A DNA stretch of 64,000 nucleotides from Macrococcoides bohemicum. GTDB lineage: Bacteria; Bacillota; Bacilli; Staphylococcales; Staphylococcaceae. The notes beneath the pieces were generated by a model. The model saw only the letters and a list, made by a program, of their open reading frames with translations. It was not told the DNA's origin and made no database searches. Position numbers and translations under genes: made by a program. The DNA lies in assembly GCF_003259675.1 (NCBI RefSeq), contig NZ_PZJG01000006.1:62001-126000 (forward strand), read 5' to 3'. Shown here piece by piece: positions 1 to 64,000 of this stretch. Numbering within the stretch: position 1 is the stretch's first letter; each line of letters begins with the position of its first letter.

Positions 1-498
1 GCGATCACCGATCATGATGCATTCATCTCTATTGAGTCCGTGTGTATCAATGACATGCTGGATTACTTCTGCTTTATTAGTCCGTGTGCCATCTAACTCA
101 CTACCGGTAATAGACTCGAAGTAATGTGCAAGATTAAAATGTTCTAAAATCGGTACAGCAAAATACGTTGGTTTACTTGTTGCGATATACAACTTTTTAT
201 CCATCGATTTTAATGCTTGTAATAGTAATGGAATGCCTGGATATACTTCATTTTCAAACATTCCTTTATCGCTGAAGTATTCTCTGTATAGTCTGATTGC
301 TTCGGCATTATTGTCGCCTGATAATTGATAGAAAGTTTCATAACTTTCATGCAGTGGTGGACCGATAAACGGAATAAGTGCTGCATTATCCGGGGCTTCA
401 ATATTTAATTTTTGCAGAGAATAGATAATGCTATTCGTAATGCCCATATAAGGGTCAGTTAACGTGCCATCTAAATCAAAAAGTATATGTTGATACAT
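1..498 (-). CDS. HAD-family phosphatase, phosphoglycolate phosphatase-like (3' end beyond window)
   Basis: The gene runs off the left edge, so only the N-terminal 166 residues are visible. The protein begins MYQHILFDLDGTLTDP, the HAD motif I with nucleophile and acid/base aspartates (DxDGT). A later stretch, KKLYIATSKP, fits motif II, and the last visible residues, ECIMIGDR, fit the start of the motif-IV acidic loop. The alpha-helical cap between motifs I and II resembles the PGP/Gph group of small-molecule phosphatases; the substrate cannot be read from sequence. The ATG overlaps the stop of the upstream namA gene in a TAATG arrangement, so the two are probably translationally coupled. Class assignment is firm, substrate open. 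Confidence 0.85.
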   Translation of the reverse strand, partial: MYQHILFDLDGTLTDPYMGITNSIIYSLQKLNIEAPDNAALIPFIGPPLHESYETFYQLSGDNNAEAIRLYREYFSDKGMFENEVYPGIPLLLQALKSMDKKLYIATSKPTYFAVPILEHFNLAHYFESITGSELDGTRTNKAEVIQHVIDTHGLNRDECIMIGDR

Positions 499-1538
499 TA
501 ATGGATGCCTCTTTCATATTGCATAGGCACATTAATATCATCGCGTAATGCTTTCACAGCATGGATTGCCCAGTATGGATCGTTAAGCATTCCGCGACCG
601 ACTGCAATTAAATCTGCATCATCGTTACGAAGTGTCATTTCAGCTGTTTCGGGTGCGTCTAAAATACCTACAGCAATTACGGGTACATCAAACTTTTCTT
701 TGAAGCGTTTTGCAAATGGTACTTGATAGCCAGGATAGTTACCTGGTTTATCAATGCCAGCAGGTGCTTCACCTCCTGTAGAAATATGAAACATGTCGAC
801 ACCAGCATTTAAATATTTTTCTGATATGGCTAAAGCATGTTCTATATCATAGCCACCATCCATATATTCTCGTGCTGAAATTCTAAAGATTAAAGGCATA
901 TCTTCCGGCATTACTGATTTTGCAGCTTTAATTACTTCAACGCCAAACAATGAAAGGTCCTTGCCGTATTCATCGTCACGTTTATTGATACCTGGGGAAT
1001 GGAATTGATGAATTAAATAACCGTGTGCTCCGTGAAGTTCAATTGCATCAAACCCAGCTTCAACTGCTCGACGTACACTTTCTTTATATTTAACGACCAT
1101 CGCTTTGACTTCTTCGTTTGAAAGTTCACGAGGATAGCGAATTGGACCGAAATCTGTAGGTTCTTCTACTGGCGTTGTAGATGATGAAACTGGCGTTTCA
1201 ACATCACGAGCTTTTCTACCTGCATGGGCAATTTGAATAGCAGCTTTGGCACCATTATTATGAATACCTTCTACAATATGCTTATAAGCTGGAATTTGGG
1301 CATCATCCCATAAACCAAGACAGTTTTTCGTAATACGACCTTCTGGTTCAACATTTGTCATTTCTACAATAATAAGCCCCGTTTGACCAACAGCACGTGA
1401 TGCATAATGGACGTAATGCCATTCAGTAGGCGTTCCATCCTCTTTTTCTACAGAATATTGACACATCGGTGGCATGACGATTCTGTTTTTTAGTTCCAGA
1501 CCTTTGAATGAATAAGGGGTATTTAATAATGTTTTCAT
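498..1538 (-). CDS. namA: NADPH dehydrogenase, old yellow enzyme family (NamA/YqjM)
   Basis: This 346-residue FMN-dependent oxidoreductase reduces activated C=C bonds and nitro compounds with NADPH. The N-terminus carries Cys26 and Tyr28 in MPPMCQYS, the residues that tune FMN in B. subtilis YqjM. The substrate-anion motif HGAHGYLIHQF provides His169, His172 and Tyr174. Length matches the YqjM subclass (about 340 residues). It is the promoter-proximal gene of a two-gene unit, its stop overlapping the start of the HAD phosphatase by one base. The start ATG at 1538 follows AAAGGAG. The true physiological substrate is unknown, as for most members of this family. Confidence 0.93.
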   Translation of the reverse strand: MKTLLNTPYSFKGLELKNRIVMPPMCQYSVEKEDGTPTEWHYVHYASRAVGQTGLIIVEMTNVEPEGRITKNCLGLWDDAQIPAYKHIVEGIHNNGAKAAIQIAHAGRKARDVETPVSSSTTPVEEPTDFGPIRYPRELSNEEVKAMVVKYKESVRRAVEAGFDAIELHGAHGYLIHQFHSPGINKRDDEYGKDLSLFGVEVIKAAKSVMPEDMPLIFRISAREYMDGGYDIEHALAISEKYLNAGVDMFHISTGGEAPAGIDKPGNYPGYQVPFAKRFKEKFDVPVIAVGILDAPETAEMTLRNDDADLIAVGRGMLNDPYWAIHAVKALRDDINVPMQYERGIH

Positions 1539-1726
1539 AATGATGCTCCTTTAGTTTTTTTATTTATTATAAAGCTTCTATCCGGAGAATGATAAACATC
1601 TGTTTGAATAACAATGCTGAACTGTAGCATTAATTAAATATTAATTAAATTTACATTTTAGTTAAATGAAATATCATTTTAAATAACGTATAATAAAAGT
1701 AAGTGAAGGTAAAGGGTGTGTATGAG

Positions 1727-2485
1727 ATGTTTGAAGTGAAAACAGAGATTAAAATTATTCCTGATGGCTACGAATCTACAAACCGTTATTTCCATAAGCA
1801 TGTATTAAATAATTATTTAGAGTTAGGTGTTACGTTGATCGGTCGATGGGTGAATGAGGACAAGACAATCATTACAGAGATTTGGGGATACTTAGACGAA
1901 AAGCATTATCGAGATTTCTTTGAGCTCCGTAAAAAGACGAAACACTATCAAAACTCATTACCAGATAAGTTAGCAAATGATAAGTGGATTATTTCAAAGA
2001 AAGATATGATCATAACGCCGACTGGTGATTATAAGATGGACTTACATATCGTCTCTACAAATGTACTCGTACAGAATGAAAAAGATGAAGTGTTACTGGT
2101 AAGAAGTTTACATCGTAGTGACACGTTAGAATTACCTGGGGGTCGATTAGATAAAGATGAGGATATGATTAGTGGTGCAGTGCGAGAAGTAAAAGAAGAA
2201 ACTGGATTAGATGTCGCGATTAAAGGTTTATTGTACAGTTCGCATAACAAAACGAGCGGGATCGTCAATTTTACTTTTTTAGGTGAAGTGATTGGCGGTA
2301 CATTGCAAAATGGTGATGAAGAGACAACGGATGTTGGATTTTATGCTATCAATAAAAAGAATATTTCGAAGTTTGTGACACGTAAAGTTTCGGAAGACCG
2401 CATACTTAATGCATTAGAGAAAAAAGCACAAAAATTTGATCTGTATGAGAATAATCCGTATAAAATAATTCAATCATTTAAATAA
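1727..2485 (+). CDS. NUDIX hydrolase with N-terminal NIPSNAP-like domain
   Basis: This 252-residue protein has two parts. Residues about 1-100 look like a NIPSNAP/dimeric alpha-beta barrel domain: a beta strand, a helix, then LGVTLIGRWVNEDKTIITEI, an acidic-aromatic stretch and a short helix. From about residue 105 a NUDIX fold begins, with a complete Nudix box starting GGRLDKDED and continuing REVKEETGL, so the metal-binding glutamates are present. NUDIX enzymes cleave nucleoside diphosphates linked to another moiety; the substrate is unknown. I chose ATG 1727, preceded by AAAGGG, over an in-frame GTG at 1703 that lacks a ribosome site. The NIPSNAP call rests on pattern recognition only. Confidence 0.8.
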   Translation: MFEVKTEIKIIPDGYESTNRYFHKHVLNNYLELGVTLIGRWVNEDKTIITEIWGYLDEKHYRDFFELRKKTKHYQNSLPDKLANDKWIISKKDMIITPTGDYKMDLHIVSTNVLVQNEKDEVLLVRSLHRSDTLELPGGRLDKDEDMISGAVREVKEETGLDVAIKGLLYSSHNKTSGIVNFTFLGEVIGGTLQNGDEETTDVGFYAINKKNISKFVTRKVSEDRILNALEKKAQKFDLYENNPYKIIQSFK

Positions 2486-2513
2486 ACCCTGAATCTACGT
2501 CGATTCAGGGTTT
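2484..2513. terminator. Bidirectional terminator between convergent genes
   Basis: A perfect 12-bp inverted repeat (AAACCCTGAATC and its complement, loop of 6) lies between the NUDIX gene and the convergent C45-family gene. T-rich sequence on both sides suits termination in both directions. Confidence 0.85.
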
Positions 2514-2516
2514 ATT

Positions 2517-3554
2517 TTATTCACTGGCAAAAGTAATATCGCTGTTGATTTGTCCCGTAAACGATTGTACTGGTAGTGGTTTACCATCTAACCAATCCTG
2601 AAAATTTAAGGTTGTTGGTGTATTGTTACCACCGAGCGCAAATTGGACGCTTAAATCTTTAGGGAAGTAACAACTTGTATGAATCGTTCCGCTCCAGCTG
2701 GAATATAGTTCGCTGAATATGCCAGCTTCAGGGTCATTCATTATTTTAAATGCATTAGCGGCATCCGTATTACTATTTGTCTGCGCTTTTAAATTACGCA
2801 TCCGCATCTCAGAATCTGTTAGTGCACGTCGATTCTCATGTGTTAACACTTCGAAGTGATTTGTGCAGTAATGATGTTCACGTACAATGATGTCGCGCGG
2901 TGTGGCTTCGACGATTTGCGTAATACCTTTTTTATCAAGCAGAATGTAGCTGAAACTAGAGCGGTGTGGAATTTCCTTTAAGAATTGCACAGCATCATCA
3001 ACCGACTGACAACACTCAAGTATCATACGACCAATCATATAACATACGAAACCGTCTCCCGGTATTTTGCGATGCATGAAATTATATCCCATCGTAAGAC
3101 CATGTTCGTTCATCCCGTCCATTCTACCTGTGATACGTGAAACAGGTGCCATCGTTGCATAGCCGGAATCATTTGGCTGGAAGAAGGTGAAGCGGCCATC
3201 ATAAGTAGCAGGATGATAATCATAGTTTCTAACTAAAAAATTTTCCGTGGTGAATACACTACATCCGCTAGGTTTAGCATACACTCGGTAATGACCAAAG
3301 TTCTGTATGATTTGAGTCATATCCATCTTTAATACAGCCTGCAATCCAAGCAATTCTTCCCAGATACCTGGCGCGAAACGTTTAAATGCAGCTTTTGTCT
3401 CCTGAATATCTATATCGAAACGTGGGCGACGAATACGCCATTCACGTGCGCGATTCTCCATCATTAATGTTGTTTGAAGCCACTTTCCCTGTTCTATGCC
3501 GAAATCGAAATGACTCCCACGAAACTCTGTGATTACACTTTTAACTTGTTGCAT
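2517..3554 (-). CDS. C45-family autoproteolytic acyltransferase/hydrolase
   Basis: This 345-residue protein resembles the acyl-CoA:6-aminopenicillanic acid acyltransferase (peptidase C45) branch of Ntn-hydrolases. Members self-cleave so that a Cys becomes the N-terminal nucleophile. The candidate nucleophile is Cys98 in KPSGCSVFTTENF, followed by the family-typical RNYDYHP. Later segments such as DGMNEHGLTMGYNF fit the fold. No signal peptide is present, so it should be cytoplasmic. ATG 3554 follows a strong CGGAGGTG site; 13 extra upstream codons are open but lack support. It is divergent from the XRE operon. Actual substrate is unknown; acyl-amide or N-acyl amino acid hydrolysis are possibilities. 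Confidence 0.82.
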   Translation of the reverse strand: MQQVKSVITEFRGSHFDFGIEQGKWLQTTLMMENRAREWRIRRPRFDIDIQETKAAFKRFAPGIWEELLGLQAVLKMDMTQIIQNFGHYRVYAKPSGCSVFTTENFLVRNYDYHPATYDGRFTFFQPNDSGYATMAPVSRITGRMDGMNEHGLTMGYNFMHRKIPGDGFVCYMIGRMILECCQSVDDAVQFLKEIPHRSSFSYILLDKKGITQIVEATPRDIIVREHHYCTNHFEVLTHENRRALTDSEMRMRNLKAQTNSNTDAANAFKIMNDPEAGIFSELYSSWSGTIHTSCYFPKDLSVQFALGGNNTPTTLNFQDWLDGKPLPVQSFTGQINSDITFASE

Positions 3555-3614
3555 TGATACACCTCCGTAAACACTATAGAGAAAGTATAACAAAGAATAA
3601 ATAGAATGAATAAT

Positions 3615-3654
3615 GTAAAGTGAACTTTACGTAAAGGAAGCTTTACATTATAAT
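3615..3654 (+). promoter_or_regulatory. Tandem palindromes overlapping the promoter of the XRE operon
   Basis: Two adjacent inverted repeats share the half-site GTAAAG. The first is GTAAAGT-GA-ACTTTAC (3615-3630) and the second GTAAAG-GAAG-CTTTAC (3631-3646). A consensus -10 TATAAT follows at 3649-3654; the -35 region would fall inside the palindromes. Such placement suits repression by a DNA-binding dimer, most simply the XRE protein encoded immediately downstream. The regulator identity is inference. Confidence 0.7.
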
Positions 3655-3674
3655 GATATTGAAGAGGTGAGTGT

Positions 3675-3881
3675 ATGAAGAATAAATTAGCTGAATTTAG
3701 AAAGTTACATGGATACTCACAGGAAACATTAGCAAAACAACTGAAGGTATCAAGACAAACCATTATTTCAATTGAAAAAGGGAAGTATAATCCATCATTA
3801 CCACTTGGAATGATGATTGCTGAAGTTTTTAATGTAAGTGTTGAAGCAATTTTTATATTAGAAGAAAGTGACTATGAGTGA
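3675..3881 (+). CDS. XRE-family transcriptional regulator, small single-domain
   Basis: This 68-residue protein is almost entirely one Cro/CI-type helix-turn-helix: LAEFRKLHGYSQETLAKQLK, then VSRQTIISIEKGKYNPSLPL. It resembles the compact YgzD/YvaO-type regulators of Firmicutes that sit ahead of small membrane-protein genes. It has no sensor or dimerisation domain beyond the HTH. A GAGGTGAG site precedes the ATG. The promoter carries two tandem palindromes that it probably binds. It is the first gene of an apparent three-gene operon with two small membrane proteins; its stop is 11 bases before the next start. Confidence 0.9.
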   Translation: MKNKLAEFRKLHGYSQETLAKQLKVSRQTIISIEKGKYNPSLPLGMMIAEVFNVSVEAIFILEESDYE

Positions 3882-3892
3882 GGAGGATGCGT

Positions 3893-4267
3893 ATGTTTAA
3901 TCATTTAGAAGGCAATAGACCGATGCTATATTTTCTTGGTGGTGGATTGTTACTGATGTCGTTATTTTTTATGGTTGTGATATTCGAGAAACCGGAACTA
4001 TATGCGATGCAGTTAGTACTTGGCATTCATATGATTTTAATGGGAATACAAAATCGAGATGAATTGTTAGATGAACGCGTTGTCGCATTAAGCAATAGAG
4101 CATTTAAAACATCTTATATGGTGACACTACTTACAGGGATGCTATTTTTTACACTTTATACGTTTGGATTAATCACTATAAGAGCAGAAAGTGCAATTGT
4201 GATAATTTTGGCTATAATGTTTTTATCTTTTTCAGTGAGTAATTTCATGCTATGGCGAAAATATTAG
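3893..4267 (+). CDS. Small membrane protein A of the XRE operon (four predicted TM segments)
   Basis: This 124-residue protein has hydrophobic stretches near residues 17-35, 42-58, 78-98 and 102-120, so about four membrane spans. Between spans two and three lies an acidic loop, NRDELLDERVVALSNRAFKTS. A DER-containing loop followed by a membrane helix recalls the DUF2178-type proteins often encoded beside small XRE regulators, but I cannot assign the family with certainty. ATG 3893 follows a perfect AGGAGG six bases upstream. It is a likely paralogue of the next gene, sharing size, topology and the DER loop. Function unknown. Confidence 0.75.
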   Translation: MFNHLEGNRPMLYFLGGGLLLMSLFFMVVIFEKPELYAMQLVLGIHMILMGIQNRDELLDERVVALSNRAFKTSYMVTLLTGMLFFTLYTFGLITIRAESAIVIILAIMFLSFSVSNFMLWRKY

Positions 4268-4277
4268 GAGGATGTGT

Positions 4278-4655
4278 ATGTTTAGTAGAAGAAAACTTAG
4301 TAGAGGAGAATTGATTATTTTTGGTACGGCAATTACTTCGATGATCCTTATTGCTTATATCACTTCAGGGTTTACTATGGATGGAGGAATTATGATTATG
4401 GCAGTAGGATTAAGTTATTTAATTAATGCAATAGAACCTGGTGCTGAAGTGGATGATGAAAGGGATCAACGTGTATTACTTGAAAGTTTTAGATGGATGA
4501 CAATGTGTTTATATATTATATGGGCTGTATTATACATTGGAGCTTCGTTTAGTTTTTTTCATCTTTCTAAAGAAATGTATATTATCATACCGATGGCGGT
4601 TTGTATCCTTATACAATCAATAGCTAGAGTAATTCTTAGTAAATTTATCATGTGA
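4278..4655 (+). CDS. Small membrane protein B of the XRE operon (four predicted TM segments)
   Basis: This 125-residue protein has predicted membrane helices near residues 13-30, 37-52, 74-93 and 101-120. Its central loop, EVDDERDQRVLLESFRW, matches the position and DER signature of the loop in the preceding protein. The translation signal is copied too: AGGAGG then six bases to ATG 4278, identical in layout to the previous gene. This suggests an old tandem duplication. It ends the operon, about 70 bases before the strong hairpin at 4725. No catalytic motif is visible, and the role, perhaps membrane sensing for the XRE regulator, is speculation. Confidence 0.75.
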   Translation: MFSRRKLSRGELIIFGTAITSMILIAYITSGFTMDGGIMIMAVGLSYLINAIEPGAEVDDERDQRVLLESFRWMTMCLYIIWAVLYIGASFSFFHLSKEMYIIIPMAVCILIQSIARVILSKFIM

Positions 4656-4686
4656 ATAAAAATTTAAGTTGAGCATGAATAGTGAT

Positions 4687-4712
4687 GGTCGGTTCTAATC
4701 GATAACCGCCCC
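4687..4712. repeat. Degenerate copy of the GGGCCGATTC...AACCGCCCC hairpin repeat
   Basis: The stretch GGTCGGTT - 9 bases - AACCGCCCC folds into an imperfect hairpin and resembles the 27-base unit repeated near 63527-63634 (GGGCCGATTC...GGAACCGCCCC). It lies 12 bases before another hairpin that contains the same GGGCCGATTC core. Confidence 0.5.
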
Positions 4713-4724
4713 AAAACAAACAAA

Positions 4725-4755
4725 ATGGGCCGATTCATCAAAAGAATCGGCCCAT
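4725..4755. terminator. Strong hairpin between convergent XRE operon and aur
   Basis: A perfect 12-bp stem (ATGGGCCGATTC with its complement, 7-base loop) lies between convergent genes. The T-run is weak, so it may act as a terminator, a repeat hairpin, or both. The core GGGCCGATTC is shared with the repeats near 63.6 kb. Confidence 0.7.
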
Positions 4756-4776
4756 AATCATTTCTAAAATCAACTA

Positions 4777-6300
4777 CTAGTAAACACCAACTGCATCCCA
4801 AGCTGCTTTGATAGTATTTGCTTCAGTTTGACCATATAAGTCTAAAGCTGATTGAATTAATGCTGCTTTAGTATCTTTAAAGTTTGATGTTGATGTTAAG
4901 TAGTAAGATAATGCACGGTAATAAATTTGTTCTGCTTTTGATTTATCCATTTTTGTCACAGTATTGTAGAATGCTTTGTTAGGAATTCCTGAGTTGATGT
5001 GTACGCCACCCCAGTCACCGTTTTCAGTGTTAGGTAAGCGTTGGTAGTTATTCATATGCGATGGTTGATTGTAAAGTTCTGGTTGTGAGAAACTACGTAA
5101 TGCATCCCCAGCTTTTCTCGGTGTATAAACATCTTCACCCATCAAGAAGTCTGGGTCTACAAAGTAACCGAATACGTCCGACATTGATTCATTAATTGCG
5201 CCTGGCTCATTTTCATAAACAAGCCCTGCAGTATGTTCAGTTACAGCATGTGTTAATTCATGTGCGATAATATCGTTGGCACCTGATAATGAAGTGAAAG
5301 TAACACCATCACCATCGCCGTAAACCATAGCTTCGCCATTCCAGAATGCATTGTTGTAATTTGAACCATAGTGAACTACTGAGTAGATAGGTGCGCCTTT
5401 TCCGTCGTAAGAGTCACGATTGTGAGTATTTTTAAAGTAATCGTAAACTACATCGCCATAATAATGCGCATCAACTGCTGCTTTTTGACTTGAAGATGTG
5501 AAGTATTTATCAGTGTCTCTTACGATATTGAAGTTTGTTTGTGTGTTAGAAGCATCATAAGTTTCAATATTCCCAGTATGTGTAGTATCGGCTAGATAGA
5601 AGTAACTACCTTCCTGAAAGATATTTAAATTTTTATATTTATTATCAACACCGTATCCATAACCTGTCGTTGCAGCATCGTATAACATATTTTGTTTTTT
5701 GAGAATTGCGCCAGTTTCAGCATCAATTTGAACGTGCCAGTTTGCAGCTTCTGGAGAAACGTAGATTAATTGGATATTGTACACATATTTATTTTTATCT
5801 GCATTGACCGCTACTTCAGCTTTTTTAACGACTTTGCGGTTATCAAGATTTTTTACTTTATCTTTATCTGCACCGACTGCTTTAAATGCTAAATCAACTG
5901 CTTGATCTTGAGATAATTTTTGTACATTTGTTGGATTCACTTCTTTTTGGTCAAGTTCACCATTTACATGAACGACCTGGTTTTTATCGTTAACATGAAT
6001 TTTAATTTCTTTATTTAGTGCTTTTTTACCGTTATTATGAGGTTTTAATGTATAGTGTGTGAATCCTTTATCGTCTTTTTCTACTTTTGTAATTTCATAT
6101 TGTTTATAAAATTTCTTTGCAGCTTTGTCACCTGGTAAAGATTTTAAGAAGTTTTTTGCATCGATTTTTGATTGTACTTTCTGAAGGTGGTGAAGTGATT
6201 TGCTTGTTTCTGTTTTAGCAAAAGCTGTTTCGCCTTGAGATAAACTTGCTAGTAAAGTCGATGATAATACGACAGCAGGTAAAATGTACTTTTTATTCAT
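4777..6300 (-). CDS. aur: Aureolysin-type secreted zinc metalloprotease (thermolysin family, M4)
   Basis: This 507-residue preproenzyme has the length expected for aureolysin. Residues 1-28 form a signal peptide ending near AFA-KTE. An FTP/PepSY propeptide follows to about residue 205, including LSQDQAVDLAFKAV and the WHVQIDAETGAIL segment. The mature M4 domain contains the zinc motif HELTH (His347, Glu348, His351) and the third ligand in GAINESMSDVFGY. The C-terminal domain has the M4 active-site segment GGVHINSGIPNKAFY. The ATG follows AAGGAGTG by eight bases; three extra codons from a GTG at 6309 are unlikely. It is monocistronic. In S. aureus the enzyme activates other secreted proteases. 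Confidence 0.95.
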   Translation of the reverse strand: MNKKYILPAVVLSSTLLASLSQGETAFAKTETSKSLHHLQKVQSKIDAKNFLKSLPGDKAAKKFYKQYEITKVEKDDKGFTHYTLKPHNNGKKALNKEIKIHVNDKNQVVHVNGELDQKEVNPTNVQKLSQDQAVDLAFKAVGADKDKVKNLDNRKVVKKAEVAVNADKNKYVYNIQLIYVSPEAANWHVQIDAETGAILKKQNMLYDAATTGYGYGVDNKYKNLNIFQEGSYFYLADTTHTGNIETYDASNTQTNFNIVRDTDKYFTSSSQKAAVDAHYYGDVVYDYFKNTHNRDSYDGKGAPIYSVVHYGSNYNNAFWNGEAMVYGDGDGVTFTSLSGANDIIAHELTHAVTEHTAGLVYENEPGAINESMSDVFGYFVDPDFLMGEDVYTPRKAGDALRSFSQPELYNQPSHMNNYQRLPNTENGDWGGVHINSGIPNKAFYNTVTKMDKSKAEQIYYRALSYYLTSTSNFKDTKAALIQSALDLYGQTEANTIKAAWDAVGVY

Positions 6301-6544
6301 TAATAACACTCCTTATTTGTCTAAAATTTAATTACAAGATTTATTATACGGATTATCAATTTTAATACACTCGTATACACCGCAATTATTTTTACTCAAA
6401 AAAGTTAACATGAACGTATTTTACTCATTCTATGTCTTTTTCATAGAATTATTTAAAATTTATGTTGAACAAAACCCTTTGATTTTAAGATATTTAACAA
6501 AATTAACAATTTATTAGATGTTAATTTAAAAAAGTAAAAAAAGA

Positions 6545-6565
6545 TGTAGCTAATTATTAGCTACA
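6545..6565 (-). terminator. Terminator overlapping the stop codon of the 6550 gene
   Basis: A 9-bp stem (TGTAGCTAA with its complement, 3-base loop) is followed on the minus strand by a T-rich tail. The TAG stop at 6550-6552 is inside the stem. The rest of the interval 6301-6549 is very AT-rich and holds the aur promoter region; a TATAAT reading toward aur is visible at 6342-6347 without a convincing -35. Confidence 0.75.
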
Positions 6566-6936
6566 CCTTTTTCAACATATGCTCGAATCAATTTACGATC
6601 TTTTTCTCCAACTGTCTCAAAAGTAAATATACATAATGCTGCTTTCTCTGAAACATTATAATGTTCATCACCACGAGATATTTTAATAATAACTACATTA
6701 GCTGTACCGCGTTCAGTTTTATGCATTACATCGAATTGCCATTCTAAATTTGAGCTTTTGGTTTCATCGAGACAACGCTGGATACCTGCGATGAATTCAT
6801 CATATCCTTGTTCATATTTAATGCCGTCATCATAGATGATATTCGTTTGAACATTTTTATCGATGATTTCTTTAATTTTTTCAATGTTGTTGTTCTGCCA
6901 AGCAGCTAGTAAATGTACGTGTGGCATTTGTCTCAT
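6550..6936 (-). CDS. Small soluble protein, possibly NTF2/SnoaL-like
   Basis: This protein of about 128 residues begins with a helix containing HLLAAWQNNNIEKIKEIID, which suits the first helix of NTF2-like cone folds, followed by alternating strands (TNIIYDD, EWQFDVMHKTE, TANVVIIKISRG, KAALCIFTFET). That pattern supports an NTF2/SnoaL-like fold, but no catalytic residues can be named. There is no signal peptide or membrane segment. Two starts are possible, ATG 6936 and ATG 6927, neither with a strong ribosome site. It is transcribed alone toward aur and ends in its own terminator. Function unknown. Confidence 0.65.
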   Translation of the reverse strand: MRQMPHVHLLAAWQNNNIEKIKEIIDKNVQTNIIYDDGIKYEQGYDEFIAGIQRCLDETKSSNLEWQFDVMHKTERGTANVVIIKISRGDEHYNVSEKAALCIFTFETVGEKDRKLIRAYVEKGVANN

Positions 6937-7056
6937 CCTATCTTCTTTTTTATTTATACTATATCATAATCTTAAATATATAATATTAATTATTTCATTC
7001 CATTTTACTCATGTGGTAAAATATATTTAAAGAATCAGTAGAGGAGTGAAACACAG

Positions 7057-7227
7057 ATGGAATTTGTTAAATCTCTATTCAAAGCAATCTTTATTACATT
7101 TTTAGTATTATCTGTTATTGTTACTGCTGGTGCAGCTTTATTTGTTATCAGCTTTAAGAAAGATTTTGAAGATATCGAACGTCGTACGAAAGCAATCATT
7201 GCTAAAATTGAATCAGAAAATGTTTAA
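7057..7227 (+). CDS. Small single-pass membrane protein (56 aa)
   Basis: This short gene starts at an ATG preceded by GAGGAGTG. It encodes 56 residues: a basic N-terminus (MEFVKSLFKA), one hydrophobic helix (about residues 11-32, rich in Ile, Val and Ala) and a charged amphipathic tail (KKDFEDIERRTKAIIAKIE) likely to be cytoplasmic and possibly coiled-coil. A terminator begins at the stop codon, so it is an independent transcription unit. I do not recognise the family. Confidence 0.75.
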   Translation: MEFVKSLFKAIFITFLVLSVIVTAGAALFVISFKKDFEDIERRTKAIIAKIESENV

Positions 7228-7256
7228 GACTCTGTTATTTAGAGTCTTTTTATTTT
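7226..7256 (+). terminator. Terminator of the small membrane protein gene
   Basis: AAGACTCT - 7-base loop - AGAGTCTT followed by a T-run; the stem begins within the stop codon. Confidence 0.85.
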
Positions 7257-7286
7257 GCATAAAATAAATTTATCCGGGGTGTTCAA

Positions 7287-7808
7287 TTGAGTCCATTACA
7301 ATCTATTTCACAAGAAGAATTACATGGTTTAGAAAATATTCATTCAGAGCAGGAAATGTTACAGCTGATTCAATTGATGAGAAAAGAAAGACCAGTTATT
7401 CATGATATCGTAATAGGGTGTAGTAGGAATAATCTTGATTTGATAAAAGCATATCAGTTTAAATTTTTGTGGGAACAATTTGGAGGTTTAGGAGGTACAG
7501 GTGGAACTGTGCTTGCAATTGTAAGCTGGAACCCACACTCATCTTCATTTAATAAATATGTTAAACGTATCGCCAGACACATACCAGATGGTTTCGTAGC
7601 AATCGGAGAAACTGGAGGTTTTGAACAAATTATGAGAAGATTGCATCGTTTCACAGATGTAAAAGCAGATAGAACATTTGTATTTTCTTCTTTAGAATCT
7701 CAGCAAATGATTAATAGTGGTGGTATCTTTATCTTTGAAGGTATGCAAGGCACTTCAAAACTCGGTACTTATTTTTCAGTTCGTAATGGACTAATTCAAA
7801 TTACATAA
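7287..7808 (+). CDS. Protein of unknown function with Gly-rich loop (TTG start)
   Basis: This 173-residue soluble protein starts at TTG, with GGGGTG six bases upstream. It contains a glycine-rich segment, FGGLGGTGGTVLAIVSWNP, in its centre and a second glycine motif, GFVAIGETGGFEQI. Neither is a classical Walker A, since no Lys-Thr/Ser follows. A hydrophobic strand precedes the first loop (HDIVIGCSRNNLD). These alternating strands and loops suggest an alpha/beta fold. No signal peptide, membrane helix or catalytic triad is recognisable. It lies alone between two terminators. I cannot assign a family. Confidence 0.7.
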   Translation: MSPLQSISQEELHGLENIHSEQEMLQLIQLMRKERPVIHDIVIGCSRNNLDLIKAYQFKFLWEQFGGLGGTGGTVLAIVSWNPHSSSFNKYVKRIARHIPDGFVAIGETGGFEQIMRRLHRFTDVKADRTFVFSSLESQQMINSGGIFIFEGMQGTSKLGTYFSVRNGLIQIT

Positions 7809-7813
7809 ATTAA

Positions 7814-7844
7814 AACGCACATGCCATAAGCATGTGCGTTTTCT
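7814..7844. terminator. Bidirectional terminator before the LPXTG gene
   Basis: AACGCACATGC - CATAA - GCATGTGCGTT, a perfect 11-bp stem with T-rich flanks between convergent genes. Confidence 0.88.
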
Positions 7845-7846
7845 CA

Positions 7847-9151
7847 TTAAATAATATCATCATCACGCTTTTTACGTGTGAAGTACAATAATGCAACACC
7901 CGCTGCGATTGTCATAAGACCAGCTAATGGGAGTAATAAGCTCATTGCTTCACCAGTGTGCGGTAAATATTGTTCTTCATTGTTTGTCGATTTTGTGTTC
8001 GTTGTTGCATTGTTTGTTGAAGTATTATTATACGAACTTTTCCCAATACGATTATCAGAAGCGCTATCAGATTGATCACTAGAACCGTTGGTAGTGCTAT
8101 TATTACGATAGTCATTATAATTGCTGCCCGATGCATAGCTGCTATCAGATGCATAGTCATCACTTAGCGTTTTTTGTTGTGACGTATCATCCGATGTAAA
8201 TGATGGACGTGTGTTTTTTTTACTTGTTGTGTTGCTGGAATAATTATTTGCTGGAATATTATTATTACTTTCAGTACTATAATAACCATTTTCTTTACTT
8301 GTTGTGCCAGACGTAACTGAAGACTCACTATTACGTTTCATCGGATTTACTGCCTGTGGTTTTACTGGAAGCTGTGGTTTTACGTTAATATTATTAGTTG
8401 AATTACGTGTACGTGACGGTTCTCTATCCGTTACTTCATTAGAGCTATCTTCTTTCTTACTTCTTGCAAGTAATGGTGGTATATCATCAGGAGATTTGCG
8501 AATCGTTTCTTTTAACTGTGAATTTTTAGTTGTCGATTCAACAGAACGATCTCGTTTAATCGGCTTTGTTTGTGCTTCAAAGATTAAAAATTTCTCTTCA
8601 CCAGGTTCAATCTTTACATTATCTGATTCCATAGTTTTGTTGAAACTTACTTCATAGATCTTGTGTGGCTCAGTTGTATTAAAAGTTACGCTTCCGTTTG
8701 ATACTTCAGCTTGATCAACAAGTTCTCCATCATATTTTAAATATACAATGGTACCATCTTCTAGATTTAAAAATGAACGATCTACTGCATGAACTTTAAT
8801 CGTTAGATTATCTTCTGGAAGAGGAGTTTCAGTCACCGGCATATCTTCTGAAGAAGGTATAACTTTCTCGGGATTAACAACTTCGATATTATTCAGTTCG
8901 CCAGGATTAATTTCATATTCTTGTCCGGCTATTTCAATCACTTTAATATCTTCAGCAATCACTGAATAACCATCATCTAAAGCAGTAAGAGATTGTTCTT
9001 CTTCGTTTACATTGATAATAAAAGGAAAGTCTTTAATGGGTTCATCGTGTATATCATGAAAATAAAGTACTGTAGAGGTTGCTTCGGCATGTGCTGTTGA
9101 AACTGTCGTGAGGGAAGCCATAATAGCAAATGATAAAAGTATTTTTTTCAT
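7847..9151 (-). CDS. LPXTG cell-wall-anchored surface protein
   Basis: This 434-residue surface protein starts at ATG 9151 behind AAAGGAG. It opens with a signal peptide (MKKILLSFAIMASLTTVSTAHA) without a YSIRK motif. About 190 residues of beta-strand-rich, acidic sequence follow, probably two small Ig-like or Cna-B-like domains. A stalk of roughly 200 residues is rich in Ser, Asn, Thr and Asp. The sorting signal at the C-terminus is LPHTGE, a hydrophobic span and RKKRDDD, so sortase A should anchor it to peptidoglycan. The ligand is unknown. It is divergent from the comXQPA-like cluster and shares its upstream region, so co-regulation is possible. Confidence 0.9.
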   Translation of the reverse strand: MKKILLSFAIMASLTTVSTAHAEATSTVLYFHDIHDEPIKDFPFIINVNEEEQSLTALDDGYSVIAEDIKVIEIAGQEYEINPGELNNIEVVNPEKVIPSSEDMPVTETPLPEDNLTIKVHAVDRSFLNLEDGTIVYLKYDGELVDQAEVSNGSVTFNTTEPHKIYEVSFNKTMESDNVKIEPGEEKFLIFEAQTKPIKRDRSVESTTKNSQLKETIRKSPDDIPPLLARSKKEDSSNEVTDREPSRTRNSTNNINVKPQLPVKPQAVNPMKRNSESSVTSGTTSKENGYYSTESNNNIPANNYSSNTTSKKNTRPSFTSDDTSQQKTLSDDYASDSSYASGSNYNDYRNNSTTNGSSDQSDSASDNRIGKSSYNNTSTNNATTNTKSTNNEEQYLPHTGEAMSLLLPLAGLMTIAAGVALLYFTRKKRDDDII

Positions 9152-9453
9152 ATGGAACTCCTTTTTGCTTGTTGAATATATTATGACATAATTCAAAAGT
9201 AAGTGCTATAGAGTATCCAATAATTCACAATTGATTTAGTAAGTTAAAACGTAATTTATATTGTTTAATATATTGTCATATAAACGGTGTTTTTTCTTTG
9301 TTAATGCCCATTAAATGGTTATTAAGTGAAAATAGTAAATCGACTACAATGAAATAATATTGTAATTATTTTTTTAAATTCTATCGAATTTTTTGAATAT
9401 TTCGTGTATTATTATATTAGCAATATATCATTTAGTGAATGGAGGAAATTATT
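9152..9453. other. Divergent intergenic region between LPXTG gene and comX
   Basis: This 302-base, strongly AT-rich interval must hold promoters for both directions. The only ordered element I see is the 25-bp palindrome at 9301-9325. TTGAAT at 9393 and several TATATT-like hexamers near 9407-9418 could belong to a comX promoter, but spacing is too short for a confident call. Confidence 0.6.
9301..9325. promoter_or_regulatory. 25-bp imperfect palindrome upstream of comX, candidate operator
   Basis: The arms TTAAT-gc-CCATT and AATGG-tt-ATTAA are symmetric around A9313; ten of twelve positions pair. The site lies about 130 bases before the comX start and about 150 bases before the divergent LPXTG start. 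It could be the target of the LuxR-type response regulator encoded downstream; it does not match the B. subtilis ComA box. Confidence 0.45.
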
Positions 9454-9630
9454 ATGAGAGAAGAGTTAGAACAAGTTGTTTTAAAGATGAAAGAAATGAA
9501 CTTATCTCTAGAAGAATTGCTAAACCAAAACAAAAATTTAGGATTTAGCGAAGACGTAGTAACTGTAATTGACTCTACCATCCATCAAAACTTCAGAGGG
9601 CAGACTAACTTATGGGTTCAAGATCCTTGA
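9454..9630 (+). CDS. comX: ComX-like pheromone precursor peptide
   Basis: This 58-residue peptide precursor starts at ATG 9454, seven bases after GGAGG. Its N-terminal half is amphipathic and charged (LEQVVLKMKEMNLSLEELL). The middle stretch, NQNKNLGFSEDVVTVI, resembles the conserved ComX motif around 'LIGFs...'. The C-terminus carries a single tryptophan, Trp54, followed by VQDP. In Bacillus the ComX tryptophan near the C-terminus is prenylated by ComQ. comQ starts one base after this stop (TGA-T-ATG), indicating translational coupling. Identity rests on size, the lone C-terminal Trp and the comQ-comP-comA neighbours rather than on sequence identity. The order X before Q is unusual. Confidence 0.75.
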   Translation: MREELEQVVLKMKEMNLSLEELLNQNKNLGFSEDVVTVIDSTIHQNFRGQTNLWVQDP

Positions 9631-9631
9631 T

Positions 9632-10441
9632 ATGTTAGAAGAATATATTAAAGATATAATCTCTCCTTTGAAATTAGAAGAAAATCATAAAAATGAACTT
9701 CAGTCATATGCCTTAAAAAAGATTAAGCGTGATGGCTGGGGAAATTATTATTATATTATTAGTAAATTATTTAATCGAAGACAAGCTGATATGCAAAAGA
9801 ATTCTGTTGCTATTCAGCTTGTCTTTTGGGCATTTGACCTTGTTGATGATGCTGTAGATGGTGATCAGACGACGCCTGGATTATCCCATGAGCAACAGAT
9901 TGTACTTTCACATATTGTGATGATGAAAGCAATTAACTTATTTGATATTGAAATAAGAGAAGACATCATGTCTTTAATCGCTTTATCTGGATATGGTGAG
10001 TTTGAAGATATAAATTTTACTTATAATATGTATAGTAATATTACTGAAGATGATTATATCAAGATGACAACCTCTAAATCAGGGAAACTTATGGAACTTA
10101 TCGCTGTAATAATTGATAAGGAAAACCAACCATTAAGAGATTTTATGCTCAATATTGGAATTGCTGCCCAAATAAAAAACGATATTGATGGCATTCTTAT
10201 TAAAGAAAAAAGTGATTTTGAAGATAAAAAAATGTATTTACCACTTATAAAATATATATTCTTTTCAGAGGATATAAATTTAATCAACTGTACACGTGAA
10301 AATATTATTCAATCAGGGGCTTTAGATTACTGTAAACTGTTGTATAATTATTACATTGAAAAAGCATATACTATTTTATTTGATGCTTTTCCATCAATGT
10401 CAGATGATTTAAAGGGACTGAAAGATGAATTCAATTTTTAG
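9632..10441 (+). CDS. comQ: ComQ-like isoprenyl transferase (polyprenyl synthetase fold)
   Basis: This 269-residue protein belongs to the polyprenyl-synthetase superfamily. The first Asp-rich motif, DLVDDAVDGD, supplies Asp72, Asp73 and Asp76 (DDxxD). The second site is degenerate, IKNDIDG with Asp184 and Asp186, as in ComQ proteins rather than chain-elongating prenyl synthases. The expected role is transfer of a farnesyl or geranyl group to the ComX tryptophan. I chose ATG 9632; an upstream frame open to TTG 9569 lies inside comX and lacks a ribosome site. The 3' end overlaps comP by 17 bases. A terpene synthase role is the alternative, but the neighbours favour ComQ. Confidence 0.82.
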   Translation: MLEEYIKDIISPLKLEENHKNELQSYALKKIKRDGWGNYYYIISKLFNRRQADMQKNSVAIQLVFWAFDLVDDAVDGDQTTPGLSHEQQIVLSHIVMMKAINLFDIEIREDIMSLIALSGYGEFEDINFTYNMYSNITEDDYIKMTTSKSGKLMELIAVIIDKENQPLRDFMLNIGIAAQIKNDIDGILIKEKSDFEDKKMYLPLIKYIFFSEDINLINCTRENIIQSGALDYCKLLYNYYIEKAYTILFDAFPSMSDDLKGLKDEFNF

Positions 10442-12398
10442 AAATAAGAAGTTTGGTATTTATCAATATTTCTTTTTTATTATTTTTACTTTAATTCTTA
10501 ATCTCCGATTCTACGCTGCATGTAAAGAAGTCATTATCATAGGAGACGATCAAACAGAAATTTTGATTTTTACTATATGTACAGTAGTATTCAATTTTTT
10601 TGTTGCATCGATGTTATATCAGTTATTCAATAATTTTATTTCTTATGTATTAAATCATTATTTTATTATTTGTCTTTTACTTGCAAATACAATCTCATTT
10701 TCTAAACATGGAGATGAAATTAACGACTGGGTAACAACAATTGAAATATTTTTATTATTCACTGTACTTGCGATGTTGTCTAAATTTTTTAGTGTATACC
10801 CAGTATTTTCGCGTTCAAGTCATTTAAGTAGTATTGTTAGATTTAACAATTATCTTATCATCGTACTTATCGTAATTGCGACAGTATTGAATATTGCTGC
10901 AAGACACGGTGAATTTGTTACATTCTCGATGTTTATGCTCATCACAGTGTGCATCATTTTATTGCTAAGTGTATTTTATGTGATTTTCTCAATCATTCGT
11001 AACTCGCACGGTATGATTCGTCGTGAGTTGTATTTTATTCTTGCTTCGCTGTTACTTAGTATTTTACCGATGTTTACGCTTAATTTATTTTTGCATTTCT
11101 TTAATAGCAGTATTCCTTACTACTATTTATTACCGACACTCATTATCTTCCCATTGTATTTACTTTATTCTTTCTGTAAATTCAAGATAATTGTTTCAGA
11201 ATCATTTTTATCTATTGTCTTTGGTTTGTTCCAGATTTGGAATGTATTGATGTTATGTTCTATGATTGTGTTCTATATATTTTTCATCGAGCATCCATTG
11301 CTCATTACCGCAATCATTTTCCATAGCTTATTATTGGTTGGATGTGTAGCACTATACTATTTCCGTAATCGTTACACTGTAAAATATCGTGCTGTGAATA
11401 TTACAAACAATATTAATGGAAATATATATGATACTTTAATCCAGAATAATATTAAGTTATCTAATTATTATTTATTTATTGAAACGCAGGACCAATCTGA
11501 ACAGTATAAGTTTCCGGCTGGAACGTTTAATTATGATGATATCATCTCTAAGACGCATATGATTTATGAGCGTTCAACGATTGCGATTAATCAGCTGCAG
11601 GATATTACCGTATATGTTCATCGTACTGCAGTAAATAATGCATTTATAGCCATCCATTCTTCCGAGGCTGAAAAGTTTAAATATCTTGAATTTGTTCATT
11701 TATTAGAACAGTTTGAGTTCTTTATGAAAAACTATTCTACGAAGTTAATGGATGATGATTATAAGAATCGTATTTATTTATCACATGCTGCACTTGAAGA
11801 AGAACGCGAACGTTTATCGCTTTTCTTACATGATGATATTTTGCAGAATATTATTCTCGCATTGAATGAGACGAAATCTTTAGATAAAGATGGAAGTCGT
11901 GCGCACATTGAAGAGATTCTAGATGAATCAATTTATGCGATTCGTGAAGCATGTGAGGATCTATTTCCGGCAGATTTAGACGACTTTGGGTTAAACGAAA
12001 GTTTAAATAGTTTAATTCGTCGTCATCTATATGAATCAATTATTGATATTCAGCTGGATTATCAGGAAAGCAACGTTATAATTGATAAACTCATAAAAAT
12101 TAGTAGTTATCGCATGATTAAAGAATTGATTAATAATGCGATAAAACATGCCGATGCTAAACATATTAAAGTTGAAGTGGTTGAATCAATCTCATCTTTA
12201 TCATTTAAAGTTTCAGATGATGGTAAAGGTATCCCGTATCATAACGTATCCGATATTTTAGTAAGAGGATCTAACAATGGGTTAAAGTACTTGATAAACC
12301 AGGTAAACTTGTTTGATGGTACTGTAGAATTTTCGGTGTTTGACGAAAATGCATACAGACAAGGTCTTATTGTAAGTGTTACATTGCCGTTAGAATAG
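10425..12398 (+). CDS. comP: ComP-like sensor histidine kinase
   Basis: This 657-residue membrane kinase starts inside comQ. Residues 1-325 are very hydrophobic, with roughly ten membrane helices, matching the ComP membrane sensor layout. A linker of about 130 residues leads to a HisKA_3 dimerisation domain with phospho-acceptor His469 in LSLFLHDDILQ. The ATPase domain follows, with N-box KELINNAIKHA near residue 566 and G1 box DDGKGIP near 600. This NarL/DegS-class architecture pairs with LuxR-type regulators such as the next gene. It should sense the prenylated ComX peptide from outside. B. subtilis ComP is somewhat longer (769 residues). Confidence 0.87.
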   Translation: MNSIFRNKKFGIYQYFFFIIFTLILNLRFYAACKEVIIIGDDQTEILIFTICTVVFNFFVASMLYQLFNNFISYVLNHYFIICLLLANTISFSKHGDEINDWVTTIEIFLLFTVLAMLSKFFSVYPVFSRSSHLSSIVRFNNYLIIVLIVIATVLNIAARHGEFVTFSMFMLITVCIILLLSVFYVIFSIIRNSHGMIRRELYFILASLLLSILPMFTLNLFLHFFNSSIPYYYLLPTLIIFPLYLLYSFCKFKIIVSESFLSIVFGLFQIWNVLMLCSMIVFYIFFIEHPLLITAIIFHSLLLVGCVALYYFRNRYTVKYRAVNITNNINGNIYDTLIQNNIKLSNYYLFIETQDQSEQYKFPAGTFNYDDIISKTHMIYERSTIAINQLQDITVYVHRTAVNNAFIAIHSSEAEKFKYLEFVHLLEQFEFFMKNYSTKLMDDDYKNRIYLSHAALEEERERLSLFLHDDILQNIILALNETKSLDKDGSRAHIEEILDESIYAIREACEDLFPADLDDFGLNESLNSLIRRHLYESIIDIQLDYQESNVIIDKLIKISSYRMIKELINNAIKHADAKHIKVEVVESISSLSFKVSDDGKGIPYHNVSDILVRGSNNGLKYLINQVNLFDGTVEFSVFDENAYRQGLIVSVTLPLE

Positions 12399-12408
12399 AG
12401 GTGGTTTC

Positions 12409-13020
12409 ATGGTAAAAATTATTATACTTGATGACCATGAATTATTCGGTCACGGGGTTGCCAAGATTATTGAGGCTGAAGACGATTTGTCAGTGTTAAA
12501 AGTATTTACAGATCCGAATCTGCTCACGCATTATATTAAAACGTTACAGCCTAATATTGTGCTGTGTGATATTAAAATAAAAGATTTGAATGGCTTAAAC
12601 ATCGTAAAGACATATTCTAAAAAATATCCGAAAGTAAAGTTTATTATGCTTAGTGGGTACAACTTAGAAGAGTATAAGATTAAAGCTTATGAAAACGGTG
12701 CGGTCGGATTTATTTTAAAGGATGAATCTACTGATAAACTTGTAGATGGCATACGTGCAGTTTACTATTTTAATCAAAATTTAAAGCATGATATGGTATT
12801 AGCGAAACCTTTGCTTAGTGATCAGGAGAAAGAGATTTTGCGTATGATTGCTAAAGATATGAAAAATCAGGAAATCAGTGAAGCTTTATTTATCAGTAAG
12901 CGTACGGTTGAATATCACATTACGAAGCTGATTAGAAAGCTTGGTGTGGAATCAAGGTTAGGTGCTGTAATTAAAGGGATAAAGCTAGGGATTATTGAAG
13001 AAAGTGAAACGAAAATATAG
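12409..13020 (+). CDS. comA: ComA-like response regulator (NarL/LuxR family)
   Basis: This 203-residue regulator starts ten bases after comP, behind GAGGTGG. The receiver domain has acidic pocket Asp8-Asp9, phospho-acceptor Asp54 in VLCDIKIKDLNG, the Ser/Thr position in MLSGYN and Lys in FILKDES. The C-terminus is a LuxR-type HTH: LSDQEKEILRMIAKDMKNQE, then FISKRTVEYHITKLIRKLGV. It should be phosphorylated by the ComP-like kinase and bind DNA as a dimer. Its targets are not visible; the 25-bp palindrome upstream of comX is one candidate. A strong terminator starts at the next base, closing the X-Q-P-A unit. Confidence 0.87.
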   Translation: MVKIIILDDHELFGHGVAKIIEAEDDLSVLKVFTDPNLLTHYIKTLQPNIVLCDIKIKDLNGLNIVKTYSKKYPKVKFIMLSGYNLEEYKIKAYENGAVGFILKDESTDKLVDGIRAVYYFNQNLKHDMVLAKPLLSDQEKEILRMIAKDMKNQEISEALFISKRTVEYHITKLIRKLGVESRLGAVIKGIKLGIIEESETKI

Positions 13021-13047
13021 ACGCAGGACATTGTCCTGCGTTTTTTT
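13021..13047 (+). terminator. Terminator closing the comXQPA unit
   Basis: ACGCAGGAC - ATT - GTCCTGCGT, a perfect 9-bp GC-rich stem followed by seven T residues. Confidence 0.93.
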
Positions 13048-13447
13048 AATGGGTGTAAATATTGATGATATCCATAAATGAAATAAAGAAAGTCTGATGA
13101 TTACTTGTTACAGAACCTATGATAATGGCTGCCCATTGATCTATTTGCTCTATCGTCATATCGACAGACTGAATATAACCATCCATATAGTATTCGATTG
13201 TCACATCCTGATGTTTAGCAAGTGCAATGTGTAATGTTTCATTGATTTCCTGCATACGATCTTCAGAAAGCTCTGGGCGTTCAACTTTATTTTGATTTTC
13301 TATTTGTCGTCGTACATCGGCGAATTGTTGTGGCATCGTAGCAAATGGAGCCCATTTAATCATACCGCGTCCTTTAGGAATGTTGCGGTTCAGTTGCTCC
13401 GGTTCAACTTTTCTGTAATCAGTTTCGCCATAGATAGGGTGGATCAT
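13046..13447 (-). CDS. YolD-like family protein
   Basis: This 133-residue protein has the YolD signature near its N-terminus: IPKGRGMIKWAPFATMPQQF. The rest is a small alpha/beta domain with the typical YYMDGYIQSVDMTIEQID segment. YolD-like proteins often sit beside Y-family DNA polymerases, but this copy is alone; dinB lies 43 kb away. The start follows AAGGATGTGAG. No enzyme activity is established for the family as far as I know, so the role remains open. Confidence 0.85.
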   Translation of the reverse strand: MIHPIYGETDYRKVEPEQLNRNIPKGRGMIKWAPFATMPQQFADVRRQIENQNKVERPELSEDRMQEINETLHIALAKHQDVTIEYYMDGYIQSVDMTIEQIDQWAAIIIGSVTSNHQTFFISFMDIINIYTH

Positions 13448-13507
13448 TGTCTCACATCCTTCTTCTTTTCTTTCATTATACGAACATACGTTCTTATTTT
13501 CAATGAA

Positions 13508-13537
13508 AATAAGCAGTGGAATTTTCCACTGCTTATT
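13508..13537 (-). terminator. Terminator of the MFS gene
   Basis: AATAAGCAGTGGAA and its complement form a long stem with a minimal loop; the MFS stop codon (13533-13535) lies inside it. Confidence 0.85.
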
Positions 13538-14774
13538 TGTTCATTTTAAATTGATGTTTACCAGGGAGATTAAGAGCAATGACAATCAGCGTCACACCCA
13601 CAATGCCAAGAAGTGCGACATAGACACTCATCATTACACTGTTTAACACAACACCCACGATTAAACCGGAACTTGCTACAAGTCCTGCACCGCTATAACC
13701 AAGCGAACTAAATGCGATATAGCTTGCGCGTGCATCATCTGGCATCAGTTTCGCCATATATACAGAATAAATCGGACTTTGAATCAATTCTCCGATAGTT
13801 GCAAATAATATACATAGCATGAGCATCCACCACACTGTAATTGTATGCGTTAATGCATACCCGAATGTGTACATTAGTCCACCAATGACAAGCATTGTAC
13901 GCTGATTAAATGGTTCGACGAGTTTATTGACAAGAAAAGTGATCGTTACAACAAGTACTGTATTTTCAATGAGCATTAAACTCATCATGCGTACACCATC
14001 AATGTGTATACCGAACAAATCAATAGGTTTAAATACTTCATGTAAACGTACCCCGATATAGTTTGTTAAAGCAAATTCAGCAGAGAAGATAAATACGGCA
14101 GCAGCAGTGAAGAGCACGAAGCGTGTGTCCTTTAAAGCAACTTTATATTTACCGAATAGATCGCGCATCCAGTGCATATCAACGATGACTTTCTCTTTTT
14201 CGGTCGTTGGATCTTTTAAAAACTTGTAGAAGATAAACGTATTAATTAACATGATTGCAATGATAATGATAAAGAGCAGGAATCGATGTTCTTTATAAAA
14301 TAGTCCACCAATTGCTGTTCCGACAGCAGTAGCGAGGTTATTAGACCAGTATGTCGTCACATAAACTGATTTTCTGCTTACTTCATCGGTAGAATCAATG
14401 ATCAATGCTTCAAGTGCCGGAAAAATCATAGCACTAGGAATAGCGAGACACATAAAGATAATGGCCACAAGCCATGCAAGATTAATATCCGGGTGAATGA
14501 AAATCGCCATCACTGTAAAAAGGATAGCAAATATAGATTGTCCCCAGATAAGCTGTCCTTTCCGACTGAAGCGGTCTGCAAAGTAGCCACCGACAAGATT
14601 ACAAAGCAATCCGAAAATAACATTCAGTGACATGAGGATACCTGAAGTGACTTTACCGAGTTCATCAGCAATATATAAAACCATAAAAGGCATAACGCTC
14701 ATTGACGCAGCGTGATCAAAGAAACCACAAATAATTCGTAGTTTAACATTAGATGGAAAGTCTTTAAATTTCAT
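13533..14774 (-). CDS. MFS transporter, putative drug efflux
   Basis: This 413-residue protein has 12 predicted membrane helices and the MFS loop motif between helices 2 and 3, GGYFADRFSRKGQL. It resembles the multidrug-resistance MdtG/YttB-like branch. The N-terminus, MKFKDFPSNVKLRIICGFFD, is short and cytoplasmic. Substrate and direction cannot be read from sequence, though the drug:H+ antiporter class is likely. It is monocistronic. Confidence 0.88.
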   Translation of the reverse strand: MKFKDFPSNVKLRIICGFFDHAASMSVMPFMVLYIADELGKVTSGILMSLNVIFGLLCNLVGGYFADRFSRKGQLIWGQSIFAILFTVMAIFIHPDINLAWLVAIIFMCLAIPSAMIFPALEALIIDSTDEVSRKSVYVTTYWSNNLATAVGTAIGGLFYKEHRFLLFIIIIAIMLINTFIFYKFLKDPTTEKEKVIVDMHWMRDLFGKYKVALKDTRFVLFTAAAVFIFSAEFALTNYIGVRLHEVFKPIDLFGIHIDGVRMMSLMLIENTVLVVTITFLVNKLVEPFNQRTMLVIGGLMYTFGYALTHTITVWWMLMLCILFATIGELIQSPIYSVYMAKLMPDDARASYIAFSSLGYSGAGLVASSGLIVGVVLNSVMMSVYVALLGIVGVTLIVIALNLPGKHQFKMNK

Positions 14775-14840
14775 TACGGGATACCTCTAGTTGTTTTTAT
14801 TCTTATTATATTTCATAATAATCTGAAAATATACATAAAA

Positions 14841-14872
14841 AAATAAGCTAGAACAAAAGTTCTAACTTATTT
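14841..14872 (-). terminator. Terminator of the spe operon
   Basis: AAATAAG-c-TAGAAC, AAAA loop, then GTTCTA-a-CTTATTT: a long stem with one mismatch, overlapping the last codons of speB. Confidence 0.75.
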
Positions 14873-15718
14873 CGTAATTGAAAGCATTAGTTCACGTGCA
14901 ACTTTTGCAGCAACTGCATTAGAAACGCCACTGTGGTCGTATGGTGGTGACAATTCTACGATATCTGCTGCAACAACGTTCAGTTGTTCGAAGACTTTAA
15001 ATGCAGGTTCAAGTTCTTTATAAGTTAATCCACCAGGTTCAGGTGTTCCTGTGCCAGGAAAGATTGATGGGTCTAGGCAATCCAGATCAATTGTAACATA
15101 TACAGGCGTATTACCGATAATACCGGGTAAATTCTTTAATGTATCAATTGAAAACTTCTCAAGAATTGTATGTGTATCGCTCCAGTCGAACTCTTCTTTC
15201 GTACCTGAACGAATACCGTACTGATAAATTCTGTTATCACCGATAAGGTCATGTATGCGGCGTACGATTGTCGCGTGAGATAATGGTTCCCCCATATAGT
15301 CATCACGTAAGTCCGTATGTGCATCGAGTTGCACAAGAACCGTATCCGGATACTTTTCAAGAACAGCACGCATAGGGCCAAGCGTTACTAAGTGTTCGCC
15401 CCCAATCATAAACGGCAGTTTGCCTGCATTTAAAATCGTACGTGCTGTCTCTTCAAGTTCTTCTAACACTTTCACTTTGTTGCCGATTGTAATATCAACG
15501 TCGCCTGAATCCATAATGCGAACGTCTTCTAAGTCTTTGTTTAAGAATGGGCTATATGTTTCAAGACCATAGGATTCAGAACGGATTGCATCAGCTGCAA
15601 AGCGTGTACCAGGACGGTTTGAAACCGTACCGTCAAATGGTGCACCGTATATTACTGTTGTTGCTTCTTCAAATGAAGCTTCGCAACTCATATACACATG
15701 TTTATTCGGTTGCATCAT
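14867..15718 (-). CDS. speB: Agmatinase (ureohydrolase family)
   Basis: This 283-residue enzyme hydrolyses agmatine to putrescine and urea. All manganese motifs are present: GGEHLVTLG, QLDAHTDLRDDY and TIDLDCLDPS, plus the C-terminal ELSPPYDHSG. ATG 15718 follows AGGAG and overlaps speE by 17 bases. Agmatinase rather than arginase is supported by the operon, where SpeA would supply agmatine and SpeE consumes putrescine. It is the last gene of the polyamine operon. Confidence 0.92.
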   Translation of the reverse strand: MMQPNKHVYMSCEASFEEATTVIYGAPFDGTVSNRPGTRFAADAIRSESYGLETYSPFLNKDLEDVRIMDSGDVDITIGNKVKVLEELEETARTILNAGKLPFMIGGEHLVTLGPMRAVLEKYPDTVLVQLDAHTDLRDDYMGEPLSHATIVRRIHDLIGDNRIYQYGIRSGTKEEFDWSDTHTILEKFSIDTLKNLPGIIGNTPVYVTIDLDCLDPSIFPGTGTPEPGGLTYKELEPAFKVFEQLNVVAADIVELSPPYDHSGVSNAVAAKVARELMLSITK

Positions 15719-16562
15719 CGAGCATCTCCTTAACGAATGTTGGAAGGGCGAATGCACCTGTATGGATATCAGTGTTATAGTATTTTGTTTTTAAGCCAAG
15801 CGCGTTCCATGCATCTAAGTCAGCATCTTTTAAAGGATCGAACTTCTTAGAAGCAAATCCGAATAACCAGTGACCAGATGGATACGTCGGCATATGGAAC
15901 TGGTACACACGCGTAATCGGGAACAGACCTTTGATCTTAGAGTGTGCACGTTTCATTTCATGTGCGTAACTTGGGTAGTAAGGTGATTCATGCTGATTGA
16001 TTAATATACCGTCATCTGTTAATACACGGAAACAGTTGTTGTAGAAATCATGTGAGAATAAACCTTCACCAGGACCTATTGGGTCCGTAGAGTCCACTAA
16101 GATAAGGTCATAGTAATCATCTTCTTTGTTCTTCACATAGGCTAAACCGTCTTCGAATAATAAAGTGACACGTGGATCTTCAAGTTTCCCTGCAGTGATT
16201 GGAAGATATTCTTGAGATAAACGTACAACACGTTCATCAATTTCTACCATATCAATTTGCTCGATAGATGCGTAACGTGTTAACTCACGTACAGTACCAC
16301 CGTCACCACCACCGATAACAAGCACTTTCTTAATGTTAGGATTTGTTGCCATTGCAACGTGTGTAATCATATCGTGATACACGAATTCATCTTTTTCGTT
16401 AACCATCATTAAACCATCTAAAGTAAAGAAAGTACCGAATTCTTCTGACTTGAAGAAATCAATTTGCTGGAATGGTGTTTTTTCGGTTAAGATATGCTCA
16501 GTTGTTTTAATAGAGAATTTCACGTTATCCGTGTGATTTTCTGTATACCATAAATCTAACAT
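15702..16562 (-). CDS. speE: Spermidine synthase
   Basis: This 286-residue aminopropyltransferase joins putrescine and decarboxylated S-adenosylmethionine to form spermidine. It starts with the family-typical MLDLWYTENHTDNVKFS. The cofactor site is VLVIGGGDGGTVREL, and the catalytic-loop motif is LVDSTDPIGPGEGLF. ATG 16562 lies eight bases after GGAGG; an in-frame TTG at 16568 is too close. It follows speD by 13 bases and overlaps speB. Confidence 0.95.
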   Translation of the reverse strand: MLDLWYTENHTDNVKFSIKTTEHILTEKTPFQQIDFFKSEEFGTFFTLDGLMMVNEKDEFVYHDMITHVAMATNPNIKKVLVIGGGDGGTVRELTRYASIEQIDMVEIDERVVRLSQEYLPITAGKLEDPRVTLLFEDGLAYVKNKEDDYYDLILVDSTDPIGPGEGLFSHDFYNNCFRVLTDDGILINQHESPYYPSYAHEMKRAHSKIKGLFPITRVYQFHMPTYPSGHWLFGFASKKFDPLKDADLDAWNALGLKTKYYNTDIHTGAFALPTFVKEMLDDATE

Positions 16563-16575
16563 GTACAATTCCTCC

Positions 16576-17001
16576 TTATTTAGCTGCTACTTCAACAGGT
16601 TTGAATGATTCTACGACGATTTGACCTTTAGAATATTTGTGGATTTTATCAGCCATACCACGACCGATTTCATATGAATCAGAAAGTTCAGCTTTTAAAG
16701 CTTTCTGTAAGTAATCTTCTGCACGCCATGGGTCTACAGTATCACCACAAGTGAATACATCAACTGAAGCGTAACCATATTCAGGCCATGTGTGGATTGT
16801 TAAATGTGATTCTGAGATGATAACAGCACCACTTACACCGTATGGATTGAATGTATGAAAACAGCTTTCCACGATTGTTGCACCACTTACGCGGGCAGCT
16901 TCATTCATGATTTCTTCAACTTTATCATGGTCCTTTAAAATATCTTTGTCACAGTTATAGTATTCGATTAAAACGTGTCTTCCAAGTGTAGTTAATTTCA
17001 T
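16576..17001 (-). CDS. speD: S-adenosylmethionine decarboxylase proenzyme
   Basis: This 141-residue proenzyme belongs to the short bacterial class (SpeH/SpeD). It should self-cleave between Glu64 and Ser65 in [13 protein letters not shown] to create the pyruvoyl cofactor. Downstream [11 protein letters not shown] contains the conserved Cys. The product, decarboxylated SAM, is the aminopropyl donor for the next enzyme, SpeE. Its length is slightly above the usual 120-130 residues because of a C-terminal tail. Only two bases separate it from speA, so co-translation is likely. Confidence 0.94.
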
Positions 17002-17003
17002 TA

Positions 17004-18512
17004 TTAAATATCTCCTTTATTATCAATTATAAATACTTCGTTTTTGTTTTCTGCGCCAATCTTAATAATTGGCTGGTCGTTAATAAATTTCCAGTAGTCG
17101 ATGACTTCCTGGGTGATCATTTCACCTGCCATCAGGATCGGAATACCCGGTGGATAGATCATTAAACTTTCTGCACAAACTTCGTTTAGTGCATCTTCAA
17201 TCTGAACGACTTTCGTCTCAGAGTAAAAGACATCTCTCAAGCCCATCTTCTGCATCGGAATCGACATTTGCTTCAGAATCGGTGGGACGAAAGGTTTGTT
17301 TAGGTTAAAATGTTTAGCGCTAATAGCTGAAAGTGCATCAAAGAGTTGATTCAATTCGTTTTCATTATCCATAAATGACACAATCCCCATGACGATATTA
17401 GGTTCTGCAAGCTCCATTTGGATATCGTAGTCGCTACGTAGTAGGTGATACACTTCAAAACCAGATAAATCAAGACGATGATCAATATAGATGGTCAGTT
17501 TAGTTTCGTCTAACTGCTGATGATATTTGTTGTTAAACTTCTCTGGCTCTAACATGTAGAAACCAGGAATTTTATTAATTCTTTCTCGAAATGACTGAAC
17601 GAGTGATAATACATTGGTGATCTTCTCTTCACCGTGTAGTGCTAAATGATGACGTGCAATATCAAGCGATGACATCAGCAGAAATGATGCAGAAGTTGAT
17701 GTCAGCATATTGATAATACTCTTTACCTTATGCTTATCAATCAGCTTACTGTTAAACAGGAGGACACTCGTCTGTGTAAATGAGCCGCCTGTTTTGTGTA
17801 GGCTCGTTGCTGCCATATCGGCACCAGCTTCCATACTGGACAATGGTAAGTGCTCTGAGAAACGGTAATGTGCACCATGAGCTTCATCTACAAGAACAGG
17901 AATGCCAGCGTTATGTGCAATTGAAACAATTTCTTTTAAATCGCTTACTGCCCCGAAATAAGTCGGGTTCATAATGAACAATGCCTTCGCATCGGGATGT
18001 GCAGCAATCGTTTTGCGTATAGTTTCTACACTGATATTATGTGCAATCCCGTATTCTGTATCAAATTCAGGTACCATATAAACAGGTGTAACATCAGCGA
18101 GTGCCATCGCATTCAGTACTGATTTATGAACATTTCTTGGAAGTAACAGTTTATCTTTCGGCTTGAGTGTAGACAGAATCATTGCCTGTATACCAGACGT
18201 CGTACCATTTAATAAAAAGTGTGCTTCCTCTGCCTGAAACAAATCAGCCATCAAAGCTTGTGATTTCTGGATGACACTGGTTGGATGATCAAAGTTATCT
18301 AACGTTGGCATTGAATTTACATCGTGACGTAAAGTACGCGTACCATAGTAGTTCAATTTATAGTCAGGATCCAGGCCACGCTTATGTCCTGGAACATCAA
18401 AACTTGTAACGTGTTGTTCTTCGTACTCTTTTAAGGCCGTAAATAAAGGCGTCAATGTATGCTTTGATTTATCGATACTATGAAAAGCCTTGGAGTAATA
18501 TGTTTGAGTCAT
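17004..18512 (-). CDS. speA: Arginine decarboxylase-like PLP enzyme (Orn/Lys/Arg decarboxylase, fold type I)
   Basis: This 502-residue PLP-dependent decarboxylase belongs to the Bacillus SpeA/YaaO group. The cofactor lysine is Lys240 in [12 protein letters not shown], preceded by the PLP-binding [12 protein letters not shown]. The C-terminal domain has [12 protein letters not shown], typical of this family. As first gene of an operon with speD, speE and speB, it should convert arginine to agmatine. Lysine or ornithine specificity cannot be excluded from sequence, but agmatinase downstream argues for arginine. The start follows AAGGAG. The upstream region contains repeated ACTATTAG elements. 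Confidence 0.88.
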
Positions 18513-18552
18513 TGGCCACTCCTTAAAATTGGGAAAGATTTAAATATTAGTC

Positions 18553-18627
18553 TTACTTAACTATTAGTAATGTAAAACTGTCATTTATTAATACCAAACA
18601 AATTGTAATGTATTACTAAACTATTAG
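18553..18627. promoter_or_regulatory. Repeat-rich region upstream of speA and pgl
   Basis: The divergent interval 18513-18719 contains ACTATTAG twice (18560-18567 and 18620-18627) and an inverted pair TTAGTAAT/ATTACTAA (18564-18571 and 18612-18619). These could be operator half-sites for either divergent gene. No regulator is identified. Confidence 0.35.
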
Positions 18628-18719
18628 CAACAAAAAATTTTTATTTTTGCTAAATTATTTTCAACTTTTCGCAATCTGAATGTGATTTTGTTAAAATGAA
18701 ATTAACAGGAGGCGATACA

Positions 18720-19751
18720 ATGAGTGAAGTAAAAGGATTTATCGGATCTTATACAAAGCAAGACGGTAAAGGGATTTATAACTTTACATTAGATACAGAA
18801 GAAAAGACAATCAAGACAGTAGAAACAGGATATGAAGTGCCGGGCTCAACATATATTCAACAACATGGTGATAAATTGTATGGTATTAAAAAAGCAGACA
18901 GCAATGCAGGTATACAAAGTTATCAAATTAATGAAGATGGAACATTAACAGTGATTAATGACAACTTATCTTCTACAGATTCAGCATGTCATATCTGGAT
19001 AACACAAGATGGGAAATATTTATTAGAAGCAGTTTACGGACCAGGTGTTGTGAGGTTATATAAATTAGATGAAACAACTGGTGAAGTATTAGAATTAATT
19101 GATATTGCACAGCAAGAAGGAACCGGACCGAATAAAGAACGCCAGGATCATGCACATACGCATTATATCCAGGAAACACCAGATGGAAAATATGCAGTTG
19201 CTGTTGATTTGGGAACTGATGAAGTAATTACATTTACTTTTGGAAATAATGGATTTAAACGCGTTGAGACTTTAAAAGTTGAGCCGGGAATGGGGCCTAG
19301 ACATTTAATTTTTAATGAAAACGGCAAATATGCATACTTGTTTACAGAGTTAAGCAATGAAGTTGTTGTAATGAAATATGCAGATGGTAAATTTGAAATG
19401 CTAGATAAATTATCTACTATTCCAAGTGACTTTACAGAAAACTCACAAGGAGCAGCGATTCGATTAAGTCATGACGGTAAATATTTATATGCTTCCAACC
19501 GTGGACATCAATCTATTGCTGTATTCAAAGTATTAGGTGAAGGAGAAAAGATTGAATTAGTTGAAATTGTAGGAACTGGTGGAGACTGGCCACGTGACTT
19601 TAATATAGATCGAAGCGATACTTTTCTTGTTTGTGCGCATGAAGCTGATGGTGTGTTGACTTTATTTGAAAGAGATAAAGAAACAGGAAGGTTAACAATG
19701 TTAGAAAACGATAAACGTGCACCAGAAGGCGTATGTGTTCAATTTTTATAG
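18720..19751 (+). CDS. pgl: 6-phosphogluconolactonase-type lactonase (beta-propeller)
   Basis: This 343-residue protein has the seven-bladed beta-propeller pattern of the YbhE/Pgl lactonase family: repeated blade motifs such as HDGKYLYASNRGHQSIAVF, and GPRHLIFNENGKYAYLFTEL. It should hydrolyse 6-phosphogluconolactone in the pentose phosphate pathway. The MSEVKGFIGSYT start at 18720 follows AGGAGG; eight upstream codons are open but unsupported. It is monocistronic with its own terminator. Other lactones are possible substrates. Confidence 0.88.
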   Translation: MSEVKGFIGSYTKQDGKGIYNFTLDTEEKTIKTVETGYEVPGSTYIQQHGDKLYGIKKADSNAGIQSYQINEDGTLTVINDNLSSTDSACHIWITQDGKYLLEAVYGPGVVRLYKLDETTGEVLELIDIAQQEGTGPNKERQDHAHTHYIQETPDGKYAVAVDLGTDEVITFTFGNNGFKRVETLKVEPGMGPRHLIFNENGKYAYLFTELSNEVVVMKYADGKFEMLDKLSTIPSDFTENSQGAAIRLSHDGKYLYASNRGHQSIAVFKVLGEGEKIELVEIVGTGGDWPRDFNIDRSDTFLVCAHEADGVLTLFERDKETGRLTMLENDKRAPEGVCVQFL

Positions 19752-19754
19752 AGA

Positions 19755-19788
19755 AAATTCCTACCTCGAATTGAGGTAGGAATTTTTT
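19755..19788 (+). terminator. Terminator of pgl
   Basis: AAATTCCTACCTC - GAATT - GAGGTAGGAATTT with a T-run. The remaining interval to 20024 contains an 8-bp hairpin without a T-tail (19806-19828) and otherwise AT-rich sequence. Confidence 0.92.
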
Positions 19789-20024
19789 TGTGAGTAGTGA
19801 GGTTTGAAATTGGTAAAACCCCAATTTCAGCATCAATTAAAGTTATTAACGATAAAATGTTAAAGGCCCATTCTTAAATATTTTATGATGTGTATTCATA
19901 TATGTACGTATTTTCTTTCTTTAATAATCATAAAAAAAACTCATTTTACCATTTCAATGATAAAATAATAATAACAAAATAGTATTAAACACATGTAAAA
20001 TAATTGTAAAAATGGAGTGGTAAT

Positions 20025-20795
20025 ATGAAAATTGCGATTTATCAAATGAAGATTATTCCTGGTGAACCCGAGAAAAATATTGAGAAAGTTGCAAATTGGT
20101 TATCGACACTCGATGATGTAGAAATTGCTGTATTACCAGAGATGTGGAACACCTCATATACATTGAAGGAGTTAGTGCATATCACATCTGACAATGGGCA
20201 ACGAGAAATTGAGAAGTTAAGTGAACTTGCAAAGCAATATCAAATAAATATTGTTGGTGGATCAATTGCTGTCAGAGTCGAAGATAAGATTTACAATCGA
20301 GCAATTGTTATTAATAAAAAAGGTGAACTTATACATCAATACGATAAATTACACTTGGTACCTATGCTAGATGAACCAAATTATTTAACACAAGGGAATA
20401 ATATTTCAATTTTTGAAATAGATAATGTAAAGATGGGCGTTATTATTTGTTATGATCTGCGATTCCCTGAAATATCGAGGAAATTAGCTTTAGAAGGAAT
20501 TGAAGTACTATTTGTTGTAGCAGAGTGGCCGATAGAACGTATCAAGCAATTTGAAAAATTACTGTATGCCAGAGCAATTGAAAACCAAGTTTATGTCATT
20601 GCAAGCAACAGTATCGGAAAGTGCGATAATACGGTATTTGGTGGAAAATCGATGGTGATAAATCCATTAGGGGAAGCCGCTACAAAAATAATATTAGGAG
20701 AAGGGACAATTCAAGCAACTGTTAATTTAGAGTTAATTAGAAATATAAGAACTAAAATACCTTTATTAAAAACACGCAGAGCAGATATATATTAG
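20025..20795 (+). CDS. Carbon-nitrogen hydrolase (nitrilase superfamily)
   Basis: This 256-residue enzyme has the complete nitrilase triad: Glu39 in VLPEMWN, Lys108 in YDKLHLVP and Cys142 in GVIICYDLRFPE. The sequence best fits the Nit2/omega-amidase-like branch (YafV in E. coli, MtnU in Bacillus), which hydrolyses alpha-ketoglutaramate or alpha-ketosuccinamate in methionine-salvage contexts. No mtn genes are nearby, so substrate is uncertain. ATG 20025 follows GGAGTGG. It is transcribed alone; the sequence just after its stop is the relic of an LPXTG gene, suggesting a deletion at its 3' side. Confidence 0.88.
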   Translation: MKIAIYQMKIIPGEPEKNIEKVANWLSTLDDVEIAVLPEMWNTSYTLKELVHITSDNGQREIEKLSELAKQYQINIVGGSIAVRVEDKIYNRAIVINKKGELIHQYDKLHLVPMLDEPNYLTQGNNISIFEIDNVKMGVIICYDLRFPEISRKLALEGIEVLFVVAEWPIERIKQFEKLLYARAIENQVYVIASNSIGKCDNTVFGGKSMVINPLGEAATKIILGEGTIQATVNLELIRNIRTKIPLLKTRRADIY

Positions 20796-20797
20796 TA

Positions 20798-20977
20798 CTT
20801 AATGTAACATTTAAAAATCCATTAACTTGGTCACCTGTTATCGTTAACGTTGATTTTGATGCAAGTGATGACAGAGACTCAGATAGCAATAACTTACCTG
20901 ATACAGGTGAAGCAGCATTATTAGCTGGTGGCGCACTCATCGCAGCTTCTCGTAAAAGAAGAGACGAAGAAATTTAA
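20798..20977 (+). pseudogene. 3' remnant of an LPXTG surface-protein gene
   Basis: The frame following the nitrilase stop encodes NPLTWSPVIVNVDF, then an Asp/Ser-rich piece (DASDDRDSDSNN), then a complete sorting signal: LPDTGE, a short hydrophobic span and RKRRDEEI before a TAA at 20975. There is no start codon with a ribosome site, no signal peptide and no ligand domain. The Asp-Ser stretch recalls the end of an SD-repeat stalk. A proper terminator follows at 20993. This looks like the last 60 codons of a deleted surface-protein gene. Confidence 0.8.
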
Positions 20978-20992
20978 TAATTAACCTAAAGA

Positions 20993-21025
20993 GGAAGATC
21001 TCGAATTTGAGATCTTCCTTTTTTA
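20993..21025. terminator. Terminator after the surface-protein relic
   Basis: GGAAGATCTC - GAATTT - GAGATCTTCC followed by six T residues; it also serves the convergent aldehyde dehydrogenase gene. Confidence 0.9.
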
Positions 21026-21033
21026 TTACTATA

Positions 21034-22404
21034 TTATTTAAATATTTGTTTGACGTATCTGAATTTTCCTTTGTAAGGAGGGAACATAATACCGGATTCC
21101 AGCTTGGTACTTTTTGTCATATATGCTTTTTGATGACTGAATAATTCAAATGTATATTTTCCGTGGTAGTGTCCCATACCTGAGTGTCCAACACCGCCAA
21201 AAGGCAAATAAGGGTTAGCGACATGCATGATTGTATCATTTACACATCCACCGCCAAATGATACACGTGTGAATACGTCTCTAATAAAATCCTGATCATC
21301 GCTAAATATATATAATGCTAATGGTTTTTCATATTGATGAATTGTTTCAAAAATTTCTTCTTTGTTATTGTAACCGATGATTGGTAAGATAGGCCCGAAT
21401 ATTTCTTCCTGCATCGCTAAGTCGTTTAATCTAGCATCAATAAGTGTCGGTGCAATATGTAGTACATCTGCTTTTGATGTGCCTCCGATAAGAATACGTT
21501 CATGTGCTTGATCAATCATTGCTGTTAAGCGATTAAAGTGCTGGTCGTTGATAATGTGACCATAGTCTTCACTTTCTAAAGCATTCTTTCCGTAAAATTC
21601 ATTCAATGTAGATTGCATCGCTTTAAGAAATTTTTCTTTAACTTTATTGTCGATCAATACATAATCAGGTGCAATACAAGTTTGACCGGCATTCATGAAT
21701 TTACCGAACGCAATGCGTTCAGCCGCCACTTTAATATTAGCAGTATCATCTATAATTGTAGGGCTCTTACCACCGAGTTCTAACGTTACTGGTGTAAGAT
21801 GTTTACTTGCTTTTTCATAGACGATTTGTCCTACTTTTGTACTACCTGTAAAGAAGATATAATCAAATCGAACGTCCAGCAAAGCTGATGTCACTTCTTT
21901 TTCTCCTTGAATCACTTTTACGTATTCAGGTTCAAAGACTTCTTCCAAAATTTGTTCGATAACAATGCTTGTTTGAGGTGTATGTTCTGAAGGTTTGACA
22001 ACTACACAGTTTCCAGCTGCGATAGCACCGATTAATGGTGACATGACGAGTTGGAAAGGATAGTTGAATGGTCCGATGATAAGCACAGTACCATAAGGTT
22101 CATACATTAAATAACTTTTACCTGGAAATTGCATCATCGGCGTATTGATAGACTTCACCTTGCTCCAGTTTTTGATTTCTTTAATATATGTAGAAAGTTC
22201 TTTTAACACGATGCCGATTTCAGTAGCGTACGCTTCAACTTTTCCCTTACCAAGATCGCTGTTTAAAGCGTCGATAATATCGGTTTCATGTGCTTTAATT
22301 GCTTTTTTTAACGCTTTTAATTTTTTTCTTCTTATTTTAATCTGCTTTGTTTCATGTGTTGCAAAATAGTCTTTCATCTTTATGATATCTTCGTGAATAT
22401 TCAT
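21034..22404 (-). CDS. Aldehyde dehydrogenase (class 3-like)
   Basis: This 456-residue NAD(P)-dependent aldehyde dehydrogenase has catalytic Cys in NAGQTCIAPDYVL, catalytic Glu in VTLELGGKSP, and the cofactor motif FTGSTKVGQIV. The short N-terminus and PYLPFGGVGHSGMGHYHG near the C-terminus fit the ALDH3 group, which oxidises medium- and long-chain aldehydes. ATG 22404 follows GGAGGAATTTTC; upstream codons lack support. It is divergent from the next gene. Confidence 0.92.
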   Translation of the reverse strand: MNIHEDIIKMKDYFATHETKQIKIRRKKLKALKKAIKAHETDIIDALNSDLGKGKVEAYATEIGIVLKELSTYIKEIKNWSKVKSINTPMMQFPGKSYLMYEPYGTVLIIGPFNYPFQLVMSPLIGAIAAGNCVVVKPSEHTPQTSIVIEQILEEVFEPEYVKVIQGEKEVTSALLDVRFDYIFFTGSTKVGQIVYEKASKHLTPVTLELGGKSPTIIDDTANIKVAAERIAFGKFMNAGQTCIAPDYVLIDNKVKEKFLKAMQSTLNEFYGKNALESEDYGHIINDQHFNRLTAMIDQAHERILIGGTSKADVLHIAPTLIDARLNDLAMQEEIFGPILPIIGYNNKEEIFETIHQYEKPLALYIFSDDQDFIRDVFTRVSFGGGCVNDTIMHVANPYLPFGGVGHSGMGHYHGKYTFELFSHQKAYMTKSTKLESGIMFPPYKGKFRYVKQIFK

Positions 22405-22480
22405 GAAAATTCCTCCATTTAGCATTGTTAAGGTGTATACTAATTAATAAATAAACGATAAAAATTCCGGGGTGAAATAA

Positions 22481-23443
22481 ATGAAATTTGGTCTTATCGG
22501 AACAAATTGGATTACTGATCGATTTATCGAAGCTGGTAAAACTGTTCCAGAATTTGAACTACATAGTGTCTATTCCAGAACGATTGAACGTGCGCAAAGT
22601 TTTGCGGAAAAATATGATATTCCTAACTTTACAGATAATATGGATAAATTATTGAATGATGAAGCAGTGGATATCATTTATATAGCTACACCAAATATAT
22701 TACATCATCAACAGGCAATACAAGCAATGAATCATGGGAAACATGTTTTATGCGAAAAACCGATCGCCACAAGTGAAAAAAACTTTAATTTAATGTATCA
22801 GGCGATGGAAAATAACGATGTGTTCTTCATGGAAGCGATGAAAAGTATTTACTCACCATCTTTTATCAAACTTCATGAATGGATAAAAGAAATTGGAACA
22901 ATACGTCGTGCTAACTTCCACTATAATCAATATTCTTCTCGCTATGATAAATATAAGGATGGCATTGTAGAAAATGCTTTTAAACCTGAACTGGGAAATG
23001 GGGCATTAATGGACTTAGGCGTTTATACAATCAGTCCTTTAGTTAATTTATTCGGAATGCCTAAGACAATTCAGGCGACTGGCAAACTGTTGTCAACTGG
23101 CGCTGATGGGCAAGGTACGATAATTTGTAATCATCATTATATGACATCTGTACTCAGCTATTCAAAAATTATTGATAGCCATCTACCATCTGAGATTATT
23201 GGTGAAGAAGGTATTCTACTAATAGATAAAATCTCTGCACCAAATAAAGTCCAGAAGTTGAATCGTCATGGAGAAGTCGTTGATGAAATAGTGAGTGATG
23301 CACCACCTATGTCATATGAAATAGCACATTTTATAGAAGCGATTAAAAATAAAGATTTTAATGCACTCAATTTGGAAACTTCACATCACACGATGAAAGT
23401 TATTGATGAAGTAAAAAGACAAATTGGTATTTTAATTAAATAA
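22481..23443 (+). CDS. Gfo/Idh/MocA family oxidoreductase
   Basis: This 320-residue protein has an N-terminal Rossmann domain (FGLIGTNWITDRFIEAG) and the family signature HVLCEKPIATSEKN with the conserved EKP. The C-terminal alpha/beta domain includes NGALMDLGVYTISPLVNLF, which places the catalytic-region Asp and Tyr. Members oxidise sugars, inositols or dihydrodiols with NAD(P). The substrate is unknown. It starts behind CCGGGGTG and stands alone. Confidence 0.9.
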   Translation: MKFGLIGTNWITDRFIEAGKTVPEFELHSVYSRTIERAQSFAEKYDIPNFTDNMDKLLNDEAVDIIYIATPNILHHQQAIQAMNHGKHVLCEKPIATSEKNFNLMYQAMENNDVFFMEAMKSIYSPSFIKLHEWIKEIGTIRRANFHYNQYSSRYDKYKDGIVENAFKPELGNGALMDLGVYTISPLVNLFGMPKTIQATGKLLSTGADGQGTIICNHHYMTSVLSYSKIIDSHLPSEIIGEEGILLIDKISAPNKVQKLNRHGEVVDEIVSDAPPMSYEIAHFIEAIKNKDFNALNLETSHHTMKVIDEVKRQIGILIK

Positions 23444-23512
23444 GTTATTGATTATTCAGAAAATTTAAATTATAATAAAGCCATACCATTTTTTCATTCT
23501 TTCAAATATTAC

Positions 23513-23541
23513 AAAAAGAGACGCACCCCGCGTCTCTTTTT
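23513..23541. terminator. Bidirectional terminator
   Basis: AAAAAGAGACGC - ACCCC - GCGTCTCTTTTT, a perfect 12-bp stem between convergent genes. Confidence 0.92.
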
Positions 23542-23542
23542 G

Positions 23543-23812
23543 TTATTTAATCAGTTGTTTTAATGCATCATCGCGTTCCATTACGATACGCGCATAAGAA
23601 CATAACGGTATTATCTTTAAATTATTTTCCTTAGCGTAATCTGTAACTTTTAACACTAGTTCTTTTGCGATGCCCTGACCACGTAATGATGGATCTGTAT
23701 ATGTGTGATCGATTGTGATTGTGTCTTGTCCTGAAGGCTGGAAAGTGATTTCTGCTTCTGGTTGTGCTTCATCACCGATATAAAACTTATTATTACCTTG
23801 AATAATTTTCAC
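23543..23812 (-). CDS. GNAT-like N-acetyltransferase, small YjdJ type
   Basis: This 89-residue protein is the short form of the GNAT fold (DUF/YjdJ). The acetyl-CoA-binding segment is DPSLRGQGIAKELV, preceded by the strand ITIDHTYTD, and followed by the conserved IIPLCSYARIVMER. It lacks the first strands of full-length GNATs, which is normal for this subgroup. I prefer GTG 23812, eight bases after GAGG, to GTG 23821. It follows ppaC by about 18 bases and may share its transcript. Confidence 0.85.
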   Translation of the reverse strand: MKIIQGNNKFYIGDEAQPEAEITFQPSGQDTITIDHTYTDPSLRGQGIAKELVLKVTDYAKENNLKIIPLCSYARIVMERDDALKQLIK

Positions 23813-23830
23813 GACAAACACCTCTTTTAA

Positions 23831-24748
23831 TTATGATAATACATCTGTAAGCTGTGGAACAACTTGTTTCTTACGAGATACAACACCTTCAAGTACAGCT
23901 GTGTTTTTATCTAATACGACATTGAATGCTTTTTCAACTGCTGCCTGTTGTTGTCCTAATGCTAACACTTTAGAGTTAGAGTTTAATATATCAGTAACAA
24001 CAAGTACAAATAATGCATATCCTTCCTGTGCTGTTTCAGCATTGATTGCATTTTCTAGTTCTTCCTGGCGGCTTAATACTTCATCGATATCAACAGTATT
24101 CACTTGCGCGACACGAACTTCGTGCTCACCCATAGAGAATGATTTAGCATCGATGTTTAATAATTCTTCAGCTGTCTTATCAGCTGTCTTTGCGCCAGCT
24201 TTTAACATATCTAATCCGTAAGATTGAATATCAACGTTAGCAATTGCAGCTAATTCTTCAGCAGCCTTAACGTCTTCATCTGTGCAAGTTGGAGATTTAA
24301 ATAATAATGAATCTGAAATAATTGCTGATAACATCAATCCTGCGATTTCAGGTTTAATTTCAACACCATGTTCTTTGTACATCTTATTTAAGATTGTTGC
24401 AGTACAACCAACTGGTTCTGCACGGTAGTATAAAGGACCTGCTGTTTCAAAGTTGGCAATACGGTGATGATCTACTACCATTAAGATATTCGCATCTTCA
24501 ATGCCGTCAGCTGATTGCTGAAACTCATTATGGTCAACTAAGATAACATCTTCACCATGTAAACGTTCAATCACACGTGGTGCATTTACGCTGAAGTGTT
24601 TTAAAGCGAATTCTGTTTCGCCATTTAAGTCACCTAAACGTACCGCTTCGATGTCTTTTCCTAAAGCTTTTTGTAAATCTTCCATTACTAAAGCTGATGT
24701 TACTGTGTCTGTATCTGGATTTTTATGTCCGAAAGTTAAAATTTTCAT
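23831..24748 (-). CDS. ppaC: Manganese-dependent inorganic pyrophosphatase
   Basis: This 305-residue family II pyrophosphatase carries the metal ligands in [10 protein letters not shown] (His8, Asp12, Asp14), and the DHH motif in [11 protein letters not shown]. The C-terminal DHHA2 domain ends with the substrate-binding [10 protein letters not shown]. It removes pyrophosphate from biosynthetic reactions in the cytoplasm. The start follows AAGGAG. Confidence 0.96.
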
Positions 24749-24790
24749 AATAGTCTCCTTTTAATATAAGTCTTATCTATTTTATCATGA

Positions 24791-25348
24791 TTAATTAATC
24801 TCTTCTACAGTCATGCCTAATACATGTTTGAAGTGTTGCAGTGCATAATGATGCCCTTCTGGATTAAATGAAGTAACTGCTCGTTCATCGACTGACATTT
24901 CAAATCCTAAATTATACCCTTCTACTGCTGTATGAAGTACACAAATATCAGTGCATACCCCAGTAAGTTCGATCTCTTTTATATTTCTTTCGCGTAAAAG
25001 TTGTAATAATGGCGTACCACTAAACGCACTGTAACGTATTTTATCGATCCAGAATACATTGTTATCATCTTTATCGCGTAAATAAAGTTCGTGCAACTTA
25101 CCATAAAGATTTCTACCATCCGTATCTTTAATGTTGTGCGGTGGGAATAATTTCGTTTCAGGATGATAAGTATCGTTTTCAAAATGTAGATCCATCAATA
25201 CAAAAATCGGCTTATTGTTATCTTTATAGTCATTCCATTTTTTAACCATCGTATCTTCCAGCGCAATTGCAGGTTCTCCACACGTCAGTTTACCATCAAG
25301 TGCTACAAAGTCATTGGAATAATCAATAACTAATAAAGCTTCACTCAT
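24791..25348 (-). CDS. pncA: Nicotinamidase / isochorismatase-family hydrolase
   Basis: This 185-residue cysteine hydrolase has the nicotinamidase triad Asp9 (VIDYSNDF), Lys103 (WIDKIRYSAF) and Cys136 (GVCTDICVLHTA). It should convert nicotinamide to nicotinate, feeding the nicotinate phosphoribosyltransferase and NAD synthetase genes 4-6 kb downstream. Metal-site residues expected near DLHFEND are present. ATG 25348 follows GGAG by eight bases. Confidence 0.9.
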   Translation of the reverse strand: MSEALLVIDYSNDFVALDGKLTCGEPAIALEDTMVKKWNDYKDNNKPIFVLMDLHFENDTYHPETKLFPPHNIKDTDGRNLYGKLHELYLRDKDDNNVFWIDKIRYSAFSGTPLLQLLRERNIKEIELTGVCTDICVLHTAVEGYNLGFEMSVDERAVTSFNPEGHHYALQHFKHVLGMTVEEIN

Positions 25349-25448
25349 CGTCAGCGCTCCTTTATATATTATCAAAATTTAGAGTATACAGCTGATTAAA
25401 ACAGGGTATAATCTTAATTACATTATAAATGATTTGAAGGTGTTATAA

Positions 25449-26585
25449 ATGAAAAAGATTAATATTAAAGATTTTGGTGCAAAGGGTCGCCATGTTCTTT
25501 TTGATACGATTGGCTTACAGCGTGCACTTAATCATGCAAAAAAAGAGCCTGTAGAAGTTTATGTTCCAAAAGGGACATATTACATCGGTAAAGAATTAGT
25601 GATTTATGCACACACTTATTTACATTTGCATCCTGATGCTGTTTTGCGCCGAATGAGTCCTTTTGCAATGCTTAAAAATGGTAGGAAAAGTGAAGGATAT
25701 AAAGGGTACGATGGTAATGGTTATATTAAGATTGAAGGTGGAACGTTTGATCAATATGGTCATGTCCTAAATTTCAATAATAGTATCATGTCGCTCGGTC
25801 ATGCGCGTGAAATTGAAATTAAAGATGTAACATTTAAAAATGTTGTACAAGGGCATGCGATAGATGCATGTGGTATCGATGGTTTTAAAGTATCAGGATG
25901 TAAGTTTCTCGGGTTTCGTGATGATAGTGGAGAACGTGCTTTTAGTGAAGCCATTCAACTGGACTTACAGCTGAAAGATTCATTCCCTAAGTTCGGTGAA
26001 TATGATGGAACAGTGACGAAGAATGTCATCATTGAAAACTGTTATTTCGGTAATTCTAATGAACCGATGATGAAACCATGGAACAGGGCGATAGGTAGTC
26101 ATGCCAGCACGTATGAAATTTATTATGAGAATATAACTGTAAAAAATAATACTTTTGACAAAATGGGAGATTATGCACTTACTTTCCTAAAATCAAAAGT
26201 ATTGCATGTATATGATAATACCTTTAATGACTGTAACGGAGGTATACGCTATTTAGCAACGAAGAAGGGGAAATATTCACTTGATCTATACGGGAACGAC
26301 CACGGAGCTCAAGCAGGGGAAATGACTGTTATACGTAACAATCATTTTCACTCTATCAATGATAAATACGCAATATTATTTCTGAGTTACGATGGTAAGA
26401 AGAATAAAGATATCTATATCATTGATAATGAATTCAGCGAAGATAATATGTGTACTATTAAAATAGGTGCAGCGAAAAATGTTGTCTGTATGCAAAATAA
26501 AAACTTAAAGCAGATTAAAAAAGTAGAAGTAGATGATTTTTATGCAGAAACGATAGCTAAAGATGAATCTGTTGGTGAATTATAA
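25449..26585 (+). CDS. Right-handed beta-helix protein, pectate lyase-like
   Basis: This 378-residue protein starts with the NIKDFGAKG motif typical of glycosyl-hydrolase-28/Pectate_lyase_3 beta-helix proteins and continues VYVPKGTYYIGKELVI. Repeated Asn-rich turns (VKNNTFDKMGDYAL, IRNNHFHSINDKYAI, IDNEFSEDN) are parallel beta-helix rungs. No signal peptide or membrane anchor is visible, so an intracellular or phage-like role cannot be excluded. The GH28 catalytic Asp residues cannot be assigned safely. Substrate is unknown. Confidence 0.8.
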   Translation: MKKINIKDFGAKGRHVLFDTIGLQRALNHAKKEPVEVYVPKGTYYIGKELVIYAHTYLHLHPDAVLRRMSPFAMLKNGRKSEGYKGYDGNGYIKIEGGTFDQYGHVLNFNNSIMSLGHAREIEIKDVTFKNVVQGHAIDACGIDGFKVSGCKFLGFRDDSGERAFSEAIQLDLQLKDSFPKFGEYDGTVTKNVIIENCYFGNSNEPMMKPWNRAIGSHASTYEIYYENITVKNNTFDKMGDYALTFLKSKVLHVYDNTFNDCNGGIRYLATKKGKYSLDLYGNDHGAQAGEMTVIRNNHFHSINDKYAILFLSYDGKKNKDIYIIDNEFSEDNMCTIKIGAAKNVVCMQNKNLKQIKKVEVDDFYAETIAKDESVGEL

Positions 26586-26622
26586 AAGCAGCGTGTCCTA
26601 ATGAAACGGACACGCTGCTTTT
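26584..26622. terminator. Terminator shared with the nos 3' end
   Basis: AAAAGCAGCGTGTCC - 9-base loop - GGACACGCTGCTTTT. On the minus strand the stem encodes the last codons and stop of nos. Confidence 0.88.
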
Positions 26623-27641
26623 TTCATTTTATAATAAAAATTCGTTTCGTGATACGTATTGTCGTAGCCTTTGTGCCAGTTATGAACAAGGGAAGGAGAT
26701 ATCGGAGGAATAAGCCATGTCCAGTCTCCAGTTACTTTTCTATTATTTGCCGCTTCATTCTCTTCAAATTTTAAAAATTGTCTGCTGGCATTGTAATGAT
26801 CAACGATGGAATAGCCTTGCTGTTTAAATGAATGATAAACTGCATAGTTTAATTCAACGACGACTTTATCGCGCCAGTAACTCGTAGTTCTGCTTGTATC
26901 TAAATCCATACTGCGGGCAATAGGTTCCAGTAAGTTAAAACGATAATCATCTAGAAAATTACGACTTGCAATCTCACTTTCCATATACCAGCCATTAAAA
27001 GGGCAAAGTGGATAAGTAATACCACCAATAGATAAATCCATGCCAGATATAATCGGTACAGCATACCAATGAAGATTTAAGGCATTAAACTTTGGAAAGT
27101 CAGGATGTTCAATACGAACTTCTTTTATAAGGTCATGATGAATATCATATGTTTTGTATTGATTATCATAACGATAGAGTAACGGTAAAAATTTTCCGAA
27201 AGATTTGTAACCGGTATGTTCAATTAATTTTTTCGTATCACTAACGATGGGATCATCAGCATATCGAATAAGCTGATCGTTTAGCAGTTCGAAATTTATT
27301 TTAGATTGCTGATTAAAGATTGTGATGGTCGGAATAATTTTCCCGTTATTTGTTGCACGCACGATATGTGTTTCAAGTGCTGTGAGATAGTCTTTTTCAT
27401 CTGCTACATGACGCATATCAACGACATTTAACTTATCCCATATAAGACGACCGATACAGCGATTACTATTGCGCCAGGCAAGACGTGCACCGTATGTCAA
27501 TTCTTCTGCTGTATGTATGTAAGAGCCGGTACGCTCGATTTCTTGTTGAATTGACAGTAATCTTTCGTTGGTTGCATCTCCATCAATGTTTAATTCATTG
27601 CCCATCTGTTTTATAAATAATTTAGCTTTTTCGAATAACAA
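26598..27641 (-). CDS. nos: Nitric oxide synthase, oxygenase domain
   Basis: This 347-residue bacterial NOS makes nitric oxide from arginine using a separate reductase. The heme thiolate is Cys62 in AWRNSNRCIGRLIW, the same number as in S. aureus NOS. The pterin/arginine segment is PFNGWYMESEIASRNF, and the protein ends CPFH as in S. aureus. I chose TTG 27641, five bases after GAGGTGA, because it gives MLFEKAKLF, matching the S. aureus N-terminus; the longer GTG 27650 frame uses part of the ribosome site. No zinc-binding N-terminal extension is present, as usual in bacteria. Confidence 0.95.
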   Translation of the reverse strand: MLFEKAKLFIKQMGNELNIDGDATNERLLSIQQEIERTGSYIHTAEELTYGARLAWRNSNRCIGRLIWDKLNVVDMRHVADEKDYLTALETHIVRATNNGKIIPTITIFNQQSKINFELLNDQLIRYADDPIVSDTKKLIEHTGYKSFGKFLPLLYRYDNQYKTYDIHHDLIKEVRIEHPDFPKFNALNLHWYAVPIISGMDLSIGGITYPLCPFNGWYMESEIASRNFLDDYRFNLLEPIARSMDLDTSRTTSYWRDKVVVELNYAVYHSFKQQGYSIVDHYNASRQFLKFEENEAANNRKVTGDWTWLIPPISPSLVHNWHKGYDNTYHETNFYYKMKKAACPFH

Positions 27642-27689
27642 TTGTGTCACCTCACTTTATTTATTCTGATTATTTCTATTCTACAATAA

Positions 27690-27712
27690 AAAAAGCCCGA
27701 TTTGGGCTTTTT
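27690..27712 (-). terminator. Terminator of the second MFS gene
   Basis: AAAAAGCCC - GATTT - GGGCTTTTT between the MFS gene and nos, both on the minus strand. Confidence 0.85.
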
Positions 27713-27714
27713 GA

Positions 27715-28878
27715 TTAATCTGTTTGTAGTTGTTGTCGCTTTTTATAATCATAAAATGTAGCACAGCTTATTGCGAGTAATATAAAAGCGATATAACTAA
27801 AAAATTGTGTGTTATGAGATATCTGTATAACAAGTCCGCCTATTATCGGACCTAATATACTACCGATACTGAATATGAGACCACACATTAAATTCCCAGC
27901 AGGTAACAAATATTTCGGAGTGATTTCGGTCATAAATGTTACTCCTAAAGAATACATTGAGCCGACAAAGATACCGGTAATAAAAAAGAGTCCGACTAAC
28001 ACATAGCCAGAGTGACTGAAGATCTGGCACATCATAAATAACATTGCACCGATAAAAGTCACAATAGTAAGTAAGATATTACGATTCATATTATCAGAAA
28101 TCATACCAAGAGGCACCTGGAAAATGATCGCACCTAAACTAAACGCAGGTAAGATAATTATAATCAAATTAACAGGAATATCCTGCTTCATCGCATAAAC
28201 AGGAAAGTTGCTGTTGAGACATGCTTCCAATATACCGTACATCATCGGAAATAAGAATGCAACCCAGCTCGTCTTCATTACTTTACCAAAGTTGATAGTT
28301 GTTGATTTAAACGATATTTTTGAATGATTATCTTCAGGAAATTCATTTTTTAGCATAAATACAAGGGCACTCGCTGTAAGTGTGAATACTGCACTTAATA
28401 GAAATGGAAGGCTTGTATGTACTTCGTATAATTTAGCGAGCAATGGCCCTGCCATAAAGCCGAGTGAGAAGCTTAAGCCATAAAAAGAGATGATACGGCC
28501 GAGTTTATGCTTTGGTGTTGTTTCAGTAAGCCAAGATTGTGTAGCAAAGTGGAGCATATTATCGCCGACACCAACAAGCAGTCGTAATATAAACCAGAAT
28601 GTCATTGCTTTATACACTGGAAAAAGTGACATCGATATTACAATGATGATTGCGCCAATGACGACAAGATTTTTGTAACCTACTTTTCTTAGCAGGCCTT
28701 CTAAAAATAATGACGCTAAAAAAACACCAATATATAAAGATGATGCATGTAATCCGTTGATAAAACTAGGCACATCATCACGTTCAAAGATGATGGCGAT
28801 AAGGGGTAATAACATACCTTGAGTTAAACCGGAAATAGATACAATGATAGTGAGTATAATGAAATTTTTCTTAAACAT
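27715..28878 (-). CDS. MFS transporter
   Basis: This 387-residue protein has 12 predicted membrane helices. The first half contains the MFS-like loop LLRKVGYKNLVVIG and the helix 4-5 motif VGVGDNMLHFATQSWLTE. The second half contains IFQVPLGMISDNMNR, which is the repeat of that loop. It resembles the YcaD/UMF1-like sugar or drug efflux branch. ATG 28878 follows AAGGAGG. Substrate unknown. Confidence 0.87.
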   Translation of the reverse strand: MFKKNFIILTIIVSISGLTQGMLLPLIAIIFERDDVPSFINGLHASSLYIGVFLASLFLEGLLRKVGYKNLVVIGAIIIVISMSLFPVYKAMTFWFILRLLVGVGDNMLHFATQSWLTETTPKHKLGRIISFYGLSFSLGFMAGPLLAKLYEVHTSLPFLLSAVFTLTASALVFMLKNEFPEDNHSKISFKSTTINFGKVMKTSWVAFLFPMMYGILEACLNSNFPVYAMKQDIPVNLIIIILPAFSLGAIIFQVPLGMISDNMNRNILLTIVTFIGAMLFMMCQIFSHSGYVLVGLFFITGIFVGSMYSLGVTFMTEITPKYLLPAGNLMCGLIFSIGSILGPIIGGLVIQISHNTQFFSYIAFILLAISCATFYDYKKRQQLQTD

Positions 28879-29023
28879 AGCGTCCTCCTTATTTTTGATT
28901 GTATCAGAATGCGTTGGCAATGCCTAAATGTAAGCGGTATGTTAATATGAATTTAATATATCAGTTCAAAGTGTAAAATAAATCACTAATAGATAATTAT
29001 AAACTTGTTGAGGAGATGAAGCA

Positions 29024-30481
29024 ATGTACAATTATGCTGACGATAGCCTAATGTTACATACAGATTTATATCAGATTAATATGGGTGAGACTTACTGGAA
29101 TGATGGTATCCACGAGCAAACAGCAGTCTTTGATGTCTATTTCAGAAGTATGCCATTCGATGGTGGTTATGCTGTATTCGCAGGTCTTGAACGTGTAATC
29201 AATTATGTTAAAGGATTCAAATTTTCTGAAACGGATATGGAATATTTAAAGACTTTAGGATATCAGGATGATTATCTCGCTTATTTAAAAGATTTAAGAT
29301 TTACAGGTAATATCCGTTCGATGCAGGAAGGGGAAATCTGCTTTAATAACGAACCGTTATTACGTATAGAAGCACCATTAATTCAAGCGCAGTTACTGGA
29401 AACAGCAATATTAAATATTGTGAACTTCCAGGTGCTTATTGCAACGAAAGCAAGTCGTATTAAACAAGTTGTTGGTGATGAAATTGTAATGGAATTCGGA
29501 ACACGACGCGCCCAGGAAATGGATGCTGCAATTTGGGGTACACGTGCAGCATATATTGCTGGATTTGATTCAACAAGTAACGTTCGTGCAGGTAAGTTAT
29601 TCGGCATTCCAGTGTCAGGGACGCATGCGCATGCGATGGTACAAGCGTATGATGATGAATATAATGCGTTTAAAAAATATGCAGAACGCCATAAAAACTG
29701 TGTCTTCCTTGTAGATACTTTCCATACGTTAAAGTCTGGTGTACCGAACGCGATTCGTGTAGCACAAGAATTAGGTGATAAGATTAATTTTGTCGGCATC
29801 CGTTTAGATTCCGGAGATTTAGCATACTTATCAAAAGAAGCACGTCGTATGTTAGATGAAGCGGGATTCCCAGATGCAAAAATATTTGCCTCAAATGACC
29901 TAGATGAAGAAACAATTACTAATTTGAAGTTACAAGGTGCAAAGATAACTGCCTGGGGTATTGGTACAAAATTAATTACAGCGTTTGATCAACCCGCATT
30001 AGGTGCTGTATATAAACTTGTAGCAATTGAAAATAAAGCGGGGCAATTAGAAGATCGTATTAAAATATCAAATAATGCTGAAAAAGTAACGACACCGGGT
30101 AAAAAGAATGTATATCGTATTATAAATAATCAGACAAAAAAATCAGAAGGTGATTATATCACTTTAGATTTTGAAGACCCATCTAAAGAAAAGCCGTTAA
30201 AGATGTTCCATCCGATTCATACGTATAAACAGAAATGGATCAATGATTTTACAGCAAAAGATCTTCACGAGGACATATTTGTTGATGGAAAGTTAGTATA
30301 CGAAGTACCTACTTTAGAACAGTCACGTGCATATTTAAAAGCGAATCTGGCATTGTTATGGGAAGAAACAACGCGCTATTTAAATCCTGAAGAATATCCT
30401 GTAGATTTAAGTACGCTATGCTGGGAAAAGAAAAATCAGGAAATTTATGAAGTATCTAAAAAAGTGAAAGAAGTGAAGTAA
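29024..30481 (+). CDS. pncB: Nicotinate phosphoribosyltransferase
   Basis: This 485-residue enzyme forms nicotinate mononucleotide from nicotinate and PRPP with ATP hydrolysis. The family opening DSLMLHTDLYQINM is present, as are VMEFGTRRAQEMDAA and the phosphate-loop region VGIRLDSGDL. Length fits the long bacterial PncB. It is directly joined to nadE: the TAA stop is followed at once by the nadE ATG. With pncA it completes the Preiss-Handler entry. Confidence 0.95.
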   Translation: MYNYADDSLMLHTDLYQINMGETYWNDGIHEQTAVFDVYFRSMPFDGGYAVFAGLERVINYVKGFKFSETDMEYLKTLGYQDDYLAYLKDLRFTGNIRSMQEGEICFNNEPLLRIEAPLIQAQLLETAILNIVNFQVLIATKASRIKQVVGDEIVMEFGTRRAQEMDAAIWGTRAAYIAGFDSTSNVRAGKLFGIPVSGTHAHAMVQAYDDEYNAFKKYAERHKNCVFLVDTFHTLKSGVPNAIRVAQELGDKINFVGIRLDSGDLAYLSKEARRMLDEAGFPDAKIFASNDLDEETITNLKLQGAKITAWGIGTKLITAFDQPALGAVYKLVAIENKAGQLEDRIKISNNAEKVTTPGKKNVYRIINNQTKKSEGDYITLDFEDPSKEKPLKMFHPIHTYKQKWINDFTAKDLHEDIFVDGKLVYEVPTLEQSRAYLKANLALLWEETTRYLNPEEYPVDLSTLCWEKKNQEIYEVSKKVKEVK

Positions 30482-31306
30482 ATGACATTACAGCAAGATA
30501 TTATAAAGTCACTTTATGTTCAGCCAGAGATTAATCCCGAAGAGACTTATAGAGCCATCGTAGACTTCATAAAAGACTACGTTAAACAAAATCCATTTAT
30601 CAAATCTCTAGTACTAGGTATTTCAGGAGGACAAGACTCTACTTTAGCGGGCAAACTATCACAAATTGCAGCCACTGAATTACAAAGTGAGGGGTTAGAT
30701 GTGAAGTTTGTTGCTGTTCGACTACCTTATGGTGTGCAAAAAGATGAACAAGATTGTCAGGACGCGCTTGACTATATCAATCCGGATAAAATTTATACAA
30801 TCAATATTAAAGATGCAGTTGATGCGAGTATTGCGACATTAGATGCCCAAGGAGTTACTTTAACGGATTTTCAAAAAGGAAATGAAAAAGCACGTGAGCG
30901 TATGAAAGCACAATATTCTATCGCAGCAGTTCATAGTGGTATAGTTATCGGTACGGATCATGCGGCAGAAAGTATTACAGGATTCTACACGAAATTTGGA
31001 GATGGCGGAGCCGACATATTCCCCCTTGCCGGCTTAAATAAGCGTCAAGGTAAATCTATACTGAAGTATTTAGGTTGTCCGCTTCATCTATATGAAAAAG
31101 TTCCGACAGCTGACCTGGAAGAAGATAAACCACAATTGCCTGACGAAGTCGCACTCGGTGTGACTTATGAAGCAATCGATGACTACCTTGAAGGTAAGAC
31201 AGTAGATGCTGAGTCTCGAGAAAAGATAGAAAGTCATTATATAAAAACTCAGCATAAGCGTATGCTTCCGATCACACGTTATTCAATCGAGGAACTCATA
31301 AAATAA
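30482..31306 (+). CDS. nadE: NH3-dependent NAD+ synthetase
   Basis: This 274-residue enzyme amidates nicotinate adenine dinucleotide to NAD using ammonia. The N-type ATP pyrophosphatase P-loop is [16 protein letters not shown]. Further conserved parts are [37 protein letters not shown] and the C-terminal [10 protein letters not shown]. There is no glutaminase domain, as in other Firmicutes. It starts with zero spacing after pncB. Confidence 0.96.
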
Positions 31307-31373
31307 ATTACCATTGCAAACCCTTATCTTCAGTAGTAGAATTTAAGAATGATTTTTTATAGGGGGGATTACA

Positions 31374-31940
31374 GTGCCGGCAATGGATAACCCATGGATT
31401 ACCGTGCTATTAATATTTGTTATCAATATTTTTTATGTATCGTTCTTAACGATGCGTATGATTCTGACACTTAAAGGTTATAGATATCTCGCAGCCTTTG
31501 TTTCAGTATTAGAAGTACTTGTCTATATCGTAGGATTAGGTATGGTAATGAATGGTCTAGATAAGATAGAAAACATCATCGCTTATGCACTAGGATTTGG
31601 TGCAGGGATTATTGTAGGGATGAAGATTGAAGAAATGATTGCATTAGGCTATATCGTTATCAATGTGACGACTGCGGAATATGATAAGGAAATTCCGAAA
31701 ACTTTGCGTGACCTAGGTTACGGTGTAACGCACTATGCAGCACATGGCCGTGATGGTGATCGTCTTGTAATGCAAATTTTAACCCCACGTCGTTTTGAAC
31801 TTAAATTAATGGACACAGTGAAGCAGCTTGATCCGAAAGCATTTATCATTGCATATGAGCCTAAGAATATTCATGGTGGATTCTGGGTTAAAGGTGTGCG
31901 CAGTAAAAAGTTAAAGGCGTATGATACAGATGAAGTTTGA
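31374..31940 (+). CDS. UPF0316/DUF2179 membrane protein
   Basis: This 188-residue protein has three predicted membrane helices (about residues 8-27, 40-60 and 67-83) followed by a cytoplasmic DUF2179 domain with [20 protein letters not shown] and [13 protein letters not shown] chose GTG 31374, six bases after GGGGGG; an ATG nine bases later is too far from it. It overlaps the NETI gene by about 20 bases. Function is not established. Confidence 0.88.
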
Positions 31941-32103
31941 AGTTAAAGACAATGAAACAATTACACAATGTTTAGAACGCATGAAGCAAGCAGGTTATGC
32001 ACCAGTAAAAAGATTTCAAAAGCCAATTTTTCATGAAAATGAAAAAGGTGAAATAGAAGTGTATAAAGAACAGATTATTTTTACTGGGAAAAAGATTCAA
32101 TAA
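31921..32103 (+). CDS. NETI-motif protein
   Basis: This small soluble protein (60 residues, or 57 from ATG 31930) has the NETI signature in [20 protein letters not shown], followed by [13 protein letters not shown]. Neither start has an ideal ribosome site, and it overlaps the upstream UPF0316 gene, so translation is likely coupled. The same UPF0316-NETI pair is found in other staphylococci and bacilli as I recall. Function unknown. Confidence 0.82.
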
Positions 32104-32110
32104 TGAAAAT

Positions 32111-32135
32111 CGGTCCGTTCAGGGCCGTTTTTTTT
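32111..32135 (+). terminator. Terminator after NETI gene
   Basis: CGGTCC - GTTCA - GGGCCG (one G.T pair) followed by eight T residues. Confidence 0.85.
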
Positions 32136-32189
32136 AATGAGAATTTTATCTCATCGAAATATCTGTTAAAATAGAAGGTGTAGCATAAA

Positions 32190-32251
32190 ATACACGAACT
32201 TTATAAATGAATAAATAAAAAATGTACGGAATTTTAAAAGTTTGTTATACT
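32190..32251 (+). promoter_or_regulatory. Candidate PurR box pair and promoter of purB
   Basis: Box 1, ATACACGAACTTT (32190-32202), and Box 2 on the other strand, AATTCCGTACATT (complement of 32221-32233), resemble the Bacillus Pur box AWWWCCGAACWWT. They are inverted and 18 bases apart, close to the usual 16-17. A -10 TATACT lies at 32246-32251, putting the -35 region within Box 2. Repression of purB by PurR is therefore plausible. Confidence 0.6.
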
Positions 32252-32285
32252 GATTAAGATAAAACATTTACGGAGGAATCTATTC

Positions 32286-33581
32286 ATGATTGAACGTTAT
32301 TCAAGAGAAGAGATGTCGAACATCTGGACGGAACAAAACAGATTTGAGGCTTGGTTAGAAGTTGAGATACTTGCAAGTGAAGCATGGGCAGAATTAGGAT
32401 ATATCCCTAAAGAAGATGTGAAGTTAATCCGTCAGAATGCTCGTGTTGATGTTGAACGCGCAAAAGAAATTGAGATGGAAACGCGTCATGACGTTGTTGC
32501 TTTTACACGTCAAGTATCCGAAACATTAGGAGAAGAGAAGAAATGGGTGCACTATGGTTTAACGAGTACAGATGTAGTGGATACAGCGTTAAGCTATGTG
32601 ATTAAACAAGCGAATGACATTATCGAGAAAGATCTTGAAAGGTTCATCGAAGTATTAAAACAAAAAGCATTAAAGCATAAAACAACACTCATGATGGGTA
32701 GAACGCACGGTGTACATGCTGAACCGACAACATTCGGTTTAAAGATGGCGTTATGGTACATGGAAATGCAGCGTAACTTAAAGCGTTTTAAAGAAGTGCG
32801 TAAAGAAATCGAAGTTGGTAAGATGAGTGGCGCAGTAGGTACGTTTGCAAACATACCACCTGAAATTGAAAGCTATGTTTGTGAGAAATTAGGATTAGGA
32901 TATGCTGAAATTTCAACACAAACGCTTCAACGTGACCGTCATGCTTACTACATTGCAACATTAAGCTTAATTGCTACTTCAATTGAGAAGTTTGCTGTAG
33001 AAGTACGTGGGCTTCAAAAGACTGAAACACGTGAAGTTGAAGAAGCATTCGCGAAAGGTCAAAAAGGATCTTCAGCAATGCCGCATAAACGTAATCCAAT
33101 CGGTTCAGAGAATGTTACAGGTATCGCACGTGTTATTCGTGGCTACTTAACAACAGCTTATGAAAACGTACCATTATGGCATGAACGTGACATTTCACAT
33201 TCATCTGCTGAACGTATTATGTTACCAGACGTAACGATTGCGTTAGATTACATGTTAAATCGTTTCACAAATATCATCGATAACTTAACAGTTTACGAAG
33301 AAAATATGAAAGCGAACATGGAAAAAACTTTCGGTTTAATCTACTCACAACGTGTAATGTTAACATTAATCGATAAAGGTATGGTACGTGAAGATGCGTA
33401 TGATACAGTTCAACCGAAAGCGATGGAATCATGGGCAACGAAGACACCATTCCGTGAGCTAGTTGAACAAGATAGCAAGATTACTGACTTATTATCAAAA
33501 GAAGAACTAGATGAATGCTTCAACGAAAACCATCATTTAAATCAAATTGATACATTATTCCGCCGTGCTGGATTAGAATAG
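32286..33581 (+). CDS. purB: Adenylosuccinate lyase
   Basis: This 431-residue enzyme acts twice in purine synthesis, on SAICAR and on adenylosuccinate. The fumarase-superfamily signature is [18 protein letters not shown], with the serine loop in place. The active-site His regions [16 protein letters not shown] and [13 protein letters not shown] are intact. It starts with [10 protein letters not shown] behind CGGAGGAA. It stands alone, not inside the main pur operon, and has its own Pur box-like control region. Confidence 0.97.
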
Positions 33582-33589
33582 TATTTATG

Positions 33590-33617
33590 AAAGAATCTCT
33601 TCGGAGATTCTTTTTTT
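33590..33617 (+). terminator. Terminator of purB
   Basis: AAAGAATCTC - TTCG - GAGATTCTTT with a UUCG tetraloop and a long T-run. Confidence 0.95.
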
Positions 33618-33793
33618 GTCTTTTTAAACTTTTTTAACAATATTAAATTAAAAATTAATTTACATTTTTTTAAAATTTGAATAAAATTATATTATACGAA
33701 TTTTGTTAAATGATATAGAGTAATACTGTATTGCTGTACTTTAACAATGTAATACATTAAAATATAAGTACTAAAGTTTAAGGGGTGTTGATA

Positions 33794-34096
33794 TTGCAAA
33801 TCGAGAAAATTAAGGGGAAACAACTAGATGAATTGTTCGATGCAATTCTAACGCTGGAATCTCGTGAAGAATGTTATCAGTTTTTTGATGATCTTTGCAC
33901 AGTGAATGAAATTCAGTCTTTATCACAACGTCTACTTGTTGCTAAGATGATTAAACAAGGATTTACATACGCTGCAATTGAAAAAGAATCAGGTGCATCA
34001 ACTGCTACTATCTCAAGAGTGAAACGCTCTTTACAATGGGGAAACGATGCCTATACGATGGTTTTAGACAGAATGAATATCGAAACAAAATCTTAA
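33794..34096 (+). CDS. yerC: YerC/TrpR-superfamily DNA-binding protein
   Basis: This 100-residue protein matches B. subtilis YerC: it starts MQIEKIKGKQLDELFDAIL, has FFDDLCTVNEIQSLSQRL, and ends with a TrpR-type HTH, ESGASTATISRVKRSLQWG. TTG 33794, six bases after AGGGGTG, gives the start matching YerC; longer GTG or TTG frames do not. It precedes the pcrB-pcrA-ligA-camS region as in Bacillus. It probably acts as a transcriptional regulator; the effector is unknown. Confidence 0.9.
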   Translation: MQIEKIKGKQLDELFDAILTLESREECYQFFDDLCTVNEIQSLSQRLLVAKMIKQGFTYAAIEKESGASTATISRVKRSLQWGNDAYTMVLDRMNIETKS

Positions 34097-34104
34097 TTTC
34101 CAAG

Positions 34105-34136
34105 TACTGGGTCATATTTGATTCAGTATTTTTTTT
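34105..34136 (+). terminator. Terminator of yerC
   Basis: TACTGGGTC - 6 bases - GATTCAGTA (two G.T pairs), then eight T residues. Confidence 0.8.
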
Positions 34137-34169
34137 GGCATATAATAGTAAATGAAATGAGGAGAAGAC

Positions 34170-34877
34170 ATGAAAAAATCTTTGCTTGTATTGTCAGCTA
34201 TCCTATTAGCTGCCTGTAATCAAGGTGAAACCAATCAACAAACACATAAGAATTCAACACAGCAGACAGAAATGTCTTCAGAAAAAGAGACTACTGTTTC
34301 TGATGGTTCTACTACAATACCATCAGACCATAAAAAACATCAAAAAGAAGTAAAAGATGGCATAATTTATATTGATAATATATTAATTGTGAATAAAGAT
34401 ATTGCATTACCTGAGTCATATGCACCAGGCGAAATACAAGAAGCAAGACAAGCGATTGATCACTTGATACAGCAAGGTAATGCACAAGGTCTAAACCTGG
34501 TATTACGCAGTGGATTTAGAAGTTATGCGACGCAAACTGAATTATATAACAATTATGTAGCACGAGACGGTCAAAGTAAAGCGGATACGTATAGTGCGCG
34601 TCCAGGGCATTCTGAACATCAGACAGGATTAGCATTTGATTTAGGAAATACTGCCGGAACAGATGATTTTAAAGTTTCTTTTGAAAACACGGATGAAGGT
34701 AAATGGATCAAAGAAAATGCTCAGGAATATGGTTTTATTATAAGATACCCTAAAGACAAAACAGATATTACCGGCTATCAATATGAACCTTGGCATTTGA
34801 GATATTTAGGTAAAGAAATAGCTCAGAAAGTCAAAACAAGTGGATTGACACTAGAAGAATACCTTGGTTTGAAGTAG
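34170..34877 (+). CDS. VanY-family D,D/L,D-carboxypeptidase lipoprotein, copy 1
   Basis: This 235-residue lipoprotein has a signal ending in lipobox LLAAC with Cys16. A short Ser/Thr/Gln linker leads to a peptidase M15B (VanY/LdcB) domain. Zinc-site motifs are SARPGHSEHQTGLAFDLG (SxHxxGxAxD) and EPWHLRYLG; the Arg-rich RSGFRSYATQ is the typical substrate-pocket segment. It should trim peptidoglycan stem peptides outside the membrane. It is 21 bases upstream of a close paralogue and probably co-transcribed. Confidence 0.92.
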   Translation: MKKSLLVLSAILLAACNQGETNQQTHKNSTQQTEMSSEKETTVSDGSTTIPSDHKKHQKEVKDGIIYIDNILIVNKDIALPESYAPGEIQEARQAIDHLIQQGNAQGLNLVLRSGFRSYATQTELYNNYVARDGQSKADTYSARPGHSEHQTGLAFDLGNTAGTDDFKVSFENTDEGKWIKENAQEYGFIIRYPKDKTDITGYQYEPWHLRYLGKEIAQKVKTSGLTLEEYLGLK

Positions 34878-34898
34878 TTAGATATTAAGGAGAAACAA

Positions 34899-35780
34899 AT
34901 GAAGAAAATATTATTAGCATCAGTGTTATTACTTACAAGCTGTAGTCTTCCGGAATCTATAGTTAAGCCTGAAAAAAGCGAAGAAAAAGCAGCTGACACA
35001 AAAGACGCACAAAAGAAAGATAAAGCAGTACAACAGAAAAAAGAAGCATTGCAGAAAAAACAGGTGACAAAATACAAGAAAGAAGTTAAAAATGGCGTGA
35101 CATATATTAACGGAATTCTTATTGTAAATAAAAAAATTAGTTTACCATCAACGTATAATCCTGGAGAAAATAAAAATGTCAGAAAGATATTAAATAAGAT
35201 GATCGTGGATGCCCAAAAAGATAATATGCATCTTGTTGTACGCAGTGCATATCGCAGTTATGCGGCCCAGAAAACATTGTACGATAAATTTGTTGCTTTA
35301 GATGGTCAGCAAATTGCTGAATCATATAGTGCAAAACCTGGGCAATCAGAGCATCAGACAGGTCTTGCATATGATATCGGTTCACGCGAATCAGTAGCCA
35401 ACATGAGTATTCAGTTTGGGCAAACACCTGAAGGGAATTGGCTGAAAGAAAATGCACATAAATATGGCTTTATTATCCGTTATGGCAAAGATAAAACGCA
35501 TATTACAGGCTACCGCTATGAACCGTGGCATATTCGCTATGTCGGTAACGAACATGCAGCAAAGTTATACCGCTCTGGTCAAACTTTAGAAGAATATTTA
35601 GGTGTATACAAAAAGCCGATTGCGAAAAAAATCTCTCGAAAAATACCCACAACGGAAGAACCAACAACTGAAAAATCTACAGCTGAACTGTCAACAACAG
35701 AAATGTTAACCATAGAACAGCCATTAACAGAACAACCATTAACAGAACAACCAACAATAGAAAATAACACCTCACAGTAG
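34899..35780 (+). CDS. VanY-family carboxypeptidase lipoprotein, copy 2, with Thr/Glu/Pro-rich tail
   Basis: This 293-residue paralogue of the preceding gene has lipobox LLTSC (Cys15), a Lys/Glu/Gln-rich charged linker, and the same M15B motifs: SAKPGQSEHQTGLAYDIG and EPWHIRYVG. One difference is Gln for His in the PGxSEH motif, outside the metal ligands. After the domain it has a 50-residue tail with repeats of TTE, TEQPL and TEQP, absent in copy 1. The final codons lie within the terminator. A tandem duplication followed by tail acquisition is likely. Confidence 0.9.
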   Translation: MKKILLASVLLLTSCSLPESIVKPEKSEEKAADTKDAQKKDKAVQQKKEALQKKQVTKYKKEVKNGVTYINGILIVNKKISLPSTYNPGENKNVRKILNKMIVDAQKDNMHLVVRSAYRSYAAQKTLYDKFVALDGQQIAESYSAKPGQSEHQTGLAYDIGSRESVANMSIQFGQTPEGNWLKENAHKYGFIIRYGKDKTHITGYRYEPWHIRYVGNEHAAKLYRSGQTLEEYLGVYKKPIAKKISRKIPTTEEPTTEKSTAELSTTEMLTIEQPLTEQPLTEQPTIENNTSQ

Positions 35781-35794
35781 GTGTTATTTTTATG
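35761..35794 (+). terminator. Terminator after the VanY pair
   Basis: AAAATAACACCT - CACAGT - AGGTGTTATTTT; the TAG stop (35778-35780) sits at the base of the second arm. Confidence 0.9.
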
Positions 35795-35874
35795 CAAACA
35801 TATGTTTCGTTTCGCATTAAAAATGCACAAAAAAATGATATAATATTCATTATTATTATAAAAGGAGACACCTT

Positions 35875-36558
35875 ATGTACGAGATTCAAGATTGGCAACA
35901 TGTATTCAAGTTAGATCCTGCAAAAGAAATCAGCGATAATGATTTAGAACGTATTTGTGAATCAGGTACAGATGCAATTTTTATCGGGGGCTCAGATAAT
36001 GTGACGATGGAAAATGTATTAGATTTAATGAGTCGCGTCCGACGCTATCCTGTGCCTTGTGTATTAGAAATTTCAAATATTGAAAGTGCGATTCCAGGGT
36101 TTGATCATTATTTAATTCCTTCAGTGTTAAATAGTGATAACGTTCATTTTCATAATGGTATGCTACACGAAGCGATTAAACAGATGGGACATATGATGGA
36201 TTATGATTTATTTACAATGGAAGGTTATGTAGTATTAAATCCGGACAGTAAAGTAGCGAAACTAACGCGTAGTAATACAGATTTAAATCAAGATGATATT
36301 GCTGCTTATGCAGAAATGATCGAACATCTATATGGCTTAAAAGCAATGTATATCGAATATAGTGGCACATATGGAGACGTCAGTCTGGTTGAGGCTGCCA
36401 AAGAAAGGCTGAATCAAACGCGACTTATCTATGGTGGTGGTATTGATTCATTACAGAAAGCACGTGAGATGTTCGAAGTAGCAGATACGATTGTAGTAGG
36501 AAACGTAATTTATACAGATATCAAAAGTGCATTACAAACAGTAAAGGTTAGGGGTTAA
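35875..36558 (+). CDS. pcrB: Heptaprenylglyceryl phosphate synthase
   Basis: This 227-residue TIM-barrel enzyme joins sn-glycerol-1-phosphate and heptaprenyl diphosphate, making an archaeal-type ether lipid. Family motifs present are [51 protein letters not shown] and the phosphate-binding [12 protein letters not shown]. It is four bases upstream of pcrA, the usual Firmicutes pair. The start follows AAAGGAGA. Confidence 0.95.
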
Positions 36559-36562
36559 TATT

Positions 36563-38722
36563 GTGAATGATTTATTAAAGAACATGAATGAAGAGCAACA
36601 GAATGCAGTGAAGACGACAGAAGGACCACTGCTTATCATGGCAGGAGCAGGTTCAGGAAAGACCCGTGTTCTAACACACCGCATTGCTTATTTAATCGAT
36701 GAAAAAGATGTATCTCCATATAAAATATTAGCAATAACATTCACAAATAAAGCAGCAAAAGAAATGAAAGAGCGTGTAAAAAATATTATCGGCGATGCAT
36801 CAGACGTAATATGGATTTCTACGTTTCACAGTATGTGTGTAAGAATTTTAAGACGTGATATCGATAGAATAGGCATCGAACGCAACTTTACGATACTTGA
36901 CCCGACTGATCAACGTTCTGTTGTAAAAGATATACTGAAAAAAGAGAATATTGATCCGAAGAAATATGATCCAAGAATGTTTGTCGGTGAAATTTCTAAT
37001 TTAAAAAATGAACTGAAAACACCTGATGATGCACAAGCAGATGCAAATGATTTTATGAGTGTGATGGTTGCAAAAGTGTATAAACAATATCAGGAGAAAT
37101 TACTTAAAAACCATGCGCTCGACTTTGATGATTTAATTATGATGACATTAAAGCTATTTGAACGTGTACCTGATGTATTAGATTATTACCAGAATAAATT
37201 TCAGTATATTCACGTCGATGAATATCAAGATACGAATAGGGCGCAATATATGCTTGTTAAGATGCTCGCAGACAAGTTCAAAAATTTATGTGTCGTAGGG
37301 GATTCGGATCAATCTATCTATGGTTGGCGTGGTGCAGATATTTATAATATCTTAAGTTTTGAAAAAGATTATAAAGATGCGAAGACGATATTTTTAGAAA
37401 GAAACTATCGTTCAACGAAGAACATATTATTTGCTGCCAATGAAGTCATTAAAAATAATACAGAACGTAAGCCGAAAGCATTATGGACAGATAATGATCA
37501 CGGCTCTAAAATTAATTATTATAAAGCACAATCAGAACGTTCTGAAGCAGAATATATTGTATCGGAAATATTGAAGAAAAAGCGTGATGGTTATGCCTTG
37601 AAAGACATGGCAATTCTATATCGTACGAATGCACAATCACGTGTACTGGAAGAAACTTTGATGAAATCAAATGTTAACTATACGATGGTCGGTGGAACAA
37701 AATTCTATGATAGAAAAGAAATTAAAGATATATTAAGCTATTTGAGATTAATCGCAAATAGTAATGAAGATATTAGTTTCACGCGTATTATTAATACGCC
37801 TAAACGAGGCATTGGACCATCTGCGTTAGATAAAATCGTAGCGTATGCTGAGAACAATGGTTTAAGTTATTTTGATGCGTTAGCTGAAGTAGACTTTATC
37901 GGTTTACCGAAAAAGACGACTGAAAAGCTTGTCCAGTTCTATAACATGTTAGATAACATTATGAAACAGCAGGAATTTTTGTCTGTTTCTGAACTTGCAG
38001 AAGAAGTACTTGAACAAACAGGATATATGCGCATGTTAGAAGCGGAAAATACACTAGAATCTCAGTCACGTATTGAAAATATTCAGGAGTTTATGAGTGT
38101 ACCGAAAGATTATGAAAAGGAAACACCCGACGAAGAACAGTCACTGATTAATTTCCTTACGGACCTACAACTTGTTGCAGATGTTGATAACGCAGATTTA
38201 GAAGCAGGAATTACATTGATGACAATGCACTCAGCAAAAGGTTTAGAGTTTAAAGTGGTATTTATTGCAGGACTTGAAGAAACGATCTTTCCACATTCAA
38301 GAAGTTTGAATAGTGACAGTGAGATGGAAGAAGAACGTAGATTGATGTACGTTGCAATTACACGTGCTGAAGAGCATCTCTATTTAACACATGCAGATAT
38401 GCGCAGTTTATTCGGAAGAACTCAAGCAAATAGAAAGTCGCGATTTATTACTGAAATTCCTGATGATATTTTAGATACACCAGCTAGACCAACGTACCCT
38501 AAAGGTGTGAAACGAGGACCTGCAAGACGAATGACGACTACAGCAACCTCAGCACCGAGTGACTATAAAGTTGGCGATAAAGTTATGCATAAAGCCTGGG
38601 GAGAAGGTTTAGTAAGTAACGTTAGTGAAAAGAATGGTTCAACAGAACTTGATATTATATTTAAATCAGTTGGTATGAAACGTCTATTAAGTCAGTTTGC
38701 ACCGATTGAAAAAAAGGAGTAA
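36563..38722 (+). CDS. pcrA: ATP-dependent DNA helicase PcrA
   Basis: This 719-residue UvrD/Rep-family 3'-5' helicase has Walker [16 protein letters not shown], motif [15 protein letters not shown], motif [16 protein letters not shown], and motif [20 protein letters not shown]-terminal region ends with the Tudor-like [19 protein letters not shown] used for RNA polymerase contact. The start is GTG 36563 after AGGGG. It removes RecA and acts in repair and rolling-circle replication. It precedes ligA by only three bases. Confidence 0.97.
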
Positions 38723-40708
<1,986 letters not shown>

Positions 40709-40727
40709 TAATAGTTAGGAGAAAAAG

Positions 40728-41906
40728 ATGAAACGTTTAGGCTATTTAGTATTATCGACACTTATATTAGCAAGTTGTTCGAATTCTGCAACGACAACCA
40801 ATGATCAGAATAAAGAAAAAGAAGAAAAGCAAATTGCTACTGATATTCAAATTTCAAATGACTATTTTAGAACGTTATTACCGTTTAAAGAAAGTCAGGC
40901 ACGTGGATTAACAAGTACAAATATGTCTAGCAGCTACAATGGAGAAGCATTTGAAACAGGTTTATTACGTATCAGTAAGAAGATTTTTTCTCCTGATGAG
41001 TATTTGTATCGCGATGGCCAATTACTGACAAAAAGTGCTGTAGAAAGTTATCTGGAACCACAATATACAAAAACTGAAATAGACAAGATGGACAAGGATG
41101 AACGTATCGAAAAAAATGCATATGCCAACTTCGGTTTAAATCCATCGCATAAAGGTGAAACAGATCCAACGAAGATTGCAAAAGAATCGCCAGCTTATTT
41201 ATCGCATATTATTGAACAGGACTTCTTTACGGAATCAGACGCAAAACGTAAGAGAATTTCCGGTATGACAATCGGCCTTGCGATGAATAGTGTTTACTAC
41301 TATCAAAAAGAAGCATATGGTGAAGTGTATAGTGAAAATTTAGATAAAAAAGAAGTTGAGAAAAAAGGGAAAGCAATGGCAGATGAGATACTATCTCGCT
41401 TACGTGTGAAACAGGAATTAAAGGATATTCCGATTACGTTTGCAATCTTTATACAATCATCATCAGAAAGTATTACTCCAGGGAATTTTGTCTCTTATGC
41501 TGTAAGTGAGGAAAGCAGTAAGAAGATTGGAAAATGGAAGTCTATAAATGAAAAGTATGTATTGTTACCTTCAGCTGATGCAGATAAATTAAATGAGAAA
41601 TTAAATAATGATTATAAACAATTTAACGATCAGCTACAAACGTATTTTCCAAACTTTACGCAATCAATAGGAACAGGTTATTTTGTCAACGATTCGATTA
41701 AAGAGCTGAATATTAATGTGCCATTAGACTACTTTGGTAAAGCAGAGGTGGTAGGTGTTACACAATATATTGCAGACCTAGCAATGAAGAATTTCAGTCA
41801 AGTTGATAATTTAGAAATCTCTATCGTAGATAACGATAAACCACTTGCGTTAATCGTGAAAAATAAAGGTGCTAAAGAACCGACGATTCATGTATATCGT
41901 CAGTAA
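40728..41906 (+). CDS. camS: CamS sex-pheromone-type lipoprotein
   Basis: This 392-residue lipoprotein has lipobox LILASC (Cys17). The mature part matches CamS: DYFRTLLPFKESQARGL near the N-terminus, and a long alpha/beta domain ending VDNDKPLALIVKNKG. In S. aureus the cleaved signal peptide gives the cAM373 pheromone AIFILAA; here the signal peptide core (GYLVLSTLILA) does not contain that sequence. Position downstream of ligA is the conserved one. Function of the mature lipoprotein is unclear. Confidence 0.93.
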   Translation: MKRLGYLVLSTLILASCSNSATTTNDQNKEKEEKQIATDIQISNDYFRTLLPFKESQARGLTSTNMSSSYNGEAFETGLLRISKKIFSPDEYLYRDGQLLTKSAVESYLEPQYTKTEIDKMDKDERIEKNAYANFGLNPSHKGETDPTKIAKESPAYLSHIIEQDFFTESDAKRKRISGMTIGLAMNSVYYYQKEAYGEVYSENLDKKEVEKKGKAMADEILSRLRVKQELKDIPITFAIFIQSSSESITPGNFVSYAVSEESSKKIGKWKSINEKYVLLPSADADKLNEKLNNDYKQFNDQLQTYFPNFTQSIGTGYFVNDSIKELNINVPLDYFGKAEVVGVTQYIADLAMKNFSQVDNLEISIVDNDKPLALIVKNKGAKEPTIHVYRQ

Positions 41907-41911
41907 ATTTA

Positions 41912-41951
41912 AAAAAGCCATTCAATACGAAAGTGTATTGAATGGCTTTTT
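41912..41951. terminator. Terminator between camS and putP
   Basis: AAAAAGCCATTCAATAC - GAAAGT - GTATTGAATGGCTTTTT, a perfect 17-bp stem serving the pcrBA-ligA-camS unit. Confidence 0.95.
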
Positions 41952-42025
41952 GTGTGAAATGATTTTAGGAAGGGTAAGTGTCTTCAAAATAAATCTGAGG
42001 TCACTTTCATATAAAAATATAATGA

Positions 42026-43555
42026 TTAACTTCTAACAATACGTTTCATTTCATCAAATTCATCAATAATACGTTGTTCTGGCTTTGGTGTCATCAGAGA
42101 CACTAATACAGTAGAAACTAAGCTGATGATAAATCCAGGAATGATTTCATAATATTCGAAGATGCCGCCATGAGATTTCATGAAGATCCAGAAGATTACG
42201 GTAATTGAACCTAATACCATACCTGTAATTGCACCATGTTTCGTTAAGCCTTTCCAGTATAAGGATAACAATACAAGTGGTCCGAATGCAGCACCAAATC
42301 CAGCCCATGCATTACCGACTAAGTTTAAGATTGTATCATTTGGGCTCCATGCAATCGCACCAGCGACTACTGCTACAAGCAATACAGAAATTCTTCCAAC
42401 TAAAACGAATTCTTTCTCACGACTTGTATCCTGTAAACTAGATTTCGTGAATAACATATAAAAGTCTTGTGTTAAAGCTGAACTTGTTACAAGTAACTGA
42501 GAAGAAATCGTACTCATAATGGCCGCTAAAATAGCTGCTAAGAAGAATCCTGCAATTAACGGGTGGAAGAGCACTTGACTCATCACTACGAAAATTGTTT
42601 CAGGGTTTTCTAATTTTGTACCTGATTCATTGATGAATGCGATACCAACAAGACCTGTAACGACAGCACCAATCAATGAAGCAGCCATCCATGAGATACC
42701 GATTCTTCGTGCTGCTGGTAACATTCTATGAGACTTAATTGACATAAATCTTACGATAATATGTGGTTGTCCAAAATATCCTAATCCCCAAGCAAGTAAC
42801 GAAATAATACCTACTGTTGTTGTTCCTTTAAAGATGTCTAAGTTAGTTGGTTTTAATTCAACAACTGTATCAAATACTTCTAATCCATTTAATTTCATAA
42901 TCGCTACGATCGGAACTAATACTAAAGCGATTAACATGATAACCCCTTGGAAGAAGTCAGTTAAAGATACTGCTAAATATCCACCGAACAATGTATACAG
43001 AATTACGATACCTGCCGTTAAAATTAACCCGACATGATAATTTAATCCAAATGCACTTTCAAATAATACGCCACCTGATACCATTCCAGCATGTGTATAT
43101 AATGTGAAGAAGACGATGATTACTAATCCTGAAATTATCTTTAAGATACGTGTATGGTCACTAACACGTTTTTCAAAGAAATCTGGAATGGTAATTGCAT
43201 TATCTGTAAGTTCTGTGTAAACACGTAAACGTGGTGCAACTAAAATGTAGTTAAGCCATGCTCCGAACGTTAACCCGATTGCAATCCATGCTGCTGAAAT
43301 ACCTGTTGAGTAAACAGATCCAGGTAATCCCATCAGCATCCATCCACTCATATCAGCAGCGCCTGCTGATAACGCTGTAACTAAAGCACCAAGATTACGA
43401 CCACCAAGCATATACTCATCCAGCGTGCTTGTTGATTGCTTGTAGGCATAGTATCCGATGCCAAGCAAGATGAAGAAGTACACAGCAATCATGACATAGG
43501 TCATCCATGTTGCTTCAATTTTTACGTTTTGAAACGTATTTCCTAATAAAAACAT
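42026..43555 (-). CDS. putP: Sodium/proline symporter
   Basis: This 509-residue SSS-family transporter has 13 predicted membrane helices. Helix 2 region [19 protein letters not shown] contains the Na+ and proline-binding residues of PutP, and [15 protein letters not shown] is a second signature. The start at 43555 follows GGGGG. It imports proline with sodium. It is monocistronic and divergent from gatCAB, as in S. aureus. Confidence 0.95.
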
Positions 43556-43722
43556 TATTTATCCCCCTTTTATCCCTTTAATACATTAAATCAGAATATT
43601 TTGTACACTTTATTATAAGTCCTTTTAAAGCGTTTTCAAAGATAATTTTTAATAACTTTAGATTTTTCTTAAAAAATTTGATAAAATCTAAGGATGATAT
43701 AAAGTTCAGGAGGAATATATTC

Positions 43723-44022
43723 ATGTCAAACGTAACGAACGAGCAGGTAAAGCACGTTGCACATTTAGCACGTCTGGAAATTACTGAAGAAGAAGCAGCA
43801 AAGTTCAGCTCTCAATTAGAAGCGATTCTTAACTTTGCAGACCAATTAGAAGAAGTAGATACAGAAAATGTTGAGCCAACATTCCATGTATTAGATCTTC
43901 AAAATGTATTGCGTGAAGATGTTGCAGAAAAGAGTTTAACACAAGAAGAAATTTTAAGAAATGCGCGTAGTACAGAAGCAGGTCAATTTAAAGTACCATC
44001 GATTTTAGACGGAGGAGAATAA
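43723..44022 (+). CDS. gatC: Aspartyl/glutamyl-tRNA amidotransferase subunit C
   Basis: This 99-residue subunit links GatA and GatB. It opens [20 protein letters not shown], and has the [20 protein letters not shown] segment. ATG 43723 follows AGGAGG; 15 upstream codons are open but have no ribosome site. It heads the gatCAB operon, three bases before gatA. Confidence 0.96.
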
Positions 44023-44025
44023 CAA

Positions 44026-45471
44026 ATGTCATTAAGATATGAATCTATAGAAAATTTAACGAAATTGATTCAAGAGAAAAAAGTAAAACCTTCTGAATTA
44101 ATTGAAGAAACATTTAAAAATATTAAACAAACTGATGCAACAATCAATTCTTTCTTAGCATTAGATGAAGCTGTTGCTATGGATAAAGCGAAAGCGATGG
44201 ATAATCAGGAACCTACAGGTAAACTTTTCGGAATTCCGATGGGTATTAAAGATAACATCGTGACAAAAGATCTAGAAACGACTTGTGCGTCAAAAATCTT
44301 AACAGGTTTTAATCCGGTTTATGATGCGACAGTTATGAATAAGTTAAATGCGGAAAATGGTATTGTTGTCGGAAAATTAAATATGGATGAGTTTGCAATG
44401 GGCGGATCAACTGAAAACTCATTCTATAAGAAAACTGTCAATCCGTTTGATCATTCTGCAGTACCTGGTGGTTCTTCAGGTGGATCTGCTGCTGCTGTTG
44501 CAGCTAGTTTAGTACCATTTTCTTTAGGTAGTGATACTGGTGGATCAATTCGTCAGCCAGCATCATACTGTGGTGTTGTCGGTATGAAACCAACATATGG
44601 CCGCGTATCACGTTATGGTTTAGTGGCATTTGCATCTTCTTTAGATCAAATCGGACCGATTACAAGAAATGTTAAGGATAATGCAAAAGTATTAGAAATT
44701 ATTTCTGGACACGACAATATGGACTCTACAAGTGCACCGGTAGAAGATGTTGACTTTTCTTCTAATATTGAAAAGGACATTAAAGGATTACGTGTTGCAG
44801 TACCAAAAGAATATTTAGGAGAAGGTGTATCTGAAGAGGTGCGTACTTCAGTTCAGAATGCGATTAAAGCATTAGAAAAAATGGGTGCTGAAATTTCAGA
44901 AGTTTCGTTACCAAATTCTAAATATGGTGTAGCAACGTACTATATTCTTTCTTCTAGTGAAGCGTCAGCGAACTTAGCGCGTTTCGATGGTATTCGCTAT
45001 GGTTATCAGGCAGAAGGTGCTAAAAACTTAGAAGAGTTATACAAAAAGACGCGTCAGGAAGGTTTCGGCGATGAAGTGAAACGTCGTATTATGTTAGGAA
45101 CGTATGCTTTAAGTTCTGGTTACTACGATGCTTATTATAAAAAAGCTCAAAAAGTCCGTACGTTAATTAAACAGGACTTTGAACGCGTATTTGCAGAATA
45201 TGATGTTATTGTTGGACCTACTGCACCAACTGTTGCATTCGATATCGGTGCTCAAATCAATGATCCATTAACAATGTATGCTAATGATATCTTAACAATT
45301 CCAATTAACTTAGCAGGATTACCTTCAATTTCTGTACCATGTGGTGAAGCAAATGGACGTCCAATCGGTTTACAGTTAATCGGTAAGCCGTTCGATGAGA
45401 AAACATTATACAACGTTGCATATAACTACGAGCAAGTATTTAATATGTCTGAACGTTATCAATCATTATAA
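44026..45471 (+). CDS. gatA: Aspartyl/glutamyl-tRNA amidotransferase subunit A
   Basis: This 481-residue amidase releases ammonia from glutamine for tRNA amidation. The Ser-cisSer-Lys site is present: Lys in [11 protein letters not shown], and the serines in [14 protein letters not shown] and [18 protein letters not shown]-like site precedes the ATG. Confidence 0.98.
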
Positions 45472-45483
45472 GGAGAATATACT

Positions 45484-46911
45484 ATGCATTTTGAAACAGT
45501 AATCGGACTTGAGGTCCATGTAGAACTTAAAACAGAATCAAAAATGTTTTCGGCTTCTCCTGCACATTTCGGAGCAGAACCGAACACAAATGTTAACGTG
45601 ATTGACTTGGGATATCCAGGTGTATTACCTGTTGTGAATAAAACAGCTGTAGACTGGGCAATGAGAGCTGCTATGGCTTTAAATATGGATGTTAGAACTT
45701 CTACGAAATTTGACCGTAAAAACTACTTTTATCCAGATAATCCGAAAGCTTACCAAATCTCACAATTTGATGAGCCGATTGGTGAGAATGGATATATTGA
45801 TATCGAAGTAAAAGGTGAAACGAAACGTATCGGTATTACACGTCTTCATATGGAAGAAGATGCTGGTAAATTAAGCCATAAAGACGGTTATTCATTAGTC
45901 GATTTAAATCGTCAAGGTACACCGTTAGTTGAAATCGTATCTGAACCAGATATCCGCACACCAGAAGAGGCATATGCTTACTTAGAGAAGTTAAAAGCAA
46001 TCATCCAATACACAGGTGTATCTGACGTACGTATGGAAGAAGGATCACTTCGTTGCGATGCAAACATTTCACTTCGTCCAGTTGGTCAAGAGAAATTCGG
46101 TACGAAAGCAGAGCTTAAAAACTTAAACTCATTCTCTTACGTTAAAAAAGGATTAGAGCATGAAGTGAAACGTCAGGAAGAAGTTTTACTAAATGGTGGC
46201 GAAATTCTTCAGGAAACACGTCGTTTTGATGAATCTACTGGTAAAACAATTCTTATGCGTGTTAAAGAAGGTTCAGATGATTATCGTTACTTCCCTGAAC
46301 CTGATTTAGTTCCTTTATTCATTGATGAAGCATGGAAAGAACGCGTACGTGCGTCTATTCCAGAACTTCCTGATGTACGTAAAGAGAAATATGTTTCAGA
46401 ATACGGATTACCTGCATATGATGCACACGTATTAACATTAACGAAAGAAATGTCTGATTTCTTCGAAGCAATGATTGCTTTAGATGCAGACGCTAAACTT
46501 TCTTCAAACTGGTTAATGGGTGGCGTAAACGAATATTTAAACAAAAATCAAAAGGATTTACATGATACAAAATTAACACCAGAAAACTTAGCTGAAATGG
46601 TGAAATTACTTGCAGAAGGTACAATTTCTTCTAAGATCGCGAAGAAAGTATTCGCTGAAACGGTTGAAAGTGGAAAAGCACCGAAAGTGATTATGGAAGA
46701 ACAAGGATTAGTTCAAATTTCTGATCCTGAGCAATTAAAAGCATTCGTTACTGAAGCTTTAGATAACAATCCACAATCGATTGAAGACTTTAAGAATGGT
46801 AAAGGCAAAGCGACAGGATTCTTAGTTGGTCAAATTATGAAAATTTCTAAAGGACAAGCTAACCCACAAATGGTTAACAAAATTCTTAAAGAAGAATTAG
46901 AAAAACGTTAA
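45484..46911 (+). CDS. gatB: Aspartyl/glutamyl-tRNA amidotransferase subunit B
   Basis: This 475-residue subunit activates Glu-tRNA(Gln) or Asp-tRNA(Asn). It has [19 protein letters not shown] at the start, the signature [20 protein letters not shown], and the C-terminal YqeY-like tRNA tail domain ending [12 protein letters not shown]. It is the last gene of the operon and follows gatA by 12 bases. Confidence 0.98.
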
Positions 46912-46924
46912 TATATGTATTATC

Positions 46925-46970
46925 AGCTCTAGATATAGGACAATATGTGCCTATCTTTAGAGCTTTTATA
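46925..46970 (+). terminator. Terminator of gatCAB
   Basis: AGCTCTA-GATATAGG pairs imperfectly with CCTATCT-TTAGAGCT across a 10-base loop, then a T-rich tail. Confidence 0.75.
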
Positions 46971-47013
46971 ATACAATGATAGTAAGGTGTAATAATTAAC
47001 AGTCATAAAATAA

Positions 47014-47041
47014 TTGACAATTATTATCAAATTGATACTAT
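47014..47041 (+). promoter_or_regulatory. Promoter with Fur-like 7-1-7 box upstream of the CapC-type phosphatase
   Basis: TTGACA (47014-47019) and TACTAT (47036-47041) form a promoter with a 16-base spacer. The -35 overlaps TGACAAT-T-ATTATCA (47015-47029), which differs from the 7-1-7 Fur box TGATAAT-N-ATTATCA at one position. PerR or Zur boxes have similar shape, so regulator identity is not settled. Confidence 0.55.
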
Positions 47042-47076
47042 TATTTTAATGAACTTAGGACGAGGAGATAAATAGA

Positions 47077-47880
47077 ATGATTGATATTCATAACCATATA
47101 TTATTCGGTATCGATGATGGTGCACAAACAAAAGAAGATATGCTTGATATGGCAAGAGCCGCACATGCAGAAGGAATAACTGATATTATTGCGACACCCC
47201 ATCATAAAATTGGTGTGTACGAAAATTTTGGACCGAAAATTAAAGCTTTAACAGAAGAAGTGAATACAATTATTGCCGCTGAAGGTATACCTGTAAAAGT
47301 ACATGCCAGTCAGGAAGTAAGAATTTATGGAGATGTTGTTGAAGATTTAAAACATGCTCAGGCTTTAACTTTATCTGAAGATAGTCCTTATGTGTTAATT
47401 GAGTTTCCTTCACATGAAGTACCAATATTTACAGAGCAATTATTTACGAAGATGGCTTTAGAAGGATATATTCCGATCATAGCACATCCTGAGCGTAATT
47501 CTGAGCTTCAAAAAAATCCAAATAGATTGGCTGAACTTATAGAACTTGGTGCGCTCGCTCAAGTTACTGCCGGGGTTGTTTGTGGTCATTTAGGTGAATT
47601 TAGCAAGCAGTGTGCTGAAATGATGATGGACCATCGTTTAATTCATATAGTAGCGAGTGATGCTCATAATGTAACTTCAAGAAATTATTATATGAATGAA
47701 GCGTATGAAGCAATTGCCTGGAAATATGGTGATGAAGCAGTTAACAAGTATAAAGAAAATGCCCTAAAAGTGTTAAAGGGTGAAACGATTCGTTATGTCA
47801 GTCCGATTGAAGTAGGGAAGAAAGATAAAATTGAGAAACCTGTTAAGAAAAAGAAGAAGAAATTTTTAGGATTATTTTAA
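47077..47880 (+). CDS. CpsB/CapC/YwqE-type tyrosine phosphatase (PHP family)
   Basis: This 267-residue protein has PHP metal motifs: MIDIHNHILFGIDDGA, IATPHHKIG, IIAHPERN and IVASDAHN. This is the manganese-dependent tyrosine phosphatase family of CpsB, CapC and YwqE, which dephosphorylates capsule BY-kinases. No kinase, capsule or polymerase gene is next to it, so its partner is elsewhere or it has another substrate. A Lys-rich tail (KKDKIEKPVKKKKKK) ends in LGLF, unusual and perhaps membrane- or nucleic-acid-contacting. A Fur-like box overlaps its promoter. Confidence 0.9.
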   Translation: MIDIHNHILFGIDDGAQTKEDMLDMARAAHAEGITDIIATPHHKIGVYENFGPKIKALTEEVNTIIAAEGIPVKVHASQEVRIYGDVVEDLKHAQALTLSEDSPYVLIEFPSHEVPIFTEQLFTKMALEGYIPIIAHPERNSELQKNPNRLAELIELGALAQVTAGVVCGHLGEFSKQCAEMMMDHRLIHIVASDAHNVTSRNYYMNEAYEAIAWKYGDEAVNKYKENALKVLKGETIRYVSPIEVGKKDKIEKPVKKKKKKFLGLF

Positions 47881-47887
47881 ATATAAC

Positions 47888-47928
47888 AAAAAAGCCTGTC
47901 TCCAAAATCATTGGAGACAGGCTTTTAA
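47888..47928. terminator. Bidirectional terminator
   Basis: AAAAGCCTGTCTCCAA - AATCA - TTGGAGACAGGCTTTT between convergent genes. Confidence 0.93.
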
Positions 47929-48723
47929 CTATTCAACTTTATCGTTAAATAAATAATCTGAAATTGATGTTACCCATCTTGTTACACCACGGTCTGTCAA
48001 TAAACCATCATCTACGTTGTAATAATCTTCAATTGCCTTATTGTTCGGCCATTTGTTAGATTGATTCACATAGAAAAATTCATTGCTTTGACTACCGAAA
48101 TAATCTGCTTCAGCTTTTTGATATTTAGCAAAATTAGAATCATTGTATTCAGGTCTTGTACCAATGATTACTACAGGCGTATTATCGTTACCTGCTGCAG
48201 AATAGATACTTTCAATCTTTGCGATGTGGTCGTTTGACGATACATTTTCATAGAAATCGTTTAAAGTTAATGCATCTAAAATGACTAAGTCAGGTTTAGT
48301 TTTATTAATTTTTTCGATACTTACTGTTGAAGAAGAACCAGATACTTCTACTTCATTCACTTTAATATGATCGTCAGAAGCATATGCTAACTCATCTTTA
48401 ACTGTCGTGTTCTCGTCAGATGTTTGATACGGTGTAGACACAAGTGTGATATTCATGACTTTCTTATCTTTAACTGCATTGTTATAGATAGACTGGAAAG
48501 TTTTCTTTTTAAAAAGATTTGTATTCGGTTTTTTGTTTGTATCTTTTTTTACTTCTTTTTTAGTCTTATTATCTTGTTCAGCATAGTAATCTTTATCGCT
48601 TTGCTCAGAGATTGCTTTTTCTCTAGCCTCAGAGTCAGTTACACGTGTTTCCCAAAATGTATAACCCACTGCAATTAGAATTACTGCTAAAACGATATAA
48701 ATCCAAAACAATAAATTCTTCAT
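47929..48723 (-). CDS. Membrane-anchored SGNH-hydrolase-like protein
   Basis: This 264-residue protein has one N-terminal membrane helix (LLFWIYIVLAVILIAVGYTF), then a charged Lys/Asp/Asn-rich linker, then an extracellular alpha/beta domain. In that domain, ITLVSTPYQTSDEN sits at the GDSL position without an obvious catalytic Ser block, PDLVILDALTLNDFY resembles the SGNH block III region, and DDGLLTDRGVTRW resembles the end block. I therefore call it SGNH-like with an uncertain active site. It is convergent with the CapC-type phosphatase gene. A polysaccharide O-acylation role is speculation. Confidence 0.65.
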   Translation of the reverse strand: MKNLLFWIYIVLAVILIAVGYTFWETRVTDSEAREKAISEQSDKDYYAEQDNKTKKEVKKDTNKKPNTNLFKKKTFQSIYNNAVKDKKVMNITLVSTPYQTSDENTTVKDELAYASDDHIKVNEVEVSGSSSTVSIEKINKTKPDLVILDALTLNDFYENVSSNDHIAKIESIYSAAGNDNTPVVIIGTRPEYNDSNFAKYQKAEADYFGSQSNEFFYVNQSNKWPNNKAIEDYYNVDDGLLTDRGVTRWVTSISDYLFNDKVE

Positions 48724-49061
48724 TGCGAATTGTTCCTCCACCTTTATTCAATACTAATATAGTAACAAAAAAATGAGAAAATTTATACATACAAGTACTA
48801 TTTGATAAATTTTTCTTTAAGATATATACCCTAAACATGATAAGTTAAGACATAATTAAAATAAAATTTTAAGTTTAATACTAGATTTTTCGACTAGATT
48901 TTTAGGATAATAATAAGTAAATATATTATAAAAGTGTAGCTTAAGTTGTGAACATTACAAATTGGAAAATGATTAAAATAAGATAGTAATACTACAATTG
49001 ATATGGTAAAATATCTCTATATAAGTGTCGATGGTATCATTTCCTGAATCGGAGGATCTTT
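48724..49061. other. AT-rich intergenic region
   Basis: These 338 bases hold the divergent control regions. Toward the GrpB gene, TTGATA (48998-49003) and TATAAG (49020-49025) form a promoter with a 16-base spacer. Nothing else with structure or coding potential is visible. Confidence 0.6.
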
Positions 49062-49589
49062 ATGATTGATTATACGCCTTGGAATGAAAAAGACTATCAT
49101 CAGATTTTTATCCATGAGGCAAAAGAACTGATAGAAATTTTCAGAAATGAAATCGTTGAACTTCATCATTTTGGAAGCACTTCAGTGAAAGATTTACCTG
49201 GTAATCAGACGATAGATATATTACCAATCGTAAAAACTTTATCACAAGTGAGTTTATATAAAGATAAGATGGAGGCTATCGGTTATAAAGAAGTAGAAGT
49301 AAAAGAGATGACTGATGAACAGTGCAGACTCTTTGTAGCAAAGAAAAATCAACTGACGTTCTATGTAACGATGATTGAAAGAACAAACTTTAATGCAATT
49401 ACAAGAAGACTCGCATTAAGAGACTATTTACGTGAACATAAACTTGAACGTCTGGCATATGCCAAATTTAAGATGCAACAAGCAGTGCAATATAGAAATG
49501 ATTTCAACACTTATAATGTAACGAAGAATGACTATATTTTGAAATTAGAAGCAAAAGCACTTCGCTGGTATGAAGCGAAAAGAGGTTAA
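49062..49589 (+). CDS. GrpB family protein (UPF0157)
   Basis: This 175-residue protein belongs to the GrpB/UPF0157 group, a nucleotidyltransferase-like fold. The signature is ELHHFGSTSVKDLPGNQTIDILPIV, where family members have HFGSTSVPGLxAKPxIDIxxxV. Here the usual Lys-Pro after the Ala is replaced by Asn-Gln-Thr. A C-terminal KNDYILKLEAKALRWY segment is typical. ATG 49062 follows CGGAGGA. Molecular function is not established. Confidence 0.87.
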   Translation: MIDYTPWNEKDYHQIFIHEAKELIEIFRNEIVELHHFGSTSVKDLPGNQTIDILPIVKTLSQVSLYKDKMEAIGYKEVEVKEMTDEQCRLFVAKKNQLTFYVTMIERTNFNAITRRLALRDYLREHKLERLAYAKFKMQQAVQYRNDFNTYNVTKNDYILKLEAKALRWYEAKRG

Positions 49590-49611
49590 GCATTCTGCTT
49601 AGCCTTTTTTT
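49583..49611 (+). terminator. Terminator of the GrpB gene
   Basis: AGGTTAAGCA - TTC - TGCTTAGCCT followed by T residues, overlapping the end of the coding region. Confidence 0.8.
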
Positions 49612-49687
49612 CTGTCAAAATTGCATAATATATAGATTATTGTAAAATAAATAGTAACTATGCAAAATAAAAAGGGTAGGGATATGG

Positions 49688-51139
49688 ATGACGACAGTAA
49701 ATATTGCGAAAAACATAAATGATATAACTTTACAATTACAAATGGCAAATCGTCACGGATTGATAGCTGGTGCAACGGGTACAGGGAAAACTGTAACATT
49801 AAAAGTTTTAGCAGAACAATTTTCAAAGTCAGGTGTACCGGTGTTTTTGGCAGATATTAAAGGGGACTTGGCAAGTATCGCTGAACCGATGACATTAAAT
49901 GAAAAAATTGAACAACGATTAAAAGACTTAAATATTACAGATTACCAGCCGAGAAGTTATCCTGTTCGTTTGTGGGATATATTTGGCGTTGATGGCGCAC
50001 CAGTTAGAGCAACAATCTCTGAAATGGGACCGATGCTTTTAGCGCGTTTATTAGAATTAAACGATACGCAATCTGGTATTTTAGATATCGCATTTAAAAT
50101 TAGTGATGACAATGGGTTATTGCTATTAGACTTAAAAGACTTACAATCTTTACTGAAAGAAATGGCGGATAATGCATCTGAATATAGCAGTAAATATGGA
50201 AATATTACAAAACAATCAGTGGGAGCGATTCAACGTAAACTGTTATCATTTGAATCACAAGGTGCTGAGAACTTTTTCGGTGAACCTGCTTTAAGCTTAA
50301 CTGATTTTATGGAAGTAAGTCCTGACGGTGAAGGCATTATCAATGTGCTTATGGCGAATAACTTATTTACAAAACCCGTACTTTATTCAACTTTCCTTTT
50401 GTGGTTATTAACAGAATTGTTTGAGGAATTACCTGAAGTTGGTGATCTAGATAAACCGAAACTTGTATTTTTCTTTGATGAAGCACATTTACTATTTAAA
50501 GATGCACCAGCATCATTTGTTACGCAAGTTGAACAGGTCGTTCGTCTTGTACGATCTAAAGGTGTAGGGGTGTATTTCATTACTCAAAATCCAGTAGATT
50601 TACCTGATGAAGTGTTAGGACAACTTGGTAACCGTATACAGCATGCATTACGTTCATTTACACCACGAGATCAGAAAGCAGTGAAAAGTGCTTCTGAAAC
50701 ATTCAGACAAAATCCGGAACTGGATGTGGCGGCTGTAATCGGTGAATTAAAGACAGGTGAAGCATTAATATCATGTTTAAATGAAGAAGGTCAACCTAGC
50801 ATTGTAGAACGTGCCTTTATACGACCACCTGAAAGTAAGATAGGCGTTATCGATAGTACCGTTAAACAAACTGTACTTACAGAAAATCCTTATCAAGCGA
50901 AATACGGCACAGCAATCGACCGAGAAAGTGCATATGAATTGTTACAGGAAAAGTTTGCGCAATTAGAAGTTGAAAAGGAAAAGGCAGCTGAAGCAAAATT
51001 ACAAGATAAAACTGTAAAAGCTGAAAAAAGAAAACCAAAATCAGAATTACAAAAAGTTGCGACAAGTGTACTTACTAGTGTAGGTCGACAAATCGGTCGT
51101 GAAATTGTACGAAATATATTCGGCGGGAGAAAACGATAA
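49688..51139 (+). CDS. HerA/DUF853-type ATPase (YjgR-like)
   Basis: This 483-residue ATPase has Walker A GATGTGKTVTLKVLAE and Walker B LVFFFDEAHLLF, with sensor-region GVYFITQNPVDLPDEVLGQL. The HerA-like helicase/DUF853 assignment fits YjgR of E. coli. A basic C-terminal tail (KAEKRKPKSELQK) ends with GRQIGREIVRNIFGGRKR. Its biological role is unknown. It overlaps the next gene by one base (ATAATG). Confidence 0.88.
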   Translation: MTTVNIAKNINDITLQLQMANRHGLIAGATGTGKTVTLKVLAEQFSKSGVPVFLADIKGDLASIAEPMTLNEKIEQRLKDLNITDYQPRSYPVRLWDIFGVDGAPVRATISEMGPMLLARLLELNDTQSGILDIAFKISDDNGLLLLDLKDLQSLLKEMADNASEYSSKYGNITKQSVGAIQRKLLSFESQGAENFFGEPALSLTDFMEVSPDGEGIINVLMANNLFTKPVLYSTFLLWLLTELFEELPEVGDLDKPKLVFFFDEAHLLFKDAPASFVTQVEQVVRLVRSKGVGVYFITQNPVDLPDEVLGQLGNRIQHALRSFTPRDQKAVKSASETFRQNPELDVAAVIGELKTGEALISCLNEEGQPSIVERAFIRPPESKIGVIDSTVKQTVLTENPYQAKYGTAIDRESAYELLQEKFAQLEVEKEKAAEAKLQDKTVKAEKRKPKSELQKVATSVLTSVGRQIGREIVRNIFGGRKR

Positions 51140-51327
51140 TGAAAAGTGGATGGATTTATATTGTACTCATCGCAATTAATATTTCATTGGTGATTGTATT
51201 GATGACACCTACTGTCCAGAATAACGAAATATTTATTAAAGGTGTACAAGTATGTATCGTGATTGTAACATTTATTCTATTTAGAATGTATTTGAAAGAC
51301 CGTGGATTTTTAAAAGAGAAGAAATAG
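51139..51327 (+). CDS. Small membrane protein (62 aa, two TM segments)
   Basis: This 62-residue protein has two hydrophobic helices (about 5-22 and 33-51) separated by a short polar loop (TVQNNEIFIKG) and a basic C-terminus. Its ATG overlaps the stop of the ATPase, and its stop is 12 bases before dagK, so it is cotranscribed with both. Family unknown. Confidence 0.75.
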   Translation: MKSGWIYIVLIAINISLVIVLMTPTVQNNEIFIKGVQVCIVIVTFILFRMYLKDRGFLKEKK

Positions 51328-51339
51328 GTGGTGTGCTTT

Positions 51340-52293
51340 TTGAGAAAAAGAGCGAGAATTATTTATAATCCAACTTCAGGACGAGAATTATTTAAGAAGT
51401 CATTGGCTGATGTATTAATTAAGCTAGAAGATGCAGGGTATGAAACGAGTGCCTATGCAACAAAAGCAGAAGGTGATGCGATACAAGCGGCGCGACAAGC
51501 TGTAGAAGATCGCTTTGATCTTATTATTGCGTCGGGTGGTGACGGGACGATTAATGAAGTAATAAACGGTATTGCTGAACAGGAATATCGACCGAATATT
51601 GGTGTAATACCGATGGGTACAGTAAATGATTTCGGTAGAGCATTGCTCATTCCGAAAGATATTTTACAAGCAGTAGATGTGATTATAGAAGGAAACACTG
51701 TACCGGTTGATGTAGGTAAGATGAACAATCGTTATTTTATCAACATTGCAGGTGGTGGTAAGATTACTGAAGTAAGTTATGAAGCGCCGAGCAAACTTAA
51801 GACTGTGCTAGGGCCTTTAGCATACTATATTAAAGGTTTAGAGATGTTGCCGGAAATAAAGGCGACGGATATTCGTATTGAATATGACGGTAAGGTATTT
51901 AGTGGTGAAGTGATGTTATTTTTAATCGGATTGACGAACTCTGTAGGTGGATTTGAAAAGTTAGTACCGAACGCATCGATAAATGATGGATACTTTACTT
52001 TATTATTTTTAGAAAAAGTAAATTTTGCTGAATTCGGACATGTATTCTCACTTGCTTCACGTGGGGATCACATTAAACATCCGAAAGTACATTATATAAA
52101 AGCGAAAGATATAAAAGTATCGTCTTTTGAAAAAGTACAGCTCAATGTTGACGGTGAGTTTGGTGGGATACTACCGGCGCATTTTGTGAATTTAGAAAGA
52201 CATATCAATGTATATAGTCAGTTAGATAAATTACATCCAGATAAAGAAAATGAGATTATCATTCAATATAAGCAAGACCTTGAAAAGGAATAA
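51340..52293 (+). CDS. dagK: Diacylglycerol kinase
   Basis: This 317-residue lipid kinase starts MRKRARIIYNPTSG as in S. aureus DagK, supporting TTG 51340 (six bases after AGGTGGTG). The catalytic SGGDGTINEV at residues 65-74 and VIPMGTVNDFGRAL follow. It recycles diacylglycerol released during lipoteichoic acid synthesis, using ATP, at the membrane face. Its neighbourhood near gatCAB and the methyltransferase is conserved in staphylococci. Confidence 0.95.
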   Translation: MRKRARIIYNPTSGRELFKKSLADVLIKLEDAGYETSAYATKAEGDAIQAARQAVEDRFDLIIASGGDGTINEVINGIAEQEYRPNIGVIPMGTVNDFGRALLIPKDILQAVDVIIEGNTVPVDVGKMNNRYFINIAGGGKITEVSYEAPSKLKTVLGPLAYYIKGLEMLPEIKATDIRIEYDGKVFSGEVMLFLIGLTNSVGGFEKLVPNASINDGYFTLLFLEKVNFAEFGHVFSLASRGDHIKHPKVHYIKAKDIKVSSFEKVQLNVDGEFGGILPAHFVNLERHINVYSQLDKLHPDKENEIIIQYKQDLEKE

Positions 52294-52294
52294 T

Positions 52295-52329
52295 AAAAAC
52301 TGCTTTCTCAATGCGAGAAAGCAGTTTTT
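52295..52329. terminator. Bidirectional terminator after dagK
   Basis: AAAAACTGCTTTCTC - AATGC - GAGAAAGCAGTTTTT between convergent genes. Confidence 0.93.
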
Positions 52330-52331
52330 AT

Positions 52332-53150
52332 TTAAATTTCATCTGTAAACGATTCTAATAATTCATCGTATTCGAAATTACGATGTGAAGGATAAAGACT
52401 TAGTCCACCATCCGCCACAATCGTTTGACCTGTAATATATTTACTCTCCTTGCTGGCTAAAAATGCTGCTACACTAGCAATTTCTTCTGGTTCGGCAACA
52501 TAGCCCATAGGGACAAATAAATCAGCATCACGTTTCGCTTCAGGTGTTTTAAAGTTCTCAGCATTTATCGGTGTATTGATGCTGCCAGGGGCGATATTAT
52601 TAATACGAATTTGAACGCGCGCATATTCTAACGCTAAACTTTGCGTCATCAATTTTACGCCACCTTTACTTGCACTATAGTGTGCGTAATGTGGCCATGG
52701 AATGATTTCATGAACACTTGAAATATTAATGATACTGCCTTTAAATTTGCGATCCATAAAATGCTTTAGCGCCAGTTGACAACCGATAAATGTACCACGA
52801 AGATTAACATCAATTACTTTATCAAACTCATCAATGGGCATCGTATGGCTTGGTATATCAGACTGAATACCAGCATTATTTACCATAATATGAAATGCAC
52901 CGAAATGATCGATTGTCTGCTTTACCAGACTTTCCATTTCATTTTTATTTGTAGTATCTGCTCTTATTGCAAGTGCATCGACACCAATCTCTTTTACGAT
53001 ATTGACAAGTTCATTTGCTTCAACTTCGCGAGAACGATAGTTGATAACTACGTTGATGCCTTCTTTTGCAAAGCGTATGGCTGTTGCTCTTCCTATACCT
53101 GATGCCCCGCCAGTAATAATAGCCACTTTTCCTGTTAAATCTTTATACAT
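52332..53150 (-). CDS. Short-chain dehydrogenase, glucose 1-dehydrogenase-like
   Basis: This 272-residue SDR has cofactor motif ITGGASGIGRATAIRFA, the NNAG motif (MVNNAGIQS), catalytic Ser in IINISSVHE and YxxxK in HYSASKGGVK. The C-terminal YITGQTIVADGGLSLYP is typical of glucose 1-dehydrogenase-type enzymes. Note DLTGKVAIITGG at the start. The Arg after the second strand (NYRSREVE) suggests NADP acceptance. ATG 53150 lies seven bases after GGGAG. Substrate unproven. Confidence 0.9.
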   Translation of the reverse strand: MYKDLTGKVAIITGGASGIGRATAIRFAKEGINVVINYRSREVEANELVNIVKEIGVDALAIRADTTNKNEMESLVKQTIDHFGAFHIMVNNAGIQSDIPSHTMPIDEFDKVIDVNLRGTFIGCQLALKHFMDRKFKGSIINISSVHEIIPWPHYAHYSASKGGVKLMTQSLALEYARVQIRINNIAPGSINTPINAENFKTPEAKRDADLFVPMGYVAEPEEIASVAAFLASKESKYITGQTIVADGGLSLYPSHRNFEYDELLESFTDEI

Positions 53151-53262
53151 AAAGTCACTCCCTTTTTGATTCAATACCCGTAATTTACAAGATTAATCTA
53201 TGATAGAAAAAATGACATTCTATTTAATTTCTAATAAAATAAATGTGAAAGGTGGCGCACAT

Positions 53263-55074
53263 ATGTATAGATTATCGATATTAGCAACGACAGATACACA
53301 TAGTCATATTAGTTTATATGATTATTTTTTAGAAAGTGATCTGAAAATTAACGGATTAATTCTTGCTGGCAGTAAGATTGAAGCGATTAAAGCAGCTAAT
53401 GAAAAGATTGATGTTGCAACAGTTGTTGTAGATAACGGTGATATACTGCAAGGAAATATTATGGCAGATTATGCAGCAGAAATGCGTCCGTCAATTCATC
53501 CTGCAATCAATATGATGAATGAGATAGGCTATGATGCTGGCACTTTAGGTAACCATGAATTTAATTATGGACTTGAATATTTAGATAAAGCCAATCGTCA
53601 GGCATTGTTTCCATTAATCAATTGTAATGTGAAATATATTAATGGTGACTTCGTTGTTGCGCCTTTTCATATCGTTGAAAAGTCATATAAAGATGGAACA
53701 ACGGTAAAAATCGGTATAACAGGTGTCGTACCTGAGCAAATTATGAAATGGGATGAAGACCATTTAACGGATCGTGTAATTGTTGAAGATATGTATGACG
53801 CATTGTATCAATATAGCAATCAGTTAAAAGCATTTGGATGTGATGTTGTCATCGCATTAATGCATACAGGGTTAGATCAAGAACAATTAGAAAATATGAA
53901 AGGCATTGAAAATCAGGTATATCGCTTGGCACAGATTGAGGCAGTCGATGCGTTTGTGTTCGGTCATACACATCAGCAATTTCCTGGATCTGACTATGTG
54001 AATATTCCAGATGTCGATAATGAGAATGGGCGTGTATTTCACGCTTATGGTGTCCAGCCTGTATGTTTTGCAAGCCATCTTGGAAGAATAGACCTTGCGC
54101 TCGAGAAAACAGAACAAGGCTTTAAGATTGTGAACGGTAAAAGTAACGTTATCGAATTAAAATCAAGTGATGTGGAGATTAATACACATTTTATAGATGT
54201 AAATCAAACTGCGCATCAGGGTGTGTTAGATTACATAAAACAACCCATTGGCATGACTGAGCGCCATCACGATAGTTATTTTGCGCAAGTTGGTACGAGC
54301 ACTGTGGTAGAAGTAATAGCTAAAGCAGGTAAATATGCAATTGAACAAATGATTGGCAATCATCAACTCAAACTAGCAAGTACAAATATTATATCAACAA
54401 GTGCACCAATTAAAGCTGGAAGAGATGGGGTAAATGATTATATCGAAATTGACAGTGGTGAACTAACACTTAAAGATGCAATTAATATTTATCGCTTTCC
54501 AAATAAGATGTCAGCCGTAAATGTTTCTGGTCGCATCTTACGAGAGTGGGTCGAATGGAGCGTATCTTGTTTTAATACAACAGATAGTGAATATATGCTT
54601 AAAGATAATAAATCAACATCACCTGGATTTCCAAGTTATAACATGGATATCTTCTATGATTTAAACTATTGTATAGACTTATCACGAGAAGCACGGTACA
54701 GTAGTGTAGGTGAGAAAATAAATGACACGTATCGTATTAAAGATTTAACCTATTTAAATCAACCTGTAACTGATGAACAGCAATTTACAGTGCTAACGAC
54801 AGATTATCGTACAAACTTTTGTCCAATATTAAATGATGCCTCAGTGACTAAGATACAATTAGAAGATATTGAAATTAGACAAATTATTATTGATTATATA
54901 AAAAGATTTGGGGTTGATTTTCAACCAACAAGACCATTTACGTTTTTACAGGATGGCATATATAAATTTAAATCAAGTCCAAAAGGATCAGCATATTTGC
55001 AACCAGGGATTACGCCAACAGAAACATACGACGATGACTATTTAATTTACGAACTTAATACAGCATTAACATAA
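53263..55074 (+). CDS. Metallophosphoesterase/5'-nucleotidase family, no signal peptide
   Basis: This 603-residue enzyme has the two-domain UshA/CpdB layout. Metallophosphatase ligands appear in TTDTHSHI, VDNGDILQG, TLGNHEFNYGLEY, IALMHTGLD and VFGHTHQQFPG. A C-terminal 5'-nucleotidase domain follows from about residue 340, with NIYRFPNKMSAVNVSG and the substrate-binding CFNTTDSEYM-PSYNMDIFY segment. Relatives are usually secreted, but this protein starts straight with the catalytic domain (MYRLSILATTDTH). ATG 53263 follows GAAAGGTGG. Substrates could include 2',3'-cyclic nucleotides. Confidence 0.9.
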   Translation: MYRLSILATTDTHSHISLYDYFLESDLKINGLILAGSKIEAIKAANEKIDVATVVVDNGDILQGNIMADYAAEMRPSIHPAINMMNEIGYDAGTLGNHEFNYGLEYLDKANRQALFPLINCNVKYINGDFVVAPFHIVEKSYKDGTTVKIGITGVVPEQIMKWDEDHLTDRVIVEDMYDALYQYSNQLKAFGCDVVIALMHTGLDQEQLENMKGIENQVYRLAQIEAVDAFVFGHTHQQFPGSDYVNIPDVDNENGRVFHAYGVQPVCFASHLGRIDLALEKTEQGFKIVNGKSNVIELKSSDVEINTHFIDVNQTAHQGVLDYIKQPIGMTERHHDSYFAQVGTSTVVEVIAKAGKYAIEQMIGNHQLKLASTNIISTSAPIKAGRDGVNDYIEIDSGELTLKDAINIYRFPNKMSAVNVSGRILREWVEWSVSCFNTTDSEYMLKDNKSTSPGFPSYNMDIFYDLNYCIDLSREARYSSVGEKINDTYRIKDLTYLNQPVTDEQQFTVLTTDYRTNFCPILNDASVTKIQLEDIEIRQIIIDYIKRFGVDFQPTRPFTFLQDGIYKFKSSPKGSAYLQPGITPTETYDDDYLIYELNTALT

Positions 55075-55153
55075 GGATAAGACGATACCTTAGTAACACA
55101 TTCGAAATCATTGTGTCTTATCAATATTTTGAAATAAAATATTAGGAGAAAAT

Positions 55154-56518
55154 ATGAAACAAATTAAATTTAACAAAAATGACGAATTACAAGGGACAGT
55201 AGTAGACTTAACGCATGAAGGATCTGGTGTTGTTAAGATTGACGATTATCCATTTTTCGTTGAAGGCGCATTACCAGGAGAAGACGTGACGATTAAAGTG
55301 ATGAAAGTCGGTAAGACATTTGGATTTGCACGTCTTGTTTCAGTACAGACGGAAAGCCCGGACCGTGTAGCGGAAAAAGATATTGTTGGTCGACAAATTG
55401 GAACGATGACATTACAACATTTATCGTATCCAGCTCAATTAAAGTTCAAACAGCATTTAGTAGAAAGCGCGTTTGAACGATTAGGTAAGTTTAAAGGTGT
55501 AAAAGTAGCTGAAACTGTAGGGATGGAAGTACCTTATGAATACCGAAATAAAGCACAGATTCCAGTAAGAACTGTTAATGGCATGCTTGAGACAGGATTC
55601 TTCAGAAAGAATAGTCATCAGCTTGTACCTGTTGAGAATTTCTATATTCAGCATAAAGACATCGATGCAGCGATTGTGAAAGTAAGAGATATATTACGTA
55701 AATATGATATTGTGCCATATAATGAGCGTAACCATAACGGTGAAATCCGTCATATCGTAGTGAAACGTGGCCATTATACAGGACAATTAATGATTATATT
55801 AGTGACGAATAAAAAACGTCTGCAAAATATCGAATCAATTACACATGATATCGTGAATGAAATCGAAAATGTTGAAAGTGTTGTATTAAACTTTAATAAC
55901 CAAGAAGGTAACGTGATATTAGGCCGTAACAATACAGTACTACATGGTACACCCTACTATACTGATAAGATGTTAGGACTAGAATTCAGAGTATCGCCAA
56001 ACTCATTCTTCCAGGTGAATACACCACAAGCAGAAGTATTGTATCAATTAGCTTTAGAAGCAGCAGATTTAAATGGTACTGAAACAGTGTTGGACGCATA
56101 TTGTGGTATAGGGACGATTTCTTTAGCATTAGCACAGCAGGCGAAACAGGTCTATGCGATGGAAATTGTGCATGAATCTATTAAGATGGCGAAACAGAAC
56201 GCTAAGATGAATGGCATTGATAATGTACATTTTGAGACAGGCGCAGCAGATGAAATCCTACCGAAGTGGAGCGAGGAAGGCGTTAAGTTTGATGTAGCAG
56301 TAGTCGATCCACCACGAAAAGGATTAGACGATGACTTTATTCAGACATTAATTGCACAAAATCCTAAAAAGATCGTCTATGTCAGCTGTAACCCATCAAC
56401 ATGTGCGCGTGACTGCCGTAAATTTGCAGACGCAGGATACAAGTTAGAAACGGTAAAACCAGTCGACTTATTCCCGCAAACAGCACATACTGAGGTCGTA
56501 GTTAGACTTACGAAGTAA
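55154..56518 (+). CDS. 23S rRNA (uracil-5-)-methyltransferase, RlmD/RumA family
   Basis: This 454-residue enzyme has an N-terminal TRAM domain (GTVVDLTHEGSGVVKIDDYPFF), the SAM motif VLDAYCGIGTISLAL, VVDPPRKGLDD, and nucleophile Cys in VSCNPSTCARD. The family [4Fe-4S] motif normally reads Cys-x5-CGGCxxQHLxYxxQL; here the equivalent segment IVGRQIGTMTLQHLSYPAQL lacks those cysteines. It may be RlmCD-like, methylating U747 and U1939, or an iron-free variant. The last nine codons are duplicated downstream in a 29-base direct repeat. Confidence 0.9.
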   Translation: MKQIKFNKNDELQGTVVDLTHEGSGVVKIDDYPFFVEGALPGEDVTIKVMKVGKTFGFARLVSVQTESPDRVAEKDIVGRQIGTMTLQHLSYPAQLKFKQHLVESAFERLGKFKGVKVAETVGMEVPYEYRNKAQIPVRTVNGMLETGFFRKNSHQLVPVENFYIQHKDIDAAIVKVRDILRKYDIVPYNERNHNGEIRHIVVKRGHYTGQLMIILVTNKKRLQNIESITHDIVNEIENVESVVLNFNNQEGNVILGRNNTVLHGTPYYTDKMLGLEFRVSPNSFFQVNTPQAEVLYQLALEAADLNGTETVLDAYCGIGTISLALAQQAKQVYAMEIVHESIKMAKQNAKMNGIDNVHFETGAADEILPKWSEEGVKFDVAVVDPPRKGLDDDFIQTLIAQNPKKIVYVSCNPSTCARDCRKFADAGYKLETVKPVDLFPQTAHTEVVVRLTK

Positions 56519-56520
56519 GT
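56492..56520 (+). repeat. Direct repeat, left copy, at methyltransferase 3' end
   Basis: This 29-base sequence beginning GAGGTCGTAG includes the last nine sense codons and stop of the methyltransferase gene. An exact copy lies at 56596-56624, 104 bases downstream. The arrangement resembles attL/attR left by an element that used the gene 3' end as integration site. Confidence 0.85.
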
Positions 56521-56523
56521 CTT

Positions 56524-56622
56524 ATGGAGACCCATGCAAGGCTTGCCCAAGAAGACGAGGCAACGCCGAAGTATGATTGGCAGCAAGCTACTGACGAGGT
56601 CGTAGTTAGACTTACGAAGTAA
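56524..56622 (+). other. Insert with 32-codon open frame ending in a copy of the methyltransferase C-terminus
   Basis: The 75 bases between the two repeats (56521-56595) are clearly more GC-rich than the neighbourhood. A frame from ATG 56524 reads METHARLAQEDEATPKYDWQ, continues QAT, and then enters the second repeat to end DEVVVRLTK, the same C-terminus as the methyltransferase. No ribosome site precedes it. It is probably an element remnant rather than a gene. Confidence 0.5.
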
Positions 56623-56624
56623 GT
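56596..56624 (+). repeat. Direct repeat, right copy
   Basis: Exact 29-base copy of 56492-56520. It is followed after 12 bases by the terminator at 56637, which presumably belonged to the original gene end. Confidence 0.85.
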
Positions 56625-56636
56625 ACTTGATTTTTG

Positions 56637-56662
56637 AAAGCTCTGGAAACAGGGCTTTTTTT
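56637..56662 (+). terminator. Terminator downstream of the methyltransferase and repeat
   Basis: AAAGCTCTG - GAAA - CAGGGCTTT (one G.T pair) followed by T residues. Confidence 0.85.
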
Positions 56663-56810
56663 GTTGAAAGTTTTTTATAGCACGATTTTAGATGAAGTTG
56701 TTCCGATTTTACAGGAACGTGGTGTCTTCCATAAAGATTATGAGGGAAATACGTTGAGAGAACATTTAGGTGTACCATATCAATATGGTTTAGATGCGAG
56801 ACTGAAATAA
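56661..56810 (+). pseudogene. 3' remnant of an LLM-class flavin monooxygenase (NtaA/SnaA/DszA type)
   Basis: The frame ending at 56810 encodes about 45 residues: TILDEVVPILQERGVFHKDY, then EGNTLREHLGVPYQYGLD. This closely resembles the C-terminal end of the NtaA/SnaA/DszA flavin-dependent monooxygenases (typically VDEVVPxLQxRGxFRxxYxGxTLRxxLGL). There is no start, no ribosome site and no catalytic barrel upstream; instead the frame emerges from the methyltransferase terminator. It is a truncated relic. Confidence 0.8.
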
Positions 56811-56825
56811 ATATAGTTATTAAAG

Positions 56826-56852
56826 CACAGACTTTTGTAGTCTGTGTTTTTT
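56826..56852 (+). terminator. Terminator after the monooxygenase relic
   Basis: CACAGACT - TTTGT - AGTCTGTG followed by six T residues, probably the original terminator of the lost gene. Confidence 0.85.
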
Positions 56853-56983
56853 GTTATGTGGTTGTTTTCGCAAGCGGTAGTATTAATGAAATACAATCAT
56901 TTCCACACGGAAGTATCCTGAATTATCTTCTCCCGCACTTTTCATATATAATTAAAGTACAAGAAAACTAAAGAAGTGATAAT

Positions 56984-58051
56984 ATGGAGAGAAGAATCAT
57001 TCACATCGATATGGATGCTTTCTATGCACAAGTTGAGCAGCGGGATAATCCTGACCTAAAAGGTAAACCTGTCATTGTTGGTGGCAAGAGTCGTAATCGT
57101 GGTGTTGTGGCAACGGCGAGTTACGAAGCGCGTAAATTTGGTGTGCATAGTGCGATGCCTACTGCTCGTGCACATCAGTTGTGCCCAGACGGCTATTATG
57201 TGAGTCCTAGATTTGATGTATATAAAGAAGTGTCGAGTCAAATTATGTCGATATTTAAAGGCTACACTGATATTGTACAACCGGTATCACTAGATGAAGC
57301 GTATTTAGATATAACACATCTTGTACGTAAAGATCTTGGTGCAAGTCAAATTGCAGCTTTTATTAAAAGAGATATTCTGACAGCTACAAATCTTACGTGT
57401 TCAGCTGGTGTTTCTTATAATAAATTTTTAGCAAAGATTGCTTCCGGCATGAATAAGCCGAATGGTTTAACGGTTATCCATTACGGAAATGTTGAACAAA
57501 TATTAGCTGAACTTCCCATCGGTGAATTTCCTGGTGTAGGGAAAGTGACAGAGGAGGAGATGCAAAGACTTAAGATAATGAACGGCAAAGATTTACGTGA
57601 TAAATCTGAACTTGAATTAATTGAATTATTCGGTAAGAAAGGTAGTAGTTTATATCAAAAAGCTCGTGGTATTGGTTCTGACATAATAAATATGGACCGA
57701 GTAAGAAAATCAATTGGTAAGGAATCAACATTTTCTCATGATGTTCAGGATGAAGTATTTATATTACAGACAATGCGTACGCACTCAGAAAAAGTGGCAT
57801 TGAAACTTCAGGATTTAAATAAAGTAAGTGATACGATTACCGTCAAAATAAAAACTAGTGACTTTGAATCACATACAAAACAAACAAAAATATTAGACTT
57901 TACAGATCAAGCTGATACCATTTATAATACAGCTGTGTTATTATATACTGACCTTAAAGAGGAGTTTAACAATATACGGTTAGTAGGCGTCTCTGTGGGT
58001 AATTTAAAAAATAAAGTGTATGAAAATCTTACGATATATGATTTTCTTTAG
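56984..58051 (+). CDS. dinB: DNA polymerase IV
   Basis: This 355-residue Y-family polymerase has the metal-binding [15 protein letters not shown] (Asp9, Asp11) and [11 protein letters not shown], the fingers motif [16 protein letters not shown], and helix-hairpin-helix [16 protein letters not shown]. The little-finger domain is complete, ending [10 protein letters not shown] beta-clamp motif is not obvious at the C-terminus (TIYDFL). TATAAT lies upstream at about 56946. I see no LexA box. Confidence 0.96.
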
Positions 58052-58066
58052 AAATGAGGAAGTATT

Positions 58067-58282
58067 ATGAAATTTAAATTTGCAATCATTGGTATAACTG
58101 CACTTCTCATTATGATGTATATTATGGAAACGGTAGAACACGGCTTTAAAGTGTTACCGCTTATCGGTATTATTTTAGTCGCAGGATTTTTATTCTGGAT
58201 TGATCATAAATTAGAACGACCAGTGAACCGTCATAACATTAAAAAGACTATAAAGAATAACACGACTACACATAAGAAGTAG
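58067..58282 (+). CDS. Small membrane protein (71 aa)
   Basis: This 71-residue protein has two hydrophobic helices (about 3-20 and 30-44) and a basic C-terminal tail (RPVNRHNIKKTIKNN). It begins 15 bases after dinB behind GAGGAAG and is likely cotranscribed. The last codons form the terminator. Family unknown. Confidence 0.75.
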   Translation: MKFKFAIIGITALLIMMYIMETVEHGFKVLPLIGIILVAGFLFWIDHKLERPVNRHNIKKTIKNNTTTHKK

Positions 58283-58296
58283 TCGTGTTTTTTTAT
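58259..58296. terminator. Bidirectional terminator
   Basis: AACACGACTAC - 9-base loop - GTAGTCGTGTT with a T-run, between convergent genes and overlapping the ends of both. Confidence 0.9.
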
Positions 58297-59192
58297 ATCG
58301 ATTGATAAAAGGCGATCATCTGCTGTAATTTATCGTCGTTCATAATTGTAATATCGTGCCCTAAAGCAATTTTATTACGGGCGACCCCTTCTTTTTTAGA
58401 GGGTTTATCAGACTTTTGTCTTCCTCTGATTAATATGTCTGCCTGCTCGATTTCATCTGTATAACTACCACCGTTATCAACGATATATTGCACAATATGT
58501 TTTCTTTTTTTATGAAGTGTTCCTGTAATTGCAATTTGTTTATCGTAAAAAGGATGGCTCTTGTCAATTACTGCTGTAGTAGATTTTATACTGCTTAGTT
58601 CGCGATGATAGCGTGACATGCTTTGGTTTTTCGTAGTAGTCGAAATGCTTTTAATATATTTTTTTCGGCGTTTCGTTGAAAAGTATTCTTCGAGGTCTGT
58701 ATAATGTTTCAGCAATCTGACTGTAATCATAGCACATGCCTTAGCGTCATTTAATGCATGGTGATGCCCGTGGAAATCCAGTTTATAATAGGCCATCATA
58801 TTCTTTAAACTATAACTATGATTCTTTATCGTATCTCTCGCCATAATGACCGAACAGAAATATGGTAGTTTTGGCATATCGAAATGATATTTATTTATAG
58901 AGGCATGTAATACTTTCATGTCAAATTGCGCGAAATGTGCCACAACCGGAAGTTCACCGATAAAATCGAGCATATATGGATAAACATGTTTAAAGGTTGG
59001 TGCGTCCTGAACGTCATCTGCGTGTATACCGTGTACCTGAATGTTAGATGCGCTAAAATATGTTTCAGGATTTACTAATGTGTAAAAGGTTTCAGTCATC
59101 ATATTATCGATTACTTTTACCATACCGACGCTACAAATTGAAGCAGGATTACCATTAGCTGTTTCAAAATCTAATGCTATAAATGAATTCAT
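58293..59192 (-). CDS. DEDDh 3'-5' exonuclease with C-terminal BRCT domain
   Basis: This 299-residue protein has an exonuclease domain like DNA polymerase III epsilon: ExoI FIALDFETANG, ExoII HFAQFDMKVLH, ExoIII HHALNDAKACAMI with the catalytic His. After a basic linker (residues about 180-215) a BRCT domain starts at HPFYDKQIAITGTLHKKR, including NGGSYTDEIEQADILI. The combination suggests a role in DNA repair or end-processing. It is adjacent to dinB and ferritin as in staphylococci. Partner unknown. Confidence 0.9.
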   Translation of the reverse strand: MNSFIALDFETANGNPASICSVGMVKVIDNMMTETFYTLVNPETYFSASNIQVHGIHADDVQDAPTFKHVYPYMLDFIGELPVVAHFAQFDMKVLHASINKYHFDMPKLPYFCSVIMARDTIKNHSYSLKNMMAYYKLDFHGHHHALNDAKACAMITVRLLKHYTDLEEYFSTKRRKKYIKSISTTTKNQSMSRYHRELSSIKSTTAVIDKSHPFYDKQIAITGTLHKKRKHIVQYIVDNGGSYTDEIEQADILIRGRQKSDKPSKKEGVARNKIALGHDITIMNDDKLQQMIAFYQSI

Positions 59193-59347
59193 TGTTAGCT
59201 CCTTTTTACATCACATTGTACAATTTTATTAAAATATATATTTTTTTAAAAAATAGGGAATACAATTAATAATATGACTGAATATTACAATATATTTAAG
59301 TTAAAAAGCAATTTTAAAACAATTTTTATTTAATCAGGGAGGAAAAA

Positions 59348-60433
59348 ATGAGGAAAGTTTTTAAAATTAGTAGTGCATTTATAGGCGTTATTGTAGGTGC
59401 GGGATTTGCATCAGGTCAGGAAATATTGCAATACTTCACTAGCTTTGGAACTATGGGAATATTAGGAGGAATTGTATCAACTATTTTATTTAGTTATATC
59501 GGTATGGTGCTTGTATGGGCAGGTAGTAAAACAAATGCTGATGACCACAAGATTGTGATAAAAAAATTCACAAATTATCCTGTTATAGGAAGGATTTTGT
59601 CATGGATAATCGATATAGTTCTTATCATTACATTATTTAGTTTTGGAGTTGTAATGTTAGCAGGGGCAGGATCTAACTTAGAACAACAATTTGGAATCCC
59701 ATCATTATATGGTACAGCTTTAATGGCAATAGTTGTAATTATTGCTGGAATGCTAAAAATTGATTTTATTGTTAAGATTATTGGTTACGTTACACCATTT
59801 CTAGTCTTAATGATTTTAGTAATTTCAGTATATTGTGTTATTACATTAGATACACCATATGGAACTTTAGATAAAGTAGCTACAAGTGTTCAATCACCGT
59901 TTCCTCATTGGATTATAGCTGGTGCTAATTATGTTTCAATGAATATTGGATTAGGTGCAGCTATGGCAATCGTTATAGGTGGTGCAGAAAATAATAAAAG
60001 AGCCGCAGCTATCGGAGGATTATTGGGGGGATTAGTACTTGGAATATTAATTATTTTAAGTCATTTAGCAATCTTTGCTAAAATTGAAGTCGTAAAAGAT
60101 TTACCACTACCTATGTTAGGTATTGTAAATGAAATTTCGCCGATTTTAGGAATTGTAATGTCAGTAATTATTTTCGTTATGATATTTAATACGGCATTAA
60201 GTATGTTTTATTCATTTTCAGCTAGATTTACAATTGTGGATACTAAAAGTTTTAAAATATTTTATATTATTTCAACACTTGCCGGATTCGGATTAAGTTT
60301 TGTAGGTTTCACAAAGCTCGTAAATAAAGTCTATCCGATATTAGGAAATTTAAATTATCTATTGATATTAGTAATCTTAATTGCACCAATAAAATTTCAT
60401 TTTGATAATAAGAAAAACTATATTGAAAGATAA
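59348..60433 (+). CDS. YkvI-family membrane transporter
   Basis: This 361-residue protein has about ten membrane helices and starts KISSAFIGVIVGAGFASGQE, the characteristic opening of the YkvI family, distantly related to amino-acid transporters of the LeuT/APC fold. An unwound first helix with GAGFASGQE suits ion and substrate binding. ATG 59348 follows GGAGG. The last 57 bases overlap the convergent FeoB-associated gene. Substrate unknown. Confidence 0.85.
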   Translation: MRKVFKISSAFIGVIVGAGFASGQEILQYFTSFGTMGILGGIVSTILFSYIGMVLVWAGSKTNADDHKIVIKKFTNYPVIGRILSWIIDIVLIITLFSFGVVMLAGAGSNLEQQFGIPSLYGTALMAIVVIIAGMLKIDFIVKIIGYVTPFLVLMILVISVYCVITLDTPYGTLDKVATSVQSPFPHWIIAGANYVSMNIGLGAAMAIVIGGAENNKRAAAIGGLLGGLVLGILIILSHLAIFAKIEVVKDLPLPMLGIVNEISPILGIVMSVIIFVMIFNTALSMFYSFSARFTIVDTKSFKIFYIISTLAGFGLSFVGFTKLVNKVYPILGNLNYLLILVILIAPIKFHFDNKKNYIER

Positions 60434-60646
60434 AGAAGAGAAACGAGAATTTTTATATCTCGTTTCTCTTCTTAATTTCTTTATGTTATCAAAATTAATT
60501 TGATGAAGATTATCACAACCACAGCTGTCATTTAAATCACAACTGTTGCACTTACCGGCTTTAGATTTCTTAAAGAACTTATAAAGCGTATAAGTCGCAT
60601 ATCCAAATATTAGAACGAACAGTAATACATTGATAAGTATTGACAT
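60377..60646 (-). CDS. FeoB-associated Cys-rich membrane protein, apparently with read-through tail
   Basis: The first 50 residues match the FeoB-associated Cys-rich family: one membrane helix ([20 protein letters not shown]), basic [10 protein letters not shown], then [13 protein letters not shown] with four Cys. Family members are about 50-60 residues. This frame continues to 89, through the 16-bp terminator stem and 57 bases into the convergent transporter gene, so the normal stop seems lost. It starts behind AGGAGGAAAG. Its usual partner feoB is only a fragment here, so its function is doubtful. Confidence 0.75.
60433..60473. terminator. Terminator downstream of the ykvI-like gene
   Basis: A perfect 16-bp stem, AAGAAGAGAAACGAGA with its complement across a 9-base loop. 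It lies inside the extended frame of the convergent FeoB-associated gene. Confidence 0.9.
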
Positions 60647-60650
60647 AAGC

Positions 60651-60788
60651 TTTCCTCCTAAAGAAATAATCTGCCGATAATATAAAGCTCACCATCAATG
60701 CTACGATAGTACCGATCAAATAAAGGCTAAGTACCACAAGTGCTTGATGTTCTTTAAAGAATACACCAGCAAATAATGCGTATAACAG
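60651..60788 (-). pseudogene. feoB: Internal fragment of feoB
   Basis: Between ferritin and the Cys-rich gene, one minus-strand frame encodes [20 protein letters not shown], then [18 protein letters not shown]. This strongly resembles the conserved middle of FeoB (after CGARLPVYALFA, with hxxQALVVFSLYLLGIxxAL). The GTPase domain, the upstream core and the C-terminal core are absent. The frame starts at the ferritin stop and ends at the ribosome site of the next gene, so both flanks appear deleted. It is a relic of a ferrous iron transporter. Confidence 0.72.
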
Positions 60789-60789
60789 A

Positions 60790-61293
60790 TTATTCTTCTT
60801 CACTAAAGTTACGTTTACCTAATTCTTTCTCATATAAATACAACGCATTTGCATCATCTTTAATACGTCTGATGTAATCGATATGCTTTTTAAACATCGC
60901 TTCTTCTTCAACCTGCTCATCTAAGAACCAATTTAAGAACGAGATTGTTGAGAATTCCTTATCATTTTTAGCAAGTTCCGCTAAATTATAAAAGTTTGCA
61001 GTCACTTGTTGTTCTTGTACAAGTCCTGCTTCAAAGGTATCTAAAACACTAGAAAATTCTGTCTTCGGTGCAGGGATTTCTGAGAACTTGGCATGTTGAT
61101 CGCGATCATTTAAATAATTATAGATTTTTGTACCATGAAATCTTTCTTCAGCAGCTTGCTGTTCGTAAAAGTTAGCGAACCCGTCATAACTTTCTTTAGC
61201 ACAATATGCAGCCATTGCCATGTAAGCATGTGCTGCTGCGAATTCCTCGTTCATCTGTTTATTTAATGCGGCAGTCAATTCTGTTGATAACAT
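60790..61293 (-). CDS. ftnA: Ferritin
   Basis: This 167-residue non-heme ferritin has the four-helix ferroxidase residues: Glu17 in [21 protein letters not shown], Glu-x2-His in [17 protein letters not shown], and Glu/Gln in [12 protein letters not shown], with [16 protein letters not shown]. It stores iron and limits oxidative damage. ATG 61293 follows GGAGGG. A palindromic 7-1-7 site is 31 bases upstream, consistent with PerR or Fur control as in S. aureus. Confidence 0.95.
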
Positions 61294-61323
61294 CTTTATT
61301 CCCTCCATTTTCTAAGATAAATT

Positions 61324-61338
61324 CATTATAATATAATG
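61324..61338. promoter_or_regulatory. Perfect 7-1-7 palindrome upstream of ftnA, PerR/Fur-type candidate
   Basis: CATTATA-A-TATAATG is a perfect inverted repeat with one central base. It has the geometry of PerR (TTATAAT-N-ATTATAA) and Fur boxes and lies 31 bases before ftnA. In S. aureus ferritin belongs to the PerR regulon. Confidence 0.5.
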
Positions 61339-61469
61339 TAAAAAGATTAGATAATAATATCCATGGGATGAAGGGGAATGTTTTATAGTCTTTATATTTA
61401 TTCGTGACAAATATTTATACTAATTATTTATGAAATGATATAATAAATTGTTGAAATCAGGAGGTTACT

Positions 61470-62789
61470 ATGAAAAAATTTGCTGCTAAAAATTTAGCGA
61501 AAGCTGCACGACGATTAAGCATTATGGCAGGTAAACGCGGAACAGATTTACCAGGTCAGATTGCGCGTAAAATTGATCCGCAAATATTAAAGAAACTAAG
61601 TGCTGAAGTTGATGAAGTGGTCTTTATTTCAGGGACGAACGGGAAGACGACGACAAGTAATTTAATCGGGCATACATTGAAACAAAATAATATTAATATT
61701 ATTCATAATACAGAAGGTGCCAACATGGCTGCCGGTATTACATCAAGTTTTATCGTACAATCTTCAAAAGATACAAAACTAGCGATTATTGAGATAGATG
61801 AAGGATCTATCCCACGAGTACTAAAAGAAATGACACCGACAAAGATGGTGTTTACGAATTTCTTTCGTGATCAGATGGACCGTTTTGGTGAGATAGACAT
61901 ATTAGTAGATAGAATCGCTGACAACATAAAAGGACGAGGCATTGAGCTGATTTTAAACGCAGATGATCCGTTTGTTTCACGCTTAAAGATTGCTAGTAAT
62001 AAAGTTACATATTATGGTATGAAAGATCATATTCATAACTTTGAAGAAAGTTCAATGATTGAAAGTAAATATTGTCCAAACTGCGGTAAAATGCTGCATT
62101 ATGATTGGATTCATTATAATCAGATTGGACATTATTCTTGTACGTGTGACTTTAGTCGAAATACACCGAAATATGAAGTTGAAGCATTAACTGAGACACC
62201 ATTCTTAAATCCGACGATTAACGGACATACATTCAATATGAAGATTGCAGGCGACTTTAACGTGTTCAATATCATTGCAGCTTACGCAGTTTTACGTGAA
62301 CTCGGATTAAATGACAAATCTATTGAAAAAGGATTTTTAACGTACACAAGCGATAATGGGCGTATGCAAAACTTTGAAAAAGGAAACAAACAAGCCATTA
62401 TCAATTTAGCGAAGAACCCAGCTGGATTGAATGCGAGCCTATCTGTCGGTGAAAAAATTGAAGGTGAGAAATCCTATTTAATCGCATTAAATGATAATGG
62501 TGCAGACGGACGTGATATTTCATGGATTTGGGATGCTGATTTTGAAAAGTTAGCACGTCAAAATATACCTTATATAATGTGTACAGGAAATCGAGCTGAA
62601 GAAGTTGCATTGCGATTGAAGTATGCAGAAATTGATGCAGAAATTCATGTGAACCAAAATATTAAAGAAGCAACGCATACAATATTGAAGCGATCTGAGT
62701 ACACAGTGTGTATTCCAAACTATACGTCTTTAGAACCGATGCATCAGGCATTAAATCAATTCTTTGAAGGAGGTAAAGGAAATGAATAG
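61470..62789 (+). CDS. murT: Lipid II isoglutaminyl synthase, MurT subunit
   Basis: This 439-residue Mur-ligase-like protein has the ATP loop [16 protein letters not shown], and a zinc-ribbon-like insertion with CPNCGK and YSCTCDFSR (four Cys), which marks MurT against other Mur ligases. The C-terminal DUF1727 domain contains NPAGLNASL and [16 protein letters not shown]. With GatD it amidates the stem-peptide D-Glu of lipid II. The start follows AGGAGG. Confidence 0.96.
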
Positions 62790-63510
62790 AGCAATTGAAG
62801 TATTTCACTTTATGCCGGATAAGTTGAATTTATATGGAGATATCGGAAATATTATCGCATTGAAACAACGTGCTAAATGGCGTGGGCTGGAAGTAAATGT
62901 TACAGATATTAATACGACACAAGGCATTAAGATCAGCGATGGGGATATATTGTTTATCGGTGGAGGGAGTGACCGCGAACAAAAGATTGCTACTGATGAT
63001 CTGTTCCGTGTTAAAGATGATTTTAAAGCAGCAATCGAAGATGGTATGCCAGCACTAACGATTTGCGGTGGCTATCAATTTTTAGGTGAAAAATATATTA
63101 CGCCAGATGGCCAGGAATTAAAAGGGCTACATATTTTAGATTTCTATACTGAATCTAAGAAAGACCGTTTAACAGGAAATATCGTGATTGAATCTGAAAC
63201 ATTCGGTCAAATCGTTGGCTTTGAAAATCATGGTGGGAGAACATATCATGATTACAATACATTAGGTAATGTTGTCAGTGGTTATGGTAATAACGACACG
63301 GATAAAAAAGAAGGCATTCATTACAAGAATTTATTAGGAACGTATTTACATGGGCCGATTTTACCGAAAAACCATGAGATTACAGATTATCTTCTGAAAC
63401 AGGCATGTGAGCGTATCGGTATGACATTTCCTGAAGTATTTCTCGATAATAGTGTGGAAGAAGCGGCGAAACAAGTTATTGTAAAGCGATTAATGGAAGA
63501 CAAGAAATAA
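62782..63510 (+). CDS. gatD: Lipid II isoglutaminyl synthase, GatD glutaminase subunit
   Basis: This 242-residue CobB/CobQ-like glutamine amidotransferase has catalytic Cys in [14 protein letters not shown] and His in [13 protein letters not shown]. The protein begins [20 protein letters not shown] at ATG 62782, behind GGAGG and overlapping murT by eight bases. It supplies ammonia to MurT; the amidation supports cross-linking and lysozyme resistance in staphylococci. Confidence 0.96.
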
Positions 63511-63526
63511 AATATAAAATTGTTAT

Positions 63527-63634
63527 GGGGCGATTCTATTGTGGAACCGCCCCATTTCTATTGATTTGGGCCGATTCTATTGTGGAACCGCCCCATTTCT
63601 ATTGATTTGGGCCGATTCTATACTGAAATCGCCC
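63527..63634. repeat. Tandem 41-bp hairpin repeat, 2.6 copies
   Basis: The unit consists of GGGCCGATTC-TATTGTGG-AACCGCCCC and a 14-base link ATTTCTATTGATTT. Copies start at 63527, 63568 and 63609; the third is diverged (ATACTGAAATCGCCC) and ends the array. Each unit can fold as a hairpin through GGGC/GCCC and CGATTC-like pairing. A related element occurs at 4687-4755. Confidence 0.85.
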
Positions 63635-63732
63635 AACAATCTTGTGACAAATTATCAAACTCTTTTAAAGATGTATTTAAAATATATCTTTTGGGTGTAT
63701 AATCGACTTATAAGTTTCGGGGAGGGGTTTGT

Positions 63733-64000
63733 TTGATAGATTATAACGAGAAACCATTTATCGTCATCTGGGAAGTAACACGTGCTTGTGAACTACATTG
63801 CCTGCATTGTAGGGCTGAAGCACAAATTGATCGAAATCCATATGAATTAACGACGGATGAAGGTAAAGCATTGGTTGATGATATTGCACAGATGGATGGA
63901 CCGATGCTTGTATTTACCGGTGGCGATCCTTTGATGAGAGAAGATATTTTCGAATTGTCAGCGTATGCAGTTGAAAAAGGCGTTCGCGTTTCAATGACAC
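63733..64000 (+). CDS. Radical SAM protein (5' part; continues beyond window)
   Basis: The gene starts at TTG 63733, five bases after GGAGGGG, and runs off the right edge. The visible 89 residues contain the radical SAM cluster motif CELHCLHCR (CxxxCxxC) following IVIWEVTRA, and LVFTGGDPLMRED, the SAM-contacting GGDP motif. This form resembles the SPASM/heme-related radical SAM proteins such as NirJ-like enzymes; the C-terminus needed to decide is outside. Confidence 0.88.
   Translation, partial: MIDYNEKPFIVIWEVTRACELHCLHCRAEAQIDRNPYELTTDEGKALVDDIAQMDGPMLVFTGGDPLMREDIFELSAYAVEKGVRVSMT

Follow-up and report, generated by a model that had tools for sequence, protein, structure and literature searches.

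A presumed ComX-type pheromone operon with the precursor gene first in Macrococcoides bohemicum

We analyzed a stretch of 64,000 nucleotides from Macrococcoides bohemicum (positions 62,001 to 126,000 of contig NZ_PZJG01000006.1, hereafter the window; genome size 2.4 Mb), in which four genes lie in the order X-Q-P-A, all on the + strand. Because they share one strand, we read X-Q-P-A as one operon. Its features, with the evidence for each, are the following.

9382-9406, + strand: 25-base block TATCGAATTTTTYGAAWATTTCGTG upstream of X, a candidate promoter or regulator site (conservation)
9454-9630, + strand: X, presumed pheromone precursor of 58 residues (translation, genus conservation, purifying selection on the leader)
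9454-9576, + strand: X leader, residues 1-41, identical in the Macrococcus epidermidis and Macrococcoides goetzii copies
9577-9627, + strand: divergent C-terminal part of X, ending NLWVQDP and holding the presumed pheromone (genus comparison)
9575-10934, + strand: divergent allelic cassette covering the X core, Q and the front of P, with nearly identical DNA on both sides (comparison with M. epidermidis)
9632-10441, + strand: Q, ComQ-like presumed tryptophan prenyltransferase of 269 residues with an isoprenoid-synthase fold (homologues, trees, AlphaFold2, fold matches)
9845-9859, + strand: first aspartate-rich motif of Q, DDAVD, residues 72-76, of the DDxxD form (alignment)
10178-10192, + strand: pseudo second aspartate motif of Q, NDIDG, residues 183-187 (alignment)
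10425-12398, + strand: P, membrane histidine kinase of 657 residues and presumed receptor (HATPase_c, hydropathy, homology to the P proteins of X-first loci)
10425-10934, + strand: residues 1-170 of P, the allele-specific part (81/170 identical to M. epidermidis, as against 472/487 for residues 171-657)
12409-13020, + strand: A, NarL/LuxR-type response regulator of 203 residues (Response_reg and GerE)
13019-13043, + strand: intrinsic-terminator-like hairpin after A (consensus scan)

The sequence GGAGG is found at 9441-9445, 8 bases upstream of the X start. Translation of 9454-9627 gives MREELEQVVLKMKEMNLSLEELLNQNKNLGFSEDVVTVIDSTIHQNFRGQTNLWVQDP, 58 residues whose sole Trp is residue 54; the stop TGA at 9628-9630 is followed by a single T at 9631 and by the ATG of Q at 9632-9634. 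The earlier note had described exactly this junction and this peptide, as a ComX-like precursor gene placed ahead of comQ and ending in W-VQDP, and both the translation and the genus loci agree with it. Further downstream, the start of P overlaps the end of Q by 17 bases, and A starts ten bases after P.

Upstream of X, the block 9382-9406 is kept in the four genus loci that have aligned upstream DNA (a fifth is cut off upstream), and the DNA before it diverges. No second site of this kind occurs in the window at up to 3 mismatches, with a pattern built from this very site, and a promoter scan returned 22 matches vs 26.9 in shuffles, hence no excess. The intergenic region is common to X and to a divergent LPXTG surface-protein gene (7847-9151, - strand), whose product measures 418-451 aa across five genomes. 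About 3 kb upstream of the operon lies a gene for an M4 (thermolysin-type) metalloprotease (4777-6309, - strand; Pfam Peptidase_M4, 2e-45), a possible output of the system.

X, Q and A are present in 5 of the 9 genomes of the genus (Macrococcus/Macrococcoides): G000, G001 (Macrococcoides goetzii CCM 4927), G002 (Macrococcus sp. TMW 2.2395), G003 (Macrococcoides caseolyticum Ani-LG-066) and G008 (Macrococcus epidermidis 01/688). Among these, M. epidermidis and M. goetzii are close sisters of the window species. The other four genomes gave no counterpart of X, Q or A (thresholds E 1, with noise only, 0.001 and 1e-30): three had no match to X up to E 1, and the two matches in G005 (E 0.09 and 0.22, one with internal stops) are taken as noise. 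All five loci carrying the system have the order X-Q-P-A, and all keep the junction of stop, one base and Q start, the latter being ATG in the window and GTG in the other four. In M. goetzii, P is split into two frames (378 + 279 aa) while X, Q and A are intact, which reflects either a real loss or a sequencing error. A candidate second copy in G002 was rejected, as by eye neither X nor Q stands beside the paralogous regulator and the large upstream gene is unlike a kinase; this second regulator, 51% identical to A, adjoins a protease-like gene on the opposite strand (by eye).

The genus copies of X were found by homology to the whole peptide, without any filter on Trp. They are 58-59 residues long, and Trp is the fifth residue from the end in 5/5. 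The earlier note had proposed the invariance of Trp54 and the integrity of the small frame in relatives as checks on X; Trp is thus kept at its place, and the frame is intact in all five loci, window included. Between M. epidermidis and M. caseolyticum, 20.5 of the 22.5 synonymous sites differ in leader codons 1-41 vs 16.5 of the 100.5 non-synonymous ones. As synonymous sites are near saturation while the leader protein is conserved, X is a real gene under purifying selection, more than a chance frame. The C-terminal end reads NLWVQDP in the window vs SKYWTGDF in the four other species, and both ends (WVQDP, WTGDF) have Asp as their next-to-last residue.

Concerning Q, the AlphaFold2 model has a mean pLDDT of 89.5 and adopts the fold of prenyl synthases, which are also its top hits in the PDB (E 1.3e-7). 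The Pfam polyprenyl_synt model matches at E 0.00017, below its cut-off, and our profile A1 recovers ComQ-like genes across Bacilli. Tryptophan isoprenylation is reported to depend on two Asp residues of DDxxD, the first and the fifth, and on a second motif with ND or GD (PMC5331326). In Q the second motif, NDIDG, is of the pseudo-SARM type NDxxx/GDxxx, and Gln180, ahead of it, is invariant in alignment A4 of X-first sequences (where the L103 row begins one residue late and runs into the stop; in alignment A3, the L022 row is without its first residue). This second motif begins with ND in 57/57 ComQ-like rows vs DD in 7/7 outgroup prenyl synthases. In trees, Q falls among ComQ-like enzymes and is separated from the prenyl diphosphate synthases (support 100/100). 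Motifs and trees together indicate that Q is a ComQ-like enzyme, for which the prenylation of Trp itself is presumed. In vitro, the ComQ of strain RO-E-2 needed Trp second to fourth from the end (PMC5331326), whereas the Trp of the window X is fifth. A phage or viral origin was considered and rejected, no ComQ relative being found in phages or in viral contigs (searched for close relatives only).

P contains a HATPase_c domain (Pfam, 3.5e-10), ten hydrophobic segments and, by eye, the H box LHDDILQ; Pfam HisKA_3 had no match in it. ComP is described as a multi-pass N-terminus followed by HisKA_3 and HATPase_c, with ten hydrophobic segments predicted in most members (PMC4008528). Over residues 59-656, P is 25% identical to the X-first P of Anoxybacillus tepidamans (E 7e-30), and over residues 42-657 it matches a Priestia plasmid P (E 8e-41), whereas canonical ComP proteins match it significantly in the kinase half only. 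In the reciprocal test, Bacillus ndiopicus ComP searched against the window genome ranked P third of five (44 bits), two other places scoring 65 and 48 bits. A, found next to P as expected of a ComA, carries Response_reg (2.2e-19) and GerE (4.6e-19) domains. It is 41.6% identical to the A of Anoxybacillus tepidamans (E 1e-53) and 39% to that of Priestia, but 21-32% to three canonical ComA. Since P and A are nearer to their X-first relatives than to canonical ComP and ComA, the locus appears to work like ComQXPA but to form a branch of its own.

The receptors also differ in the number of residues that follow helix 1, a feature seen in this analysis and not taken from print. There are 12 such residues in the window P vs 87-92 in 6/6 proteins from Q-X loci. 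This loop is 82-92 residues long in 5/5 X-first proteins from outside Bacilli, and 9-20 in those of Macrococcus, Priestia and Anoxybacillaceae (6/6), that is, in 6 of the 7 Bacilli X-first proteins. Among long loops, weak PDZ matches were found in 4 of 5 tested (L139, L140, L152 and L072, none in L145); none was found in the P of the window, L135, L166 or L071. The kinase of L072 (genome G111), X-first and from Bacilli, keeps a long loop of 114 residues, unlike the rest of its branch.

Comparison with M. epidermidis revealed that the divergence of the X end belongs to a larger block. Over 5100-9575 the DNA is identical at 4181/4487 positions and over 10951-15300 at 4128/4364, but over 9576-10950 at 880/1382 (64% vs 93-95% in the flanks). 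In 15-base steps, it drops from 14/15 to 8/15 at the left edge, 9575 (X codon 41), and rises from 9/15 to 15/15 at the right edge, 10935 (P codon 171). At the protein level, Q is identical at 163/269 residues and A at 201/203. Inside the cassette, the window is at a distance of 0.36-0.39 from the three others compared, which are 0.25-0.30 from each other; in three stretches outside it, the window is 0.03-0.05 from M. epidermidis. The window, the one genome with this allele, thus carries a separate version of the peptide, its modifying enzyme and part of the sensor. This allele either predates the species split or was taken up from an unsampled source. Among B. subtilis isolates, comQ, comX and the 5' end of comP are likewise reported as poorly conserved (PMC6334282); the polymorphic X end, Q and P start of Bacillus pherotypes recall the window cassette, which is seen here across species, with one divergent-allele genome. 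The pheromone specificity of the window is thus likely to differ from that of the four other species, and the joint divergence of peptide core, Q and sensor front as a single allele makes it probable that the window species and its sister species form separate communication groups.

Whether X can be called a ComX was addressed at the sequence level. Pfam ComX (PF05952), which detects a canonical ComX control at 3.7e-21, had no match up to E 1 in the X of the window, M. epidermidis or M. caseolyticum, and none in genomes G000, G003 and G008. ComX is described as 52-73 residues long with Trp within 5-10 residues of the end (PMC4008528), and all five genus copies fall within this description. Aligned by hhalign, Macrococcus X and canonical ComX reach a probability of 11% and a score of 17.63, which 0/100 column shuffles reach, the highest being 17.6. 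The earlier note had suggested that the NLGFSED segment may correspond to the conserved GF motif of ComX: hhalign does pair exactly that stretch with the canonical motif, but at this low probability and with a nearly equal best shuffle, and GF is lost within the genus (DLKLSAD in M. caseolyticum Ani-LG-066), so that the correspondence is doubtful. Adding the other Bacilli X-first precursors to those of Macrococcus raises the probability to 23% (score 19.7 vs 14.8 for the highest shuffle). The X-first precursors from outside Bacilli align with canonical ComX at 94.8% (E 5.5e-8, 0/100 shuffles as high); by this alignment they appear to be ComX relatives, so that X-first loci would include ComX relatives. 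Macrococcus X displays no similarity to these non-Bacilli precursors (38/100 shuffles as high) and little to the other Bacilli X-first ones (2/100 shuffles as high with Priestia, 87/100 without; BLAST against Priestia X gives E 0.027 in a single comparison). Homology of X to ComX is likely by position and partner genes, not by the sequence of X.

The X-first order is not special to Macrococcus, being shared by Anoxybacillaceae, Priestia plasmids and genomes from outside Bacilli. In a draw of 398 Bacilli, the three best matches to Q outside the genus (G293, G356, G111) are all X-first, G293 being the Anoxybacillus tepidamans locus, with the order X-Q-P-A. No X was found beside the fourth-best match (G361, L073), a ComQ-like gene with a very long branch in the tree. 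The family of G293 (41 genomes) contains five more intact X-first loci and three broken or partial ones (G462, G461, G487); named Anoxybacillus and Parageobacillus records are also X-first. In a draw of 398 genomes across the phylum, 17 match at E <= 1e-20, and 13 of these loci were inspected: 11 are X-first, all outside class Bacilli, L149 is Q-X, and L156 is without X. Two of the 11 (L144, L148) have the order X-Q-A-P, with the regulator ahead of the kinase. For loci beyond the genus, a short frame was accepted as X when Trp lay among its final 8 (or 12) residues, which makes Trp conservation there partly circular.

Among plasmids, 12 Priestia records match, and the 7 loci opened are all X-Q-P-A, beside lantibiotic genes. 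Their X is annotated as a hypothetical CDS in 7/7 and is hence independent of the Trp-based picking; the annotations read hypothetical protein, polyprenyl synthetase or isoprenoid enzyme, ATP-binding protein, and response regulator. In these plasmids (L166-L172), X-Q-P-A has as neighbours a lantibiotic dehydratase and gallidermin/nisin-type lantibiotic genes, the latter in tandem arrays of two or three, perhaps as a signal-controlled bacteriocin island. Both gene orders are found within single genomes in G469 (L100, L126), G485 (L103, L125) and G847 (L149, L160), and probably, by score, in G462. In some X-first loci Q is no longer intact, either decayed with several stops or interrupted by an insertion of about 1.5 kb, while X and P are still open: L105 (G461), L104 with L124 (G462), and L143, from Anoxybacillus flavithermus KU2-6_11, whose X has the same sequence as that of L105. 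Such loci may be receivers that have ceased to produce the signal.

Four ComQ trees were built, with 52, 64, 66 and 58 rows, the rooted ones using seven heptaprenyl-type synthases as outgroup. Omitted were L079 (short), the broken Q genes L104, L105, L115, L124 and L143, as well as L130, L141, L154-L159, L162, repeats of the same gene and the close copies L111-L113; eight further rows, those with the longest branches, were dropped from the 58-row tree. All four trees imply a single change between X-Q and Q-X, rows marked U (X not found) being excluded from this result. In the rooted trees, Bacilli X-first sequences diverge first (92/87, 98/93 and, once the longest branches are removed, 99/96), and those X-first sequences that lie outside Bacilli group with the Q-X ones (97/88, 99/92, 98/89). 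ComQ of Macrococcus and Priestia form a clade (99/94). The suggestion of the earlier note that order could mark a distinct lineage is borne out by this Bacilli X-first branch, together with the order kept in all five genus loci.

The same note had called the order rearranged, a point that these trees make doubtful, as they place X-first at the base and Q-X nested. X-first may thus be ancestral and the Q-X order of Bacillus derived. Constraining X-first to a single clade costs 3.5-4.2 log units, however, with p-AU of 0.123, 0.204 and 0.107, and the outgroup branch is long, so that this direction of the order change is tentative. We tentatively propose, at odds slightly short of even, that X-Q-P-A is the older arrangement in prenyl-Trp pheromone systems of Bacillota and that Q-X-P-A of Bacillus arose once, that Macrococcus, Priestia plasmids and Anoxybacillaceae form a distinct, overlooked class of receptors whose extracytoplasmic loop behind helix 1 has been lost, and that part of Macrococcus uses this system for peptide quorum sensing where the staphylococcal agr is missing. 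The converse, a rearrangement of X-Q-P-A from an ancestral Q-X-P-A, we hold to be rather unlikely. It has in its favour that Q-X-P-A is the order in Bacillus, where a census calls the arrangement quite conserved (PMC4008528), and that a single X-first clade is compatible with the trees at the p-AU values above. Yet a change confined to Macrococcus does not explain the X-first loci of Anoxybacillaceae, Priestia and non-Bacilli, and the rooted trees have X-first at the base, with the branch uniting non-Bacilli X-first and Q-X supported at 97-99 / 88-92.

As for agr, the window genome gave no Pfam hit to AgrB at E <= 0.001, nor did M. epidermidis and M. goetzii. AgrB is present in 3 of the 9 genus genomes and in 45/45 genomes searched from the two largest sister genera (g3 and g4, which would be Staphylococcus and Mammaliicoccus). 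G002 and G003 carry both AgrB and X-Q-P-A, G004, G005 and G007 carry neither, and 5 of the 6 genomes of group g5 are without AgrB and without a ComQ-like gene. There is thus no clean replacement of agr by X-Q-P-A, and the pattern is suggestive only.

The gene order and its conservation, the ComQ signature of Q, the selection on X, the allelic cassette and the homology of Q, P and A to other X-first loci are established computationally. From this body of sequence comparisons, we consider, with a probability of roughly 0.85, that X-Q-P-A is a quorum-sensing operon for a ComX-type prenyl-Trp pheromone belonging to an X-first lineage, its chemistry being presumed. X would be made as a 58-residue precursor, Q would attach an isoprenyl group to Trp54, and the C-terminal end would be cleaved and released. 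The multi-pass membrane kinase P would sense the released peptide and phosphorylate A, changing gene expression; A probably regulates its own operon through the conserved block 9382-9406.

X might instead be the precursor of a bacteriocin-like lipopeptide made by Q, with P and A sensing it or controlling its production. This may be so in Paenibacillus, where three clustered genes encode a histidine kinase (PalP), a precursor (PalX) and an enzyme that prenylates Trp (PalQ) (PMC10853753), and the nearest X-Q-P-A loci outside the genus adjoin, as seen above, lantibiotic genes. However, from X to the terminator there is no gene besides those four, hence no transporter, protease or immunity gene, and the joint variation of the core, Q and the receptor part fits a signal and its receptor. 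PalQ is moreover described as a cluster apart from ComQ, needing Trp at the very C-terminus (PMC10853753), while Trp is fifth from the end in X. We therefore judge the lipopeptide improbable. That X is a chance or relict frame and Q an ordinary prenyl diphosphate synthase is very improbable: the sub-threshold match of Q to polyprenyl_synt points that way, as does a weak match of X to Pfam Exonuc_VII_S, the small subunit of exonuclease VII (E 0.0072, residues 2-25, below cut-off), but the purifying selection on the leader and the conservation of Trp speak against a chance frame, ND replaces DD at the second motif of Q, and Q falls outside the synthases. The notion of X as an XseB relict was rejected, this match being one short stretch that is missing for the M. 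caseolyticum copy.

In the published census, X is placed between Q and P (PMC4008528), and its text, species table S1 aside, names no Staphylococcaceae. The name 'comXQPA' in PMC6334282 and PMC8895600 designates the Bacillus-type system, not the X-first order; the latter text also reports the pathway in clostridia. No description of the X-first order was found in the open-licence PMC texts consulted, among them PMC4008528, PMC10853753, PMC13290415, PMC5331326, PMC6334282 and PMC8895600. An X-first branch in Bacilli and other classes, with a different receptor front in part of it, would broaden the range over which this signal type is known and offer a natural comparison for the matching of receptor and peptide. 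X-Q-P-A would also bring a Bacillus-type pheromone into Staphylococcaceae.

ComQXPA is the system by which Bacillus senses crowding. The window locus shares with that of B. subtilis and its relatives four genes on one strand, a small precursor with Trp near its end, a transferase with DDxxD and ND, a multi-pass kinase and a NarL-type regulator, as well as variability in the X end, Q and the P start. It differs in that the order is X-Q, not Q-X, that X is missed by the ComX model and has its Trp fifth from the end, that 12 residues instead of 87-92 follow helix 1 of the kinase, and that A is 21-32% identical to the three canonical ComA compared. The Paenibacillus alvei PalQ-PalX-PalP likewise pairs a histidine kinase and a small precursor with a Trp prenyltransferase from the isoprenoid-synthase superfamily, but its enzyme forms a separate cluster, its Trp is C-terminal and its leader is of NHLP type (PMC10853753); it is set apart here by description, not by sequence. 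Closer are the Anoxybacillaceae (e.g. Anoxybacillus tepidamans PS2, L135), which have the same order, a short-loop receptor and an A at the 41.6% identity given above; their X, however, ends in NLWV, NPWV, RPWV or DQWL, with Trp second last, and G469 and G485 also hold a Q-X-P locus. The Priestia megaterium/aryabhattai plasmids (pBM700 type) share the X-Q-P-A order, the nearest ComQ outside the genus, P and A related over most of their length and the short P loop; they differ in being plasmid-borne beside gallidermin/nisin-type lantibiotic genes, and in an X that ends in NEWV, with Trp second last and LW near its start.
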